From Roseibium aquae (lineage in GTDB: Bacteria > Pseudomonadota > Alphaproteobacteria > Rhizobiales > Stappiaceae), in contig NZ_VXDC01000007.1 of NCBI RefSeq assembly GCF_008711285.1, forward strand, positions 124,001-188,000: a DNA stretch of 64,000 nucleotides. Reading direction: 5' to 3'. This document shows positions 1 through 64,000 of the stretch, piece after piece. How positions within the stretch are numbered: position 1 is the stretch's first letter; each line of letters opens with the position of its first letter. A program made the translations under genes and the position numbers. Under the pieces are notes generated by a model. That model saw nothing but the letters and a program-made list of their open reading frames with translations, searched no databases and was not told the origin of the DNA.

Positions 1-379
1 CCAGAACCTGTCCGGACGGCGTCAAAAGCCGATAGTCGGCCGTGAGCGCATAGGCCGCCTCGCCATCGCGTTCGGCGAAGCCATAGGCAACCGGTTCGGC
101 ATAAACATGGATCGCCTCGGACTGCCCGAACTCGGCATTGGGGCGCTGGTCGTACTGGCCATAGCCGCTGGCCGGCCGGGTCGTGAAGACGGCTTTCGAG
201 AAGGCGAGTGGGGAGGAGCGCCATGCGCTGTCAAGCATGGCCTGGCTTTGCTGCAAGGCGGCGGATGGCGCGGGAACGGAAGGTTCGGTTCCGGTGGTTT
301 CGCTGGCCACGGCACCGGCCGTGAAAAAAATGAAACCGAGCGCTGCGCCGCAAGCCAGCCGTGTTGCCTGTTTCCCCAT
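1..379 (-). CDS. Secreted protein of unknown function, N-terminal part
   Basis: The frame starts at an ATG preceded by a G-rich GGTGGGGG about six bases upstream and runs off the left edge with no stop, so only about 126 N-terminal residues are visible. The first 25 residues form a classical signal peptide (basic MGKQATR, then a hydrophobic core ending AVASE), so the product is probably exported to the periplasm or outer membrane. The mature part begins with a Thr/Pro/Ser-rich stretch and continues with FGQSEAIHVYAEPVAYG and ADYRLLTPSGQVL, which look like beta-rich structure. I do not recognise the family. It is transcribed alone, downstream of the sigma-54 activator gene and in the same direction. 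Confidence 0.75.
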   Translation of the reverse strand, partial: MGKQATRLACGAALGFIFFTAGAVASETTGTEPSVPAPSAALQQSQAMLDSAWRSSPLAFSKAVFTTRPASGYGQYDQRPNAEFGQSEAIHVYAEPVAYGFAERDGEAAYALTADYRLLTPSGQVL

Positions 380-420
380 GAACCCCCACCTGTCGATCAA
401 CGATAACCCCAAGATTGCGC

Positions 421-449
421 GGGTATAAACTGCAGATAGCGCCGGCACA
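421..449 (-). promoter_or_regulatory. Candidate sigma-70-type promoter of the secreted protein gene
   Basis: Read on the minus strand there is TTGTGC, a 17-base spacer, then TATACC (or TTATAC with 16), about 40 bases before the start codon of the secreted protein gene. The spacing fits a housekeeping promoter, but only the hexamers support it. Confidence 0.35.
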
Positions 450-508
450 AGATGAACGCCCCATTGCGGTAAACACGCGAAAGGGCGCGGCCTTTCAGTT
501 TAGGGGGC

Positions 509-2005
509 TCATGCGGTCCGGCCTGTCCAGGATTGGCGCTTGCGATAGATCGTCGACGGGCTGATCTCAAGCGCGGCGGCAGCCATTGCGATGTTGCCGT
601 TGAACGCATCGAGGGCGGTTTCGATGATCCGCCGCTCCTGCTCCCACAGCGGCTCGATCGACCCGAAGGCGCGGATGTTCGCCTGGGGTTTGGCCCGTTC
701 GCGGGACAGGTCCACAATCCCTTGCGTCCGGCCGGAAGGATCGCGGATGAGCATTGGCAGCATGTCCAGGGTGATCGATTGGCCGTCATTCATCACCACG
801 ATCTGGCGGATGGTGTTTTCCAGTTGCCTGACATTGCCAGGCCATGAATAGGCGGTCAGGCAAGCCTTGGCATCCGCGTCGAACCCGCAAAAGGCGCGGC
901 CTTCTTCGCCGGCATACGTCCTGAGAAAGGTTGTTGCGAGCGGAATGATGTCTTCGCGCCGGTCGCGCAAGGGGGGCAGATGGACCGGCAAGACGTGCAG
1001 GCGGTAATAGAGGTCCTCGCGGAACCGGCCTGCGGCAATCTCCTGAAGCGGGTTGCGGTTGGTCGCGCAGATGATCCGGGCGTCGACGGAAACAGGCTTG
1101 GCATCGCCCAACCGTTGGAAGGTGCCTGTCTGCAAGAACCGCAGGAGCTTCGATTGAAGCATGAGGTCCATTTCGCCGATCTCGTCGAGAAAAAGCGTCC
1201 CGCCATCGGCCAGTTCGGCGGCACCCGTGCGGTTGTCGGTTGCGCCCGTGAACGCTCCGCGCACATAGCCAAAGATTTCGCTTTCGATCAGATCGCGCGG
1301 AATGGCGGCGCAATTCAGAGTGATGAACGGCTTGTTCCGCCGTTCCGAAAGATCATGGATCGCGTTGGCGCACAGTTCCTTGCCGGTTCCAGATTCGCCG
1401 GTGATGAACACCGGCGCTTGGGAGGGAGCCATCCGCTCGATCTGCTCTGCGATATGCTGCATGGGAGCAGAGCGGCCAATGAGGCGTGCCAGTCCGGTTT
1501 GGCTCTGATCGGTTTTGCCAATTCCGCCGGTGGCAAACGCTTCGGTGTGGGGTGCTGGACCCTCGGCTTCGCTGGCGGGGTTTTGCGGATCATTCTCGTC
1601 CGCCGGCATGAGCGGGCGCATATCGAGCTGCGCGCAGATCTTCTGACCAAGGGTGTCGAGCGAAAAAGGCTTGGTCAGAAAATCATGGGCACCGGCGCGC
1701 ATGGCAGTCACGGCGCGGGAGACCGATCCGCGGGCGGACACGGCGATGATCACAGCGGTTGGACAGCGAACGGCGAATTGTTCAAGTCCGTCATCGCTTG
1801 CCAGGGTTTCAAGGTCCACAATCAGGACATCGGTGATCTGTTGGGTCAGATCTTTCAAACAGGTGTCGGTGTCGTTGTAGTGTGCCGGCGCGCGGCACGT
1901 GAAAGGCAATTTTCCACAAACGGCCCCGGTACGGTTCGCCTCTGAAAGAGACGAGTCGAGAACGCGGACCATTACAGGCCGGGACCGGCCCCCATCACTT
2001 CCCAT
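509..2005 (-). CDS. LuxO-like sigma-54-dependent response regulator
   Basis: An NtrC-class activator of about 498 residues that should remodel the RNA polymerase-sigma-54 complex by ATP hydrolysis. A receiver domain comes first, with phospho-acceptor Asp in VLIVDLE (about residue 64) and Lys in TKPF (about 112). The AAA+ domain follows, with Walker A GESGTGKE, the sigma-54 contact loop GAFTGA and Walker B GTLFLDEIGE. A Fis-type helix-turn-helix ends in SPSTIYRKRQSW. The AAA+ and DNA-binding parts resemble Vibrio LuxO closely (AELADGGTLFLDE, LLRFLQTGTFQ, ITLDMLP, SPSTIYRK). The N-terminal acidic pocket is reduced: VRVLDSS stands where LuxO has an Glu-Asp pair. I chose the ATG at 2005, which has AGGAG ten bases upstream; an ATG at 2041 in the same frame has no Shine-Dalgarno. 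No histidine kinase or LuxU-like gene lies nearby. Confidence 0.88.
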   Translation of the reverse strand: MGSDGGRSRPVMVRVLDSSLSEANRTGAVCGKLPFTCRAPAHYNDTDTCLKDLTQQITDVLIVDLETLASDDGLEQFAVRCPTAVIIAVSARGSVSRAVTAMRAGAHDFLTKPFSLDTLGQKICAQLDMRPLMPADENDPQNPASEAEGPAPHTEAFATGGIGKTDQSQTGLARLIGRSAPMQHIAEQIERMAPSQAPVFITGESGTGKELCANAIHDLSERRNKPFITLNCAAIPRDLIESEIFGYVRGAFTGATDNRTGAAELADGGTLFLDEIGEMDLMLQSKLLRFLQTGTFQRLGDAKPVSVDARIICATNRNPLQEIAAGRFREDLYYRLHVLPVHLPPLRDRREDIIPLATTFLRTYAGEEGRAFCGFDADAKACLTAYSWPGNVRQLENTIRQIVVMNDGQSITLDMLPMLIRDPSGRTQGIVDLSRERAKPQANIRAFGSIEPLWEQERRIIETALDAFNGNIAMAAAALEISPSTIYRKRQSWTGRTA

Positions 2006-2141
2006 TTCTGGGTGTCTCCTATCGCTCGTGCTTGTTGACATGAATCGAAGCGATTTGCTTGGAGAAAGGGTGGTCCAACAGGGTAAACAATTGGTTGTCA
2101 GAAATGCAAAATGAGGCCGTAAGGGCCGACGGGCCTTATTC

Positions 2142-2210
2142 AGATGCGCGGTCCCTCAAGAAGCGATCAGCTTAGGCGTGAAACCGGTTCCGGTTAAACG
2201 CCTGCTGATC
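2142..2210 (-). repeat. Palindromic repeat element, copy A, with conserved flank
   Basis: Read on the minus strand, outer arms GATCAGC and GCTGATC (2165-2210) enclose further stems AGGCGT/ACGCCT and AACCG/CGGTT around a GAAC loop. After the right arm comes a flank, TTCTTGAG, three bases, CCG, one base, GCATCT. The same outer arms and flank occur at 20472-20538. It sits 50-120 bases after the stop of the tail-anchored protein gene and may act as its transcription stop, though a clean U-run is missing. It looks like a dispersed REP-type palindrome. Confidence 0.6.
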
Positions 2211-2261
2211 GAGCCGCTGGCGGAAGCCGTTCAGGCCGCACGGACTAAGAGATGAGAACCG

Positions 2262-3251
2262 TTAAAAGCGTCCCAGAACAAAGCCCAGAACAACGCAGCC
2301 TGCGCAGATCAGCGCAAGGGCTTGGGGCCGAAGGGTAAGGGTTTGAATGGGCCCTGCCTGGGCAACACCGCTGACCCCGGCCGACCGGTCCGGAAAACTG
2401 CCTTGTCCAGTAGTGTCCTGACCTACTGCAGCCTTTCCGCTTCCCGAAGTCTCCGGCGTCGCCCAAGGTAGCGCAGAGGCGGGCGCTGCGGCTTGCGGGC
2501 GTTCGCCCTCCTGCCCTTGTGAAGGGCGGGCAGCCTGACGGAGCGGATCGAGAAACACCAGATCCCCCGCTGCCGCGCCGGGAATTGGCTTTTTCCGGAT
2601 TTTCGGAAGGTAGGTGCCTTTCGGAACAACGATTTCAACGGGATCCGCGCATCCGGTGCCGTTGTAGTATTCGGTCAGGCGGCGGCGCAGGCGCGCGGCC
2701 TCCACGCGGACGATCGGGTCGCTCACAGGGTCGAAGGACGGATCCCGCCCGAGCGCGTTTACCGCAATCGAATAGCCCTTGATCTCGTTCTCGCGTCCTT
2801 CGAGTTTCGCCAGGACGATGTATTCCAGAAAGGTTCGAAGCTGCGGGACCGGTTTGAATTCCGGGCTGGACAGGATGCGATTGAGAGCACTGTGTCCGTC
2901 CTGGTCATCGCCCTGTCCGTCCGGGGTTTGCCCGTCCTTCAGCGCATGCGCCGGACCTTTGCCTCCCGGAGTGGCCCAGGGCCGCGTCTTGAGGTTCCGG
3001 CGTTCGCCCTTGCTGGCGTTCCAATGCGTTGGAGCGGAAAGGCTATCGGCACTGGTGTCGGATGGCGGCGCCGTGTCACGCGGCATGGGGGGCGCCGGGT
3101 CCGGCGTCTGGCTTTCCGAGGGCGATCCGGCCGGTACACCGGGGGCAGGGGTCCGACTCAAACGCGTGTGATCCGCAGACGCTTTTGACGCCTCTGTCTT
3201 GCAGGCAGGAATGGTGCCGTCATCCCGCGAGCCAAGCTGAATGTATCTCAT
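2262..3251 (-). CDS. Tail-anchored protein with cyclase/TPR-type N-terminal DNA-binding-like module
   Basis: A 329-residue protein. Residues 1-115 are Pro/Ser/Thr/Asp-rich and probably disordered. Residues about 118-226 hold a conserved module (RILSSPEF, FLEYIV, LGRDPSFDP, SDPIVRVEAARLRRRL, PKGTYLP) that is usually found in front of adenylate cyclase or TPR domains and is thought to be winged-helix-like. A second low-complexity linker follows, and the chain ends in one hydrophobic helix (about 308-327) with only Gly-Arg-Phe after it, so it is probably tail-anchored with the module in the cytoplasm. There is no cyclase or TPR domain, so adenylate cyclase would be a wrong name. It is divergent from the TipF-like gene across 349 bases containing an inverted repeat. 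The role is unknown. Confidence 0.72.
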   Translation of the reverse strand: MRYIQLGSRDDGTIPACKTEASKASADHTRLSRTPAPGVPAGSPSESQTPDPAPPMPRDTAPPSDTSADSLSAPTHWNASKGERRNLKTRPWATPGGKGPAHALKDGQTPDGQGDDQDGHSALNRILSSPEFKPVPQLRTFLEYIVLAKLEGRENEIKGYSIAVNALGRDPSFDPVSDPIVRVEAARLRRRLTEYYNGTGCADPVEIVVPKGTYLPKIRKKPIPGAAAGDLVFLDPLRQAARPSQGQEGERPQAAAPASALPWATPETSGSGKAAVGQDTTGQGSFPDRSAGVSGVAQAGPIQTLTLRPQALALICAGCVVLGFVLGRF

Positions 3252-3600
3252 GGACTAGCCCCCCCAGTGGCCGTGCCGTATGAGTTCCTTTAAGGGCCTG
3301 ACGTTTCGCCGAGTCGCTAAGCGTCATAGTTGCATTATTCTTATTTTCAACTTGAATAGTTGAAGATTAACCTTATGTTAACCAGTTCTGCCACTGAGGG
3401 AAAGCGAAAAGTGCTGCAGCGCTCCGCGTGTGCTGCGCGTGTGGATCATGCTCAGCGGTTCGGCGTGTCCTCCGGATGGGTTTCGTCATTTTGGGGGACA
3501 AACGCTTGAATCCAGGGACTGCTCGGTTCCCGGAGTCGGAACCCGGTCATTATTAAGGCATGATTAACTTTGACAGTCTGATTCGAGGTAAGGGTGCGAA
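3252..3600. promoter_or_regulatory. Divergent intergenic region with an operator-like inverted repeat
   Basis: This gap separates two divergently transcribed genes and must carry both promoters. Its centre (about 3325-3385) is AT-rich. At 3346-3364 there is a perfect inverted repeat, TTCAACT, five bases, AGTTGAA, a typical size for a dimeric regulator site. Just before the GTG start at 3601 lies GAGGTAAGG, a likely ribosome site. I see no gene in it. Confidence 0.5.
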
Positions 3601-5196
3601 GTGGCAATGGGCCGCGCTGCCACAATTTTCATTCTAGTATGTATGGGTGTCATTGCCCTGTCGGTTGCGGCTGTGTTGGTGTTCCAATTCGGCAGACCGC
3701 CGGCTGAAGCCCTTTCCCTGTCGCTTGGATTGATGTGCACCATGGTGGTGATCCATCTCCTGTTCGCGCGCGGTCAGGACAAGGGGGCCGTCAGTGAAGC
3801 TGTCGACCGCCTTGAGGAACGGATCGCGGATCTGGACGAGGATGTCGGCAACTTGGAAGGCCGTCTGACCGGCGTCGAGCATACGATCCCGCGAAAGACC
3901 CGTGCGGAAATCGATCCGTTATTCGCCGAGGTGGAGGTTCTGGGCACGCTGGTGCGTCAGATGGCCGAGGCGATGTCCGACCTGGAAGCGCGGGTTGAAG
4001 AGCAGGACCGGCTGCCGCCGCCTCCTCATGTGCATGGTCTGCCGCATTATCCATCTCAGGCCGGCCATCCTGCGGGGCAGCCGGTGGCCCAGCCGTCCTT
4101 TTCCGCGCAAGGCATGTATCCGGGCCATATGCCGATGGAGCCGGCCCACGGCCACGGCGCCTATCAGCCCCAGCATTCCGCACCTGAACCCGCGATGGTC
4201 GCGCCGCATTTCGCCGGCCATGGTGCGGCGGAGCCGTCGCATCCGGCAGCGGCCGCCTCCCAGCCCTATGCCCGGCAAGCGCCCTATCCGTCCGACTATG
4301 GGTCCGAAGCACCGCCCGAAAGGCGCGGGCATGGCGCGCCTGAAGAGTCGTTTTTCGAAATGGCGGATGCCGGCCGCCGGCTTGCCCCGGAGCCGGTGAA
4401 GCCGGACCCGAGCATGCGGGAGCTGATCAAGTCCGCCTTGAATGCCAATCGGGTTGAACTGCATCTTCAGCCGATCGTCTCCCTGCCTCAACGGCAGGTT
4501 CGCTATTATGAAGCGTTCACCCGGTTACGCGACAGCGATGGCGAATTGATCGATGCGGCGACATTCCTGCCGGAAGCCGTCCGGTCCGGTCTGATCGCCC
4601 GCATCGACAATCTGCTGTTGTTCAGGTCTGTCCAGGTCATTCGCCGCCTGACATCGCGCAACCGCAACTCGGCACTGTTCTGCAATATCTCGTCTCTGTC
4701 TCTCGTCGACGAAACGTTTTTCCCGGGCTTTCTGGAGTTCGTGAACAACAACCGGAATCTGGCCGACGCGCTGGTTTTTGAATTCCGCCAGAGCGACATT
4801 CGCGAGATGGGTGTGATGGAGCGGGAAAGCCTGAGCGCGCTTGCCGAGCTCGGCTTCAAGTTTTCGGTCGACGCGATCGACGACATGCGCATGGACTTCA
4901 AGACACTGGCGCAGCAGGGCTTCAAGTATGCCAAGCTCCACGCCGATTTCCTGATCGGCCGCCGGAATGCCAATCATGGGCATATCCATCCGTCTGACTT
5001 CGCGGATCTGCTGCACCGCTACGGTGTGGCCTTGATCCCCGACCATGTGGAGACCGAGAGCCAGGTTCTCGAACTGCTGGACTACGAAGTCAAGCTTGCG
5101 CAGGGCAACCTGTTCTCGCCGCCGCGTCCCGTGCGCGCCGAAGTCTTGCAGGGCACCCCGGCTCCGGCCCCCAGGCGTCAGAAAGCCGCCGAGTAG
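3601..5196 (+). CDS. TipF-like membrane protein with degenerate EAL domain
   Basis: A 531-residue protein with two N-terminal membrane helices (about 8-30 and 36-55), a coiled coil (about 60-135), a Pro/His/Gln-rich linker (about 138-250) and a C-terminal EAL-family domain (about 272-515). This order matches Caulobacter TipF, a c-di-GMP receptor that places the flagellum at the cell pole. The catalytic signature is altered: EAF replaces EAL (Glu304) and the metal-binding DDFGTG is replaced by DAIDDM, so I expect binding or scaffolding, not c-di-GMP hydrolysis. The start is a GTG with GAGGTAAGG upstream; an in-frame ATG two codons later is possible. No flagellar structural genes are in the window. 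Confidence 0.75.
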   Translation: MAMGRAATIFILVCMGVIALSVAAVLVFQFGRPPAEALSLSLGLMCTMVVIHLLFARGQDKGAVSEAVDRLEERIADLDEDVGNLEGRLTGVEHTIPRKTRAEIDPLFAEVEVLGTLVRQMAEAMSDLEARVEEQDRLPPPPHVHGLPHYPSQAGHPAGQPVAQPSFSAQGMYPGHMPMEPAHGHGAYQPQHSAPEPAMVAPHFAGHGAAEPSHPAAAASQPYARQAPYPSDYGSEAPPERRGHGAPEESFFEMADAGRRLAPEPVKPDPSMRELIKSALNANRVELHLQPIVSLPQRQVRYYEAFTRLRDSDGELIDAATFLPEAVRSGLIARIDNLLLFRSVQVIRRLTSRNRNSALFCNISSLSLVDETFFPGFLEFVNNNRNLADALVFEFRQSDIREMGVMERESLSALAELGFKFSVDAIDDMRMDFKTLAQQGFKYAKLHADFLIGRRNANHGHIHPSDFADLLHRYGVALIPDHVETESQVLELLDYEVKLAQGNLFSPPRPVRAEVLQGTPAPAPRRQKAAE

Positions 5197-5402
5197 CAGC
5201 CGGCATCCATCGGGAAAACGAAAAAAAGCCACCTGGTCTTGGACCGGATGGATATGCACGATTGATTCTCGGAGCCGCCCCTGCCGTCAGCTTGCAACCA
5301 AAGCCAGCCACCCGGTAAGCTGGCCGTCCGGCCATCCCGGAGGTTGGTTGGCGAACCCGGTCAGGCCGACGCGCTGGGCTTCGACCTGACCGGGAAAAAT
5401 GA

Positions 5403-5477
5403 CTCGCCCTTGTGAGGCGATGGACCAGCTTTTGCTGATTGAATTGGGCGCGGCACCATTCAATCTTGTCAGGCGAG
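5403..5477. other. Nested inverted repeats, possible structured RNA
   Basis: An outer stem CTCGCC (5403-5408) with GGCGAG (5472-5477) encloses a perfect eight-base stem GATTGAAT (5437-5444) with ATTCAATC (5458-5465) around a 13-base loop. It lies downstream of the TipF-like gene and could be a 3' end structure or a small RNA. There is no protein-coding explanation for it. Confidence 0.3.
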
Positions 5478-5483
5478 GCTTTA

Positions 5484-5509
5484 CCCCCAGGGTCTCATGG
5501 GACCGGGGG
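5484..5509. terminator. GC-rich hairpin between convergent genes
   Basis: CCCCC pairs with GGGGG and, after a two-base bulge, GGTC pairs with GACC around a TCATGG loop. It sits between the stops of the TipF-like gene and the M16 gene, where a bidirectional stop is expected. No U-run follows on either strand, so intrinsic termination is uncertain. Confidence 0.35.
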
Positions 5510-5550
5510 CTGCCGTCCCATGGCCTGATTGAACAGCCCCGGGCTCCGAT

Positions 5551-6891
5551 TCACTGCACCATGGTTTTCGGATCGACAGGTCCAACGGAAACGATCGTTG
5601 GTTGCTGACCTTCCAGCAGCCGTTTGGCGGCCCTTTGCACGTCGGCAAGGGTGACGGCCTCGATCTCGGCATTGCGCCGGTCGAAGTAGTCGATGCCCAA
5701 ACCGGCGATCTTCAAGGCGACCAGTTGCCTTGCAATCTTCGCGGATGTGTCGAACCGCAGGCCATAGGAGCCTGTGAGAAACCGCTTGGCACTCGCCAGT
5801 TCATCCTCTGTCGGGCCTTCGCTCGCCATGCGCTGGATCTGATCCAGAATGACCGCCACGGTTTCGCCCGCGCGGTCCGCGCGCGTTGACGCGGAACCGG
5901 ACAGCATTCCCGTATGCTCGTATGGGGCCAGATAAGAATAGACCCCGTAGGTCAGGCCGCGCTTTTCGCGGACTTCTTCATAGAGCCAGGAGGTGAAGCT
6001 TCCACCGCCCAGAATATGATTCATCACGAAGGCAGCCTGGTAGTCGGGATCGTCTCGCTTCAGACCGGGCAGGCCAAACAGGACCGTGGTCTGCGGTGTG
6101 TCGAGGGTCACGTGAACCTGAGCGCCCGCATTTGGGTCGACATCCGCAATGACAGCGAGATCCGGCTCTGCGGGCAGATCCGTGAACACCTTGTCGAGAA
6201 GCGGTGCAAGGGTCTGCGCATCGATGGCCCCGACCACGCCAACAGTGAGCGTGCCCGTGGCGAACACACGGGTTTTCTGGGTCTCAAGATCCTCGCCGGA
6301 CATGCTCCCCAGGGTTTCCAGGGTCCCGCCGCTTGGCTTGGCGTAGGGGTGGTCCCCGAACATTGCATCCATAAAGACCTTGCCGGCCACTGCATCGGGT
6401 TCCTGCTCCTCACGGCGGACATTGGAGACCATCTGCGCGCGGACGCGGTCCAGCGGTTCGGCGTCGAAGCGCGGGGAATTGACGGCCAGTGCCAGCATGT
6501 CGAACGCTTCATCGCGTGTTGTTGTCAGCGTGCGCAAGGAACCGTAGACGTGATCGCGATCCGCCGAGAAGCTGATCCCTATGGCCAGATCCTCCAGACG
6601 GGTCTTGTAGGCGATGCTGTCGAGCTCGCCCGCGCCCTCATCGAGCATCGCGGTCATGAATTGCGTGACGCCTTCCTTGCCGTCCGGGTCCTGGGCGGTG
6701 CCGCCTTCGAAGGCGAAATTCATGGCGATGATCGGCACGGTGTCGTCTTCCACGAGCCAGGCCTCGATACCGCCGGGACTCACGACACGCTGGATCTCGA
6801 CGGCATGCGCCGGGAAGACAAGGCCGAGGAACCCGGTGGTCAAGGCGATCGAGAAGAAACGGCTCAGCTTCATGGGACTGAAATGCCTCAT
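5551..6891 (-). CDS. M16 family zinc protease homologue, non-catalytic subunit
   Basis: A 446-residue insulinase/pitrilysin-family protein with a signal peptide (hydrophobic about 8-28, ending PAHAV), so it acts in the periplasm. Where active M16 enzymes have the zinc motif His-x-x-Glu-His this protein reads QFMTAM, so the metal site is missing. The second M16 half is well kept (NHILGGGSFTSWLYEEVREKRGLTYGVYSY). That pattern is known for the structural partner in two-subunit M16 proteases. Its ATG follows the stop of the catalytic gene by two bases with AAAGGA upstream, so the two are translationally linked and very probably form a heterodimer that degrades peptides. Confidence 0.88.
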   Translation of the reverse strand: MRHFSPMKLSRFFSIALTTGFLGLVFPAHAVEIQRVVSPGGIEAWLVEDDTVPIIAMNFAFEGGTAQDPDGKEGVTQFMTAMLDEGAGELDSIAYKTRLEDLAIGISFSADRDHVYGSLRTLTTTRDEAFDMLALAVNSPRFDAEPLDRVRAQMVSNVRREEQEPDAVAGKVFMDAMFGDHPYAKPSGGTLETLGSMSGEDLETQKTRVFATGTLTVGVVGAIDAQTLAPLLDKVFTDLPAEPDLAVIADVDPNAGAQVHVTLDTPQTTVLFGLPGLKRDDPDYQAAFVMNHILGGGSFTSWLYEEVREKRGLTYGVYSYLAPYEHTGMLSGSASTRADRAGETVAVILDQIQRMASEGPTEDELASAKRFLTGSYGLRFDTSAKIARQLVALKIAGLGIDYFDRRNAEIEAVTLADVQRAAKRLLEGQQPTIVSVGPVDPKTMVQ

Positions 6892-6893
6892 GG

Positions 6894-8348
6894 TCAGGTC
6901 CTTTCATCGCTGGTCGCGGATGGAGAGGACGCTGCGGCATCCCCGGTCGTGTCGCTCGGCATTCGCAGGTAGCCGATGACCTTGGTCGGGCCGAGATAGG
7001 TGTTCGCGGCATCGAGCACGTCACCCTCGGACACGGCCATGATGCGCTGCGGCCAGGTCTTCACGTCCTCGATCGTTGACCCGGTCGTCAGGGCGCTTCC
7101 GAAGATCCGGGCAAGCGTGGTTTGGCTATCCTGCGCGTAAACGGCATCGGCGATCATGTTCCGCTGGGCGCGGGCCAGTGTTTCGGCCGATATGCCGGTG
7201 TCCAGGAATTCGGCCAACACCGTCTCGATGGCGGCCTCGAGCGTCTCGAGCGAAACGCCTGGCCGGGGCGTCGCGTAAACACCGAACCGCCCATCGTTCA
7301 AGGCGCTGCTTTGATAGTAGCTGCCGGCGTTGATGGCCAGTTTCTGGTCGAGCACGAGCGCCTTGTAGAGCGCGCTGTTGGTGCTGCCCCCAAGCGCATA
7401 GGACACAACGTCCAGCGCTTCCGCAGTTCCGGGATCCCCAGTTGCCGAACTGGGCACGATCCAGATCATGCTGAGACTTTCCTGCCGCACGCGCGGATCC
7501 TCGAGTTCCGCCCGGCGCACGCCTTGCAGGGGCGGTTCGGCCGGACGAACGCGCGTTCCCGGCTCGGCCCGGCGCGGCACTTGCCCGTAGGTCTGCTCGG
7601 CAAGGGCAACGACCTGTTCTGCGTCAATGTCGCCGGCCACGACGAGGATGGCATTGTTCGGCGTGTAGAACCGGTCATAAAACGCAAAGGCTTCCTCGCG
7701 GCCCAGGGCCTCGATTTCGCTTTCCCAGCCGATGACCGGCGATCCGTAGGGATGATTGACGAAGGTGATCGCGTTCATCATCTCGTGCAGCCGCGATGAC
7801 GGGCTGCTGTCCACGCGCTGGCGCCGCTCTTCCAGAACGACATCGCGCTCGGGAGCGACGACCTCGTCGTTGAGCACCAGGTTTTGCATCCGGTCGGCTT
7901 CCATCTCCATCATGGTGGGCAGGTGTTCTTTGCTCACACGCTGGAAATAGGCCGTGAAATCGAGGCTCGTGAAGGCGTTTTCCTGCCCGCCGATCTCCGC
8001 GACCGTTTTTGAGAACGCCCCGTCGGGATTGTTTTCCGTGCCCTTGAACATCAGGTGTTCGAGGAAATGGGCTATGCCCGACTGGCCGGGCAATTCATCC
8101 GCCGATCCGGCCTTGTACCAGATCATATGGGTGACCACAGGAGCGCGTCTGTCCGGGATCACAACGATCTGAAGCCCATTGTCCAGCGTGTGGTGTGACA
8201 GGCCGGGCGCGAATTCCAACGCTGCCAGGGATTCGGGCGGCTTGGGCGTCTCGGAAGCTGTTGCCGTTCCGGCGAACAGGCCGGCGGCCAGCAGGCCACC
8301 GATCGCAGCAGCTCTCAGCTGTTTTCTCGTTTGAGGAAAATTTGGCAC
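6894..8348 (-). CDS. M16 family zinc protease, catalytic subunit
   Basis: A 484-residue secreted peptidase. The signal peptide (about 10-33) ends TATASE. The zinc-binding motif His-Phe-Leu-Glu-His is present (about 94-98, in AHFLEHLMFKGT), followed by the usual ENAFTSLDFTAY and a downstream acidic helix (MEADRM) that should supply the third ligand. Translation starts at a GTG with AAAGGAG six bases upstream. The non-catalytic partner follows after two bases. Just upstream is a lipoprotein gene ended by a strong terminator, so this pair probably has its own promoter in the 200-base gap. Substrates are not evident. Confidence 0.92.
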   Translation of the reverse strand: MPNFPQTRKQLRAAAIGGLLAAGLFAGTATASETPKPPESLAALEFAPGLSHHTLDNGLQIVVIPDRRAPVVTHMIWYKAGSADELPGQSGIAHFLEHLMFKGTENNPDGAFSKTVAEIGGQENAFTSLDFTAYFQRVSKEHLPTMMEMEADRMQNLVLNDEVVAPERDVVLEERRQRVDSSPSSRLHEMMNAITFVNHPYGSPVIGWESEIEALGREEAFAFYDRFYTPNNAILVVAGDIDAEQVVALAEQTYGQVPRRAEPGTRVRPAEPPLQGVRRAELEDPRVRQESLSMIWIVPSSATGDPGTAEALDVVSYALGGSTNSALYKALVLDQKLAINAGSYYQSSALNDGRFGVYATPRPGVSLETLEAAIETVLAEFLDTGISAETLARAQRNMIADAVYAQDSQTTLARIFGSALTTGSTIEDVKTWPQRIMAVSEGDVLDAANTYLGPTKVIGYLRMPSDTTGDAAASSPSATSDERT

Positions 8349-8480
8349 GAAGCGCTCCTTTGGTATGGGCGTCAGCGTTGGCTTACGGAAAGACCATATG
8401 GTGACTGATATAGGTCGAAAGCCGAAAGCGTCCCATTAAATCTTCGTCACTTTTGCACCGGTTCCGCAGCGGGAAACACG

Positions 8481-8507
8481 GAAAAACCGGGTGTGGGGCA
8501 CCCGGTT
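8481..8507 (-). terminator. Intrinsic terminator after the lipoprotein gene
   Basis: On the minus strand AACCGGGTG and CACCCGGTT form a perfect nine-base stem around a five-base loop and run directly into a T-run. It lies about 45 bases past the stop of the lipoprotein gene. Confidence 0.85.
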
Positions 8508-8551
8508 CCTCATAGTTCTTACCGCGGCGCAGGGCAGCGTTGGCGCGCCGG

Positions 8552-9238
8552 TCAGCAATCCGACCGGCCGGCCTCGAGGCAACGCATGTCTATGAGGGCC
8601 CCCGACATCGGATCTTCCGCATCCTTCATCCGCTGCTTCTCGGCTGCTTTGACGTCCGTGGGAAACGGAGCATTCGCCGAAGGCTCGTTGTAGGCGGTGG
8701 GCGGTTCAGTCAGATACCGGCGCTGCAGACGGGCCGTCGGTGTTTCGGCTTCGCCCGATGACAGCGAATGTCCGCGGCCCTGCAGCTCCTCGGGTGTCAT
8801 GTGGGCGCCATCGGCCAATTCACGCTGCCGTTGGGTTTGACGGTCGGACGGCCTGTCCACGCCGGTCAGCGTAAATCCGCGCATTTGCTCCGGCGACAGA
8901 GGCTGATTGCTGCGGTTGGCATTGGCATAGAGCGCTCTGAGTTCTTCAATCTCCGGGTTCTTCCCGGCATTTGGCCAATTCTCGGAGCCGGCGCCCGCCG
9001 TTTGCGTTTCGGGAGGGGGCAGGTTCGACTTGTCAGCCGGCATGGCCAGGGGCGCGCGCGGCTTGTAGTCGATCGGTTTTTCGTTCGGATCGATGGCGCC
9101 GAGCCCTTGCATGATGCGGTTGACGGCGGCTGTATCGGGCGCCTGCATGGTGCCATCGGCTGCCTGGCAGGCCGCGAGAAGGCCGCCCGCGAGGGTCAGA
9201 AGAACGATTTTTGAGGCGATCGATTTTGTCCGCTGCAC
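8552..9238 (-). CDS. Lipoprotein, probable DUF3035 (BamF-like)
   Basis: About 228 residues. The start is a GTG with AAGGAG six bases upstream, giving MQRTKSIASKIVLLTLAGG and a lipobox LLAAC, so Cys is the lipidated first residue. A longer in-frame start exists at 9286 but lacks a ribosome site. The mature part is Pro/Asn/Gln-rich; the stretch RAPLAMPADKSNLPPP resembles the start of DUF3035 proteins, a family linked to the outer-membrane assembly machinery in some alphaproteobacteria. The order lspA, this gene, M16, M16 is the order I recall for DUF3035 loci, which supports but does not prove the match. It ends ALIDMRCLEAGRSDC. Confidence 0.6.
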   Translation of the reverse strand: MQRTKSIASKIVLLTLAGGLLAACQAADGTMQAPDTAAVNRIMQGLGAIDPNEKPIDYKPRAPLAMPADKSNLPPPETQTAGAGSENWPNAGKNPEIEELRALYANANRSNQPLSPEQMRGFTLTGVDRPSDRQTQRQRELADGAHMTPEELQGRGHSLSSGEAETPTARLQRRYLTEPPTAYNEPSANAPFPTDVKAAEKQRMKDAEDPMSGALIDMRCLEAGRSDC

Positions 9239-9300
9239 AGCAGACTCCTTAAACTCTGGCCGAATGTTGCTCTGGCTGTAACACACATCGCAACCAAACG

Positions 9301-9858
9301 CTATTTTGCGGCGGAATTGGGACCGGGCCTGAAGCTGTCGATCAAAAGGCCGATGACCCCGGACACAATCCAGACATCGGCCAGGTTGAACACGTACCAG
9401 GAGAAGGTTCCCACGTGAAAGTGAACGAAATCAACCACCGCGCCATAGACGAGGCGGTCGATGCCGTTGCCGAGCGCACCGCCGATGACCAGAGCCAGGG
9501 CCAGGGCGACAAACCGGTCTGAAACGCGGGTGGACCAGACCCAAAGGGCAAGGGTCGCGGCAACCGTCACGCAAACGAGAAGCCAGCGGCCAAGGTCACT
9601 GTCCTGTTGGAACAAGCCGTAGGATATGCCGCGGTTCCAAACCAGCACGATGTCGAGGACGGGCAACACGCGATAGGGTCCCGTCATCCCCAGATCCACG
9701 ACGTGCAAAAGCCACAGCTTGGTGGCCTGATCGATCAAAAGACCGATCAAGGCCACGACGGCAACGAACCGGCTCAACGAACCCCAAAGCCAGACGTTTC
9801 CGTCCGCCTGCTCTTCGCGCCCTGGCTCCATCGATGTGTCGTTCTCCCGCTGTGTCAT
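9301..9858 (-). CDS. lspA: Lipoprotein signal peptidase (signal peptidase II)
   Basis: A 185-residue inner-membrane aspartyl protease that cuts the signal peptide of lipid-modified prolipoproteins. It has four membrane helices and the family motifs [32 protein letters not shown] (catalytic Asp about 143) and FNLADVWI (catalytic Asp about 161). The N-terminus is extended by about 25 polar residues. The start ATG overlaps the ileS stop by four bases, the classic ileS-lspA coupling. The gene downstream encodes a lipoprotein, a plausible substrate. Confidence 0.96.
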
Positions 9859-12815
9859 GCGGCGGCGTGCGCCGAATCCCAGATGCGCAAGGCTTCGGCA
9901 TCGCGAAGCGTCACGTCAGGGTAATCCGGATCCGTGCCGACTTCCGGAAGAATTTTCCAGGAACGCGCGCACTTCCGGCCGTCCGCCAGTCCGGGAACCA
10001 CGGCGACATGCGCCGTATCCCCGAGTGTGAAGGCGCTGTCGGGGGCCGGGTCCGCGGTGACCGTCAGTTGGCTGGTGATGCAGATATCGGCCATGTCCCG
10101 GCCTTCCAAGGCGGCCATCAGCGCGGGATCGGTGACATGCACCACCGGGTGCGCTTCGAGGGAGGCACCGATCCGCTTGTCGCGGCGCTCGATTTCCAGC
10201 GCGCCCAGAACGACCCGCCGGACCTTGCGGATCTTCTCCCATTTGTCCGCCAGCTCCGGATCGGCCCAGTCGGCCGGGACTTGCGGGAATTGCTGCAAGT
10301 GAACAGATGTGGCCTGTCCATGACGCGACCACCACGCTTCCTCCATGGTGAAGGGCAGCATCGGGGCCAGCCAGGTGACCAGACAGTTGAACAGCTTGTC
10401 GATGACGATCAGCGCTGAACGGCGCCGGATGGACGAGGGCGGGTCGCAGTAGAGCGCGTCCTTGCGGATGTCGAAGTAGAAGGCGGACAGGTCAACGGTC
10501 ATGAAGTTGAACAGGTGATGGGAGATCCGCTTGTAGTCGTAGTCCCAATAGGCCTTGCGGACCATCGCATCGAGTTCCGTCAGCCGGTGCAGCATCAACC
10601 GCTCCAGTTCCGGCATGTCGGCGAACGGAACGTCATCGCCCGGCGCGTGGGCCAGGGACCCCAGCATCCAGCGCAGGGTGTTGCGCAGCTTCCGGTAGCT
10701 GTCGACGCTTGTCTTGATGATTTCAGCGCCAAGCCTCTGGTCTTCCCAGTAGTCGGTGGACGCCACCCAAAGGCGCAGGATATCGGCGCCGTACTGTTTG
10801 ATTATGTCTTGCGGAAACACCTGGTTGCCCAGGGATTTGGACATCTTGCGGCCGTCCTCGGCCATCGTGAAACCGTGGGTCAGGACGGCATCGTAAGGCG
10901 CGTGTCCGCGTGTTCCGCAGCTTTCCAGCAGCGAGGAATGGAACCAGCCGCGGTGCTGGTCCGAGCCTTCCAGATAAAGCACATAATCCTCGCCGCCCGC
11001 GCCCTTGCGGTTGGGGTTGAGGTCGTCGCGCTGCTCCAGGCAGAAGGCATGTGTCGATCCCGAATCGAACCAAACGTCGAGAATGTCCGTCACCATGTCC
11101 CAGTCGTCCGGGTTGTGGCCGTTTCCAAGGAACCGCTCCTTGGCGCCCCCGGCGAACCAGGCGTCGGCCCCTTCGGCGGTGAAGGCCTCGAAAATCCGCC
11201 GGTTGACCTGTTCGTCCTTCAAGATCTCGCCACTGTCCTTGTGGACGAAAACGGTGATCGGCACCCCCCACGCCCGCTGGCGCGAGAGCACCCAATCGGG
11301 CCGGTTCTCAATCATCGACCGCAGACGGTTCTGCCCGGCGCCCGGAACGAAGCGGGTTGTGTCGATCGCGGTCAGCGCCCGGCTGCGCAAGGTGTCGCCC
11401 GCGCCGCCGATCTCCTTGTCCATATACACGAACCACTGCGGCGTGTTGCGGAAGATGATCGGCTTCTTCGAGCGCCACGAATGCGGATATTGGTGCTTCA
11501 GGCGGCCGAGACCGATCAAGGCGCCGGCGTCCTTCAAAAACTCGATATTGGCCTTGTTGGCCGTGCCCTTCTCCCCCTTGTGGGTGATGACCTGATGGCC
11601 GTCGAGGCCCGGCGCGTCCTTGGTATAAAAGCCGTCGTCGGAAACGGTGAAGGGAATGGCCGTATCGATGCCGCGCGCTTCAAGATCGCGCGCGTTCGCC
11701 ATCCAGATTTCGAAGTCGTCGACGCCGTGCCCCGGCGCGGTATGAACGAATCCGGTACCGGCGTCGTCCGTGACATGGTCGCCGTCGAGCAGCGGCACGT
11801 CGAACTGATAGCCGCCCAGATCCAGATCCCGGTAGGGATGGGCGAGGGTGAGGGCGGCCAGTTCTTCCGGTGCGAGCGGGCGAACCAGCGTGAAATCCTC
11901 GATCCTTGCGTTCTTGAAAACATCGCCGGCCAGCGCATCCGCGAGGATCAGCAGATCGCCTTTCTGCACCCAATTGTCGCCGGGAAGCCTGTCCTGGGTG
12001 ACTTCGTAAAGACCGTAGCTGATCTTTGATGAATAGCTGACAGCGCGGTTGCCCGGAATGGTCCAGGGTGTCGTCGTCCAGATGACCACCGACGCATCGA
12101 GCAGCTGTTCGGCCGCGGCCTCATCGGTGCCACCGGCTTCCATGACCGGAAACTTCACCCAGATCTGGTCGGACTGATAGTCGTGATATTCGATCTCGGC
12201 CTCGGCGAGCGCCGTCTTTTCCACCACCGACCACATGACCGGTTTGGAGCCGCGATAGAGCTGGCCGGTCATGGCGAACTTCATCAGTTCGCTGGCGATG
12301 ATCGCTTCGCTGTCGAACCGCATGGTGAGATAGGGATTGTCCCAGTCGCCCTCGATGCCGAGCCGCTTGAACTCCTCGCGCTGCACATCGATCCAGTGCT
12401 CGGCGAACTCCCGGCATTCCTTGCGGAACTCGTTGATCGGCACCTCGTCCTTGTTCTTGCCCTTGGCCCGATATTGCTCCTCGATCTTCCATTCGATGGG
12501 CAGCCCGTGACAGTCCCACCCGGGCACATAGTTGCTGTCATAGCCCAGCATCTGCATGGACCGGGTGACCATGTCCTTCAGAGTCTTGTTCAGTGCATGG
12601 CCGATATGGATATGGCCGTTCGCATAGGGGGGGCCGTCATGCAGGATAAATTTCGTTCTGCCGGCGGATTGGGCGCGCAGTTTCTTGTAGAGCTGCATCT
12701 CCTGCCAGACCGCCATGATTTCCGGTTCCTTCTTGGGCAGGCCGGCCCGCATCGGAAATTCGGTTTTTGGCAGGTTCAGGGTTTCGGAATAGTCGCGGGA
12801 AGTGGTTTCGGTCAT
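9855..12815 (-). CDS. ileS: Isoleucyl-tRNA synthetase
   Basis: A class Ia aminoacyl-tRNA synthetase of about 986 residues that charges tRNA-Ile and edits valine. The HIGH-type motif is in [16 protein letters not shown] near the start and the KMSKS motif is intact in KMSKSLGN. The [13 protein letters not shown] segment of the editing domain and the LDVWFDSG block are present. I start it at the ATG at 12815, giving [20 protein letters not shown]. The frame is open to a TTG at 12866 whose extra 17 residues look unconserved. The C-terminus has no zinc-finger Cys cluster. lspA follows with a four-base overlap. Confidence 0.97.
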
Positions 12816-13163
12816 CGCTTCGTCGGATCCGTTCGCAAATGCGCCAATGCTGGCGTCATCAGACAATCTGTCGTGGAATACAAGGGGCGGGCGGTCCGCC
12901 AGTCAATCAATCCCGGTCCTCGGCGCCGCGCGCATGGGCGTCAGCCGACGGCCGGGCTCATAATTCGAATGGCAGGAGCGCGCAAGATCGTCGCTTTGGG
13001 TGCAAAGTCCAGCATGCGCGGTGATGTAGCAGGCTCTCGCGCTTGAATAAAGACTTCTGTCGCGCTGCACCCGCCGCCAAGGCCGATGTCCCGTGCATGG
13101 CCGTCAGACAGTGGCCGGCCAAAACCTGGTGTGCCGGGCGTCCGCCCGGTTGAGACAGGTACG
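12816..13163. other. Gene-free gap between ribF and ileS
   Basis: Both flanking genes are on the minus strand, so this gap holds the end of the ribF transcript and the ileS promoter. The only clear feature is a short perfect inverted repeat at 13134-13149. I see no T-box-like leader and no small gene. Confidence 0.45.
13134..13149 (-). terminator. Hairpin after ribF
   Basis: CCGGGCG and CGCCCGG, separated by two bases, lie about 15 bases beyond the ribF stop. A T-rich stretch (GGTTTTGG) follows some nine bases later, so this is a weak candidate for the end of the ribF transcript. Confidence 0.35.
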
Positions 13164-14174
13164 CTAGGGGCAGACCGCTTCTTCATCGAACAGCAGGGCG
13201 TGATCCAGATCCGACAGCGGACGCAGATCGCCAAGGGCGGCGCGCGCTTCGAGACTGTCGCGATCCATCTGTGCGACAAGGGCTTGCGCACTGTCGAATT
13301 TTCCCTCGCTGCGCAGGAAGGTCACGATGTGCACCGTGAGGGTCTTGCCGTACAGATCGCCGGAAAAATCGAACAGGAACACTTCCAGGAGGGGCGCGCC
13401 ATTGTCGAAAGTCGGGCGGCGGCCGAAGCTGGCGACACCGTCATGCAATGTCCCGTCAACCCGCACCTTGACGGCATAGATCCCGTGTTTGAGGGGGCAG
13501 TTGTCGGCGAGCCGGAGATTGGCGGTCGGATAGCCGAGATCCCGTCCCCGCTTGTCGCCGTGACGCACTTCGGTTTCGACAAACCAGCGGTACCCGAGCA
13601 GCGCGTTGGCCTCGGTCACATCGCCCGCGGCGAGCCGGTCGCGGATCCGCGAGGACGAAACGACCTGATGACCCTCGTCTTCTTCCCTGCCGACAATCTC
13701 GACGTCGAATGCGTGTGTCCTACCCGATTGCATGAGAAACTCCGGTGTCCCGCCCCGGGCTTTTCCGAAATGGAAGTCATAGCCGGTGACGGCCGCCTGG
13801 ATCTTCAACTGCGACAGCAGGATATCTTTCACAAACGCGTCGGCTTCAATGCTTGAAAACTCGCGGGTGAAAGCCAGTTCAAGCACGCCATCGAGGCCGC
13901 ACAGGTGCAACACCTTCGCTTTCTGACCGGCCGGGGTCAGCCGGAAAACCGGAGCGGCCGGATTGAAGAAACTGCGCGGATGGGGCTCGAAAGTGAGGGC
14001 AAAGACCGGAAGCCCTTTTTCCTTTCCCATGCGCAGCGCCGCACCGAGAACCGCGCGGTGGCCGCGATGGACGCCATCGAAATTGCCAATCGCGACGACC
14101 CCATGTTGAAGCGTGGCGGGAAAGTCGGCCATGCACTTGATGCGCTGAAAGCCGGGCAGGGGGGCAAGAGGCAT
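13164..14174 (-). CDS. ribF: Bifunctional riboflavin kinase / FAD synthetase
   Basis: A 336-residue cytosolic enzyme that phosphorylates riboflavin to FMN and adenylates FMN to FAD. The N-terminal FAD synthetase half has the nucleotidyltransferase motif GNFDGVHRGH (about 31-40) and the later SSSRIRDRLAAGDV. The C-terminal riboflavin kinase half has GRDLGYPTANL, HGIYAVKV and LEVFLFDFSGDLYG. The length is typical. The ATG has AAGG nine bases upstream. It lies upstream of ileS in the same direction, as in many proteobacteria, but a 300-base gap and a hairpin separate them. Confidence 0.96.
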   Translation of the reverse strand: MPLAPLPGFQRIKCMADFPATLQHGVVAIGNFDGVHRGHRAVLGAALRMGKEKGLPVFALTFEPHPRSFFNPAAPVFRLTPAGQKAKVLHLCGLDGVLELAFTREFSSIEADAFVKDILLSQLKIQAAVTGYDFHFGKARGGTPEFLMQSGRTHAFDVEIVGREEDEGHQVVSSSRIRDRLAAGDVTEANALLGYRWFVETEVRHGDKRGRDLGYPTANLRLADNCPLKHGIYAVKVRVDGTLHDGVASFGRRPTFDNGAPLLEVFLFDFSGDLYGKTLTVHIVTFLRSEGKFDSAQALVAQMDRDSLEARAALGDLRPLSDLDHALLFDEEAVCP

Positions 14175-14430
14175 TCAATCGAACCTTTTGGCGGTGGCGT
14201 CCGCCGTCCTGGCCGGTGTGTGAACGCGGCGGCCGAACGAACGCTCCGAAGTCGTCAATCTTATCCTGATAGATACGGGACGGCCGGACCCTGCCGTCAA
14301 CGCCGGGAAAGGTCAAGACGGGGAAGATCAGGACACGGGCGAAAGGACGGATCTGAGGGCAGCGCCGGGCCGCGCTGCCGGTCCGGACGTGTTTGCGCCC
14401 TTTTGTCGCCCCTTCGACCGTCCTGCGGGG

Positions 14431-14883
14431 TCAAAGACCGGACCGGTCTTCGTCCCGGCCGGGAACCTTGACGGTGGCCTCGCCTTCCAAAACGGCCGTG
14501 TCGCCCACCTGGCACAGGCAAGACAAGCGGGCGCGCTTGCCCTTCTCCATGAGTTCTTCGACCGTGACGGTGACGACAACTTCGTCTCCAATCCGCACCG
14601 GGGCCTTGAAGTTGAGCGTTTGCGACAGGTAGATCGCGCCCGGTCCGGGCAAACGGGTGCCCAGAACGGCAGATATGAGGCTTGCGGTGTAAAGCCCGTG
14701 GGCGATCCGCGTTTTGAAAGGGGTCCGTGCGGCAAAGTGTTCGGAAAGATGAATCGGATTGCGGTCCCCGGAGACTTCGGCGAAGCCGATCACGTCGGAT
14801 GAACTGACCACTTTGACCAGGCGTTCGCTCATGCCCACTTCAAGATCTTCAAAGCATAACTTTTGCAGCTCCAGAATGGCCAT
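14431..14883 (-). CDS. MaoC-family (R)-specific enoyl-CoA hydratase
   Basis: A 150-residue single hot-dog-fold protein. The hydratase-2 motif is present in FAEVSGDRNPIHLSEHFA, with the catalytic Asp and His, followed by RIAHGLYTASLISAVLG. Enzymes of this family add water to trans-2-enoyl-CoA to give (R)-3-hydroxyacyl-CoA, which feeds PHA synthesis or fatty acid breakdown; the exact substrate cannot be read from the sequence. It is shorter than dual-domain MaoC proteins. The gene stands alone on the minus strand between ribF and cheY. Confidence 0.88.
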   Translation of the reverse strand: MAILELQKLCFEDLEVGMSERLVKVVSSSDVIGFAEVSGDRNPIHLSEHFAARTPFKTRIAHGLYTASLISAVLGTRLPGPGAIYLSQTLNFKAPVRIGDEVVVTVTVEELMEKGKRARLSCLCQVGDTAVLEGEATVKVPGRDEDRSGL

Positions 14884-15122
14884 TGACCCTCGGTCCCCGT
14901 TTTTCGACTGCGGTTGAAGCTACGCATTGTGCTGGTAAACGGCAATTAGGCTTTCGGTGGACAAATTCGGCCCGTTATTAACGGTCTTTTCAGGGGGATA
15001 GCATAAAGTCGTTCAGGAGTGGGGAGGCGGGAACACGAAAGTGTCTCTCTCCTTATAACTGTCAGATCGCGTCTCCGCGGCCCAAGGCCAAGGGCCGCGC
15101 AAGTGACTGTATGGAGTAGACA

Positions 15123-15506
15123 ATGGCCCTTGATCTATCAATGCCGGTCCTCGTTGTCGATGACTACAAGACAATGATTCGGATTATTCGCAACCTGTTG
15201 AAGCAGCTGGGTTTCGAAGACATCGATGATGCTGCGGACGGTACCGAGGCGCTGGAGAAGATGAAACAGCGCCGTTATGGGCTGGTCATTTCCGATTGGA
15301 ACATGGAGCCGATGACCGGATACGAGCTTTTGAAGCAGGTTCGTGCCGATTCGGGCCTCAGCAAGACGCCGTTCATCATGGTCACGGCCGAATCCAAGAC
15401 CGAAAACGTCATTGCCGCGAAAAAGGCTGGCGTGAACAACTACATCGTGAAGCCGTTCAACGCCCAGACCCTCAAGGGCAAGATTGAAGCGGTGTTTTCC
15501 GACTAA
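15123..15506 (+). CDS. cheY: Chemotaxis response regulator CheY
   Basis: A 127-residue single-domain receiver. All phosphorylation residues are present: the acid pair Asp13-Asp14 in VVDDYKTM, phospho-acceptor Asp58 in ISDWNMEPMTG, Thr88 in MVTAE, and Lys110 in IVKPF. ISDWNM and GYELLKQVR resemble enteric CheY more than a general regulator. It should carry the signal from the chemoreceptor kinase to the flagellar switch. GGAG lies six bases before the ATG. CheZ, its phosphatase, is encoded about 270 bases downstream. No cheA, cheW or receptor gene is in the window. Confidence 0.93.
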   Translation: MALDLSMPVLVVDDYKTMIRIIRNLLKQLGFEDIDDAADGTEALEKMKQRRYGLVISDWNMEPMTGYELLKQVRADSGLSKTPFIMVTAESKTENVIAAKKAGVNNYIVKPFNAQTLKGKIEAVFSD

Positions 15507-15778
15507 CCAGCGCTTGGATACCGGCGGTTGGCAATGGGGACTGCCCACCGCCCGTTTTCCTCGGCGTTGCCGGAGCATTCGGGTCCATCGCAAACCCGGA
15601 ACTTTTCGGGAACATGGATCCTGTGATTGGAGCGCCGGCGTTATGAGCGACGCTCGGCGGACGCTCTCATATCTGGATTCCGATCAGCGCGCGGAAAAAG
15701 GCCGGTTGCGGCTTGTCGCCCGCTGATCCGGTACCGTTGCGCGCGCGGAGCAGCCGACGGATGTAAGGGGTGGGGAAT

Positions 15779-16453
15779 ATGACGCAGATTACCAAGGACA
15801 ATGTGGCCAACATCGTCGCTTTCCTGGAGGAAAACAAGAACAAGGGCGGTGATGTTTCCCTGACCGATGTGATGCATCTGGCGGAAATGATGTCCGGGTC
15901 GATGCACGAATTTCTGTCCAAGGTTCAGCCTGCGATCACCGAGGAACTCACGGCGATCGCGCGCGAGATCAGTTCCATGAAGCAGGAAATCGCCCAGCTT
16001 CAAGCCAAGGACATGACCTCCAATCGCATTCCGGACGCCGGCCGGGAACTCGACGCGATCGTCGAGGCGACGGAAGACGCGACCAATACCATCATGGAAG
16101 CGGCCGAGGAAATCATGAGCGCGGACCCGACCAATTTCGCGGCCTATCATGAACTCGTCAACGGCAAGATGATCGCCATTTTCGAAGCCTGCACGTTCCA
16201 GGACATTACCGGACAGCGCATTTCGAAAGTTGTTTCCACGCTGAACTACATCGACCAGCGTGTGTCCGACTTCGTGGCGCGCCTCCGCATTCCGGACGGT
16301 TTCGAAGCCCCGGTCGAGGAAACCGCCGAGGAACGCCGCAAGCGCGAGCTGATCCTTCACGGTCCGCAAATGACTGGAGAAGGCGTATCCCAGAACGATG
16401 TGGATGCGATGTTCCCGGATTCCCAATCGGAAATCGACAAGCTCTTCGACTGA
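15779..16453 (+). CDS. cheZ: CheY-phosphate phosphatase CheZ
   Basis: About 224 residues, almost all helical with long amphipathic stretches, as expected for the CheZ four-helix bundle dimer. The catalytic signature is in CTFQDITGQRISKVV, where Asp and the Gln four residues on match the pair that orders water for CheY dephosphorylation. The acidic tail FPDSQSEIDKLFD matches the C-terminal helix with which CheZ grips CheY. I start it at the ATG at 15779 with AAGGGG eight bases upstream; a GTG at 15770 is in the same frame. CheZ is not universal among alphaproteobacteria, many of which use a CheY phosphate sink instead. Confidence 0.88.
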   Translation: MTQITKDNVANIVAFLEENKNKGGDVSLTDVMHLAEMMSGSMHEFLSKVQPAITEELTAIAREISSMKQEIAQLQAKDMTSNRIPDAGRELDAIVEATEDATNTIMEAAEEIMSADPTNFAAYHELVNGKMIAIFEACTFQDITGQRISKVVSTLNYIDQRVSDFVARLRIPDGFEAPVEETAEERRKRELILHGPQMTGEGVSQNDVDAMFPDSQSEIDKLFD

Positions 16454-16539
16454 CGCCCTTCATTCAGGCGGACGGAAAAAAGATCATCTGTCCGTGCGGT
16501 CTTGCCCGTGCGGGCTTTGGGACCCGGCTGATCCTTGTG

Positions 16540-17412
16540 CTACCAGGACAATCTCGGGATGGCCGCGCGGACGGTCAATCCCTCCTCCGCCAGCCGGCTC
16601 CGGATCCGGCCTTCTTCGGGCTCGTCAACGGGCCCGAAATCGGCGGCGTGAATGCCGGCGGTCACAAAAAACACATCCAGATCTTGCGACACGGCGCCGC
16701 GAATATCCGTCGGCAGTCCATCGCCGATGCATAGAACCCTGGATCTGTCCAAAGGTTCGACGCCCAACTGGACGAGCCGGTTGACGGCCGCGTCATAGAT
16801 CGGCGCGTGCGGTTTTCCAAGGATTGACACCTCACCGCCGAGATCCTCGTGCAAGCGCGCAAGCGCCCCGGCACACCAAATCAGCTTGTCGCCGCGTTCC
16901 ACAACGATGTCGGGATTGGCGCAGATCATCGGCACGGAGCGGTCGACAAGCTCCTGCAGCCGCGCCCGATAATCGTCGGGCGTCTCGGTTTCATCGTCCA
17001 CGAGCCCTGTGCAACTGATGACATCGGCACTTGCGTCCTCGCCGAAGGTCAGCCCAAGCCCTTCATAGATCGGAAGATCCCGGTCGGGACCGATATGCAA
17101 AACCGTTTTACCGGTCTGGGCGGACAAAAGCTCCCGGGTTACATCGCCGGAGGTGACAATGTCGTCATAGGCGGTCTCGGGAACGCCCAGGCGGGCCAGT
17201 TGCGGACGGATCTCCTGCGCCGGCCGCGGCGCGTTTGTGATGAGAACAACTTTTCCGCCCGTTTCGGCCCGGTACCTGCTAAGGGCGTCATGAGCGGCCG
17301 CGAAGGCGGTGACGCCATTGTGCAGGACGCCCCACACATCGCAAAGAATGGCGGAGTAGTCTGGCGCGAGCGTCTTGAGGCCGGGAACAAGCAACGGCGC
17401 GGAAACAGTCAT
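16540..17412 (-). CDS. HAD superfamily class IIA hydrolase (TIGR01459 type)
   Basis: A 290-residue cytosolic phosphatase-like protein. Motif I reads CDVWGVLHNG: the nucleophile Asp is there but the usual second Asp is Trp, which is normal for this subgroup of NagD-like proteins. Motif II is ITNAPRP, the motif III Lys is in ILGKPHAPIY, and motif IV is IGDGLPTDIRGA. The IIA cap sits between motifs II and III. The natural substrate is not known; a small sugar or nucleotide phosphate would fit. It is convergent with cheZ and divergent from mutL. Confidence 0.88.
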   Translation of the reverse strand: MTVSAPLLVPGLKTLAPDYSAILCDVWGVLHNGVTAFAAAHDALSRYRAETGGKVVLITNAPRPAQEIRPQLARLGVPETAYDDIVTSGDVTRELLSAQTGKTVLHIGPDRDLPIYEGLGLTFGEDASADVISCTGLVDDETETPDDYRARLQELVDRSVPMICANPDIVVERGDKLIWCAGALARLHEDLGGEVSILGKPHAPIYDAAVNRLVQLGVEPLDRSRVLCIGDGLPTDIRGAVSQDLDVFFVTAGIHAADFGPVDEPEEGRIRSRLAEEGLTVRAAIPRLSW

Positions 17413-17520
17413 GATGGCTCACTCGGATGGGTCGATCTGATAGGATGGCGCCGATTCGTCTTGCACCGCAGCGGACCATATCGGAAACGGCCTGACCAGG
17501 GAACAGCGTAGGAAACGGCA

Positions 17521-19455
17521 ATGAAGGTGAGGCAACTCGGCGAGCGGGTTATCAACCAGATCGCCGCCGGCGAGGTGGTGGAAAGGCCGGCCAGTGTCGT
17601 CAAGGAACTGGTCGAGAACGCGGTCGACGCGGGCGCCTCCTCGATCGACATCGTCACGGCGGCCGGGGGAAAGACCCTGTTGCGGGTGTCGGACGATGGC
17701 GCGGGCATGCGCCGGGACGATCTGGAGCTTGCCGTCAGACGCCATTGCACCTCCAAGATATCCGACAACGATCTGTTCGATATCCGAAGCCTGGGCTTCC
17801 GCGGCGAGGCGTTGCCGTCGATTGGGGCCGTGTCCCGGATGAGCATTCAAACCCGGCACGCCGACGAACCCCACGCCTGGACCATCTCGGTCGAGGGCGG
17901 GCGGGAAACCGGACCTGTGCCGGCGGCCCGCTCCAAAGGCACACAGGTTGAGGTTCGCGACCTCTTCTTTGCAACGCCCGCCCGGTTGAAGTTTTTGAAA
18001 TCCGATCGCGCGGAATCCGCTGCGATCACCGAAATCGTCCGGCGGATCGCCCTGGCCTACCCTCAGGTGGGTTTTTCCCTGGCGGGCAGCGACCGGCAAC
18101 CGGCGAATTATCCGGCGGCGCGGTCGGACAATGGCCGGTTGATCAGGATCTCGCAGGTGCTGGGGCGGGAGTTTGTCGACAATGCGATGGTGATCGACGC
18201 CGAACGCGAGGGGGTCCGGCTGACCGGCTTTGCCGGTCTGCCCACCTTCCACCGGGGCAATGCGCAGCATCAGTTCTTTTTCGTCAACGGGCGCCCTGTG
18301 AAGGACAAGCTTCTTCTATCGGGTTTGCGGGGCGCCTATGCCGACGTTCTGGCCCGCGACCGGCATCCTGTGGTGGTTCTTTTTGTTGAACTCGAGCCTG
18401 CGCTTGTCGACGTGAACGTTCATCCAGCCAAGGCCGATGTCCGGTTCCGCGACGGTCAGCTGGTGCGGGGGCTTCTGGTCGGAGCGATCAAGCAGGCTCT
18501 GGTTCAATCCGGGCACCGTTCCTCGACGTCGAACGCGGCCGCGGCCATGGAGGCCATTCGTGCCGGCATGGCGGTTGACGGCCGCACGGGCACGGAACCG
18601 GCCTCAACCCTGGCCTCAACCCTGGCCCCAACTCCGGCCACGACTTCGCCCCTTGGTGGGAGGCGCATGTCCTTTCCCTTCGCGGCATCGCCGGTCCGGT
18701 CGTGGGACCCGGGCTCGTTCCGCCCCCTGGAGGCAGGCGCCGCCCATGGGGGCGGCATGTCCGAGGACTCGGTTTTCTTTACCGGTCCACAGATCCAAGG
18801 CGGCTTGGCGGACGTGACCAGACCCAGCGCCGATGCGCGGGCGAACGAGGCGGACCACGCTCCGGGGCGGACGGCTCTGCCTTTGGGGGCCGCACGGGCC
18901 CAACTCCACGAAAACTACATCATCGCGCAGACCGAGGATGGCGTGGTGATTGTCGATCAGCACGCGGCCCACGAGCGGCTTGTCTATGAAAAGCTCAAGA
19001 CCGATCTGGCCAGCAAAGCGGTGGCCCGGCAAATGCTGCTCATTCCCGAAGTGGTGGAACTGCCCGATGAGGATGTCGCGCGTCTCGTCGAGCGCGCCGG
19101 CGACCTTGCAGAGGTCGGTCTGGTGCTGGAAGCCTTCGGGCCGGGCGCCGTTGTTGTGCGCGAGACCCCGGCGGTTTTGGGCGATATGGACATCCGCGGG
19201 ATGGTCAGGGACCTGGCCGATGAACTGGCGGAGTGGGACACGGCCGATGGCCTCAGGGAAAAGCTGGACCATGTGGCGGCGACGATGGCCTGCCACGGGT
19301 CCGTCCGCTCCGGCCGGCGTATGCGCGTCGAGGAAATGGATCGATTGCTGCGGGACATGGAGGCCACGCCGATGTCGGGTCAATGCAATCACGGCCGGCC
19401 GACCTGGGTTGAACTCAAGCTCAGCGATATCGAGAAACTGTTCGGCCGCAAGTAA
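17521..19455 (+). CDS. mutL: DNA mismatch repair endonuclease MutL
   Basis: 644 residues. The N-terminal GHKL ATPase has [17 protein letters not shown] and [11 protein letters not shown], followed by the ATPDLFF-like [12 protein letters not shown] and [10 protein letters not shown] Pro/Ala/Thr-rich linker covers about 335-445. The C-terminal dimerisation domain carries the nicking motif [15 protein letters not shown] with the supporting ACHGSVRSG-like and CNHGRPT motifs, so this is the endonuclease type of MutL found in bacteria without MutH. It joins MutS at mismatches and nicks the new strand. The gene stands alone between the divergent HAD gene and the alpha/beta hydrolase. Confidence 0.97.
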
Positions 19456-19544
19456 GTCTCGCCAAAGGTGTTTCTCCGCCGCACAGGCCAGCGGCCCGCG
19501 CCGTCGAGCCAGCCACACAGGATCAAAAGGAACCGGAAACCCGC

Positions 19545-20414
19545 ATGATTGACAAGAAGAACGCGATCACGGAACGAACGGCCGGCCGGCGCGCGAACAC
19601 GATCAAGCGGGGTCTTGCCGCCGCGCTCCTCGTACTGGTCGCGACCTACGCTGCCGTCGCCGGTTATATGTATGCCGTTCAAAGAGATCTGGTCTTCCGG
19701 CCGGGGGGCGTTCTCGACACGCCGCAGGCGGCAGGGCTTTCGGGCGTGACCGCGGAGCGGGTCGCGCTTGCCGACGGCACGCATCTTCTCGTGTGGACGG
19801 CCGAACCGTCCGATCCGTCGGCGCCGACGGTGCTTTACTTTCATGGACAGGGCGGCAATCTGTCGGATCGCGCCAGCCGCTACAAACGGATTGTCGATCA
19901 GGGCTATGGGCTCAAGGCGGTCAGCTACCGTGGCTATCCCGGCAGCGAGGGCCGGCCTTCGGAAGCGGCTTTTATCGCCGACGGGATCGAGCTTTTTGAC
20001 CGCCTTGAACAGTCCGGCCGGGCCATCATTTTGTATGGGGAGTCGCTTGGCACCGGTGTTGCCGCGGCGGTCGCCGCCGCCCGTCCGTCCGCCGCTATGG
20101 TCGTTCTTGAGGCTCCCTATACCGGGGTGGCCGACATTGCCGCCGAACAGTATCCCTGGCTGCCGGTGCATCTGCTGATCAAGGACCCTTTCCTGACCCG
20201 CGAGCGAATCGCGGACCTCAAGGTTCCGCTGCTGATCGTTCATGGAACGCGGGACCGGGTCATTCCGTTTGCCCACGGTCGTGCCCTTTACGATCTTGCC
20301 GGTTTGCCGAAACGGCTGGAGGTTATCGAGGAGGGCGATCACAACGACCTGTGGCGCCGTGGTCTATGGGAGCGTGTTCAAGGCTATTGGGCTGAAGTGG
20401 CGCAACAGAATTGA
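19545..20414 (+). CDS. Membrane-anchored alpha/beta hydrolase (ABHD12/13 type)
   Basis: 289 residues. One uncleaved membrane helix lies near the N-terminus (about 24-45), with the hydrolase domain probably on the periplasmic side. The catalytic triad can be read as Ser in GESLGTG, Asp in VHGTRDRVIP and His in EEGDHNDLW, with the oxyanion region YFHGQGGN. Homologues act on lysophospholipids or acyl esters; the substrate here is not evident. It follows mutL by 90 bases and ends before a very strong hairpin terminator that belongs to a repeat family. Confidence 0.85.
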   Translation: MIDKKNAITERTAGRRANTIKRGLAAALLVLVATYAAVAGYMYAVQRDLVFRPGGVLDTPQAAGLSGVTAERVALADGTHLLVWTAEPSDPSAPTVLYFHGQGGNLSDRASRYKRIVDQGYGLKAVSYRGYPGSEGRPSEAAFIADGIELFDRLEQSGRAIILYGESLGTGVAAAVAAARPSAAMVVLEAPYTGVADIAAEQYPWLPVHLLIKDPFLTRERIADLKVPLLIVHGTRDRVIPFAHGRALYDLAGLPKRLEVIEEGDHNDLWRRGLWERVQGYWAEVAQQN

Positions 20415-20471
20415 CTGGGCGGCCGGACGGTTTGCCGGGCCTTGCCCAACCCTTGGCCTGCAATAGCTCTA

Positions 20472-20538
20472 GATCAGCGGGTGTTCAATCGACATCGATT
20501 CAACACCCGCTGATCTTTTCTTGAGTTGCCGGGCATCT
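20472..20538 (+). repeat. Palindromic repeat element, copy B, also a strong terminator
   Basis: GATCAGCGGGTGTT and AACACCCGCTGATC form a perfect 14-base stem. After a single C-C mismatch the stem continues with AATCG and CGATT around an ACAT loop, and TTTTCTTG follows, so it should end transcription of the alpha/beta hydrolase gene. The outer seven bases of each arm and the flank (TTCTTGAG, three bases, CCG, one base, GCATCT) match copy A at 2142-2210, while the inner stems differ in sequence but both pair. Confidence 0.75.
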
Positions 20539-20568
20539 TTGGGCGTTTCGAACAAACAGCCCGATACT

Positions 20569-21768
20569 CTAGAAGGACCGCTGGATGCGGAAAGATCCGA
20601 CGAATTCGTTGGTGTCCGCGAGGCCCGACACGGCGCTGTAATCCAGGTCACGGTATTGGATCTCGGCACCGATCTCCAGGCCGGACACCGGCACCCAGGT
20701 CACGTTCGGCGTAATGTCCCATTGGGTGAAGTCGAACGCGGACACGCCAGCATCGGCATTGTGATAGCCGGCATCGAGGTTGAAGCTTACGGTGCCGGAC
20801 AGCGGCTGGTGGATACCGCCATAGATGCTCCAGGTCTTGGTCGTTCTCGTATCGGTGCCATCCACGACCACGGCATCGGTGATCCTGTTTGCCCAGCCTG
20901 TGGTCGCATAGCCGCTCGCGCCGTCTGTATAGACCCCTTGCAGCGCGACCTTCGTTTTGCCGCCTCCGAAGAACTGGCCGAGCTTGACTTCGACGCCGCC
21001 CCCGATCGCCCAGCCAAGCGGGCTGTCCGCGACGGCGGCTGTGGAGGAATTGACATAGACGTGGTGCAGCGCACCCATCAATTGCGCGGAGCCCCAATCC
21101 TGATCGATGTTCAGATTGGCGACGAGATCCGGCCACTTGTGGCCACCGTAAAGATTGGTCGACACCAGGGTTCCGACACCCGCAATGTTGTTGCGCCGTT
21201 CTGTGCCATGCTCGACCGAAAGGCTGGCGGAAAGGTCGTTGCCGAAGCCATAGGTGTAGGCAAAAAGATTTGATTCCGTGTCGGAATAGGTTTCCAGCTG
21301 CATATCCATCGCATAGCCGGTCCAGAAGTCCCAAAAGGACGTGGCACGGCCTGCGGTCAGCCCGCCGAACTGGATGTAAGCATATTCGAGCGTCGGATCG
21401 TCGCTTCCCCCTGTTGTGTTGGTGATGTAGTAACCGACATAGGTGCGCAGAAGTCCGAATTCTGTGTGTGTCCTTGCGTCGAGGCGCACGTAACCCCGAG
21501 CCCGGAATTCGGTGCTCATGTCGGTGTCGCTGTCCCAACGGTTCGGGGCATCACCGAAGTCGCGGAATCGGTAATCGGCCCGGACCCGCCCAGATACCCG
21601 CAGACAGGTTTCGGTCCCGGGCAGATAAAAGAAGCCGTTCCCGTGCGCATCGCAGACCCGGACGTAGGCCACCGGCTCCGGTGCAACCGGGAGATCAGCT
21701 GCATATGCGCCGTTCAAAGCGGTCGCGCTGCACAGGCCAATTGTGGCAACAACTGAAGTGAGTTTCAT
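20569..21768 (-). CDS. Outer-membrane porin, Rhizobiales type
   Basis: 399 residues with a signal peptide ending GAYAAD, then alternating hydrophobic/aromatic strands and a C-terminal Phe (IQRSF), the export signal for beta-barrel insertion. The pattern (PVAPEPVAYVRVCDAHGNGFFYLPGTETCLRVSGRVR, in parts) is that of the Omp2/RopA-like porins of Rhizobiales: a short VRVC..G..FFY..G..TCL region with two Cys, then GRVRADYRF. It should form a trimeric pore for small solutes. GGAGG lies eight bases before the ATG. It is convergent with the alpha/beta hydrolase, with the copy B repeat between them. Confidence 0.9.
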   Translation of the reverse strand: MKLTSVVATIGLCSATALNGAYAADLPVAPEPVAYVRVCDAHGNGFFYLPGTETCLRVSGRVRADYRFRDFGDAPNRWDSDTDMSTEFRARGYVRLDARTHTEFGLLRTYVGYYITNTTGGSDDPTLEYAYIQFGGLTAGRATSFWDFWTGYAMDMQLETYSDTESNLFAYTYGFGNDLSASLSVEHGTERRNNIAGVGTLVSTNLYGGHKWPDLVANLNIDQDWGSAQLMGALHHVYVNSSTAAVADSPLGWAIGGGVEVKLGQFFGGGKTKVALQGVYTDGASGYATTGWANRITDAVVVDGTDTRTTKTWSIYGGIHQPLSGTVSFNLDAGYHNADAGVSAFDFTQWDITPNVTWVPVSGLEIGAEIQYRDLDYSAVSGLADTNEFVGSFRIQRSF

Positions 21769-21932
21769 TTCGGGAGCCTCCTGTGAGACAGCAAGCAGCT
21801 CCTGCCTACTGCCCGTAAGTCATGACCGTTTTGTGTGACGCTTGCTTGAACATGGGCACGATCCTGGGTTGCGGCCGCAATTACGGGAAAGGAGTGTGTT
21901 CGGAAAGGCACAGCGTAGTATTGCAATATGAC

Positions 21933-22406
21933 CTAGGGGAATGACCGGCGGTTCTTGAAAAAGTGCCGCAAAAGCCGGGCAGCGGCTTCTTCGGACAATC
22001 CGCCGTAAATCTCCGGCGCATGATGGCAGATCGCGCTGTGAAAGAACCGGGTCCCGTGGTCGACCGCTCCGCCTTTCTCATCGGCCGCGCCGTAGTAGAG
22101 ACGGCGAATGCGGGCGAACGAGATGGCTCCGGCGCACATCTGGCAGGGTTCCAGCGTCACATATAAATCGCAGCCGGGGAGCCGTTGGGAGTTGAGCCGC
22201 GCGCAGGCTTCCCGGATCGCCAGTATCTCGGCATGAGCCGTCGGGTCGTTCAGTTCCAAGGTGCGATTTCCGGCGCGGCTCAAGATTTCGGTCCCCCGCA
22301 CCAGAACGGCGCCCACGGGCACTTCACCGCGCCGGGCGGCCATTTCCGCTTCCTCAAGGGCTAGATCCATGAAACGCGGTGCGCTTGTCTGTGGTCTATC
22401 TTCCAT
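21933..22406 (-). CDS. tadA: tRNA-specific adenosine deaminase
   Basis: 157 residues. The zinc-dependent deaminase motifs are HAEI (with catalytic Glu) and PCQMCAGA, and the family sequence EVPVGAVLV and the C-terminal extension after YYGAADEKGGAV are present. It converts A34 to inosine in the tRNA-Arg anticodon so that CGU, CGC and CGA are read. The length is typical. It is divergent from rluB, separated by about 120 bases. Confidence 0.93.
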   Translation of the reverse strand: MEDRPQTSAPRFMDLALEEAEMAARRGEVPVGAVLVRGTEILSRAGNRTLELNDPTAHAEILAIREACARLNSQRLPGCDLYVTLEPCQMCAGAISFARIRRLYYGAADEKGGAVDHGTRFFHSAICHHAPEIYGGLSEEAAARLLRHFFKNRRSFP

Positions 22407-22525
22407 AATCTTCAGACTATCCCCCGGTTCCCCGGCTTCATAGGGGGGAGGACTTCCGGCATCCTGGAGGGCGCGGAGGTGTTTTCCCGATTCCCGAACG
22501 GTGGTGGCTCTGCTATGAGGCGCTT

Positions 22526-23890
22526 ATGAGCGATTACAAAAACAACCGAAACAAGTCGAGGCCCGGGCACGGTGCGGGAAACGCGCGGGCGGACGACCGC
22601 AGGAAGTCCGGCCCGCCGAAGGGCCCGCGGAGCGCAAAGCCCGGCGGGTTGAAAACCGGTGCGCCGAAAACCGGTGCGCCGAAAAAAAGCGCAGCGCCGG
22701 TGCGCGCCGACGCCGCAAAACCATCAGTCGCCGGAGTGGAGTCATCCGGCGAGCGGATCGCGAAGGTGATGGCGCGCGCGGGGTTGTGCTCCCGCCGGGA
22801 AGCGGAGACATGGATTGCCGCCGGCCGGGTCGAGGTGAACGGCAAGGTCCTGCCCACACCGGCCGTGACGGTCGGCCCGGACGACAAGGTGGTCGTCGAC
22901 GGCACGCCGCTGCCGATGCGCGAGCGCACGCGCCTGTGGCTGTACCACAAGCCCCGTGGTCTGGTGACGACAAACAAGGATCCGGAAGGGCGGCCCACGG
23001 TGTTCGAGAAGCTGCCGGCCGATCTGCCGCGCGTTCTGTCTGTCGGACGTCTCGATATCAACACCGAAGGCTTGCTTCTGCTGACCAATGACGGCGGGTT
23101 GGCGCGGGTTCTGGAATTGCCCTCCACCGGCTGGCTCCGCCGCTACCGGGTGCGGGCATTCGGAAAGATCACCCAGGCCGAACTCGATGGACTGGCTGAC
23201 GGCGTGGCCATTGACGGCGTTCTCTATGGGGCCATCGAGGCGAGCCTCGACAAGGAGCAGGGGGACAATGTCTGGCTGACGATCGGGCTTCGCGAGGGCA
23301 AGAACCGGGAAGTGAAGCGGGTGCTCGAGCATCTTGGCCTTTCCGTGAACCGCCTCATCCGGGTGTCGTTCGGACCCTTCCAGCTCGCCGACCTTGAAGA
23401 CGGCGCCGTCCGCGAAATTCGCGGCCGGGTCCTCAGGGATCAGTTGGGCGAGAAGCTGGCCATGGAAGCGGGCGCCGATTTCGAGGCCCCGATCCTCAAT
23501 CAGGCCGTGCCGGTCCAGCCAGCCAAGAAGGGCCCTGTCCGCAAAGGGCCCGCCAAGGGCGGGCGCAAGCCGGACGGCGCCGGGAAAAAGACGGCTGACG
23601 CCCACTGGATGACGGCGCGCGCGGGCGCGCAGGCGGTCACGCGCAAGAAACCCTTTGCGGGGAAAAGTGGCGGCAAGAACGACGACCGCCGCGATGACAG
23701 GCGCGACGATAGGCGCGAGCAGGGCCGTCAGGACAGGAAACCGGCTGGCCGCCGCATCTGGGGTGAGGACGGATTGCTGGAGGACAAGCGTCAGGATGCG
23801 CGCAGTGAACAGCGTGCGAACCGGGAACGTCCGGGTCCGGGCGGGCCGAAGCGGCCGTCGGGGCCGCGGGGGGCGCGGGGACGGTCGTGA
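22526..23890 (+). CDS. rluB: 23S rRNA pseudouridine synthase of the RluB/RsuA family
   Basis: 454 residues, long for the family because of low-complexity ends. Residues 1-70 are Lys/Arg/Gly/Pro-rich with a short tandem repeat (KTGAP twice). The S4 RNA-binding domain spans about 73-130 (AKVMARAGLCSRREAETWI, GRVEVNG). The catalytic domain follows, with the active-site Asp in VGRLDINTEGLLLLTNDG. The tail (about 330-454) is basic with DDRR repeats and probably binds RNA. RluB makes pseudouridine in helix 89 of 23S rRNA; RsuA-type specificity cannot be excluded. GAGG lies five bases before the ATG. The stop overlaps the rsmD start. Confidence 0.87.
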   Translation: MSDYKNNRNKSRPGHGAGNARADDRRKSGPPKGPRSAKPGGLKTGAPKTGAPKKSAAPVRADAAKPSVAGVESSGERIAKVMARAGLCSRREAETWIAAGRVEVNGKVLPTPAVTVGPDDKVVVDGTPLPMRERTRLWLYHKPRGLVTTNKDPEGRPTVFEKLPADLPRVLSVGRLDINTEGLLLLTNDGGLARVLELPSTGWLRRYRVRAFGKITQAELDGLADGVAIDGVLYGAIEASLDKEQGDNVWLTIGLREGKNREVKRVLEHLGLSVNRLIRVSFGPFQLADLEDGAVREIRGRVLRDQLGEKLAMEAGADFEAPILNQAVPVQPAKKGPVRKGPAKGGRKPDGAGKKTADAHWMTARAGAQAVTRKKPFAGKSGGKNDDRRDDRRDDRREQGRQDRKPAGRRIWGEDGLLEDKRQDARSEQRANRERPGPGGPKRPSGPRGARGRS

Positions 23891-24462
23891 GGATCATCGC
23901 CGGCCGTCACAAGGGGGCCGCGATTGCGGCGCCCAAGACGCAAGCGACCCGGCCGACAACGGATCGCTTGCGGGAAACCCTGTTCAACATCCTGGCTCAC
24001 GGTCATGGGCTGGACTTCGACGGTCTTCGTGTGCTGGACCTGTTCGCCGGCAGCGGCGCCTTGGGGCTGGAGGCGCTCAGCCGCGGGGCGCGCCATTGCA
24101 CCTTCATCGAGGAAGGGGCGGCCGCGCGCGGCGTGATTCGCCAAAACATGGAAACGCTGGGGCTCAACGGGGTGGCGAAAATCTTTCGCCGGGATGCGAC
24201 GCGTCTCGGCGATGCCGGCACGATCGAGCCTTTCGATCTCCTTTTCGCGGATCCGCCCTACGGCCTGGGGCTTGGCGAAAAAGCGCTCGCCTCGGCCTTG
24301 GCCGGCGGTTGGCTGACGCCCGGTGCGGTCTGTGTTCTCGAGGAGCGCGCCGGTGCCGTGATCGACAATCCCGCCGGCTTCACGAAACGCGATGAGCGCC
24401 GGGCCGGCGACAGCGCTTTGCACTTCTTTCAGGTCGACGCAGCCTCCGTTTCGCAAGCCTGA
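23887..24462 (+). CDS. rsmD: 16S rRNA (guanine966-N2)-methyltransferase
   Basis: 191 residues. It starts at a GTG overlapping the rluB stop by four bases. The signature RPTTDRLRETLFNIL near the N-terminus, the SAM-binding loop LDLFAGSGALGLEALSRGA and the catalytic FADPPYGLG identify RsmD, which methylates G966 of 16S rRNA on the assembled small subunit. The overlap with rluB links two rRNA-modifying enzymes in one transcript. It is convergent with the MBL-fold gene 25 bases away. Confidence 0.94.
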   Translation: MRIIAGRHKGAAIAAPKTQATRPTTDRLRETLFNILAHGHGLDFDGLRVLDLFAGSGALGLEALSRGARHCTFIEEGAAARGVIRQNMETLGLNGVAKIFRRDATRLGDAGTIEPFDLLFADPPYGLGLGEKALASALAGGWLTPGAVCVLEERAGAVIDNPAGFTKRDERRAGDSALHFFQVDAASVSQA

Positions 24463-24487
24463 GCACGAACCTCGGGCGGCCGCTCTG

Positions 24488-25312
24488 TTAACCGCCACCC
24501 GGCATCATCACCAGGACGGTCTTCTCGCCCGGCAATTCATCCCGGCGGACAATCAGCCTTGGTTCGCTCGCCATCTCGACGATGAAACCCGCTTCCAACG
24601 CGCGGGCGGTAAAGGCGTCGAGCGAGCCGAAAAAGTGAAAGTGCATCGGAATGACCAAGGAGGGCTGGACAGCCTCCAGCACCTTCATGAGGCTGTCGTG
24701 GCGGATCGTTGCCGAGTTGTCGACGGCGGCCATCACAATGTCGATCTGCCCGAGCCGGGTCAGATCTTCGTCTGTCAGCTGATGATGCAGATGCCCGAGA
24801 TGGGCAATGCAAAGGTCCGCGACTTCAAACACGAAGATGGAGTTCCCGAGCCGCCGGGTTTCCCCGTCCCAGCCGCGGGTGTTGGTTTGAATGTTGCGGA
24901 TGCGGACGTCCTCAACGATGAGATCGTGATCCATTGCGCCGCCCTCCGGGTTCCACCCGAGCAGGACATGTTCGATCTCGGGCTCCGGATTGAGGGTGTA
25001 ATGCGTGCTGTGTGCGCCGTTCATGGTCACGACAGTGGGCAGGCGGGCTGGTTTGTACCGGTCGTTGTAATCCGTCGCTATCCGCACACCCTGGGGCGTT
25101 TCGAGTTCAAACGTGGAATGGCCGATATAGCTGATCTGCACCTCGTTCGGGGCAAGCGCAACGGGCAGCCGTTTCGGCTCAAAGGACCGGTCGTCGGCAA
25201 TCAGCTGGCAGACCGCAAGGGCGGGTCCGGCAAGGAACAGCAGAATGGCGCCTGCCAGCCCGGACAACCGGGACAGGGCAGAGACGGTTCCAACGGAAGC
25301 TACACGTATCAT
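24488..25312 (-). CDS. Exported MBL-fold (UlaG-like) protein with altered metal motif
   Basis: 274 residues. A long N-terminal signal or anchor sequence ends near GPALAVCQ. The body has the UlaG-like metallo-beta-lactamase layout: YIGHSTFELETPQGVRIATD, then IAHLGHLHHQLT and VIPMHFHFFGS. The first metal motif, His-x-His-x-Asp-His in active enzymes, reads NGAHSTHYT here, so the site is altered and hydrolase activity is uncertain. GAGGAGG lies eight bases before the ATG. Substrate and partner are unknown. Confidence 0.75.
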   Translation of the reverse strand: MIRVASVGTVSALSRLSGLAGAILLFLAGPALAVCQLIADDRSFEPKRLPVALAPNEVQISYIGHSTFELETPQGVRIATDYNDRYKPARLPTVVTMNGAHSTHYTLNPEPEIEHVLLGWNPEGGAMDHDLIVEDVRIRNIQTNTRGWDGETRRLGNSIFVFEVADLCIAHLGHLHHQLTDEDLTRLGQIDIVMAAVDNSATIRHDSLMKVLEAVQPSLVIPMHFHFFGSLDAFTARALEAGFIVEMASEPRLIVRRDELPGEKTVLVMMPGGG

Positions 25313-25614
25313 CAGACGGTCCTCCTCAAGAGCTCACCGGACAGGCCAACTATTAAGGTTAGAACCGGCTCGGCAACTGGCAAGTGATTTTCACACTGTT
25401 GCGGTGGGGCGCTGAAAAAAGAACTGGCAACCGGCCTTGGGATGTTACCCAGGACCAGCTGCCAAGTGGAGGCAGGCGGGAGGAAGACCCTGCCCCGAAA
25501 AACGGACCCGAGAACGGGCGAGATCAGCGGAGGACATGCCGTATGCGGCTTCCGCTCGGAAGCTGACCTATATCGATATGCTTGCGCATCCGGCGTGTTC
25601 ACACGCTCGATGCT
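25313..25614. other. Gene-free gap upstream of the MBL-fold gene
   Basis: About 300 bases between two minus-strand genes. They should include the MBL promoter. A six-base hairpin (GCTTCC, four bases, GGAAGC) lies near 25550. I recognise no RNA family and no convincing frame. Confidence 0.4.
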
Positions 25615-25950
25615 CTAAACCCTGCTTAACGAAACCGGCCGTTTTCCATGCCGCGGGAGCGATGCGTCGGCCCCCGGCAAACCGAGCCGTTCGGCGGCTT
25701 GCTGATGGATGATGTTGCCGGCGTAACCTGCTTCCTTGATCAAACCTTCCCGGGTGCAATCCGCGGCAACCGCGAGGCCCAAGGGCCTAAGATGCGCCCG
25801 CCGGTAACAGTAGACCGCCAATTGGCTCCGTTGAGGGCTGGGCAGCCGCCGCGCCTGCTCGGTGGCCTGGGAAAGTGTCTCGGCAGTCAGTTGCCGCAGC
25901 ACTTCTTCGCTCACGGGGCAGTTTTCGATATCAACGGAACCGTGTTTCAT
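25615..25950 (-). CDS. Small conserved-looking protein of unknown function
   Basis: About 111 residues from the ATG at 25950; a TTG at 25977 would add nine. The core, EEVLRQLTAETLSQATEQARRL, then RSQLAVYCYRRAHLRPLGLAVAADC, is helical and regular in composition, which argues for a real protein. I recall similar short proteins of unknown role in Rhizobiales but cannot name the family. There is no signal peptide or membrane helix. The upstream region is strongly AT-rich for this genome and probably holds its promoter. The ribosome site is weak. Confidence 0.6.
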   Translation of the reverse strand: MKHGSVDIENCPVSEEVLRQLTAETLSQATEQARRLPSPQRSQLAVYCYRRAHLRPLGLAVAADCTREGLIKEAGYAGNIIHQQAAERLGLPGADASLPRHGKRPVSLSRV

Positions 25951-26056
25951 TTTTTCGTGCCGATCAGTTCGTCTCAAAACAATGATCGGATTAAAAAGAT
26001 AAATTTTTACTAATACATTGTTTTTTGTGCGTCTGTACTAATTCTATCGATGTATT

Positions 26057-26893
26057 TTACAATGAAGATTGGTATTTTTCGTTCGATAGAAGCAGATCCA
26101 GTTGCCGGATCGCTTCCTTCCGCAACGGTTCGGCCTTTTCCAGCACTTCCGGGGTCTTCATGAAGTCGAGAACCCGGATGAGATCGTGTTCGGGTTGCAG
26201 CAGAATGTCGGGTTTTCTGCGTTTCAGTTTTTCCTGGGTAATGGTTTGCATCAGGATCTGGGACGTTCCGAAAAAGGCGTCGAAGGATGAGGGCAGGTGG
26301 CGATCCGGCCTTGGGACGGGGGATCCGACCACGTCCACCGCAACGACGATATCGCAGTCCTCGGGCAGGCGGTCGAAGGGCAGCGGATTGACCACACCGC
26401 CGTCGACCAGAATGCGTTCCTGGCGCTTGACCGGGCGGAAAACGGCGGGAATGGCGATGGACGCGGCGATGGCGGGCAACAGCGGCCCCGAGGAGATATC
26501 AACCTCCTGGCAGCCGTAGAAGTCCGTTGCCAGAACGGTCAGGGGAATGTCCAGATCTTCGAAGTGATCGGGAAGGTGTTCGGCGACGAAGATCTCCAGA
26601 ACCTTGACGGGGTCAAACACGACATTCGCTCCGCTCCACAAATCCGCCAGGCGTTTGGGCCGCAGTTTCCAAAGATGGCCGAGGGTCTTGTTGCGGTCCG
26701 AAAACAGGTCCAGCGCGATCTTGCGCAGGTCGCTGCCCGACAATCCACTGGCATATCCGGCGCCGAGAATGGCACCGATCGATGTCCCCGCGATGGCGTG
26801 GGGTTTCAGGCCAAGCTCATCGAATGCCTGAAGAACAGGGATATGGGACATTCCCCGCACGCCGCCGCCGCCAAGGGCCAGGCCGATTTTCAT
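26057..26893 (-). CDS. Patatin-like phospholipase, RssA type
   Basis: 278 residues. The patatin catalytic dyad is present: Ser in GTSIGA and Asp in DGGVVNPLP, with the oxyanion loop GGGGVRGMSH at the N-terminus. The overall form is that of RssA/NTE-like serine esterases, which release fatty acids from phospholipids or lysophospholipids. There is no signal peptide, so it probably acts in the cytoplasm or on the inner face of the membrane. I start it at the ATG at 26893 (GAGAAGG nine bases upstream) and not at the in-frame TTG at 26899. Confidence 0.9.
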   Translation of the reverse strand: MKIGLALGGGGVRGMSHIPVLQAFDELGLKPHAIAGTSIGAILGAGYASGLSGSDLRKIALDLFSDRNKTLGHLWKLRPKRLADLWSGANVVFDPVKVLEIFVAEHLPDHFEDLDIPLTVLATDFYGCQEVDISSGPLLPAIAASIAIPAVFRPVKRQERILVDGGVVNPLPFDRLPEDCDIVVAVDVVGSPVPRPDRHLPSSFDAFFGTSQILMQTITQEKLKRRKPDILLQPEHDLIRVLDFMKTPEVLEKAEPLRKEAIRQLDLLLSNEKYQSSL

Positions 26894-27159
26894 GTCCAAA
26901 CGCCTTCTCGTTTCCCGAACTCACGTCTTGTAATAGCCGCAGGGTCATACGGCGCTTTGGGTGAAGTCGATTTGGTTTGGCGTGTCCTGGCCACACGACA
27001 GACGCGCAAGTGCCGGACACCGGGATGAGTGCCACGCCTTTCGCGGCGCGGTGGGCCATCAGGATAGTCAAAACGGGAGGATGGGCAAATCCGCAGGACC
27101 GCGGATAGGGCGCCGCTACAGCGGATCAGCACGCGGGACTGGCCAAACCGCCGTTTCGA

Positions 27160-30100
27160 TCAGATGACAAAAAGCAGGTCTTCCGGTGAAGACGCCAGCC
27201 ACTCCGACATGTCTTCGAACGGCATCGGCCGGGCGATCAGGTAGCCCTGGACCGAAAAATCGCCCATCATGCGCAACCGGTCAAACTGCGCGTCGGTCTC
27301 CACGCCTTCGCACACGACCCCGATATCCAGCGACCGGGCCAGATTGATCAGTTGGTTGACGACGATTTCCTTTTTCACGTCCTCCAGGACCTGATTGGTA
27401 AAGGACCGGTCGATCTTCAAGCCGTTGATCGGCAGGTCGGCCACGTGGGACAGCGACGCATAACCGGTTCCAAAGTCATCGAGTTCGATGTGCACACCCA
27501 GGCTGTGAAGTTCCTCGAGAACCTTGGAATTGTCGGATCTCGCATCGTCGAGGAAGACCGACTCCAAGACCTCCGCGGTGATCAGGCTCGGCTCCACCCC
27601 GTGCTTGTCCATCGCAACGTGAAAGTCGTTCAAAAGGTTCCCCGAAAACAGATGGGACGGGGAAAGGTTCACCGCGACACGGCCAAAGTCCCGGCCCTGA
27701 TCTTGCCAGGCCCGCGCGGCTTGAAGCGCCTTGTCGATCACGATATTGCCGACGATGGATGCCAGATTGGTCTTTTCCACGACGGGAAGGAACGCGCCCG
27801 GACCCAGAACGCCGCGCGTGGGGTGACGCCAGCGCACCAAGGCCTCCACCCCGGTCACCTTTTGGGTGCGGATGTTGACCTGAGGCTGGAACACGAGGAA
27901 AATTTCGTCCCGCTGGATGGCTTCCCGGAGTTCCTTTTCGATCCGGGCTTCCGCGTCGCTGTCGACCTTCATGTCGTTTGTGAAGTAGCTCCACCGGTCC
28001 TTGCCATTGTCCTTTGAGCGGTAGAGCGCAAGATCCGCGTGAACAAGCAGGGTTCCGAAATCGGTCCCGTCCTGCGGGCAGCGGGCAACGCCCATGCTGA
28101 CCGACGGCCAGATCTGGTTGCCCTCAAAATCCATGGGGGCCCGCATCACCAGATTGGCGCGCTCGCACAATTCTTCGGGATCCGCGTCCGGGCCATCGGC
28201 GAGGATTACGAATTCATCGCCGCCCCACCGGTAGGCGGTGCCGATCTCGGTACAGCATCTGCGCAGGCGCTCGCCCGCCTCTTCCAGGCAATAATCCCCG
28301 GCCGGATGGCCGAGCGTGTCGTTGATCCGCTTGAAGTTATCCAGATCCATATGGATGATGAATGAGGGTTTGGCGGTATTCGAGGGACGGAAAAGTCTCT
28401 CGGCATCCCGCTGACAGGCGGCGCGATTGGCCAGTCCCGTCAATTGATCGAAATAGGCGATCCGTTCGGCGGCTTCCTTGGCGGCCCGCGTTTCGTGTTC
28501 GCGGGCCGTGCGTTCCGATTGATCGCTGGCGATTGCGACAAACAGGTCGCGGTTGCGCTCCCGGTAGAGTTGCAGCCGGACATCGACGGGATATTCGGTT
28601 CCATCCTTCCGGATCTGGACGCTTTCGAAATTGAGAACGCCAACCTCCCCGCGCAACAAGGGCGCCAGCATTTGCCTGAACGTGCTTTCGGTATGCTGGG
28701 GGCTGATGTCCCAGGGCGCGCGGGTCATCAGCTCTTCCATGGTGTAGCCAAGGTTTTCGCGGCCGCAGGTGTTGGCATATTCGAAGAAGAATGTGCTTGC
28801 GTCGAAAAGATACACCTCGTTCATCGAGGCTTCGAGGATCCCGGCGAGAAGCTGGCTTTGCTGGCGTGCCCTGTGCCAATCGGTGATGTCGTGTGACGTG
28901 CCGAAGATCTTGGTCGCGTTCCCCTTGTCATCGGCCAGAACATAGCCGCGGACATGGATATGTCTGACAGCACCGTCCCGGCGGATCAGCTGGTGCTCGT
29001 AGTCGAAGTCGGAACAGGTCTTGATGGCCCGATCCATGGCCTCTTCAAGCATGGGCCGTTCCGCCGGCGGGATCTGCCGGAACAGGACCTGCCGCGCGGC
29101 CGCGCATTCGGTGTCCAGCGGGACGCCGACGATGTGATACATCTCGTCGGACCAGTGCATCTCGCCGGTAACCAGATCCCTTTCCCAACTGCCGACCGAT
29201 GCGATTTTCTGCGCCTCGAGCAAGCGATCCTTGCTGTATTCCAGTTCCTTGGTATTGGCGTCGACTTCCCGTTCCAGTTTCTGGCGGGTTGCCACGATCG
29301 ACTGCTGCAGCGCGCGGATCAGTCTTGAGAAAATCAGCCAGAAAATCAGGGCGAGAAAAGCGACCGTGACAATCAAGGTGGCGGTTCTGAACACAAAGGA
29401 CCTGAATTCTGACGTTACGTCTTGCAGCACAACGACCGTCGCGGCCGGTTCATCGTCGGCGTGCGGCAGGGTCAGGCCATGGGCAAAGGTCAGCTGGCGA
29501 TCGTCGAAATTCAAACGTTCCAGAAAGGACAGTCCGGTCAAGCCCTCCTCAAGAAGGGCCGCGAAGGAGGACGGAAGACCGTCCAGCCCCTCGGTTTGAT
29601 ATGCAAAGGCACCGGCATGGGTCCAGCCATCGCTCCCGAGCGCCGCTTGCGACCCCGTTGGAACGCGATCCAGGTGGTGTATCATCGCCACACGGGCATC
29701 GAGAACCTGGCCGATCACCGCGAGTGGCTTGTCCAACGTCTTCGAAATCTGGACGTATCCGACGGTCTGGCTGTCTGCCAGCCACGGACGGACAACGGCG
29801 ATGGACAGCTGGCCGTCGCCGGTATACTCGACCCCGCTGGCCGTGCGTTGAACGCGGCTTGAAAGACGAAGCAGGGTGGATGGCCCGGCGGCTGCGGCGG
29901 GCCCGGACGTGGAATGGAGCATCGTCAACTGACGATCGAAAACCACGATCTCGGCGACCCCATGCCGGGCCTTCAGTTCGCCGGCAACCGGTCCCAGTCC
30001 CTCGGCCAGAGCGTTGCGGGACTGCGATGCGATGGCAGCGGTCAGCGCGCTGTTGTGCAGGATTCCCGCCAGGGCGTGCTCAAGACTCACCTTGGCATCC

Positions 30101-30381
30101 AGCCGTTGCTGGCGAAGCAGGTCCTCGGCCACGGCGGCGGTCTCGGCAATCGGTTTTTGAAAATTGCGGTATTCGGTCACCAGGTTCTGGATGATCAGCA
30201 CCGCGGCCATGACCACGAGAAAGGTGAAAAAGGTTACCTTCAGCGGCTTTTCGATTTGCCGCCCATTGGCGCTCCATGCGCGGAAAACGGAATCGAGGCG
30301 CCGGCTGAACCGGCCATTCGCGAGGCCGCGGTTCCCCCCAGCGTGCTCCTGCCCACCATCCCTTACGTCTTCCATACGCAC
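27160..30381 (-). CDS. Membrane sensor with PAS, GGDEF and EAL domains
   Basis: 1073 residues. A membrane helix at about 48-66, an extracytoplasmic sensor of about 265 residues (Cache-like by layout) and a second helix at about 330-352 are followed by a coiled coil, two PAS domains (about 385-505 and 520-640), GGDEF (about 650-810) and EAL (about 820-1065). Both output domains look active: RWGGDEFVIL is intact, as are EALVRW, the AVNLSP segment and DDFGTGYASL. It may both make and break c-di-GMP depending on its sensor state. The start is a GTG with GGGAG seven bases upstream; an ATG two codons on is possible. The upstream gap is unusually AT-rich. Confidence 0.93.
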   Translation of the reverse strand: MRMEDVRDGGQEHAGGNRGLANGRFSRRLDSVFRAWSANGRQIEKPLKVTFFTFLVVMAAVLIIQNLVTEYRNFQKPIAETAAVAEDLLRQQRLDAKVSLEHALAGILHNSALTAAIASQSRNALAEGLGPVAGELKARHGVAEIVVFDRQLTMLHSTSGPAAAAGPSTLLRLSSRVQRTASGVEYTGDGQLSIAVVRPWLADSQTVGYVQISKTLDKPLAVIGQVLDARVAMIHHLDRVPTGSQAALGSDGWTHAGAFAYQTEGLDGLPSSFAALLEEGLTGLSFLERLNFDDRQLTFAHGLTLPHADDEPAATVVVLQDVTSEFRSFVFRTATLIVTVAFLALIFWLIFSRLIRALQQSIVATRQKLEREVDANTKELEYSKDRLLEAQKIASVGSWERDLVTGEMHWSDEMYHIVGVPLDTECAAARQVLFRQIPPAERPMLEEAMDRAIKTCSDFDYEHQLIRRDGAVRHIHVRGYVLADDKGNATKIFGTSHDITDWHRARQQSQLLAGILEASMNEVYLFDASTFFFEYANTCGRENLGYTMEELMTRAPWDISPQHTESTFRQMLAPLLRGEVGVLNFESVQIRKDGTEYPVDVRLQLYRERNRDLFVAIASDQSERTAREHETRAAKEAAERIAYFDQLTGLANRAACQRDAERLFRPSNTAKPSFIIHMDLDNFKRINDTLGHPAGDYCLEEAGERLRRCCTEIGTAYRWGGDEFVILADGPDADPEELCERANLVMRAPMDFEGNQIWPSVSMGVARCPQDGTDFGTLLVHADLALYRSKDNGKDRWSYFTNDMKVDSDAEARIEKELREAIQRDEIFLVFQPQVNIRTQKVTGVEALVRWRHPTRGVLGPGAFLPVVEKTNLASIVGNIVIDKALQAARAWQDQGRDFGRVAVNLSPSHLFSGNLLNDFHVAMDKHGVEPSLITAEVLESVFLDDARSDNSKVLEELHSLGVHIELDDFGTGYASLSHVADLPINGLKIDRSFTNQVLEDVKKEIVVNQLINLARSLDIGVVCEGVETDAQFDRLRMMGDFSVQGYLIARPMPFEDMSEWLASSPEDLLFVI

Positions 30382-30855
30382 ACTCGAGCTCCCAGACGGG
30401 TCTCAGATCTCTTCTGATCCAAGGTTCGCGACCCCGAACTTGTTCGCTTGCCGCTTTGTTTTTCCGATATTCTGTTGGCAGCGGTCTTGCAGAACACGAA
30501 TCCCAGATTCAAGAGTGCCGAACATAAGTTAATTCTGTTTGAACTTTCACGTTAATGAAATATTAAGTTTTGAAGTTCTGAAGAAATGAAGATTATGGAG
30601 CATCACGGACTTAGGAAATATTATAGAGCTCCATTGTACGAAAAGTATAGATCCTCGAAAGTTGCTTGTACAGAAATAAGAGTGTGTATTTAATGGGGTG
30701 TGCATAAGAGTTGTATTTTCCGGTTCGTGGCGGATGTTTATCCCGCGCCGCGCAATCCAGGCCTCGCGTCCGGCGGACCATCCCGGGGGCTGCCGCTGAG
30801 CGGCGGTCGCGCGATTGTTCGATCCGCAGTTCACAGGCTGAAGCTGGCGCCGGCC
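30382..30855. other. 474-base gene-free gap with an AT-rich core
   Basis: It lies between the stop of the dehalogenase-type gene and the start of the GGDEF-EAL gene, both on the minus strand. Positions 30541-30720 are about one third G+C by my count, far below the neighbours. No frame in it looks coding. It probably holds the GGDEF-EAL promoter and may be a binding region for a nucleoid protein or a remnant of foreign DNA. Confidence 0.5.
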
Positions 30856-31758
30856 TTACCTGAAAAAGGTCAGAAGGTCTGTAATTACGTCGTTTGGATT
30901 TTCCTCGGGCAGAAAATGCCCGCCCGTCAAGCCGGTGCCGCTGCAATCGGAGGCCCAGTTCTTCCAGGCGGACAAAGGCGTATCCCCTGATTGGGCAATG
31001 CCGGTTGTCCCCCACAGGACACGCAACGGAGCTTCGATCTTGTTCCCGGATGCGCGATCTTGAGCATCGTGCTCCACGTCGATGCCGGCCCCGGCGCGGT
31101 AGTCCTCGCAGCTCGCGGCAATTCTCCCGGGCGCACGGAAGGCGGTCCTGTAGTGATCAAGGGCCGACGGCGCGAAGGCGGTAAGGCTTTTGGCGCCTGT
31201 CCAGCTTGCGAGGGTGTGCTCCAGGAACGGGATCATCGAGGCGCCGATCAGGGTTTCCGGAAAAGGAGCGGGCTGGGCCAAAAACGCCCAATGATAAATC
31301 CTGAGCGCGAACGCCCGGTCGAGCCTTGCCCAGTAATCATAGGTTGGCAAAATGTCGATGACGGCGATCTTCTCGACACACTGCGGATGATCGAGGGCCA
31401 GGCGGTAGGCAACCCGTCCGCCCCGATCGTGACCGGCAAGGTGAAACCGGCCGAAACCCAGCCGGTCCATGGCCGTGACCATGGCCGCCGCCATGGTCCG
31501 TTTGGAATAGGCCTCATGGTCCGCGCCAAGCGGCGGGATCCCGGATTTGCCGTATCCCGGCAGATCGGCGAGCACGAGCGTGAAGTGCTCGGCCAGGGCA
31601 GGCGCAACAAGGTGCCACATCGCATGGGTTTGCGGATAACCGTGAAGCAGCAGCATCGGCGGCCCGCTGCCGCCGATCCGGCAATGGATATCGGTCAGGT
31701 CCGTCGCAATATGCCGGGTGTCGAACCCGGGAAAGAGATCCGCCGGTTCCTTATCCAT
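30856..31758 (-). CDS. Fluoroacetate dehalogenase-type alpha/beta hydrolase
   Basis: 300 residues from the ATG at 31758 (AAAGG eight bases upstream; a GTG at 31782 is also in frame). It resembles the Rhodopseudomonas fluoroacetate dehalogenase RPA1163 along its length. As I recall that enzyme, its key residues all have counterparts one position later: nucleophile Asp111 and Arg112, Arg115 in GHDRGGRV, Asp135 in IDILPTY, halide-pocket His156, Trp157 and Tyr220, and His281 in GGHFLPEE. The predicted reaction is hydrolytic removal of fluoride or chloride from a 2-haloacetate through an Asp-ester intermediate. Activity on epoxides or other esters cannot be excluded. It is cytosolic and sits alone downstream of purD. 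Confidence 0.85.
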   Translation of the reverse strand: MDKEPADLFPGFDTRHIATDLTDIHCRIGGSGPPMLLLHGYPQTHAMWHLVAPALAEHFTLVLADLPGYGKSGIPPLGADHEAYSKRTMAAAMVTAMDRLGFGRFHLAGHDRGGRVAYRLALDHPQCVEKIAVIDILPTYDYWARLDRAFALRIYHWAFLAQPAPFPETLIGASMIPFLEHTLASWTGAKSLTAFAPSALDHYRTAFRAPGRIAASCEDYRAGAGIDVEHDAQDRASGNKIEAPLRVLWGTTGIAQSGDTPLSAWKNWASDCSGTGLTGGHFLPEENPNDVITDLLTFFR

Positions 31759-31825
31759 CGTCATCACCTTTGCATCGGTCACCGGGTTGTCGATTTGTCC
31801 GTGACGGCGTCACGCTTGTGGCAAA

Positions 31826-33100
31826 TCAGGATGAGCGCTCGATGTCGCGCCAGCCGATGTCGGTTCGGTAGAACCCGTCCGGCCAGGTGATGTTCGAGAC
31901 CGCCGCATAGGCAAGATCCCGCGCCTGTTTGAGCGAAGGGCCACGCGCGGTCACGTTCAACACACGTCCCCCATTCGCCACAACCCGGCCATCGTCCCGC
32001 CGGGTGCCGGCATGGAAGACTTCCACATTCGGGCCCGGCGCGGCGCTTTCGAGGCCCTGGATCTCCGTTCCCTTGCCATAGCTGCCCGGATACCCCTTGG
32101 CCGCCATCACCACGGTCAGGGCCGGTTCCGCGTGCCAGCGCACGGACATGCGGTCCAAGGTCCCGTCAACCGCGCCGAGCATGAGCGTCACGATATCGTC
32201 TTTCAGACGCATCATCAGCACCTGGCATTCCGGATCGCCGAAGCGGGTGTTGTACTCGATCAGTTTCGGGCCGTCTTCCGTGATCATCAGTCCGGCGTAG
32301 AGAACGCCCTTGAAGTGTGTCCCCCGCTCGGCCATGGCCGAAACGGTGGGCTTTATGATCTGTTCGATCACCGCCTCGACACGCTCCCCGGTCATCACCG
32401 CCGCCGGGGAATAGGCGCCCATGCCGCCCGTGTTCGGGCCTTGATCGCCGTCGAAGGCCCGTTTGTGGTCCTGCGCGGTCGCCAGCGGAAGAATGTTCTT
32501 GCCATCCGACAGAACAAAGAAGCTCGCCTCTTCGCCCTCGAGAAACTCCTCGATCACAACAAGGGCTCCCGCCTCGCCGAATTGACCGTCGAAACAGGAA
32601 TCGATCGCTGCAATGGCCTCGGCTTCGGTTTGGGCAACAACGACACCCTTGCCGGCTGCAAGGCCATCGGCCTTCACCACGATGGGCGCGCCGGTCCTCT
32701 TGACGTATACGCGCGCGGCTTCCGCGGTATCGAACCGGCCGTATTTTGCCGTGGGAATGTTCGCGATATCGCAGATGGACTTGGTAAAGGCCTTCGAACC
32801 TTCCAGTTGCGCGGCAGCCTTGCTGGGGCCGAAAGCCTTGATGCCCGCGGTTTCCAGGTCATCCACCAGGCCGGCCACCAGCGGGGCCTCCGGTCCCACG
32901 ACCACGAGCCCGATGTCCTTGTCCTTGCAGAACGACACGACGGCGGGGTGGTCCGACACATCCAGGTCGACGATCTCGGCGAGATCCGCGATCCCGGCAT
33001 TGCCGGGGGCAGCATAAAGAGTGCCAAGCAGGGGGGAGGCCGAAATCGCCCAGGCGAGAGCGTGTTCACGGCCACCAGAACCAAGCAGGAGGATATTCAT
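31826..33100 (-). CDS. purD: Phosphoribosylamine-glycine ligase
   Basis: A 424-residue ATP-grasp enzyme for the second step of purine synthesis, joining glycine to phosphoribosylamine. The N-terminal [29 protein letters not shown], the ATP-grasp [38 protein letters not shown] and RFGDPECQ are all intact, and the length is typical. It stands alone, divergent from ubiA across 311 bases with no other purine gene nearby. Confidence 0.97.
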
Positions 33101-33411
33101 GAAAGAGGCTTCTTGTGCAGTTTCTGGTGCAAGGGGAACGGATCGCGCCAGTCAGGCGGACGCGACACAGGATTTAGCCGTGGCTTATCATGGCCGCGCG
33201 GAGCGCACAAACCCGGCAGCGCTTCGAGCCAAGGCTGGTCCGCTCACAGGCTCTTGTCGTCATGCGGTTTGAAGCTGGTTGAGAAACGCGCCGGTTTTGC
33301 GGATCGCGCTGCGTCCGGCCGCCGGAGATGGGCACCTTCAAGAGGGGCTTGCGCAGGCCGGCCTGTTCAAAAACCCTCGCAACATCAGACGAGAACCGTT
33401 AAACACCCGCT
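33101..33411. other. Divergent gap between purD and ubiA
   Basis: It must carry promoters for both genes. I looked for a purine riboswitch or a PurR-type palindrome near purD and saw none I could support. No coding frame looks real. Confidence 0.4.
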
Positions 33412-34356
33412 ATGCTGTTTTCGACGAAAGACACCGGTCCCGTCCACGATGCGGTCAAGCAACATTGGGTGGACACCCATTTGCCTTCCTGGGCCAGGCC
33501 CTATGCGCGGTTGGCGCGGTGGGAGCGGCCCATTGGATGGTGGTTGCTGTTGTGGCCCTGCTGGTGGTCCGCCGCCCTTGCCGCCATCGCGGCCGGGCAT
33601 CCCTGGCCCAATCCTTGGCATTTGCTTCTGTTCCTGATCGGTGCGGTCGCCATGCGCGGGGCCGGCTGCACCTACAACGATCTTGTGGACGAAAACATTG
33701 ACCGGCAGGTGGAGCGGACCCGCTCGCGCCCAATTCCGGCCGGTCAGATCAGCCGCAAACAAGCCAAGGTTTTTCTGGTTGTCCAGGCATTGGTCGGCTT
33801 TTTCGTTCTGATCCAGTTCAACAGCTTCGCGATCGGTCTTGGCATTGCCTCGCTTGCTGTCGTGGCGATCTACCCCTTCATGAAGCGCGTGACGGACTGG
33901 CCTCAGCTGTTTCTCGGTCTGGCCTTTTCCTGGGGCGCCTTGATGGGCTGGGCAGCCGAATTCGGATCCCTCGCCTGGCCAGCCGTATTCCTGTATCTGG
34001 GGGGGATTTGCTGGACGATCGGCTATGACACGATTTACGCCCATCAGGACAAGGAGGACGACGCCCTTGTCGGGGTCCGCTCCACGGCCCGCCTGTTTGG
34101 CGCACGGACCAAACCGGCCCTGGTCGCGCTTTATCTCGGCGCGACGGCCTTGTTTGCGCTCGCGGCGGCCTTTGCCGATGCCGGCCCCGCCGCGTTTGTG
34201 GGGATCGCCGCCGGGGCGGCGCATCTGCTGTGGCAAGTCTTGGTGCTGGATATCGACGACCCGGACCAATGCCTGAAACTCTTCCGCTCCAACACCCGGT
34301 ATGGCTGGATCGTGTTTGCCGGTTTAGCCGCCGACGCGTTGATCGCAAGCGCCTAG
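33412..34356 (+). CDS. ubiA: 4-hydroxybenzoate polyprenyltransferase
   Basis: A 314-residue inner-membrane enzyme with about eight membrane helices that attaches the polyprenyl tail to 4-hydroxybenzoate in ubiquinone synthesis. Both Asp-rich, Mg-binding motifs are present: YNDLVDENIDRQVERTRSRP and YDTIYAHQDKEDD. The product supplies the quinone that feeds the respiratory chain ending in the cytochrome oxidase encoded further on. It is convergent with the DUF6101 gene, a neighbour I recall in other Rhizobiales. Confidence 0.95.
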   Translation: MLFSTKDTGPVHDAVKQHWVDTHLPSWARPYARLARWERPIGWWLLLWPCWWSAALAAIAAGHPWPNPWHLLLFLIGAVAMRGAGCTYNDLVDENIDRQVERTRSRPIPAGQISRKQAKVFLVVQALVGFFVLIQFNSFAIGLGIASLAVVAIYPFMKRVTDWPQLFLGLAFSWGALMGWAAEFGSLAWPAVFLYLGGICWTIGYDTIYAHQDKEDDALVGVRSTARLFGARTKPALVALYLGATALFALAAAFADAGPAAFVGIAAGAAHLLWQVLVLDIDDPDQCLKLFRSNTRYGWIVFAGLAADALIASA

Positions 34357-34368
34357 GGCGGGCGCCGC

Positions 34369-34947
34369 TCAATCCCGGGCGATGATCTCCCGCTCCCGGC
34401 TGTGGATCTTCATGGTTTCGGCAGGGCGTCCCGTGATCCGGCGAACCAGGAAACGGGGCCGGCGTCCGGTCAGCAGCGGCAGACGGCGGCGCGGCGCGGG
34501 CGGCGCTTCACGCTTGACACTATAGGCTTCGATCGGCTGCACGTTGCCGCCGAGGTCACAGACAAGCATCGGCAACCCGAGGCGCCGTGCCCAGGCCGTC
34601 CAGATCGTTGAAAGACTCTCCGGACTTGTTGTCTCCGCAAGCGGAATGCACAAAGCCGGGTCGCGATGGCGCAAGCTCAAGGTGGCTTTCACGGTGCCGA
34701 AGCTGTCGCCTGGAACCACCGACACCATCACACCCTCGAACATGGACATCGGAACAACAATCGTGAGGGGAACCCCTGCGGAGCGCCGCTTCACGATGAC
34801 CTGCGCCGCATCGAGGTAGATATCGCCGGGCACATTCGATCCCGGGGCGCATCGCTCGAAACGCAAGGGCAGGGAGTCTGGCCCCGGAAGCGTCTGTGTT
34901 CCGGGGCCGGTGTGTTCGAGTGTGTCCTGAACTGTTTGACGTCTCAA
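34369..34947 (-). CDS. DUF6101 family protein
   Basis: About 192 residues from the TTG at 34947, chosen because GGAGAGG lies four bases upstream. The frame is open to a GTG at 35025 without a ribosome site, which would add 26 basic residues. The core PLRFERCAP, QVIVKRRSAGVPLTIVVPMSMFEGV, LSLRHRDPALCIPL and AWARRLGLPMLV fits the DUF6101 family of Rhizobiales, and the tail is Arg/Pro-rich. Function is unknown. There is no signal peptide. It lies between ubiA and pmbA, the usual place for this family as I recall it. Confidence 0.7.
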   Translation of the reverse strand: MRRQTVQDTLEHTGPGTQTLPGPDSLPLRFERCAPGSNVPGDIYLDAAQVIVKRRSAGVPLTIVVPMSMFEGVMVSVVPGDSFGTVKATLSLRHRDPALCIPLAETTSPESLSTIWTAWARRLGLPMLVCDLGGNVQPIEAYSVKREAPPAPRRRLPLLTGRRPRFLVRRITGRPAETMKIHSREREIIARD

Positions 34948-35275
34948 TTTGCCTCTCCGTCGGACCTGTTTGTTTTTTTGTCCGTTCGACGGAACCAACC
35001 CTATGAGAAAGGGGTCATGGAGCACTTAAAAACTACAGTTAAGAATACGTTGCCTCGAAAGACGGTTACTGGAGTGTCACTTCTGGATTCATCAAGTGTT
35101 CATATCTATATTTCGCCGGATGCGTATTGGATTGAAGCGCCCGCATTTGAAGCCAAGATGAATCGCGCGATCGCCTGGCCGGCGCTTGCGGTTGCCGCCG
35201 CCCGCCCATGGCCTTAAACACTCTGCGGGAAATCAGATCTGCCCAACACCCTCTCCAAGCCGGAAAGTTCGCCTC
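34948..35275. promoter_or_regulatory. Divergent gap between the DUF6101 gene and pmbA
   Basis: Positions about 34970-35140 are AT-rich relative to the neighbours, as expected for two facing promoters. I find no palindrome clear enough to name. Confidence 0.4.
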
Positions 35276-36619
35276 ATGTCAGATGTCGTTGATCAAGATG
35301 CACTAGTGTCCCGAGCCGCCGCGATGGTCGAGGCTGCGAAGCGCGCTGGCGCTGATGCCTGCGATGTGGTGGCCATCACCGGGACCGCGCTGTCGGTCGA
35401 TGTGCGCGATGGCAAGGTCGAGGAAACGGACCGGGCGGAGGGCGATGACATCACCTTGCGGGTGTTTGTCGGCAAACGCTACGCTGCGGCCTCGTCCAAT
35501 GCATTTTCGGACATGGATGCGCTTGCCGAGCGGGCGGTCGCCATGGCCAAGGCTGCGCCGGAAGACCCATATGCAGGGCTCGCGGACGAGGGCAGGCTGC
35601 TCATGTCCCTGCCGGAGCTTGAACTGCTGGATCCGGTCGAGCCGACTGCCGGGGAACTGGCGGACAGGGCTCGGGCGGCGGAAGAAGCGGGCCTGGCCGT
35701 GTCCGGGGTGACCAAATCCGGCGGGGCCGGTGCGTCCTGGCGGCTGGCGGGCGTCGTTCTGGCCACGAGCCACGGCTTCACGGGATCCTACCTGGCATCC
35801 CGCCACGGGTTGTCGATGACCGCGATTTCCGGCGAAGGCACGGCCATGGAACGTGACTTCGACTACGATTACAGAACGTTTCTGGAAGACATGGATCCGG
35901 CCGAAGCCATCGGGCGGCGGGCCGGGGAGCGCGCGGTGCGCCGGGTCAATCCCCGCAAAGTGCCGTCCCAAACTGTCGATGTCATCTATGAGTCCCGGGC
36001 CGCGCGCAGTCTGGTCGGCCACTTTGCCGGTGCCATCAACGGCGCCGCGGTTGCCCGCAAGACGAGCTTCCTGAAGGACCGGATGGGCGAGGCGGTGTTC
36101 TCGCCGGACATCCGCATTGTGGACGATCCCTTCAAACGGCGCGGGGCGGGAACCCGGCCTTTCGACGGGGAAGGGACCGCGGCCGAGGTTCTCAACATGG
36201 TCGAGAACGGGGTGTTGAAGCACTGGTTCCTGGACACGGCAACGGCCCGGGAGCTTGGCCTGACACCGAATGGCCGGGCCCAGCGGAGCGGATCGGGAAC
36301 GTCTCCCGGATCGACCAACCTCACCCTGGAACCTGGCAGCCGGTCGCTCGAGGAGATGATGAAAGAGATGGGTACCGGCTTGCTGGTGACCGACCTGATC
36401 GGGCAGGGCGTCAACAGCGTGACCGGCGACTACTCGCGCGGGGCGGCCGGATTCTGGATCGAGAACGGCGAGATCGCCTTTCCGGTCAGTGAGATCACGA
36501 TTGCCAGCAATTTGAAGGAAATGTTCGCCCGGCTCGTTCCCGGCAACGACTTGGACGCAAGATACTCGGTGGCGACCCCTTCGATCCTTGTGGAAGGGAT
36601 GGCTCTTGCCGGTGCGTGA
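35276..36619 (+). CDS. pmbA: TldD/PmbA protease family, PmbA (TldE) subunit
   Basis: 447 residues from the ATG at 35276, with GGAAAG upstream; the open frame extends 30 codons further without support. Characteristic blocks are GITLRVFVG-like DDITLRVFVGKRYAAASS, SDMDALAERAVAMA, and the C-terminal GTGLLVTDLIGQGVNSVTGDYSRGAAGFWIENGE (seen in parts). PmbA lacks the zinc motif and forms a cage with the catalytic TldD, encoded at 41283. In other bacteria the pair trims peptides such as microcin B17 precursor and CcdA. Here it heads the envelope gene run. Confidence 0.93.
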   Translation: MSDVVDQDALVSRAAAMVEAAKRAGADACDVVAITGTALSVDVRDGKVEETDRAEGDDITLRVFVGKRYAAASSNAFSDMDALAERAVAMAKAAPEDPYAGLADEGRLLMSLPELELLDPVEPTAGELADRARAAEEAGLAVSGVTKSGGAGASWRLAGVVLATSHGFTGSYLASRHGLSMTAISGEGTAMERDFDYDYRTFLEDMDPAEAIGRRAGERAVRRVNPRKVPSQTVDVIYESRAARSLVGHFAGAINGAAVARKTSFLKDRMGEAVFSPDIRIVDDPFKRRGAGTRPFDGEGTAAEVLNMVENGVLKHWFLDTATARELGLTPNGRAQRSGSGTSPGSTNLTLEPGSRSLEEMMKEMGTGLLVTDLIGQGVNSVTGDYSRGAAGFWIENGEIAFPVSEITIASNLKEMFARLVPGNDLDARYSVATPSILVEGMALAGA

Positions 36620-37418
36620 TGGAACCGCGACCGGGGCGGAGAATCAGGCGGATCTGGATCTGCTCGTCTCGGCCGCGCGCGAGGCCGGGAAGCTGGCGAT
36701 GTCCTATTACGGCCAGGATCCCAAGACCTGGTTCAAGGGCAACAAGTCGCCCGTTTCGGAAGCGGACATGGCGGTGGACCAGATGCTGGCCCGCACCCTT
36801 CGTTCTGAGCGTCCCGCCTATGGCTGGCTGTCGGAAGAAACCGCTGACGATAAGTCGCGGCTCGCGGCCAGACGGACTTTCGTGGCGGATCCCATTGACG
36901 GAACGCGCGCCTTTTTGGCGGGCGGCGATGAATGGACGATCGCGCTCGCCGTCGTCGATGCGGGCCGGCCGGTCTCGGCTGCCGTGTTCTGTCCGGTCCG
37001 GGAGGAGATGTTTTGCGCGGTCGAACACGGCGGCGCGACATTGAATGGCGTGCCCGTTCAAGCCTCCTCCCAGGTTTCGGTCGCGGGCGCAAGGTTGAGC
37101 GGTCCCCACTCCGTTGTGGCGAACAAGCAGATCGCGGCGGCCGGATTTGAGCGGACGGACAATATCCGCTCGCTGGCCTACCGGCTCGCCCTGGTCGCGG
37201 CCGGCCGGGTCGATGTGGCGGTCGCGCGGTCCGGGCCAAGCGATTGGGACCTTGCAGCCGCCGACCTTTTGGTGCAGGAAGCAGGCGGCGCGCTGACCGA
37301 TCTGGTCGGGCGGCAGCGCCTGTACAATCAGCCGGAGACCCGCCACCCAGCGCTTGTTGCCGGGCCGCGCAATCTCTTGGATGCCGCGCGTACCGTGATA
37401 TCCGGCATTGTCGAGTGA
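36606..37418 (+). CDS. Inositol monophosphatase family, CysQ-like bisphosphate nucleotidase
   Basis: About 270 residues. The lithium-sensitive phosphatase signature is complete: SEETADD (metal-binding Glu), DPIDGTRAFLAGGDEWTIALA and SDWDLAAADLLVQEAGG. The form suits 3'(2'),5'-bisphosphate nucleotidase (CysQ), which clears PAP from sulfate assimilation, but inositol-1-phosphatase cannot be excluded. The start is uncertain: a TTG at 36606 has GGAAGGG seven bases upstream, and a GTG at 36612 has a long spacer. Either start overlaps the end of pmbA, so the two are translationally linked. Confidence 0.85.
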   Translation: MPVRDGTATGAENQADLDLLVSAAREAGKLAMSYYGQDPKTWFKGNKSPVSEADMAVDQMLARTLRSERPAYGWLSEETADDKSRLAARRTFVADPIDGTRAFLAGGDEWTIALAVVDAGRPVSAAVFCPVREEMFCAVEHGGATLNGVPVQASSQVSVAGARLSGPHSVVANKQIAAAGFERTDNIRSLAYRLALVAAGRVDVAVARSGPSDWDLAAADLLVQEAGGALTDLVGRQRLYNQPETRHPALVAGPRNLLDAARTVISGIVE

Positions 37419-37454
37419 TGTGAACCGAAACCCGAGTTTCCCAGGATCATGCCG

Positions 37455-37694
37455 ATGAGCGATCAAGACGCACCGAAGCAGCTTCTCCACCTGGTGTTTG
37501 GAGGCGAATTGGAAAGCCCGGAAGGCATCACCTTCCGGGATCTCAAGGAACTGGATATCGTCGGCATTTATCCGAACTACGCCGAGGCGTACACGGCCTG
37601 GAAGGCGAAAGCCCAGGCAACCGTCGACAATGCCCACATGCGGTATTTCATCGTGCACATGCATCGCCTTCTGGACCCCGATGCGGCGGTCTGA
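37455..37694 (+). CDS. DUF4170 family small protein
   Basis: 79 residues from the ATG at 37455, with AGGA eight bases upstream; the ATG six bases earlier is too close to it. The sequence QLLHLVFGGELE, FRDLKELDIVGIYPNY and KAQATVDNAHMRYFIVHMHRLLDP is the full DUF4170 domain, a short soluble family found in alphaproteobacteria next to Kdo transferase genes. The role is unknown. Its fixed place between the CysQ-like and acyltransferase genes hints at a link to lipid A or envelope synthesis. Confidence 0.9.
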   Translation: MSDQDAPKQLLHLVFGGELESPEGITFRDLKELDIVGIYPNYAEAYTAWKAKAQATVDNAHMRYFIVHMHRLLDPDAAV

Positions 37695-37727
37695 CAGGGT
37701 CGGGCCCAACCAAGAAACAAAAAAGAC

Positions 37728-38417
37728 ATGCTCAAATCCGTCGGCCGGCACCCCCTCGTGCTGAAGGGTATCGGTTCACTCCTGGCTGGATACCTGAAGT
37801 TCGTCTACCGCACCAACCGGTTCGCGGTGGATCCGGAAGGGGTGTATCCGAAAATCCAGCCCGGACTGCCATATATCGTCGCCATGTGGCACGGGCAGCA
37901 TTTCATGATGCCTTTCTCGCGGCCCGATGGCTGGCCGGTCAAGGTGATGATTTCCCGTTCGGCCGATGGGGAAATCAATGCCATCGCGGCGGAAAAGCTG
38001 GGTCTGGGGCTTATCCGGGCCTCGGGCAGCCAGCAGAGCCGGCAGATCCGCAAGCGCGGCGGGATGCGCGGCTTCATCGAGGCCATGCGCGCGCTCAAAG
38101 AGGGCGCCAGCGTCGCCCTGACCGCCGACGTGCCCAAGGGTCCAGCCCGTGTCGCCGGCATCGGCATCGTCCAACTCGCCAAGCACTCCGGCCGGCCGAT
38201 TTTGCCGGTGGCGGTCGCAACCAGCCGGAGCATCGAACTGAATTCATGGGATAAGGCCAGCATAAACCTGCCCTTTGGGCGCGGTGCCATCGCCTACGGC
38301 GAACCGATCCATGTCGGGTCCGATATGGAAGATGATGAACTGGAAAGGGTCCGCCAATCGGTCGAGGAGGGCTTGAACGCCACCACGCGCCGAGCCTACG
38401 AACTCGTCGGACGGTAG
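37728..38417 (+). CDS. DUF374 lysophospholipid acyltransferase family protein
   Basis: 229 residues with a short hydrophobic N-terminal segment, probably peripheral on the inner membrane. The core MWHGQHFMMPF, SRSADGEI, LIRASGSQQS, and LTADVPKGPAR is that of the DUF374 group of glycerolipid acyltransferase-like proteins, with the His-x-x-x-x-Asp-type motif in modified form (WHGQHFMM). It is directly followed, after one base, by waaA, and such a DUF374-waaA-lpxK order is common in alphaproteobacteria, pointing to acylation or handling of lipid A. The exact reaction is unproven. Confidence 0.87.
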   Translation: MLKSVGRHPLVLKGIGSLLAGYLKFVYRTNRFAVDPEGVYPKIQPGLPYIVAMWHGQHFMMPFSRPDGWPVKVMISRSADGEINAIAAEKLGLGLIRASGSQQSRQIRKRGGMRGFIEAMRALKEGASVALTADVPKGPARVAGIGIVQLAKHSGRPILPVAVATSRSIELNSWDKASINLPFGRGAIAYGEPIHVGSDMEDDELERVRQSVEEGLNATTRRAYELVGR

Positions 38418-38418
38418 C

Positions 38419-39714
38419 ATGGGGATCCGGCCGCCCATCCTGCTTCGTCTTTATCTCCTGCTGGCGCGATTGGCCGCCCCGGTGTACCGGATCGTGCACA
38501 AGGTTCGCGTGTCCCGCGGCAAAGACGAAAAGGTGCGCGGCGGGGAAAAATTCGGCTGGGCCAGTCAGCCGCGCCCGTCCGGCAGCGTGATCTGGGTTCA
38601 TGCGGCAAGTGTCGGGGAGACCAATTCCGTCCTGCCGCTGATCAGCGCGCTGACGGACCGCGGTTACTTCGTTTTGCTGACCACCGTCACCAGAACCTCC
38701 GCTGAAATTGCCGCGCGCAATCTGCCGGAGGGAGCCGGCCATCAATTCGTACCTTTCGACAGCCCGTCCTTCGTTGACCGGTTTCTCGATCACTGGCGGC
38801 CATCGCTTGCGCTTTTCGTGGAATCGGAGATCTGGCCCGCGATCCTCAACGGCTTGCGCACCCGCCGTTGCCGGACCATCCTTGTCAACGCGCGCTTGTC
38901 GGTCCGCTCGGTGCGCTCGTGGAAGCGTCTGGGCGCGGCCGCCACGGATTTGCTTGGCCATTTTGATCTCATTCTCGCCCAGTCCCGCGCCGATGAGGGC
39001 CGCTTCGCCTCCCTCGGCGTCAAGACGGTGACTTTCGCCGGAAACCTGAAATTCGACGCCGATCTTCCCACTCCCGATCCCCGCGCCCTGTCGGATCTGA
39101 AACGCGCGCTTGGAACCCGTCCGGTATGGCTGGCCGCCTTGACCCATCCGGGTGAGGAGGAGATTGCGCTCGCGGCGCATCGGGAAATCCTGAAAAGCCA
39201 TCCCGACAGTCTTTTGCTGCTAGCACCCCGGCATCCGGACCGGCGGGAGACGATTATCCGCGAATTGGAAGCCGCCGGGCTGCCTTTTGCCGTGCGTTCT
39301 ACCGGCGACTTGCCCGGTCCAGGCCATCGGCTTTATCTCTGTGATACGCTTGGCGAGATGAACACGCTCTACAGTGCTGTCCCGATCGCGTTTCTCGGCG
39401 GGTCTTTCGCCGAGGTCGGCGGGCACAATCCCGTCGAGGCCATCCGTTTCAAGGCGGCGCTTGTTTCAGGTCCGAAAGTCGCGAATGCCCGAACCCTCTA
39501 CAAGCACCTATGGGACAACGGGGCCGCTGTGAAGGTGGACAGCCCCTCGATGCTCGCACGGCCGGTTCAGGCGTTGTTCGAGAACGGACCGGCCCGGGCC
39601 ACCCAGATTTCCAGGGCTTTGGAGATTGTCGAGGAGGGGCGTGGCGCCTTGAGCCGGTGTTTGTCCTTGTTGGGGCCGTTTCTTCCGCCGTCCGGGCGGG
39701 TGGGCGGGGAGTAG
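38419..39714 (+). CDS. waaA: 3-deoxy-D-manno-octulosonic acid transferase (Kdo transferase)
   Basis: 431 residues. It transfers Kdo from CMP-Kdo to the lipid IVA precursor on the inner face of the inner membrane. One N-terminal membrane anchor is followed by the GT30 signatures: WVHAASVGETN with the catalytic Glu, VESEIWP, and the donor-site GGSFAEVGGHNPVEA. The ATG comes one base after the upstream stop and lpxK starts five bases after its stop, so the three are one unit. The length is typical. Confidence 0.95.
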   Translation: MGIRPPILLRLYLLLARLAAPVYRIVHKVRVSRGKDEKVRGGEKFGWASQPRPSGSVIWVHAASVGETNSVLPLISALTDRGYFVLLTTVTRTSAEIAARNLPEGAGHQFVPFDSPSFVDRFLDHWRPSLALFVESEIWPAILNGLRTRRCRTILVNARLSVRSVRSWKRLGAAATDLLGHFDLILAQSRADEGRFASLGVKTVTFAGNLKFDADLPTPDPRALSDLKRALGTRPVWLAALTHPGEEEIALAAHREILKSHPDSLLLLAPRHPDRRETIIRELEAAGLPFAVRSTGDLPGPGHRLYLCDTLGEMNTLYSAVPIAFLGGSFAEVGGHNPVEAIRFKAALVSGPKVANARTLYKHLWDNGAAVKVDSPSMLARPVQALFENGPARATQISRALEIVEEGRGALSRCLSLLGPFLPPSGRVGGE

Positions 39715-39719
39715 CCGCC

Positions 39720-40751
39720 ATGCAAGCACCCAGCTTCTGGTGGTCGGCACGGTTCTCCTTCAAGGCGATGGCCCTGTTTCCAATCGGCTGGGTGTATGGG
39801 CTGGTGGCCGGCCGGCGGATGATGCGCGCGCCCAGGGGCGAAAGCCGGCTGCCGGTCATCTGTATCGGCAACTACGTTGCCGGCGGGGCCGGCAAGACAC
39901 CGTTTTCGCTGATGCTTGCCGAGCTGTTGGCGGCGGACGGTCACAGGCCGGGGTTTTTGTTGCGGGGCCATGGCGGCCGCCTGCCGGGGCCCGTCTTGGT
40001 GGATCCGCAAACCCATGCGAGCCAGGACGTCGGGGACGAGGCCCTGCTGCTGGCGCAATCGGGACCGACGGTTGTGGCCCGCGACCGTGTGGCCGGTGCC
40101 CATCTGGCGGAGCAGCAGGCCATCGATATCCTGGTCATGGATGACGGCTTTCAGAACCCGGATCTCAAGAAGGACCTCAGGCTCGTTCTGGTGGACGCCC
40201 AAACCGGTGTGGGAAATGGGTTGTGCATTCCGGCGGGTCCCTTGCGGGCACCTTTGGAAACACAGATGCGCCAAACGGACGTTCTGGTGATTGTGGGAGA
40301 CGGGGATCGGGCCGGCAAGGTCCTCCACCATGCCGGACGCAAGGGGGTCCCGATCCTCAAGGCCGGTTTGACCGCGGGAGAAAGCGGGCATCTTGCGGGG
40401 CTGCCCTTGTTCGCCTTTGCCGGGATTGGGCGGCCCGGGAAATTTTTCTCGACCCTGACCGGGCTCGGTCTGGATCTGCGCAAAACGCGGAGCTTTTCCG
40501 ATCACCATGCCTTTACGGAGAAGGATGCGTCGGAGCTGTTGCGCCAGGCCGAATCGGAGGACTTGCAACTGGTCACCACCGAAAAGGACATGGTCCGGAT
40601 CGAAACCTCGCGATCCGAAATTTTTCGCTGGCTTGAAAACCGGACCGAAACCCTCGCGGTGGCCATGCATGTTGACGACCCGGCCCGGCTGAAGGGGCTC
40701 GTGCGGCAGACCTTGCGGAGCCGCAGTTTTCAGTCTGGCGCCACCCGGTAG
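39720..40751 (+). CDS. lpxK: Tetraacyldisaccharide 4'-kinase
   Basis: 343 residues from the ATG at 39720; the open frame extends back over waaA but only this start fits the operon. LpxK phosphorylates the lipid A disaccharide at the 4' position. The P-loop is in IGNYVAGGAGKTP and the family motif VMDDGFQNPDLKKDL is intact, with the basic N-terminal membrane-binding stretch. Substrate from LpxB goes through LpxK to WaaA, so the gene pair encodes successive steps. It is convergent with the DUF2093 gene. Confidence 0.95.
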   Translation: MQAPSFWWSARFSFKAMALFPIGWVYGLVAGRRMMRAPRGESRLPVICIGNYVAGGAGKTPFSLMLAELLAADGHRPGFLLRGHGGRLPGPVLVDPQTHASQDVGDEALLLAQSGPTVVARDRVAGAHLAEQQAIDILVMDDGFQNPDLKKDLRLVLVDAQTGVGNGLCIPAGPLRAPLETQMRQTDVLVIVGDGDRAGKVLHHAGRKGVPILKAGLTAGESGHLAGLPLFAFAGIGRPGKFFSTLTGLGLDLRKTRSFSDHHAFTEKDASELLRQAESEDLQLVTTEKDMVRIETSRSEIFRWLENRTETLAVAMHVDDPARLKGLVRQTLRSRSFQSGATR

Positions 40752-40770
40752 CCCGGCCACAAGTGCCGCG

Positions 40771-40995
40771 TCAGCGCGAGCGTTCCCGTTCCTCGGTGTA
40801 GCGCTTCAGGGACGCCGAAGCATCGACATAGGCTTCCTGGTGCTTGACGGACCAGTACTTCAGCTCGTCGAGCGGAATGGGAGTGTTGGTGACGGCGCAG
40901 CGCACGAAATTGCCGGGGGACTCGACCTGATAGTCGCCATCGAGATAACGGACGCGCGCTTCATTGGGCATCCGGGGATTTTCATAACGGTTCAT
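40771..40995 (-). CDS. DUF2093 family small protein
   Basis: 74 residues. ARVRYLDGDYQVESPGNFVRCAVTN, then IPLDELKYWSVKHQEAY, covers nearly the whole DUF2093 domain. It is soluble, with no signal peptide; function is unknown. It sits opposite the end of lpxK, the same place it has in other Rhizobiales as I recall. The upstream region toward tldD contains a pair of direct repeats. Confidence 0.88.
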   Translation of the reverse strand: MNRYENPRMPNEARVRYLDGDYQVESPGNFVRCAVTNTPIPLDELKYWSVKHQEAYVDASASLKRYTEERERSR

Positions 40996-41110
40996 GGCCG
41001 CACCAGAGTTGTCTCAGCATCTTGACCGCCTCATACGGCATGACCGGGAGAGGTTTCAAGTGCTCCGCCCCGCTGTATCTGCCCGGTGGGCAAATCCGCA
41101 AAGGCACCTT

Positions 41111-41144
41111 ATGTTACACCAAAAGGCAATGTTACACGAAAAGG
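41111..41144 (+). repeat. Two direct repeats upstream of tldD
   Basis: ATGTTACACCAAAAGG at 41111 and ATGTTACACGAAAAGG at 41129 differ at one base and are 18 bases apart start to start. They lie in the gap between the DUF2093 gene and tldD and could be a tandem binding site, or a small slippage product. Confidence 0.6.
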
Positions 41145-41282
41145 GAGCGCGCTGAAGCGCATAGCGCATGGGGCGTTCGCAGAAGCCGCGCATCATGCTT
41201 CCACATCTCAAGATCGACCGGCGGCCGGGCAAAGCCGTTTCCGTTTCCGCGCCCGCCGATCCAGACAGGACACGCTTGACCT

Positions 41283-42707
41283 ATGGCCGATACGAACCTG
41301 GACCTTCTCGAAACCTCGGGCCTTGGCCTTGAAACCGCGCTGCGGATCACGGCGGATGCCCTGGCGGGCGCCGACGATGGCGAGTTGTACGTGGAATACC
41401 GCCAAACCGAGGGCCTTGTGTTCGACAACGGACGTTTGAAGGCGGCGAACTACGACACGACGCAAGGGTTCGGACTTCGCGCTGTCGCGGGCGAGGCGGC
41501 GGGCTATGCCCATGCCGGGGACATTTCCGAATCCGCGCTGATGCGGGCGGCGTCGGCGGTCAGTGCCGTGAAGGCCGGGCACAGCGGCAGCTATGCCGCG
41601 GCCCCGGCGCGCACCAATGCGCATTTGTACACGGATCTGAACCCGCTCGGGTCGCCGTCCTTCGAGCAGAAAGTCAAGCTGCTGCAGGACATCGATCGCT
41701 ATGCGCGCGACAAGGATCCTCGTGTCCGGCAGGTCAGCGCCTCGCTCGCGGGGTCCTGGCAGGTGGTCGACATCCTGCGGGCCGACGGCCACCGTGTGCG
41801 GGATGTTCGCCCGATGGTCCGGTTGAGCATCTCGGTGGTCGCGGGAGAGGGCGACCGTCAGGAAAGCGGCTCGTTCGGATGCGGCGGGCGCCAGGCCTTT
41901 GATCATTATATCGCGCCCGAAAACTGGCGGGCCGGCGTGGACGAGGCCCTGCGCCAGGCGCTGGTCAATCTGGAAGCCGTGCCGGCGCCCGCGGGCACGT
42001 TTGACGTGGTTCTCGGACCCGGCTGGCCCGGGATATTGCTGCACGAAGCGGTTGGCCATGGACTTGAAGGCGACTTCAACCGCAAGAAGACGTCGGCGTT
42101 TTCAGGCTTGATGGGCCAGCGCGTTGCCGCGCCCGGCGTGACGATTGTCGATGACGGGACGATCGCGGACAGGCGCGGATCCCTGTCCGTTGATGACGAG
42201 GGCACGCCGTCCTCCCGCACGGTTTTGATCGAAGACGGCATTCTGACCGGCTACATGCAGGACCGGCAGAACGCCCGGCTGATGGGTATGGAGCCCACCG
42301 GCAACGGGCGGCGCCAGTCCTATGCCCACATTCCGATGCCGCGCATGACCAACACGATCATGGCGAACGGGGACAAGGATCCGCAGGAAATCCTGTCCTC
42401 GGTCAAGAACGGGCTTTATGCGGTATCGTTCGGGGGCGGCCAGGTCGACATCACATCGGGCAAGTTCGTGTTTTCCTGCACGGAAGCCTACAAGGTGGAG
42501 AACGGCAAGATCGGCGCCCCGGTCAAGGGCGCGATGCTGATCGGCAACGGTCCGGACGCTTTGACCCGCGTCAGCATGATCGGCAATGACATGAAACTCG
42601 ACCCGGGTATGGGGACCTGCGGCAAGCAGGGGCAAGGCGTGCCCGTGGGTGTTGGCCAGCCGTCCATGCGCATCAATGGCCTTACAGTGGGCGGGACGGC
42701 GGTCTGA
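41283..42707 (+). CDS. tldD: Metalloprotease TldD
   Basis: 474 residues. The zinc motif His-Glu-x-x-x-His is present in LLHEAVGHGLEGDFNRKKTS, which identifies the catalytic subunit of the TldD/TldE (PmbA) peptidase. Other family blocks are TFDVVLGPGWPGI, DGILTGYMQDRQNARLMG and FVFSCTEAYKVENGKI near the end. The partner pmbA is six kilobases upstream on the same strand with the lipid A genes between, so both subunits are encoded locally but not in one operon. It is probably cytosolic. Confidence 0.95.
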   Translation: MADTNLDLLETSGLGLETALRITADALAGADDGELYVEYRQTEGLVFDNGRLKAANYDTTQGFGLRAVAGEAAGYAHAGDISESALMRAASAVSAVKAGHSGSYAAAPARTNAHLYTDLNPLGSPSFEQKVKLLQDIDRYARDKDPRVRQVSASLAGSWQVVDILRADGHRVRDVRPMVRLSISVVAGEGDRQESGSFGCGGRQAFDHYIAPENWRAGVDEALRQALVNLEAVPAPAGTFDVVLGPGWPGILLHEAVGHGLEGDFNRKKTSAFSGLMGQRVAAPGVTIVDDGTIADRRGSLSVDDEGTPSSRTVLIEDGILTGYMQDRQNARLMGMEPTGNGRRQSYAHIPMPRMTNTIMANGDKDPQEILSSVKNGLYAVSFGGGQVDITSGKFVFSCTEAYKVENGKIGAPVKGAMLIGNGPDALTRVSMIGNDMKLDPGMGTCGKQGQGVPVGVGQPSMRINGLTVGGTAV

Positions 42708-42837
42708 CAACGTTCATTTGGTGCTTGCGATAGCTCAAGGAGAATCGCGGCTTGTCGCGGTAGCTTTTCGAGCGCCGGACAGGACCCCTTGACCGGCGCT
42801 TGACAGCTTCACGTGTCTCGTCAGTTCTGGAAAGCTC

Positions 42838-44625
42838 ATGGCAGCGGAATCTGCACCGCCGTTCTTCGCGGAATCGATCGTCTTTCTCGCTGCAACGGTG
42901 GTTGCCGTCCCGATTGCGAAACGGCTCGGGCTGGGTTCGGTTGTCGGTTATCTGGCCGCCGGGGCCGTGATTGGTCCATTCGGTTTTGCATTGCTTGGGT
43001 CTGGCGAGGATGTGCTTCACGTCGCCGAACTCGGCGTGGTCCTCCTTCTGTTCGTGATCGGCCTGGAACTGGACCCCAAGAAGCTCTGGCGCATGCGGCG
43101 CGACATATTCGGATTGGGCACCGCGCAAGTTGTTCTGACGGGTCTGACGCTTTTTGCCGCTGCTTGGGCGGCCGGATTTGCCTTTGAAGCCGCGCTCGTG
43201 GCCGGAATGGGCCTTGCCCTGTCGTCCACGGCCTTCGCCTTGCAGATCCTGCAGGAGAGGGGCCAGTTGTCCTCGCCCTATGGCCAAAGGGCGTTCGGCA
43301 TCTTGCTGCTGCAGGATATGGCGATCGTCCCGCTTCTGGCGATGGTGGCGATCTTGGCCCCTGCCGATGACGGGGGCACGTTTTTCGATATCTTAAGGGA
43401 AATTGGAACGGTTCTGGCCGCGGTCGCCGCGGTGATCTTTGCCGGCCGCTATCTTGTGTCCCCGCTGTTTCATTTTCTCGCGGCGAGCCGCGCGCGGGAA
43501 GTGATGCTGTCGGCGGCCTTGCTGGTGGCGCTGGGCAGCGCGGGCATCATGCATGCCGTTGGATTGTCCATGGCGCTCGGGGCTTTCCTGGCCGGCGTCC
43601 TGCTCGCCGAATCCAGCTTCCGCCATACCCTGGAAGCCGATATCGAGCCGTTCCGTTCCTTGTTGATGGGCCTGTTCTTCGTCGCTGTCGGCATGTCCCT
43701 CGATTTCACGGTCCTACTCGACAACCTTGCCTTCATCGCGGGCGGCGTGGTCGTGCTGATGGCGGTCAAGGGAACGTTCCTGTGGGCGCTGACACGCTGG
43801 ACCGGGTCGTCGAACTCGGATGCCTTGCGGGTCGCGGTCACCCTGCCGCAGGGCGGCGAATTCGCTTTTGTTCTGTTCACGGCGGCTGTCGGGTCGCAAA
43901 TCTTTGATTTCCGAACGGCCAATACCCTGAACGCCATCGTGATCCTGAGCATGTTGCTGACCCCGGTCGCCTGCCTCGCCCTCGATTTCGTGGCGGTGCG
44001 CTTTAAGGCGCGCGGCGTTGAAAACCCGCCGGTGGAAACCTTCGAGGAGGCCGCTCCCACCGTTCTGGTGATCGGGTTCGGCCGGTTCGGGATGACCGTG
44101 GCCCAGATGCTGACCAGCGACGGGATCGAAATCACCGCGATCGACAATCAGCCCGACCGCATCGCCGATGCGCGCAAGCTGGGCTACAAGGTCTATTTTG
44201 GCGACGCGACGCGGGCGGATGTCCTGGGCGCTGCGGGGGCCGGCAAGGCGGCCCTTATCGGCATGTGCATTGAAAACGACAAGGTGATGGGTCACGCCAT
44301 CGACCTGATCCGCGGAGAGTTCCCGAAAGCCAAACTGTTTTGCCGCGCAACCGACCGGGCCCACGCTCTGGCGCTGACGCAGAAGGGGGTCGATTTCCAG
44401 ATCCGCGAAACGTTCGAATCAAGTCTTGCCTTCGGCCGTGCGGCGCTGTCGGAACTGGGCGCGCCGTCCGATCGTATCGAGGCGATCGACAAGGATGTGC
44501 GCCGCCGCGATGCCGAGCGCCTGGAAATCCAGCTTGCGGAAGGACTCCATGCCGGCACAGACCGCTTGCATGGCGTGACCCCGCGCGAACCGGCGGACGC
44601 GGCGCAGTCCCCCTTGAAGGGATAA
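42838..44625 (+). CDS. CPA2 family monovalent cation:proton antiporter with RCK domain
   Basis: 595 residues. About twelve membrane helices fill residues 10-395, with family motifs GSVVGYLAAGAVIGP, GLELDPKKLWRMR and LLQDMAIVPLLA. A cytoplasmic RCK N-type domain follows (VLVIGFGRFGMTVAQML, then VYFGDATRADVL), as in KefB/KefC potassium efflux systems. No ancillary KefF/KefG gene is adjacent, so gating by glutathione adducts is not shown. It would exchange K+ or Na+ for protons. It lies between tldD and the IalB gene. Confidence 0.92.
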   Translation: MAAESAPPFFAESIVFLAATVVAVPIAKRLGLGSVVGYLAAGAVIGPFGFALLGSGEDVLHVAELGVVLLLFVIGLELDPKKLWRMRRDIFGLGTAQVVLTGLTLFAAAWAAGFAFEAALVAGMGLALSSTAFALQILQERGQLSSPYGQRAFGILLLQDMAIVPLLAMVAILAPADDGGTFFDILREIGTVLAAVAAVIFAGRYLVSPLFHFLAASRAREVMLSAALLVALGSAGIMHAVGLSMALGAFLAGVLLAESSFRHTLEADIEPFRSLLMGLFFVAVGMSLDFTVLLDNLAFIAGGVVVLMAVKGTFLWALTRWTGSSNSDALRVAVTLPQGGEFAFVLFTAAVGSQIFDFRTANTLNAIVILSMLLTPVACLALDFVAVRFKARGVENPPVETFEEAAPTVLVIGFGRFGMTVAQMLTSDGIEITAIDNQPDRIADARKLGYKVYFGDATRADVLGAAGAGKAALIGMCIENDKVMGHAIDLIRGEFPKAKLFCRATDRAHALALTQKGVDFQIRETFESSLAFGRAALSELGAPSDRIEAIDKDVRRRDAERLEIQLAEGLHAGTDRLHGVTPREPADAAQSPLKG

Positions 44626-44684
44626 CGGCCCCGCCTCGGGCAAGGCTTCCGCCGCCGCCGCGCTTCAATCTTGTCAGGAGATGC

Positions 44685-45191
44685 TCAAGGCAGGGCCTCG
44701 AACCCGGCGGAGAAGCCGTTCAGGGAGATCGGAATTCCGATCCCTTCTTCAGGGGTCTGGAAAATGATGAAAGTTGCCTGAGCCCCCGCCCGCAATTTGC
44801 CCAGAAGCTCATCTTCGAGGATCACTTCGGCGATGCATCCATTGGGCAGGCACCTCACGAACCCGGCCCGGCCGATATCCACATCGTCGACCCGCAAGCC
44901 GAGACCGGAGGGCAGCAACACGCCGAGTGGTGCCAGAACGCGCAATATCCGGGCCTGCTGGTCGGCCGTCTTCAACACAATGACGGAGAGCCCGACATTC
45001 TCCCGGTCTTCCGCTGTGACATTTTGAATCAGCGCGCATTGCTCTCCGCTGGCCCCCGGAGGAGTGTCGCACCGCAGTTGCCAGTCGCCATGGGTTGCCT
45101 TGACCTCACCCTGGGCGAGTGCCGGTGAGCCCAGACTTGCAACCAATGCGAAGGTCATGGCAGCTTTGCCCAGGGTCTGGAACGCGTGCAT
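44685..45191 (-). CDS. Invasion-associated locus B (IalB) family periplasmic protein
   Basis: 168 residues from the ATG at 45191, chosen because it gives a clean signal peptide (MHAFQTLGKAAM, hydrophobic core, cleavage after PALA). The frame is open to 45440 but that stretch is Arg/Ser/Pro-rich and unlike a protein start; an ATG at 45275 is the other option. The mature part has HGDWQLRCDTPPGASGEQCAL, FVRCLPNGCIAEV with four Cys likely in two disulfides, the form of IalB proteins. These were named in Bartonella but are common in free-living Rhizobiales. It is divergent from the oxidase operon. Confidence 0.87.
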   Translation of the reverse strand: MHAFQTLGKAAMTFALVASLGSPALAQGEVKATHGDWQLRCDTPPGASGEQCALIQNVTAEDRENVGLSVIVLKTADQQARILRVLAPLGVLLPSGLGLRVDDVDIGRAGFVRCLPNGCIAEVILEDELLGKLRAGAQATFIIFQTPEEGIGIPISLNGFSAGFEALP

Positions 45192-45764
45192 TGGTCTGCG
45201 GTCCCCGGGTTCGGCGCGGGACGGCGAACGGTTTTGAAACGGCGAGGTCGTCAAGGGATCCTCCGAACTCTTCATGCGGTTCTTGTCTGTCTGGCTCAAG
45301 CCAGCCATTGGCGAATCGAACTGTTTGGTTGCTCCGACATTGCCCGATGGACCTTGCCATTGCCAGCCCCGGATAGTCAGCCGGACTTCGAAACGACAGT
45401 GATTGGTACTTTTGCGCAGATAATCTCGTGTCCTTGACACGGATCAATTAATACCTCTGTCGGCATACGCATGAAAACGGACTTATAACCGTTGCAGCCC
45501 GGCGCTTCTTGTGGTTTTTGTGCGCCGGAACATTGTCCAGAGTTTGATGCGGCAGATCGCCGCTTCAACGTTCGGCTCCATCGCGCTAGTTCATTGGCTG
45601 TGGTTTATTTTCACGGCTATAAGTGCCGCGCCGCCGGTGGCGGATCACGGATCCCCCGCTTGTTTTGGTCGGGAAGCCGTTGGACAACTGGAATGGGACC
45701 GAAAGGTTTCGCGGGTGTCGAGAGTGCGCCGCGCCCGAGCGTGGCCGAGGAAGGGAGTGCAGAC
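45192..45764. promoter_or_regulatory. Long gap upstream of the cytochrome oxidase operon
   Basis: This region separates the IalB and coxB starts. It contains the candidate oxidase promoter at 45594-45622 and about 140 bases of leader before coxB. Frames that span it lack any recognisable domain. The leader length leaves room for post-transcriptional control, but I see no named element. Confidence 0.45.
45594..45622 (+). promoter_or_regulatory. Candidate promoter of the cytochrome oxidase operon
   Basis: TTGGCT, a spacer of exactly 17 bases, then CTATAA: a good match to alphaproteobacterial housekeeping promoters (TTGac, 17, CTATAt). It lies 143 bases before the coxB start. Confidence 0.5.
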
Positions 45765-46715
45765 GTGAAGGCAGTCTTCAAGCGTCTCATGGGTTGGGCC
45801 GCAGCCGCGGTCACATTTGCCGGTGCGGCAACAGCTGCATTGGCTGGAGAAGCTGACCTACATAACTGGCAGCTTGGATTTCAATCGTCCGTCACCGAGG
45901 TGATGGATGACATTACCTGGTTCAACAACATGACCCTGGTGATCATTACGCTGGTCACCCTGTTCGTGCTTGCGCTCCTGATCTGGGTCATGGTGCGCTA
46001 CAATGCGAAGTCGAACCCGGTGCCGTCGCGGACCTCGCACAACACCATGATCGAGATCGCCTGGACGGTGGCACCCATCTTGATCCTGGTGGTGATCGCC
46101 ATTCCGTCGTTCCGCCTGCTCTACAAGCAGCTGGAAATCCCCGAATACGACATGACGGTGAAGGCCATCGGCTATCAGTGGTACTGGGGCTACGAATACA
46201 CCGACGAAAACATGAGCGGACTCTACTTCGATTCCTTCATGGTCGGAGACGCCCGCGATTCCGCCGCCGACACGCAAGCCCGTCAGCAATTCGCCGACGA
46301 GCGCGGCGTGACACTCAACGAGGTGCCGCGCCTTCTAGCCGTGACGCATGATATGGTGGTGCCTGTCGATACCACCGTCCGCCTGCAGGTCACCGCCGCC
46401 GACGTGATCCATGCGTTCGCGATGCCGGCGATGGGTCTGAAGATCGACGCCATCCCGGGGCGGTTGAACGAGACCTGGTTCCACGCCCGTGAAGAGGGCA
46501 TCTACTACGGCCAGTGTTCGGAGCTCTGCGGTGACCTCCACGCGTTCATGCCGATTGCCATCCGTGTGGTGAGCCAGGAGCAATACGATCAGTGGGCCGC
46601 GCTCGCCCCGCAGGACGTCGATGCGGCGAACCAGCAGTTGATGGCGGCCATCGCGGCGGACAAGAAGGTCGCGGCGCTGGAAGAAACGGGCGAAAACAAC
46701 GTCGCGGCGAACTAA
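45765..46715 (+). CDS. coxB: Cytochrome c oxidase subunit II
   Basis: 316 residues from the GTG at 45765, with AAGGGAG seven bases upstream; longer in-frame starts lack support. A signal peptide ends AALAGE, two membrane helices follow (about 52-75 and 97-117), then WYWGYEYTDE and the periplasmic CuA domain with CSELCGDLHAFMP, holding both Cys, Glu, His and Met ligands. Electrons from cytochrome c enter here. There is no fused cytochrome c domain, so this is the aa3 type. First gene of the oxidase operon. Confidence 0.96.
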   Translation: MKAVFKRLMGWAAAAVTFAGAATAALAGEADLHNWQLGFQSSVTEVMDDITWFNNMTLVIITLVTLFVLALLIWVMVRYNAKSNPVPSRTSHNTMIEIAWTVAPILILVVIAIPSFRLLYKQLEIPEYDMTVKAIGYQWYWGYEYTDENMSGLYFDSFMVGDARDSAADTQARQQFADERGVTLNEVPRLLAVTHDMVVPVDTTVRLQVTAADVIHAFAMPAMGLKIDAIPGRLNETWFHAREEGIYYGQCSELCGDLHAFMPIAIRVVSQEQYDQWAALAPQDVDAANQQLMAAIAADKKVAALEETGENNVAAN

Positions 46716-46762
46716 CCGCTGCGGCACTGGATTGGCGGCGCGGCGCGATGCGCCCCGCCTGA

Positions 46763-48382
<1,620 letters not shown>

Positions 48383-48394
48383 TGCGACCGACGA

Positions 48395-48420
48395 CCCCCG
48401 GGGCCTTTGCGCCCCGGGGG
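48395..48420. terminator. GC-rich hairpin after ctaD
   Basis: CCCCCGGGGC and GCCCCGGGGG form a perfect ten-base stem around a CTTTGC loop, 13 bases past the ctaD stop. No U-run follows, so it more likely trims or stabilises the ctaD message end than stops transcription fully. Confidence 0.5.
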
Positions 48421-48432
48421 CAATGAGCAAGG

Positions 48433-48457
48433 CACCGCGTCGGACACCGACGCGGTG
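48433..48457. terminator. Second hairpin after ctaD
   Basis: CACCGCGTCGG and CCGACGCGGTG pair perfectly over 11 bases around a three-base ACA loop; TTGTTCC follows. Together with the hairpin just upstream it may act as an attenuator that makes coxB-ctaD message more abundant than the assembly genes behind it. Confidence 0.5.
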
Positions 48458-48540
48458 TTGTTCCAAAAGAAAAGAAACCGAAAAGAAAAAGCGGACGTCC
48501 GCCAGGCCGCGAGACGAAAACCGCGATGTTAGGGACCGAT

Positions 48541-49476
48541 ATGTCGCTTGCCGACCGCCAGGACACAATGACGATCAACGCCTCCGAATGGGGCGGGGAC
48601 GGCTCAGTTGGAGACTACGTGGCGCTGTTGAAACCGCGCGTCATGTCGCTCGTGATTTTTACCGCTTTCGTTGGCATGATGCTCGCGCCGGGAACCGTTC
48701 ATCCCGTGATCGCCGCCGTTGCCCTGTTGTGCATCGCCGTCGGGGCCGGCGCTTCCGGCGCTCTCAACATGTGGTATGACGCGGATATCGACCGGGTGAT
48801 GAGCCGGACGGTCAAGCGCCCCATTCCGGCCGGCAAGGTGACGCCCGACGAGGCACTGGCCTTCGGGATGACGTTGTCGATCGGCTCGGTGCTGACCCTT
48901 GGCCTTCTGGTCAACTGGTTCGCGGGCGCCTTTCTGGCGTTCACCATCTTCTTCTACGCCGTGATCTACACCATGTGGCTCAAGCGCTCCACGCCGCAGA
49001 ATATCGTGATTGGCGGCGCGGCCGGCGCGTTTCCGCCGATGATCGGCTGGGCCGCCGTGACCGGCGATGTGAGCCTTGAAAGCGTCGTTCTCTTCCTCAT
49101 CATCTTCATGTGGACGCCGCCCCATTTCTGGGCGCTCGCGCTGTTCAAGAAGGGGGATTACGAGACCGCTGGCGTTCCCATGCTTCCCGTAACCGACGGG
49201 GAAATGGTGACCCGTCATCATATTCTGGCCTACGCTGTTCTTCTGGCGCCGATCGGGGTCGCGCCCTATCTTCTGGGATATGCGAGCCTGGTCTACGGCG
49301 TGATCTCGGCAGGCCTGGGACTGGCTTTCGTGGCCTTGTCCTTCGATGTCTGGCGCAAGCGCGAGGGCGACGCCGCACGCCTGGCCTGTATCAGGTTGTT
49401 CAAGTTTTCGCTGTACTACCTGTTTCTGCTGTTTGCCGTGCTCTTCGTGGAAAGCGTGATCGGAAGGATCTTGTGA
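48541..49476 (+). CDS. ctaB: Protoheme IX farnesyltransferase (haem O synthase)
   Basis: About 311 residues from the ATG at 48541, with AGGGA five bases upstream; an ATG at 48526 is also in frame. A UbiA-superfamily enzyme with eight or nine membrane helices that farnesylates haem B to haem O, the first step to haem A for the oxidase. The motifs [19 protein letters not shown] and [28 protein letters not shown] are typical. It shares one base with the coxF start (TGATG). Confidence 0.95.
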
Positions 49477-49637
49477 TGCCGACAGAAGACGAAGGGGTCC
49501 GGTTGTCGCCGGACCAACAGAAGAAACGGAAAGGGCGCTCGATCGCGATCGCGCTGACGCTGGCCGGCCTTGTGATCCTGTTTTACGCGGTGACCATTGT
49601 CAAAATGGGCCCCGCCATCTTGAACCGTCCCTTGTAA
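49476..49637 (+). CDS. coxF: CoxF-like small membrane protein
   Basis: A 53-residue protein. A polar, basic N-terminus with LSPDQQKKRKGRS is followed by one membrane helix (about 23-43, IAIALTLAGLVILFYAVTIV) and the conserved tail IVKMGPAILNRPL. Small proteins of this type sit between ctaB and ctaG in alphaproteobacterial oxidase operons and are called CoxF; their role in oxidase assembly is not firmly known. Its ATG overlaps the ctaB stop and GGAAGG lies eight bases upstream. Confidence 0.85.
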   Translation: MPTEDEGVRLSPDQQKKRKGRSIAIALTLAGLVILFYAVTIVKMGPAILNRPL

Positions 49638-49646
49638 GGAACCGAG

Positions 49647-50261
49647 ATGAGTGAGCAAAACGACCAGAGCCCGAAAGGCAACACGCAAAACCTGAAGGTG
49701 GCGCTCGCCTGCACCGGCATGTTCTGTTTCATGATCGGGGCGGCCTATGCAGCCGTCCCGCTCTACGACCTGTTCTGCCGTGTCACCGGCTTCGGCGGCA
49801 CGACCCAAGTGGCGGAAACCGCGTCCGAAGAAGTGATCGACCGTATGGTAACCGTCCGGTTCGACGGCAATATCAACCGGTCGCTGCCTTGGGAATTCGG
49901 TCCGGAAAAACGCAGCGTCACCCTGAAAATGGGTGAGATGGGCGAGATGCTGTATTTCGCGACCAATGTGGGCGAAAACGCTACAGTCGGCACCTCGACC
50001 TTCAACGTCACCCCGCTGTCCGCTGGCGCCTATTTCAACAAGCTGGATTGCTTCTGCTTCACGGAGCAGCCCCTTGAGGTGGGCGAAACGGCGGAAATGC
50101 CGGTGGTGTTCTTTGTGGATCCTGCCATGAACGACGATCCGCAGCTCGCTCATGTCAAGGAAATCACGTTGTCCTATACCTTCTTCCCGGTCCACGAGCC
50201 GACCGCGCCGCTTGCGGCACGCGCCGGTGCCCCGGATGAAGAGCCTAAAACGAATCTATGA
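49647..50261 (+). CDS. ctaG: Cytochrome c oxidase assembly protein CtaG (Cox11)
   Basis: 204 residues: one N-terminal membrane helix (about 17-40, ending VPLYDLFCRVTGFGG) and a periplasmic immunoglobulin-like domain. The copper-binding Cys pair is in KLDCFCFTEQPL, and DPAMNDD and TLSYTFF match the family. It delivers copper to the CuB centre of subunit I. AAGGA lies six bases before the ATG. Its place between the coxF and coxC genes is standard. Confidence 0.95.
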   Translation: MSEQNDQSPKGNTQNLKVALACTGMFCFMIGAAYAAVPLYDLFCRVTGFGGTTQVAETASEEVIDRMVTVRFDGNINRSLPWEFGPEKRSVTLKMGEMGEMLYFATNVGENATVGTSTFNVTPLSAGAYFNKLDCFCFTEQPLEVGETAEMPVVFFVDPAMNDDPQLAHVKEITLSYTFFPVHEPTAPLAARAGAPDEEPKTNL

Positions 50262-50304
50262 AGTAGACGCGCAAAAGCGCGGCATTGTGTTGGGGAGCTA
50301 GCCT

Positions 50305-51153
50305 ATGGCTGAGGCACATACCAAAAACCACGATTACCATCTGGTGGACCCGAGTCCCTGGCCGTTCCTGGCCTCCGTCGGGGCGTTCATTCTCGCCATC
50401 GGGACCATCGGCTTCATGCGCATGGACACCGGCTTCGACCTGTTCGGTATTGATTTCACCGGCTGGGGTCTGTTCGCCATCGGGCTCGCGATCGTTCTGT
50501 ACGTGATGTACGCATGGTGGCGCGACACTGTGAAGGAATCGATGGAAGGCCATCACACCCGCGTCGTGAACCTGCATCTGCGCTATGGCATGATCCTCTT
50601 CATCGCCTCAGAGGTGATGTTCTTCGTCGCCTGGTTCTGGGCCTATTTCGACGTTGCCCTGTTCGCCGGCGAGGCGATCAACTACCAGCGCGTGGAAGCC
50701 ACCGGCGGGGTCTGGCCCCCGGAAGGCATCGAGACGTTCGATCCCTGGCATTTGCCGCTCCTGAACACGCTGATCCTGCTCCTGTCGGGAACGACCGTGA
50801 CCTGGGCGCACCACGCTCTTCTCCACAATGACCGGGAAGGGTTGAAATGGGGTCTCACGCTGACGGTGATTCTCGGCGTTCTGTTCTCGATCTGCCAGGC
50901 TTACGAGTACACCCATGCCACCTTCGCCTTCGGCGGCAACATCTATGGCGCCACCTTCTACATGGCGACAGGCTTTCACGGCTTCCACGTGATCGTCGGG
51001 ACCATCTTCCTGGCCGTCTGTCTTGGCCGGGCCCTCGCAGGTCACTTCACGCCGCAGAAGCACTTTGGTTTCGAGGCGGCTGCCTGGTACTGGCATTTCG
51101 TTGACGTGGTGTGGTTGTTCTTGTTCGTCGCCATCTATATTTGGGGCGCATAA
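50305..51153 (+). CDS. coxC: Cytochrome c oxidase subunit III
   Basis: A 282-residue inner-membrane protein with seven helices. The family blocks [60 protein letters not shown] and the C-terminal [20 protein letters not shown] are intact. Subunit III stabilises proton uptake by subunit I. GGGGAG lies seven bases before the ATG. A 13-base perfect hairpin follows the gene before the DUF983 start. Confidence 0.96.
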
Positions 51154-51197
51154 GACGCACTCGGACACCGAAGCGGCCAATAAGCCGCTCCTGATCA

Positions 51198-51226
51198 GCG
51201 CCCGGTCCGAGCCTCGGACCGGGCGC
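51198..51226. terminator. Hairpin between coxC and the DUF983 gene
   Basis: GCGCCCGGTCCGA and TCGGACCGGGCGC form a perfect 13-base stem around a GCC loop and are followed by TTTG. It lies 45 bases after the coxC stop. It could stop part of the transcription before DUF983 and SURF1, or protect the coxC message end. Confidence 0.6.
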
Positions 51227-51256
51227 TTTGACTTGAGGCAAGGAGCACAAGGCGTC

Positions 51257-51634
51257 ATGGGAGACGAGCGACCAGCGCAACCGGTCAATCCGGCGAAATC
51301 GGGGCTCCTCGGTCACTGCCCCCGGTGCGGCTCCGGTCGCCTGTTCAGCGGTTTTCTGACCGTCAAACCGGCCTGTTCGGTCTGCGGCCAATCTTTCGAG
51401 TTTGCCGACAGCGGCGACGGGCCGGCTGTCTTCGTCATCATGATCGTCGGCTTCGTGATTGTTGGCCTCGTGCTGTTTGTCGAACTCTCCTACCAGCCGC
51501 CGGTCTGGCTTCACCTGGTTCTCTGGTTTCCGCTCACGATCGCTCTGGCCGGCCTGATCCTGCGCCCTCTGAAGGGCTTGATGATCGGGCTTCAGTTCAA
51601 ACACAACGCCCAGGAGGGAAGACTTGACGACTAA
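51257..51634 (+). CDS. DUF983 family membrane protein
   Basis: 125 residues from the ATG at 51257. An N-terminal zinc-ribbon-like part has two Cys pairs (HCPRCGSGRLF and ACSVCGQSF), then GDGPAVFVIMIVGFVIVG and a second membrane helix. Proteins of this family are regularly encoded between coxC and SURF1 in alphaproteobacteria; a role in oxidase biogenesis is likely but not defined. The SURF1 frame begins inside its last codons. Confidence 0.9.
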   Translation: MGDERPAQPVNPAKSGLLGHCPRCGSGRLFSGFLTVKPACSVCGQSFEFADSGDGPAVFVIMIVGFVIVGLVLFVELSYQPPVWLHLVLWFPLTIALAGLILRPLKGLMIGLQFKHNAQEGRLDD

Positions 51635-52430
51635 GGCAAGGTCAAACGGCGAGCTGCCCAAACCGGAACCTGTCTGGTGGCGTCACCTGCTTCTGCCAAC
51701 GCTTGCGGCCATCGGGGGACTGGCCATTCTGCTCAATCTCGGCTTCTGGCAGCTCGACCGCCTCGCCTGGAAAACTGCTCTCATCGAGCGGCTGGAAGCC
51801 GATATCGAAAAACCGCCCGTATCGGCGCCGGACAAGGCAGAATGGTCCGCTCTGACGGAGACGGATGACTACCGGCATGTAAGTTTGTCCGGCAAGTTTG
51901 TCCCGGGAGCCGTCTTGTATTACACGGCGCTCACCAATTCGGTCGGGCCATTCGATGGTCCGGGCTATCTCGTCTACAGCCCCTTCGTGACCGACGCGGG
52001 CTGGACCGTTCTGGTCAATCGGGGCTTCATTCCGCACGCCCTGCCCGAGGCAGTCCGTGCCGATGCCATTGCCCCGCCCGGAGGCAAGTTGGATCTGACC
52101 GGCTTGCTGCGCTTGTCGGAGAAGCCAAACTGGACCACGCCCGCGCCTGATCTTGAGACCAATACCTGGTTCGCGCGCGACACCGACGCGATGGCCGCAG
52201 CCCTCCAGATGGGCGGCCCGGATCTCGCCCCCTACAGCGTCGACCTGTCTGTCCAGCATACCCCTGCGTCCGGTTTGCCCCAGGCAGGCGAAACCATCGT
52301 CCGGTTTAAGAACGATCACCTTGGCTATGCTTTGACGTGGTTCGGTCTCGCCGCCACTTTGGCCGGGGTGTATATGGCCTACGCGGCGCACACCTGGCGA
52401 CGCCGCAAGGATGCCGGTCACCCGGACTGA
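51624..52430 (+). CDS. SURF1 family oxidase assembly protein
   Basis: 268 residues with a membrane helix at each end (about 25-45 and 235-253), the SURF1 layout. Conserved parts are LLNLGFWQLDRLAWK, a WTVLVNRGFIP-type motif, and FKNDHLGYALTWFGLA. SURF1 helps insert haem a into subunit I. The start is a TTG with GGAGGG five bases upstream, overlapping the DUF983 stop by 11 bases, so translation is coupled. A strong terminator follows, marking the end of the oxidase operon. Confidence 0.93.
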   Translation: MTTKARSNGELPKPEPVWWRHLLLPTLAAIGGLAILLNLGFWQLDRLAWKTALIERLEADIEKPPVSAPDKAEWSALTETDDYRHVSLSGKFVPGAVLYYTALTNSVGPFDGPGYLVYSPFVTDAGWTVLVNRGFIPHALPEAVRADAIAPPGGKLDLTGLLRLSEKPNWTTPAPDLETNTWFARDTDAMAAALQMGGPDLAPYSVDLSVQHTPASGLPQAGETIVRFKNDHLGYALTWFGLAATLAGVYMAYAAHTWRRRKDAGHPD

Positions 52431-52446
52431 GCCGGCAGACCAGTGA

Positions 52447-52482
52447 CGGTCATGCGGACGCTTCTTCCGCATGACCGGTTTT
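52447..52482 (+). terminator. Terminator of the oxidase operon
   Basis: CGGTCATGCGGA and TCCGCATGACCG form a perfect 12-base stem around a seven-base loop, followed by GTTTTCG. It lies between the convergent SURF1 and peroxiredoxin genes and could serve both. Confidence 0.75.
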
Positions 52483-52488
52483 CGCATA

Positions 52489-52971
52489 TTAAAGGGCTTC
52501 GAGGATTGCCGCAGCACCCGTTGCGGTGGCTTCGCCGGGGCTTTCTTCGACCGCAAGGAAAGTGACTTCGCCATCCTTGGCGATGAGCGCGAAACGCTGC
52601 GCCCGGGTATGCCCGAAGATCGGGGCGTCGAGACCCAGATCCAATGCCTTGACGAAGCTGGCATCCGTGTCGGACAGGAATTCGACCTTGCCGTTCGCAT
52701 TGGACGCCTTCGCCCAGGCATCCATGACGAACAGGTCGTTCACGGCAACGACCGCGATGGTGTCGACCCCTTTGGCCTTGATGGTGTCCGCATGTTCAAC
52801 GAACCCCGGAAGATGGTTCATGTGGCATGTTGGCGTGAATGCGCCAGGCACCGCGAAAAGCACGACGGTCTTTCCGTCGAACAGCTCTTTTGTTGTCTTT
52901 TCACCCGGGCCATCGGCCGTCATGATTTTAAAAGTTGCCTCCGGCAGGCGGTCACCAACCTTGATTGCCAT
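52489..52971 (-). CDS. Peroxiredoxin, Prx5 type
   Basis: 160 residues from the ATG at 52971 (AAGGAG seven bases upstream); the frame is open further but unsupported. The peroxidatic Cys is in VPGAFTPTCHMNHLPGF, with the Thr and Pro of the active site, and it is the only Cys in the chain, so reduction must use glutathione, glutaredoxin or another external thiol. DIGLDAPIFGHTRAQRFALI-type C-terminal parts fit the Prx5/AhpC-TSA group. It removes hydrogen peroxide and organic peroxides next to the respiratory operon. No signal peptide: cytosolic. Confidence 0.92.
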   Translation of the reverse strand: MAIKVGDRLPEATFKIMTADGPGEKTTKELFDGKTVVLFAVPGAFTPTCHMNHLPGFVEHADTIKAKGVDTIAVVAVNDLFVMDAWAKASNANGKVEFLSDTDASFVKALDLGLDAPIFGHTRAQRFALIAKDGEVTFLAVEESPGEATATGAAAILEAL

Positions 52972-53066
52972 TTCTTGCTCTCCTTCGGGAAACACCTCCG
53001 CGGGCGCGTCGGTTCGCCACACCAGATAGGCGCAAGGACAGGGCGCGTCGACCCCTCATCGCCACT

Positions 53067-53906
53067 TTATTGGCGCAGTGTAGCGCTTTCCAGAAAGTGG
53101 GTGGCCTCGACGGCGGTGCTGTCCTCGATGATCACGACACGGACCGGCGTCTGGCCGGGCAGGGCCTTAAGACCGTGCAGGGGAAGGGTCCACATGGCGG
53201 ACTTTCCGGTCCTGTGGGCGAGCTTTGGAACCCCGACATACGAGCCCTCCGGGCCTTCCACGAACAGGTCGATGTTCTCGGAGGCCGGCTCCTTCAAGTC
53301 CGCCGTGAACGCCAGCACCGGCTTATCTCCTTGATTGAGGATCTCGATACCGGACACCCGTGGCGGATCGGCCGTTTGTACCTTGGGGACCCTGTCCTGA
53401 TCGCGGTCGATGAGCCGGGCTGCGAGCCGGTCTTTTGTCTCTCCGGGGCTGAGGGTGAGGGATAGTTCGGCTTCACCAGGCACGCAAACGTCCTTGCACA
53501 CCCCGAATTCCACACGAGCGGTCAGAGTGACCGGGTCGCCGGGCGCCTCCGGGATGACCGTAATCGGAAAGACAACACCTTCCATATAGACAATCGACGT
53601 GGAAAAGCCGTCATCGTACCGTGTCGGCGCGGGGAAGCTGACATCCGCCGAGGCGAGGTTTTGCGATCCTGCAAGGGTGATTTGCGGCGCGATGCCGGCT
53701 TCGCCCGGATAGCGCCAATAGGTGTGCCACCCGGCGTCCAGAAGAAACTCCAGCCCGGCGCGGTACCGTCCATCCTCCAGTTCGCCGGTGCTGATCAGCC
53801 GGACCGCCCCGCCCTTGACTTCAACCCAGGGCGAAGGCCCGGCCTCCGCTTCGACGGATGCGATCAGGCACGCCGCGGCGATCGTTGCAAACAATCTGTC
53901 TTTCAT
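53067..53906 (-). CDS. Periplasmic DsbD-alpha-like protein
   Basis: 279 residues with a signal peptide (about 1-22). The body resembles the N-terminal periplasmic domain of DsbD: WHTYWRYPGEAGIAPQI, SIVYMEGVVFPI, and the redox Cys pair in FGVCKDVCVPGEA. The membrane and thioredoxin domains of full DsbD are absent and the protein ends after the beta-sandwich. It may pass electrons to periplasmic targets from a separate membrane reductase, or act as a chaperone. It follows the same strand as the peroxiredoxin, about 95 bases upstream of it. Confidence 0.82.
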   Translation of the reverse strand: MKDRLFATIAAACLIASVEAEAGPSPWVEVKGGAVRLISTGELEDGRYRAGLEFLLDAGWHTYWRYPGEAGIAPQITLAGSQNLASADVSFPAPTRYDDGFSTSIVYMEGVVFPITVIPEAPGDPVTLTARVEFGVCKDVCVPGEAELSLTLSPGETKDRLAARLIDRDQDRVPKVQTADPPRVSGIEILNQGDKPVLAFTADLKEPASENIDLFVEGPEGSYVGVPKLAHRTGKSAMWTLPLHGLKALPGQTPVRVVIIEDSTAVEATHFLESATLRQ

Positions 53907-54089
53907 GGCCCGATTCTATTCTTCCCTGCGGGATCCGTCACGGGTTCGCCGCGGTTTGGCGGATCAATCCCGTTGACGTTGGCGTGAATACCGGGACCTT
54001 GGCAGCCCCGGCGCCGTTAACATTCGGGACTTTCCGCGCTAAGTTCAAGCAGGGACGAACCGGAGTGCTTGGTCCGCAGGAGGCGCGAA

Positions 54090-54686
54090 ATGGCTACCGA
54101 ACCGGGAATTTCCTCGCTTGAGGGACAAATGCTGATCGCCATGCCGAACATGACGGATGGGCGATTTTCGCATGCCGTCGTCTATCTGTGCTCGCACAGT
54201 TCCGAAGGCGCGATGGGTCTCGTCCTGAATCAGATCGCGCGGCACCTGTCCTTCGAGGAATTGCTGATCCAGCTCAATATCGTGGATGACGAAACGGCGA
54301 TCCGCCTGCCGAACAGCCTGCGGGGGATGAATGTCCACAAGGGCGGGCCAGTCGAGGTCGAACGGGGCTTCGTGCTTCATACGGACGATTTCAAGATCGA
54401 GCGCTCGACAGTATCCATCGACAACGGGATCTGCCTCACCGCGACGCTCGAGATCCTGCGAGCCATGGCGGACGGGGAGGGACCGAGCCGGGCCATGCTC
54501 GCGCTCGGCTACGCGGGCTGGGCTCCCGGGCAGCTGGAGACGGAGATCCAGGCCAATGGCTGGCTGACTGGACCTGCGGACCCAGGACTGGTTTTCGATG
54601 CGAATCCGGAAACCAAATGGAAGCGCGCCCTTCAATCCATCGGGATCGATCCGGCGATGCTTTTCGGCGACGCGGGTCACGCCTGA
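54090..54686 (+). CDS. YqgE/AlgH family protein (DUF179)
   Basis: 198 residues from the ATG at 54090, with AGGAGG six bases upstream; an in-frame start at 54069 is less likely. [39 protein letters not shown] (in parts), [15 protein letters not shown] and [12 protein letters not shown] are the family blocks. The name AlgH comes from Pseudomonas alginate regulation; the biochemical role is not settled. It is divergent from the DsbD-alpha-like gene. Confidence 0.93.
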
Positions 54687-54853
54687 GCCGAGGGCGCCGC
54701 GCCGCGCCGGCCCGGGGCCGCGTTTAACACTGCTGCGAAAAGGCGAAAAACCTGTCTTTCTATCGGTTTGATTTGGCGGCCGCATGGGCTAGTGTTGTCC
54801 GCTGAAGGAGCGTTGGCTCCAAAAAGACAAACAAATTGGAGGCAAGGGGCGCG

Positions 54854-56260
54854 GTGAAATACTTCAGCACCCGCGGCGATGCGCCTACGCTCGACTTTTC
54901 CGATGTACTGTTACAAGGACTGGCACGGGACGGCGGCTTGTATCTGCCACAGGAATGGCCGCAACTCGATGCAAAGACCATCGCGTCTTTCGCGGGCCGC
55001 CCGTATCACGAAGTGGCCTATGAGGTAATCCGGCCATTCGTCGGAAACAGCATTGCCGACCCGGCCCTGCGGTCCATGATCCGGCAGGCTTATGATAGTT
55101 TCCGGCACCCGGCGGTGACGCCCCTGGTTCAGTTGGGGCCGAACCGGTTCGTGATGGAGTTGTTCCACGGTCCGACGCTGGCTTTCAAGGATGTGGCAAT
55201 GCAGCTCCTGGGGCTGCTGATGGACCATGTCCTGGCCGAACGCGGCATGCGCGCGACCATCGTCGGGGCCACATCCGGCGACACGGGCGGGGCCGCCATC
55301 GAGGCCTTCCGGGGCCGCGAGCGAACGGATATCTTCATTCTGTTCCCCGATGGCAAAGTATCTTCCGTTCAGCGGCGTCAAATGACCACGCCAAGCGAGC
55401 CGAATGTGCACGCGCTGGCGCTCACCGGCAATTTCGATGACTGCCAGGCCATCGTGAAGGGGATGTTTAATCATTTCGCCTTCCGGGACCGCGTGGCCCT
55501 GTCCGGGGTCAACTCGATCAACTGGGCGCGGATCCTGGCGCAGATCGTCTATTATTTCGTCTCGGCCGCCGCCCTTGGGGCTCCGCACCGGCCCGTGTCC
55601 TTCACGGTGCCAACCGGGAATTTCGGTGACATATTCGCCGGCTACGCGGCACGGAAGATGGGTCTGCCGGTCGACCGCCTCGTGATCGCGACCAACAGGA
55701 ACGACATCCTGGCCCGGTGTCTCGAAACCGGCCGGTATGAGACCCAGGGCGTGACCGCGACGATGTCACCATCCATGGACATCCAGGTTTCGTCGAATTT
55801 CGAGCGCCTGTTGAGCGAGGCGACCGGGCATGACGGGCAAACCGTGCGGCGGATGATGCAGCAGCTCGGCCAGTCGGGCAGCTTTGCCATTCCCGAACCC
55901 GCGCTTGCGGAGATCAGGTCCCTTTTCGATGCCGGCCGCAGCGACGAGGAAGCGACCGCAGCGCGGATCAAGTCGACCTTGGCGGATGCCGGCTATTTGC
56001 TGGATCCGCACACCGCTATCGGCGTTGAAGTTGCCGGGATTTTTGAGACACCGCAGGTCCCCATGGTGGTTCTGGGCACGGCCCACCCGGCCAAGTTCCC
56101 GGACGCGGTCGAAGCGGCCTGCGGCGTCCGGCCGGCGCTGCCGGAAAACCTTCAGCCGATGATGAGCGCGGAGGAGCGCCAGCAAATCCTGCCAGCCGAC
56201 CAGACGGCGGTTGAGAGCTACATAGAAGAACATGCGCGCGCCGTGCGCAGCGGGGTCTAG
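54854..56260 (+). CDS. thrC: Threonine synthase
   Basis: 468 residues from the GTG at 54854, giving MKYFSTRGDAPTLDFSDVLL; AAGGGG lies four bases upstream. A PLP enzyme that turns O-phosphohomoserine into threonine. The PLP Lys is in FHGPTLAFKDVAMQ, the phosphate-binding region is ATSGDTGGAAIEA, and PTGNFGDIFAGYAA is typical. The length marks the long class-2 form common in proteobacteria. An M16 protease gene begins two bases after its stop. The preceding enzyme, homoserine kinase, is encoded at 62610. Confidence 0.97.
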   Translation: MKYFSTRGDAPTLDFSDVLLQGLARDGGLYLPQEWPQLDAKTIASFAGRPYHEVAYEVIRPFVGNSIADPALRSMIRQAYDSFRHPAVTPLVQLGPNRFVMELFHGPTLAFKDVAMQLLGLLMDHVLAERGMRATIVGATSGDTGGAAIEAFRGRERTDIFILFPDGKVSSVQRRQMTTPSEPNVHALALTGNFDDCQAIVKGMFNHFAFRDRVALSGVNSINWARILAQIVYYFVSAAALGAPHRPVSFTVPTGNFGDIFAGYAARKMGLPVDRLVIATNRNDILARCLETGRYETQGVTATMSPSMDIQVSSNFERLLSEATGHDGQTVRRMMQQLGQSGSFAIPEPALAEIRSLFDAGRSDEEATAARIKSTLADAGYLLDPHTAIGVEVAGIFETPQVPMVVLGTAHPAKFPDAVEAACGVRPALPENLQPMMSAEERQQILPADQTAVESYIEEHARAVRSGV

Positions 56261-56262
56261 GA

Positions 56263-57549
56263 ATGGAAGTCAGAACCACCGTCCTCGACAACGGGATCAC
56301 CGTTGTGACCGACCGGATGCCACATCTCAAAACCGTTGCTCTCGGTGTTTGGGTGAAGACCGGTTCCCGGTCGGAAAACCTTGATCAGAACGGGATTACC
56401 CACCTGCTGGAGCATATGGCCTTCAAGGGAACCGCGTCGCGCTCGGCGCGCCGGATCGCGGAAGAGATTGAAGCGGTTGGCGGTGAACTGAACGCATCGA
56501 CCAGCATCGAGCACACCAACTACTATGCGCGGGTCCTGGCGGAAGACGTGCCCCTTGCGGTCGATCTGCTTGCCGATATCTTGCAGAATTCGGCCTTCGA
56601 CAAGGAGGAACTGCGCCGCGAGCAGCACGTGATCCTTCAGGAAATCGGCGCGGCGGCGGACAGCCCGGAAGATCTCGCTTTCGACTTTTTCCAGGCAGCC
56701 GCCTGGCCCGACCAGCCGATTGGACGGCCGATCCTGGGAACGCCCGAAACGGTGCTGAGCTTTTCGGAGGACGCGCTGCACAGCTACCTGAAACAGCGCT
56801 ACCGCGGCCCGGACCTGGTGTTGTCGGCGGCCGGCGCTGTTGACCATGATCAGATCGTGGCGCTGGCGGAAGAAAAGTTCGACAAGATCGAAGCTGGGCC
56901 CGCCGAGACGGAAAGCCCGGCGCGGTACCGCGGCGGAGAGCGCCGGGCCGTCAAGGACCTGATGGAAGCCCAGATCCTGATCGGGTTCGAGGGGCGTCCC
57001 TACAAATCGCGGGACTACTATGCCGTCCAGATCCTCGCCTCTGTCCTTGGCGGCGGTATGTCTTCGCGCTTGTTTCAGGAAATTCGCGAAAAGCATGGGC
57101 TATGCTACGCGATCTACAGTTTCCACTGGGCGTTCTCGGACACCGGGTTGTTTGGCCTTCATGCGGCCACCAGCCGCGAGGACGTGCCCGCGCTCATGCC
57201 GATGATCTTGGATGAATTGCGGTCCGCCGGGGAAACGATATCGGACGCGGAAGTGGCGCGCTCACGGGCCCAGATCCGGGCCGGTCTGATGATGGCTCTG
57301 GAAAGCCCGGCCGCCCGCGCCGGTCAGATCGCGCGCCAGATCCTGGTGCACGGCCGGGTGCTCACGCTTGACGAAGTGTCGGCCCGGATCGAGGCTGTGA
57401 CCAGCGCCGATATCCGGCGGGTGGCGCAGGAGACGTTCTTGAACAGCGTTCCGACATTGTCTGTGGTCGGCCCCGTGGAGGACGTGATGAGCGCGTCTGA
57501 TATCGCCAGTTACCTGAGCACGCCCGTCTTGCGTGCCGCGTCCATGTAG
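56263..57549 (+). CDS. M16 processing-peptidase-like metalloprotease
   Basis: 428 residues with no signal peptide, so cytoplasmic. The zinc motif is His-Leu-Leu-Glu-His in THLLEHMAFKGT, with GGELNASTSIEHTNYYARVL and RGPDLVLSAAG following; the second half has ASVLGGGMSSRLFQEIREKHGLCYAIYS. It is closest in form to the beta subunit of the mitochondrial processing peptidase, and such genes next to thrC are common in alphaproteobacteria. The thrC stop and this ATG are two bases apart. Its natural substrate is unknown. It is the third M16 gene in the window. Confidence 0.92.
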   Translation: MEVRTTVLDNGITVVTDRMPHLKTVALGVWVKTGSRSENLDQNGITHLLEHMAFKGTASRSARRIAEEIEAVGGELNASTSIEHTNYYARVLAEDVPLAVDLLADILQNSAFDKEELRREQHVILQEIGAAADSPEDLAFDFFQAAAWPDQPIGRPILGTPETVLSFSEDALHSYLKQRYRGPDLVLSAAGAVDHDQIVALAEEKFDKIEAGPAETESPARYRGGERRAVKDLMEAQILIGFEGRPYKSRDYYAVQILASVLGGGMSSRLFQEIREKHGLCYAIYSFHWAFSDTGLFGLHAATSREDVPALMPMILDELRSAGETISDAEVARSRAQIRAGLMMALESPAARAGQIARQILVHGRVLTLDEVSARIEAVTSADIRRVAQETFLNSVPTLSVVGPVEDVMSASDIASYLSTPVLRAASM

Positions 57550-57563
57550 GGGCGGAGGGGCGC

Positions 57564-58202
57564 ATGGCGTTGCTTCGGGCCTCCCTGGCAATGGATGCTG
57601 ATCCGCGCGTTGAAAACGAGACTTATTATCTGCGTCCGCCGGTCATGTCGGACTTTCCCGCCTGGGCGGCCTTGAGGGCCGGCAGCCGGGAGTTCTTGAA
57701 GCCTTGGGAGCCGATCTGGCCCAAGGACGATTTGACCAAGGCCGGCTTCCGGCGGCGTCTGCGCCGGTATGCCAGGGAACGGCGCGAGGGCCGAAGCCAT
57801 CCCTTCTTGTTGTTTCACCGCCGCTCTGACGAGCTGCTCGGCGGCCTGACCCTGTCGAACATCCGCCGGGGCGTCAGCCAGAGCGTCACGCTCGGCTATT
57901 GGATGGGCGCGCCTTACGCGGGCCGCGGGCACATGTCGGCGGCCGTGTCCTTGGTTTTGCCGTTTTGTTTTGACGTGCTGAACCTTCACCGGGTGGAGGC
58001 TGCCTGCCTGCCGCATAATCACCGATCGATCCGGCTTCTGGAGAACGCCGGGTTCCGCCGGGAAGGCTATGCGCGCAGCTATCTGCTGATCGATGGAGCG
58101 TGGCAGGACCATCTTCTGTTTTCGTGTTTGGCCGAGGACCATGCCCTGGCGGTTTCCGGCCATGCGCCGGGAGCCGGGGGCAAACTGAAAGATTTCTTGT
58201 GA
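57564..58202 (+). CDS. GNAT family N-acetyltransferase, RimJ-like
   Basis: 212 residues. The GNAT core reads RPPVMSDFPAWAALR near the start, SVTLGYWMGAPYAGRGHMSAAV for the acetyl-CoA loop, and HNHRSIRLLENAGFRREGYARSYLLIDGAWQDHLLFS, the RimJ/RimL end. These acetylate protein N-termini (such as ribosomal protein S5) or other amines; the target is not evident. GGAGG lies five bases before the ATG. It forms a tight run with the M16 gene before and the EAL gene after. Confidence 0.88.
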   Translation: MALLRASLAMDADPRVENETYYLRPPVMSDFPAWAALRAGSREFLKPWEPIWPKDDLTKAGFRRRLRRYARERREGRSHPFLLFHRRSDELLGGLTLSNIRRGVSQSVTLGYWMGAPYAGRGHMSAAVSLVLPFCFDVLNLHRVEAACLPHNHRSIRLLENAGFRREGYARSYLLIDGAWQDHLLFSCLAEDHALAVSGHAPGAGGKLKDFL

Positions 58203-58203
58203 C

Positions 58204-61146
58204 ATGGCCCGCAAACCGATAGTTCTTCGCCCCATGTCGAGAGTTTGGTCAAAGTTGAATAAAATCGGGGCCACCGCATTCGTTTGCCTGGCTTTTTTTA
58301 CCTGCGCGCTGAGCTATTCCGATCCTGCGAATGCCCTCGAGCCGATCCCGGTTCCCGCTGATATCGACGCTGTTGATCTGACGGAGTCCGTGGATATTCA
58401 CGAAGATGCCGGACCGCTTCTGCGGGTCTCCACGGCTCCGGGGGCGGACGGGATCGTGCGCCGCATCGAAGTGCCCTCGCGCGACGGCAGCAGCCGTAGC
58501 TGGGCCGTGTTTGCCTTGGCGAACACGGGTGACGAGCAGATCGACCGCCTGTTGGTGGCTCCCTACTTCCAGCTCGTTGAATCGAAACTGTTCTGGCCGG
58601 ACCTCGGGTCCTCCCGTATCCGTGCCATCACGCCAAGCCAGGGCATTGCTCCCGTTCGGGAAAAAAGCCTGGAGGCCGATGTCTTCCTGATCACGCTCGA
58701 CCCCGGCGCGGTCGTGACATTCGTTGCGGAATTGACCACCGCCGAGCTGCCGCAACTGCGGTTGTGGAAACCGGACGTGTATAAGGAGACCGTCAACGGT
58801 TACTCCCTGTACCGGGGCATCATTCTCGGCATTTCGGGCTTGCTGGCCCTTTTCCTGACGATTTTGTTCGTCGTCAAGGGAACGGTCATGTTCCCGGCAA
58901 CCGCCGCGCTGGCCTGGGCGGTTCTGGCCTATCTGTGTATTGATTTCGGCTTCTGGAGCCTCGTGTTCAATCTGGAACAGGGAGAAGATCAGCTGTACCG
59001 CGCCGGTGCCGAAGTTCTGCTGGCCGCCAGTCTGATCATCTTTCTCTATGCCTATCTCAATCTCAACCGCTGGAACATCCACTACTCCCATCTGGCGCTG
59101 ACGACCCTGGTGCTGCTTCTGGGATTGGTCGGTGTCGCGGTTTGGGATCCGTCTATCGCCGCCGGCATCGCCCGGCTGTCCCTCGGCATCATCGGCATGC
59201 TTGGCTTCGTGACCATCCTGGTCCTGGCGTTCCAGGGCTACGACCGGGCGATCCTGCTGATTCCGACCTGGTTCCTGCTCATTGCCTGGCTTGTCGGGGC
59301 CGGCATGACGATCACGGGCGCGCTGGACAACGACATCGTTCAACCCGCGCTCGGCGGCGGTCTGGTGCTTATCGTTCTGCTCATTGGGTTCACGGTCATG
59401 CAGCACGCCTTCGCCGGCGGTGCCATCGCGCAGGGCCTGATCTCGGATGTGGAGCGCCGGGCGCTCGCCCTGACAGGGGCCGGCGATATTATTTGGGACT
59501 GGGATATCGACCGTGACCGGATCTATACGGGCAATGAGGTCGAGGAGTTGTTGAACCTCAGGCGCGGAACCCTGGAAGGTCCGGCCCGGGATTGGCTGGA
59601 AATCCTTCACCCGCAGGACAGGGACAGGTTCCGGGCCACGTTGGACGCGGTGATCGATCAGCGGCGCGGCAAGATTGTCCAGACATTCCGGCTGCGGTCG
59701 GAAGACGGTCACTTCCGGTGGTTCAGGCTCAGAGCCCGGCCTATCGTGGGAGCCGACGGTGAGGTGATCCGGTGCGTTGGGACCTTGCTGGACGTGACCG
59801 AGGAACGGATGGCGGAAGAGCGCCTTCTTCATGACGCCGTCCACGACAATCTCACCGGCCTTGCGAACCGGGAATTGTTCATGGACCGCCTGCGCTCGGC
59901 GGTTGCGCAGGCGCGGGCGGATGAAAGCGGCGCCAAGCCGACCGTGGTGATGCTGAATGTCGACCGCTTCAAACAGGTCAATGACAGCATCGGCCTGTCG
60001 GCCGGCGACAGCATCCTGCTGACGGTGGCCCGCCGCTTGGGCCGCCTGATCGGCCAGCAGGACGCCCTGGCGCGCATCAATGGCGACCAGTACGGCATCC
60101 TCATCCTGTCGGAGCGCGAGCCGGACCGGATCGTCGCCTTGGTGGACAGCCTGCGCAAGGCGGTCCGGTCGCCGATCACATTCGGAGAGCGCGAGATCTT
60201 TCTGACCTGTTCTGCCGGTATTGCGCTTTACGAGGGCGGGAAGCAGGCGGTCGAGGATCTCGTGACCAACGCGGAGATCGCGCTCAACCACGCCAAGCGC
60301 CTGGGCGGCGACCGCCAGGAGGTTTTCCGGCCGATCCTGCGCCCGTTGGGCAAGAACGTGATCGATCTGGAAAGCGACCTGCGCGAGGCGATCAAGAAGG
60401 AGAGCCTCGGCGTTTTCTTCCAGCCGATCGTCCGTCTCGAGGACCAGACGATTGCCGGCTTCGAGGTGCTGGCGCGCTGGCAGCATCCCAAGCGCGGGAA
60501 GATCGCGCCCAGCGAATTCATTCCGATTGCCGAGCAGTCCGGATTGATCAACGAACTGGGCACCTACATGCTGGAAAAGGCGGCGCAGCAACTGGCGTTC
60601 TGGCAAAAGGAACTGCCGCGCACCATTCCCCTGTTCGTTTCGGTGAACCTTTCATCGCGGCAATTGCTCAAGCACGACCTGATCAACGACGTGAAGGCCG
60701 TCCTCTCCCGCTCGTCGCTCGCGCCTGGAACGTTGAAGCTGGAATTGACCGAGTCGGTTGTGATGTCCAATCCCGAATACTCGTCAAAGGTGCTGGAGCG
60801 CCTTCGCGGTCTTGGCGCCGGATTGTCCCTGGATGACTTCGGGACCGGCCATTCCTCGCTGTCCTATCTCCAGAGGTTCCCGTTTGACACGATCAAGATC
60901 GACCAGTCCTTCGTGAAGCCGAATGGCCAGTCGGCCCGGCCGATCCTGTTGCGGACCATCGTGGCCATGGGCAAGGATCTTGGGATGTCCATCGTGGCGG
61001 AGGGCGCGGAGAATGAGGCGGATGCGCTGGAACTGTATCAGCTCGGGTGCGAATTTGCCCAGGGCTACTTCTTCGGCCATGCCATGTCGGCGGACGAGGC
61101 CACGAAAGTGCTGAGGCAGGTCCCCGTCGAGGCGGCGGCCTCCTGA
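58204..61146 (+). CDS. 7TM sensor with PAS, degenerate GGDEF and EAL domains
   Basis: 980 residues. A signal or anchor helix (about 22-44) precedes an extracytoplasmic 7TMR-DISM-type domain (about 50-195), then seven membrane helices (about 200-410), a PAS domain (about 425-545), GGDEF (about 550-705) and EAL (about 715-975). The GGDEF site reads NGDQY, so c-di-GMP synthesis is unlikely and GTP-sensing control is possible. The EAL side looks active: EVLARW (a functional EVL variant), VNLSSRQL and LDDFGTGHSSL. The net role is probably c-di-GMP breakdown in response to a membrane or periplasmic signal. The ATG follows the GNAT stop by one base. Confidence 0.92.
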   Translation: MARKPIVLRPMSRVWSKLNKIGATAFVCLAFFTCALSYSDPANALEPIPVPADIDAVDLTESVDIHEDAGPLLRVSTAPGADGIVRRIEVPSRDGSSRSWAVFALANTGDEQIDRLLVAPYFQLVESKLFWPDLGSSRIRAITPSQGIAPVREKSLEADVFLITLDPGAVVTFVAELTTAELPQLRLWKPDVYKETVNGYSLYRGIILGISGLLALFLTILFVVKGTVMFPATAALAWAVLAYLCIDFGFWSLVFNLEQGEDQLYRAGAEVLLAASLIIFLYAYLNLNRWNIHYSHLALTTLVLLLGLVGVAVWDPSIAAGIARLSLGIIGMLGFVTILVLAFQGYDRAILLIPTWFLLIAWLVGAGMTITGALDNDIVQPALGGGLVLIVLLIGFTVMQHAFAGGAIAQGLISDVERRALALTGAGDIIWDWDIDRDRIYTGNEVEELLNLRRGTLEGPARDWLEILHPQDRDRFRATLDAVIDQRRGKIVQTFRLRSEDGHFRWFRLRARPIVGADGEVIRCVGTLLDVTEERMAEERLLHDAVHDNLTGLANRELFMDRLRSAVAQARADESGAKPTVVMLNVDRFKQVNDSIGLSAGDSILLTVARRLGRLIGQQDALARINGDQYGILILSEREPDRIVALVDSLRKAVRSPITFGEREIFLTCSAGIALYEGGKQAVEDLVTNAEIALNHAKRLGGDRQEVFRPILRPLGKNVIDLESDLREAIKKESLGVFFQPIVRLEDQTIAGFEVLARWQHPKRGKIAPSEFIPIAEQSGLINELGTYMLEKAAQQLAFWQKELPRTIPLFVSVNLSSRQLLKHDLINDVKAVLSRSSLAPGTLKLELTESVVMSNPEYSSKVLERLRGLGAGLSLDDFGTGHSSLSYLQRFPFDTIKIDQSFVKPNGQSARPILLRTIVAMGKDLGMSIVAEGAENEADALELYQLGCEFAQGYFFGHAMSADEATKVLRQVPVEAAAS

Positions 61147-61207
61147 ACGCTGCCAAAGCAGCCGGCACCGGACCACCCCGCTTATGGGTTGTCAGCGGCG
61201 GCTGTTT

Positions 61208-62146
61208 TCAGGGCACCACGATCTGCAGGCAGGCCGGGGCGGCTTCGATCTCGACTGGCGTGGTGCCATAGGGATCGCCGTCGATCTGAAGGGCGACGGG
61301 AGAGACCGATGTAATCGTTGCCCGGGTGATCGGCATCAAAAGGGCGCCCGGCTCCTTGTTCAAACGCCCGCGAACGAGGGCGAGGGAGAACCGCAGCATC
61401 GACCACGGGCTGTCGTGTTTCAACAGGATCAGGTGAAGCCCCGGCCGGCAGACCGATTCCTCTCGGGTCAGGCAGAAGGGACCGCCATAGTATTTGCCGT
61501 TGGTGGCGATCACCATCTTGGCGTTGTAGGACCGCCCGTTCGTGTGGACCTGCAGATCGGTGGTTTTCCGGCGAAAGCCGATTCTGATCGCGGAGAGCAC
61601 ATAGGCCAGCTTGCCGAAGCGGCGTTTGAGCGCGAGCGGCAAGGCATGAACGACCTCCGCATCGAAGCCGGCTGACGCCATCAAGACGAATGGCCGCCCA
61701 TTGGCCAGACCGGCATGGAGCGGCCGGGTCTTGCCTTTGCTCAGCGTATCGCTGATCGCGCCGGGATCTGCCGGCAGTTTGAGTTCATGCGCCAGGACGT
61801 TGGCGGTGCCGAAGGGAACAAGACAAAGCGCGGGGGGCTTGGGATGGTCCTGAAGCCCCGTCATCGCCTCGTTCACGGACCCGTCGCCGCCCGCGATCAC
61901 AAGCACATCCACATCGAGATCCGGGTCGGAGCAGACCTCGCCGATCTCTCCGGCATGACTTGTCAGCCGGAATTCGGCATCGACATCCAGCCGGGACAGG
62001 TTCTCCCGGACCGCCTCAAGAACCTTGGGCCGGTAACCGCCGGCTGTCGGGTTGGCCAGGACCAGGATCCGCTGCCGGTTCCGCTTCATGCCGCTTTCCG
62101 CCGCGGACCGTTCGGTGCCGGTCGGGTTGGACCATTCGGCTTTCAT
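61208..62146 (-). CDS. Diacylglycerol kinase family lipid kinase
   Basis: 312 residues from the ATG at 62146, which shares a base with the rnhA stop (TGATG); CGGGGA lies six bases upstream. The DAGK catalytic domain has the ATP loop GGDGSVNEAMTG and VPFGTANVLAHEL, and the C-terminal domain has DGDPYGTTPVEI. Such enzymes phosphorylate diacylglycerol or related lipids at the inner membrane. It is convergent with the EAL gene and last in a minus-strand run with rnhA, thrB and ispH. Confidence 0.9.
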   Translation of the reverse strand: MKAEWSNPTGTERSAAESGMKRNRQRILVLANPTAGGYRPKVLEAVRENLSRLDVDAEFRLTSHAGEIGEVCSDPDLDVDVLVIAGGDGSVNEAMTGLQDHPKPPALCLVPFGTANVLAHELKLPADPGAISDTLSKGKTRPLHAGLANGRPFVLMASAGFDAEVVHALPLALKRRFGKLAYVLSAIRIGFRRKTTDLQVHTNGRSYNAKMVIATNGKYYGGPFCLTREESVCRPGLHLILLKHDSPWSMLRFSLALVRGRLNKEPGALLMPITRATITSVSPVALQIDGDPYGTTPVEIEAAPACLQIVVP

Positions 62147-62613
62147 CACACATCCCCGGATGTGCTCTGGCCCTTGAACGGGGCCATGCCCTGACGGGCC
62201 AGTTCATCCGCCCGCTCGTTGTCGGGATGACCCGCATGACCCTTCACCCAGTGCCAGGTGACGTCGTGGCGGCTGCGCGCTTCATCGAGGGCCTGCCAAA
62301 GATCGGCGTTCTTCACCGGTTTCTTGTCCGCCGTGCGCCATCCCCGGGCCTTCCAGCCGCCCATCCAGTCGGTGATGCCGCTGCGCACATAGGTGCTGTC
62401 CGTATAAAGGTCGACCGGACACGGGCGTTTCAGCGCGTTGAGCGCCTCGATTGCGGCCGTCAGTTCCATCCGGTTGTTGGTGGTGTTCGCCGCGCCGCCG
62501 TTCATCACCTTCTCATGCTCTCCGAAGCGCATGATCACGCCCCAGCCGCCGGGACCGGGGTTGCCGGAGCACGCACCATCGGTGAAGACCACAACGCGCG
62601 TTGCCTCGCTCAT
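62146..62613 (-). CDS. rnhA: Ribonuclease HI
   Basis: 155 residues. The four acidic metal-binding residues are recognisable: Asp in [16 protein letters not shown], Glu in [13 protein letters not shown], Asp in YTDSTYV and Asp in [11 protein letters not shown]. The handle region with WKARGWRT is present, as in E. coli. It degrades RNA in RNA-DNA hybrids. The ATG overlaps the thrB stop by four bases and the lipid kinase ATG overlaps its stop. Confidence 0.96.
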
Positions 62614-63575
62614 GGGGACAGTCCGTAGGCACTGGCGGTTCCGACGGTCTGATGAAACCGCAGCTTCTTGACGTATTCCATCGGGTCCTTCGGGGTGACA
62701 AGCGCGCCCTCGGGAACGCTCAGCCAGTCGTAAAGGCGGGTGAGCAGGAAACGCAGGGCCGCGCCGCGGGCAAGCGTCGGCAAGCTGTCATATTCGCGGC
62801 GGCTCAACGACCGCACCTTTCCGTACCCGTTCAAGAGGGCGCGCGCTTTGGTGATGTTGAACGACAGATCCGTCTCGAAACACCACGCATTCAAGCAGAT
62901 GGCGATATCGTAGGCCAACTGATCGGAGCAGGCGAAATAGAAATCGATCAATCCCGACAGCTCTTCCCCCAGGAAGAACACATTGTCGGGAAAAAGGTCG
63001 GCGTGAATGATGCCGCGCGGCAGGTCGTCCGGCCAGGCGGCTTCGAGGTGATCCAGTTCGCGCACCACGAGATCGGAGAGGCCCGGGTGCACTTCGTCCG
63101 CCCGGTCCGCGCATTTTTCAAACAGCGGGCGCCAGCCCGCCAGGTCCAAGGCGTTGGCCCGCCGCATGTCGAAATCGGCGGCGGCCAGATGCATCCGGGC
63201 CATCGTCTGGCCAAGCTGCTCGCAATGAACGGGTTTGGGCCGCTTGACCCACATGCCATCGAGGAAGGTTACCAGCGCCGCCGGACGTTCCGCCAACGTT
63301 CCCAGAAGGGTGCCGGTCTTGTCGGGAACCGGCACCGGGCAGGAGATGTCCTTTGAGGCCAGATGATTGAGCAAATGGAGGAAAAACGGCAGATCCGCCG
63401 GGTCCACCCGCTTCTCGTAGAGCGTCAGAATGAAGTGGCCGGTCTGGGTGTGCACCAGGAAATTGGAGTTCTCGACGCCCTCGGCAATCCCTTTGAAGGA
63501 GAGCAGTCGGCCAATTTGATACTGATCGATGAAGGCGGAAAGCTCTTCATCGGCAACGTCTGTGTAAACTGCCAT
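62610..63575 (-). CDS. thrB: Homoserine kinase
   Basis: 321 residues of the aminoglycoside-phosphotransferase-like ThrB found in alphaproteobacteria and pseudomonads, not the GHMP type of E. coli. [11 protein letters not shown] near the N-terminus, the catalytic loop [13 protein letters not shown] and the Mg motif [18 protein letters not shown] identify it. It makes O-phosphohomoserine for the threonine synthase encoded at 54854. Its stop overlaps the rnhA start; ispH lies six bases upstream. Confidence 0.94.
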
Positions 63576-63581
63576 GTCCGA

Positions 63582-64000
63582 CTATCCGGCTGCCTGGGTC
63601 GATGGGTGCCCGGTTTGCCGCAATTCGCGGGGAAGGTTGAAGACCACGGTTTCGTCGGCCGTGCGGACCGTGTCGACCGTGACCGCGTACCGCTCCGCGA
63701 AGGCGCCGATAATCTCTTCGACCAAGGCTTCGGGCGCCGAGGCTCCGGCAGTCAGGCCCAGCGAGGAGATCCCATCGAACGCGTCCCAATCGATATCGGC
63801 GGCGCGTTGCACCAGGGCGGACACCCGGCAACCCTCGCGCTCCGCGACTTCGCGCAGACGCTGGGAGTTTGACGAATTCGGCGCACCGACAACGATCATC
63901 GCCTCGACCAGCGGAGCAACGGCCTTGACGGCTTCCTGGCGGTTTGTGGTCGCGTAGCAGATGTCTTCCTTGTGCGGGGCGACGATGTCCGGAAACCGCT
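63582..64000 (-). CDS. ispH: 4-hydroxy-3-methylbut-2-enyl diphosphate reductase, C-terminal part
   Basis: The visible 139 residues run from the right edge to the stop. They carry the last conserved iron-sulfur Cys with the substrate-binding motif in [12 protein letters not shown], then [13 protein letters not shown] and [14 protein letters not shown], which are diagnostic for IspH. It makes the isoprenoid precursors IPP and DMAPP in the last MEP-pathway step. The N-terminal part with the other two cluster Cys lies outside the window. The order ispH-thrB-rnhA is typical of Rhizobiales. Confidence 0.95.

Follow-up and report, generated by a model that had tools for sequence, protein, structure and literature searches.

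A CTAG-flanked two-hairpin intergenic repeat of Roseibium aquae, a probable mobile element of the CIR/RIME type

The stretch of DNA analysed here (the window) comprises 64,000 nucleotides of the Roseibium aquae genome (contig NZ_VXDC01000007.1, positions 124,001 to 188,000). It carries a complete copy of an intergenic repeat (copy B), a truncated copy (copy A), and further copies that have diverged (Table 1). Copy B starts 54 bp past the stop of a hydrolase gene and ends on the stop of a convergent porin gene (20569-21768, minus strand, with a Porin_2 match), while copy A starts 48 bp past the stop of the gene at 2262 and ends after GCATCT. The original prediction had described, in two copies, outer arms GATCAGC/GCTGATC around inner stems that differ in sequence yet still pair, followed by a shared flank made of TTCTTGAG, CCG and GCATCT; all of this is present in both copies where it had been placed. 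The size given for the unit, 67-69 bases, was too small. The real unit is about 107 bp, and what had been taken for a fixed 3' flank is the linker together with the 5' arm of a second hairpin.

Table 1. Copies of the repeat in the window and the parts of copy B.
Feature	Position	Strand	Evidence
Copy B, complete: CTAG, hairpin 1, linker, hairpin 2, CTAG	20469..20572	+	Model R1, 102.9 bits, E=6.5e-25
Copy B, hairpin 1, GATCAGCGGGTGTTCAATCG / CGATTCAACACCCGCTGATC	20472..20515	+	Sequence, fold, model alignment
Copy B, linker, TTTTCTTGAGTTGCC	20516..20530	+	Alignment
Copy B, hairpin 2, outer arms GGGCATC...GATACTC	20531..20569	+	Alignment
Copy B, CTAG at the right end, doubling as the TAG stop of the convergent porin gene	20569..20572	-	Gene call, -4 overlap
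Copy A, truncated: runs from the left end through hairpin 1 and the linker into the start of hairpin 2	2136..2213	-	Model R3, E=2e-5
Diverged copy, intergenic	15627..15731	-	Model R3, E=2e-6; model R1, E=4.3e-5
Diverged copy, intergenic	25519..25618	+	Model R3, E=1.2e-5
Probable diverged copy, intergenic, weak	41161..41264	-	Model R1, E=1.6e-4; no R3 match

Alignment of the copies gives the full unit as CTAG, hairpin 1, a 14-nt linker, hairpin 2 and again CTAG. The consensus, CTAGATCAGCGGGCGTTTAATCGGAACCGATTTCACGCCCAAAGCTGATC-GCTTCTTGAGTGGCC-GCGCATCTTTGGGCGTTTCAAACAAAACGCCCGATGCGCTAG, has 107 bases and two hairpins, with a folding free energy of -53.3 kcal/mol (z-score -7.6; copy B itself, -6.9). 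In each of the 6 cases tested against shuffled-arm controls, hairpin 2 turned out to be hairpin 1 in inverted and diverged form, which makes the unit an inverted dimer of the kind known from BIMEs. Apart from the arms, the element has only weak terminal inverted repeats, a point against the mobile-element explanation preferred below. Model R1 aligns copy A across 2126-2213 (66.5 bits), with the interior of hairpin 2 absent. With up to three mismatches, TTCTTGAGNNNCCGNGCATCT occurs twice in the window, against 0.19 occurrences expected by chance; genome-wide it is found 41 times, and a reversed control pattern 6 times. A search of the window with Rfam gave nothing at gathering thresholds, and only chance-level families at E<=10.

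The two copies first noticed belong to a multicopy family, as had been proposed. A covariance model search of the 4.4-Mb genome returned 76 matches at E<=1, 48 of which we count as distinct strong copies. Their mean identity is 0.70 and the best pair reaches 88%, while Rhizobium copies are up to 98% identical at different sites; the copies of R. aquae are old and decaying, and some of those in Rhizobium are recent. Family matches were found in R. denhamense, R. marinum, R. sediminis, R. hamelinense, R. aggregatum and others of the genus Roseibium (Labrenzia), family Stappiaceae, the number per Roseibium genome ranging from none found to about 100. Within the order, a Roseibium-wide model that was given 13 candidates per genome to score placed the family in at least 56 of 297 genomes, belonging to at least 30 of 122 genera. 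A single Rhizobium copy used as query matched 548 plasmid records, nearly all from Rhizobium, Sinorhizobium, Ensifer or Agrobacterium. Model R3, built from an order-wide alignment that contains no Stappiaceae copy, nevertheless recovers window copies A and B (46.8 bits and E=1.6e-9 for copy B), which makes the Stappiaceae and rhizobial repeats one family. Matches outside the Stappiaceae to the pattern run on the genome collection (Rhizobium lusitanum, Gelidibacter and others) were discarded as chance-like, having no second hairpin.

Several arrangements of the element deserve mention in their own right. R. marinum has eight near-identical tandem copies with a period of exactly 103 bp, neighbouring copies having a CTAG in common (L120:3682-4498, NZ_PPCN01000005.1), and a second tandem pair lies at G021:C5:93036-93243. 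Genome G209 has a mosaic variant that lacks hairpin 1 and carries hairpin 2 twice, as a direct tandem (L393:1501-1597), and elsewhere a sul1 RNA (RF03058, 72.8 bits) 10 bases past an element copy (L290:1617-1672). At L076 (G020:C2), the element at 1501-1606 directly follows the 3' end of a putative tRNA or tmRNA (GGGTTCGACTCCCCT).

Mobility, which the original prediction had raised as a possibility, is borne out by species-specific sites and by alleles that are free of the element. At the best locus of the R. aquae genome (L031), none of the 29 relatives inspected has the element, 3' of which the native terminator is still in place. The stop in each of these 29 relatives is TGA; the TAG at this locus would therefore seem to have come with the element, unless the ancestor differed, and this counts against the explanation preferred below. 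At a sigma-factor/TrmH locus the site is empty in R. hamelinense and holds a single CTAG, which is the stop of the sigma-factor gene; at another locus, CTAG or TTAG is already found at the equivalent stop in three relatives without the element there. Plasmid alleles give the insertion base by base. On pRL12-like plasmids, five Rhizobium strains without the element have the empty site CCTCC-CA-AGGCAG, whereas filled alleles read CCTCC-TA-[CTGCAT...GCGCTG]-TA-AGGCAG or CCTCC-CA-[...]-TA-AGGCAG. The insertion is of 103 bp, that is an element of about 101 bp plus two duplicated bases, TA (YA), in agreement with the tandem period of R. marinum. Likewise, an empty CCC-TTA-GG in S. medicae corresponds to a filled CCC-TA-[...]-TA-GG in S. 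meliloti. Two details count against reading this as a TA duplication: the empty pRL12 allele has CA rather than TA, and the allele of S. meliloti LMB1 has no TA at the site. The duplication was read from two resolved plasmid loci and one Roseibium locus, a fourth (pRL9) being not resolvable, and no element-free alleles were found at the two pSK03 loci where they were sought. At the pSymB locus of S. meliloti and S. medicae (L403/L405), the empty target of S. medicae falls in the middle of a GC-rich palindrome (GGCGGCCCTTAGGCCGCC), and insertion was apparently into the loop of a hairpin.

We consider it probable, at roughly two chances in three, that the repeat is a non-autonomous mobile element, short at about 101 bp to which the duplicated TA is added, and that it represents the Roseibium branch of a group of two-armed palindromic repeats of the CIR/RIME type found across the order. 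Its insertion adds 103 bp and duplicates TA (YA), most often inside CTAG. According to Tenzen and Ohtsubo, as cited in PMC2170065, IS630 prefers the TA of CTAG and duplicates TA; since this combination is the signature of IS630, we infer a DDE transposase of the IS630/Tc1-mariner type, which would act in trans and cut at TA.

The covariation of the stems, also predicted at the outset, is evident in the wider alignments. Among the Roseibium copies, 92.3% of cells are paired, with 68 double changes against 17.7 after shuffling, and in the order-wide alignment, from which Stappiaceae were left out, covariation is seen at 27 of 34 pairs and double changes number 192, compared with 60 after shuffling. 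Within the R. aquae genome many stems are broken and covariation is weak (84.7% of cells paired, 82.0% shuffled). RNAalifold recovered almost no structure from these copies alone because they have decayed; the Roseibium-wide and order-wide sets resolved it. Selection on an RNA strand finds no support, as G-U and A-C cells are about equally frequent (22 vs 25 and 49 vs 45), although RNA read from both strands would look alike. Such covariation of the arms is unexpected if the element is recognised by its terminal sequence only, and it counts against our preferred explanation. A possible but doubtful reading of the fold is that the covariation is mutational and not selected, template switching within the palindrome correcting one arm from the other. 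Pairing is indeed kept despite a fast turnover of the inner stems, and RNA-strand selection has left no sign, but the stems of the old R. aquae copies decay instead of being corrected. Template switching also leaves the dispersal of the repeat unexplained; it bears on nothing but the fold and does not conflict with a mobile element. Another suggestion, which we regard as unlikely, is that the order-wide element inserts in the IS630/Tc1 manner, duplicating the TA of CTAG, but that recognition depends on the shape of its two inverted hairpin arms and not on terminal sequence, since the arms covary across the order without RNA-strand bias. To our knowledge, no substrate recognised by shape has been described for DDE transposases; if true, the arms would be a transposition substrate new for these enzymes.

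The likeness to REP or BIME elements, put forward in the original prediction, holds in part. The element shares with REPs, BIMEs and REPINs (PMC3733652, PMC3116915) an inverted palindrome doublet (a head-to-head dimer), the formation of tandem arrays, and a position mostly 3' of genes and between convergent genes. It differs in its foot, CTAG where theirs is GTAG or GGAG, in its TA duplication, and in the absence from the R. aquae genome of a RAYT (Y1 HUH), the REP-associated tyrosine transposase that had been suggested as a companion and that is missing as well from most of the genomes that carry the element. That the repeats are true REP/BIME/REPIN elements, moved as single-stranded DNA by a tyrosine transposase that recognises hairpins plus a tetranucleotide, would suit the homologous inverted arms, the conserved foot tetranucleotide, the bulge in the same arm and the shared CTAG of the R. 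marinum array, and a fold conserved without an excess of G-U over A-C suits recognition at the DNA level. We nonetheless hold it to be distinctly unlikely. PF01797 has no match in the R. aquae genome even at E<=10, so a RAYT was rejected as mobiliser there; it is absent from Rhizobium G059 despite dispersed copies that are 98% identical, and reaches only sub-threshold scores in R. denhamense, with its roughly 100 copies, and in G007. No element lies within 1.5 kb of the PF01797 genes in G010, G014 and G021, and transposition of this kind would not be expected to duplicate a TA. Two of these genes, neither flanked by the element, lie at G021:C7:220451-220813 (L091) and G014:C11:76491-76844 (L089); that of G021 contains an internal TGA.

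The repeats also overlap stop codons, and a position after the stops of genes, as first described, is supported. None of the 48 strong copies reaches into a gene beyond its very end, the others being confined to gaps; 28 of the 48 are within 15 nt of a stop, and 20 overlap the stop of the neighbouring gene by exactly four bases, these being CTAG or a variant. The exact four-base overlap is found at 21 of 73 facing gene ends, every other overlap length being seen at most once, and recurs in 13 of 40 copies outside the Stappiaceae. Of 46 copies, 27 lie between convergent genes, an arrangement shown by 4 of the 29 gaps of the window (p=1e-4). This excess is stronger than the stop overlap, and may also reflect avoidance of promoters. 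Outside the elements, 3 of 8 non-genic CTAG sites in the window are stops (small numbers). With about one third of non-genic CTAG being stops, random insertion at CTAG followed by loss of the harmful insertions is sufficient to produce the stop overlap.

It is very unlikely that the repeat is mainly a cis element serving the host, as a two-way terminator or a protector of mRNA 3' ends between convergent genes, with mobility incidental. The shares of copies near stops and between convergent genes speak for such a role, as do the very stable fold and the TTTTCTTG that follows hairpin 1 of copy B. Against it, a simple terminator scan found nothing at copy B, the sites are not common to different species, L031 is empty in every relative inspected and has kept its native terminator, and the R. 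aquae copies decay, many with broken stems; random CTAG insertion with loss from genes gives a similar share of stops. In the mobile-element explanation, insertions at stops and between convergent genes would do little harm and keep a stop in place, and surviving insertions would cluster at stops because CTAG is rare inside genes and common at their ends (xxC TAG). A CTAG target is thus a simple reason for finding palindromes on stops, and no terminator function is needed. An IS5-group MITE with a 4-bp YTAR (CTAG) target duplication would explain why most copies begin and end with CTAG or a variant of it and why CTAG, TTAG or CTAA is found at stops, but is very improbable, as the resolved pRL12-like locus of Rhizobium reads C(T/C)AC on the left, GTAA on the right and CCAA when empty, outer bases that fit a 2-bp and disfavour a 4-bp duplication.

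Judged by their descriptions, the closest known systems are the CIR and RIME1 repeats of alphaproteobacteria. RIME1 is reportedly 106-109 bp long, with two large palindromes, and multicopy and intergenic in Rhizobium and Sinorhizobium; measured against this description, the likeness lies in members of our covariance family being abundant in Rhizobium and Sinorhizobium plasmids. The rhizobial and Roseibium copies have structure and short anchors in common, but little primary sequence. In one member of the Rhizobiaceae (G342, L348:7094-7193), an element lies immediately 3' of pckA, beside chvI-chvG. We take the pckA-chvI region to be the one where RIMEs were described, so this may be the RIME type locus. 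The name stands for Rhizobium-specific intergenic mosaic element (Osteras et al. 1995, as cited in PMC2573895).

CIRs, the CcrM-associated intergenic repeats (Chen and Shapiro 2003), are described in the review PMC2229807 as alphaproteobacterial, intergenic repeats of about 110 bp with two long inverted-repeat arms, a linker and TA termini. The anatomy of the Roseibium element is similar: about 107 bp, two independent stem-loop arms joined by a linker, TA within CTAG/YTAR at both ends, and an intergenic position. The defining motif of CIRs is a GANTC methylation site in the loop of one arm (PMC2229807). GAATC (GANTC) is found in the hairpin-1 loop of 16 of 24 relatives outside the Stappiaceae, but in R. 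aquae GANTC is at chance level (9 sites vs 9.3 expected), and we therefore do not file its copies as CIRs. RUP, a TA-flanked repeat of 107 bp believed to be mobilised by a relative of IS630, and ERIC/IRU, TA-flanked MITEs (PMC2229807), resemble the present element in their length of about 100-130 bp, their non-coding nature and their TA target duplication. Repeats other than CIR fold, according to the same review, by pairing of their two ends, whereas here each half folds on itself. The finding extends the CIR/RIME-type family to the Stappiaceae. The kind of element is itself known; what is new is the insertion signature, a TA duplication, and the landing on stop codons. For CIRs, PMC2229807 marks the target duplication as unknown and asks for the mechanism of movement, while for the present element a TA duplication is seen, and element-free alleles that display it make the mechanism by which CIR/RIME-type repeats move testable.
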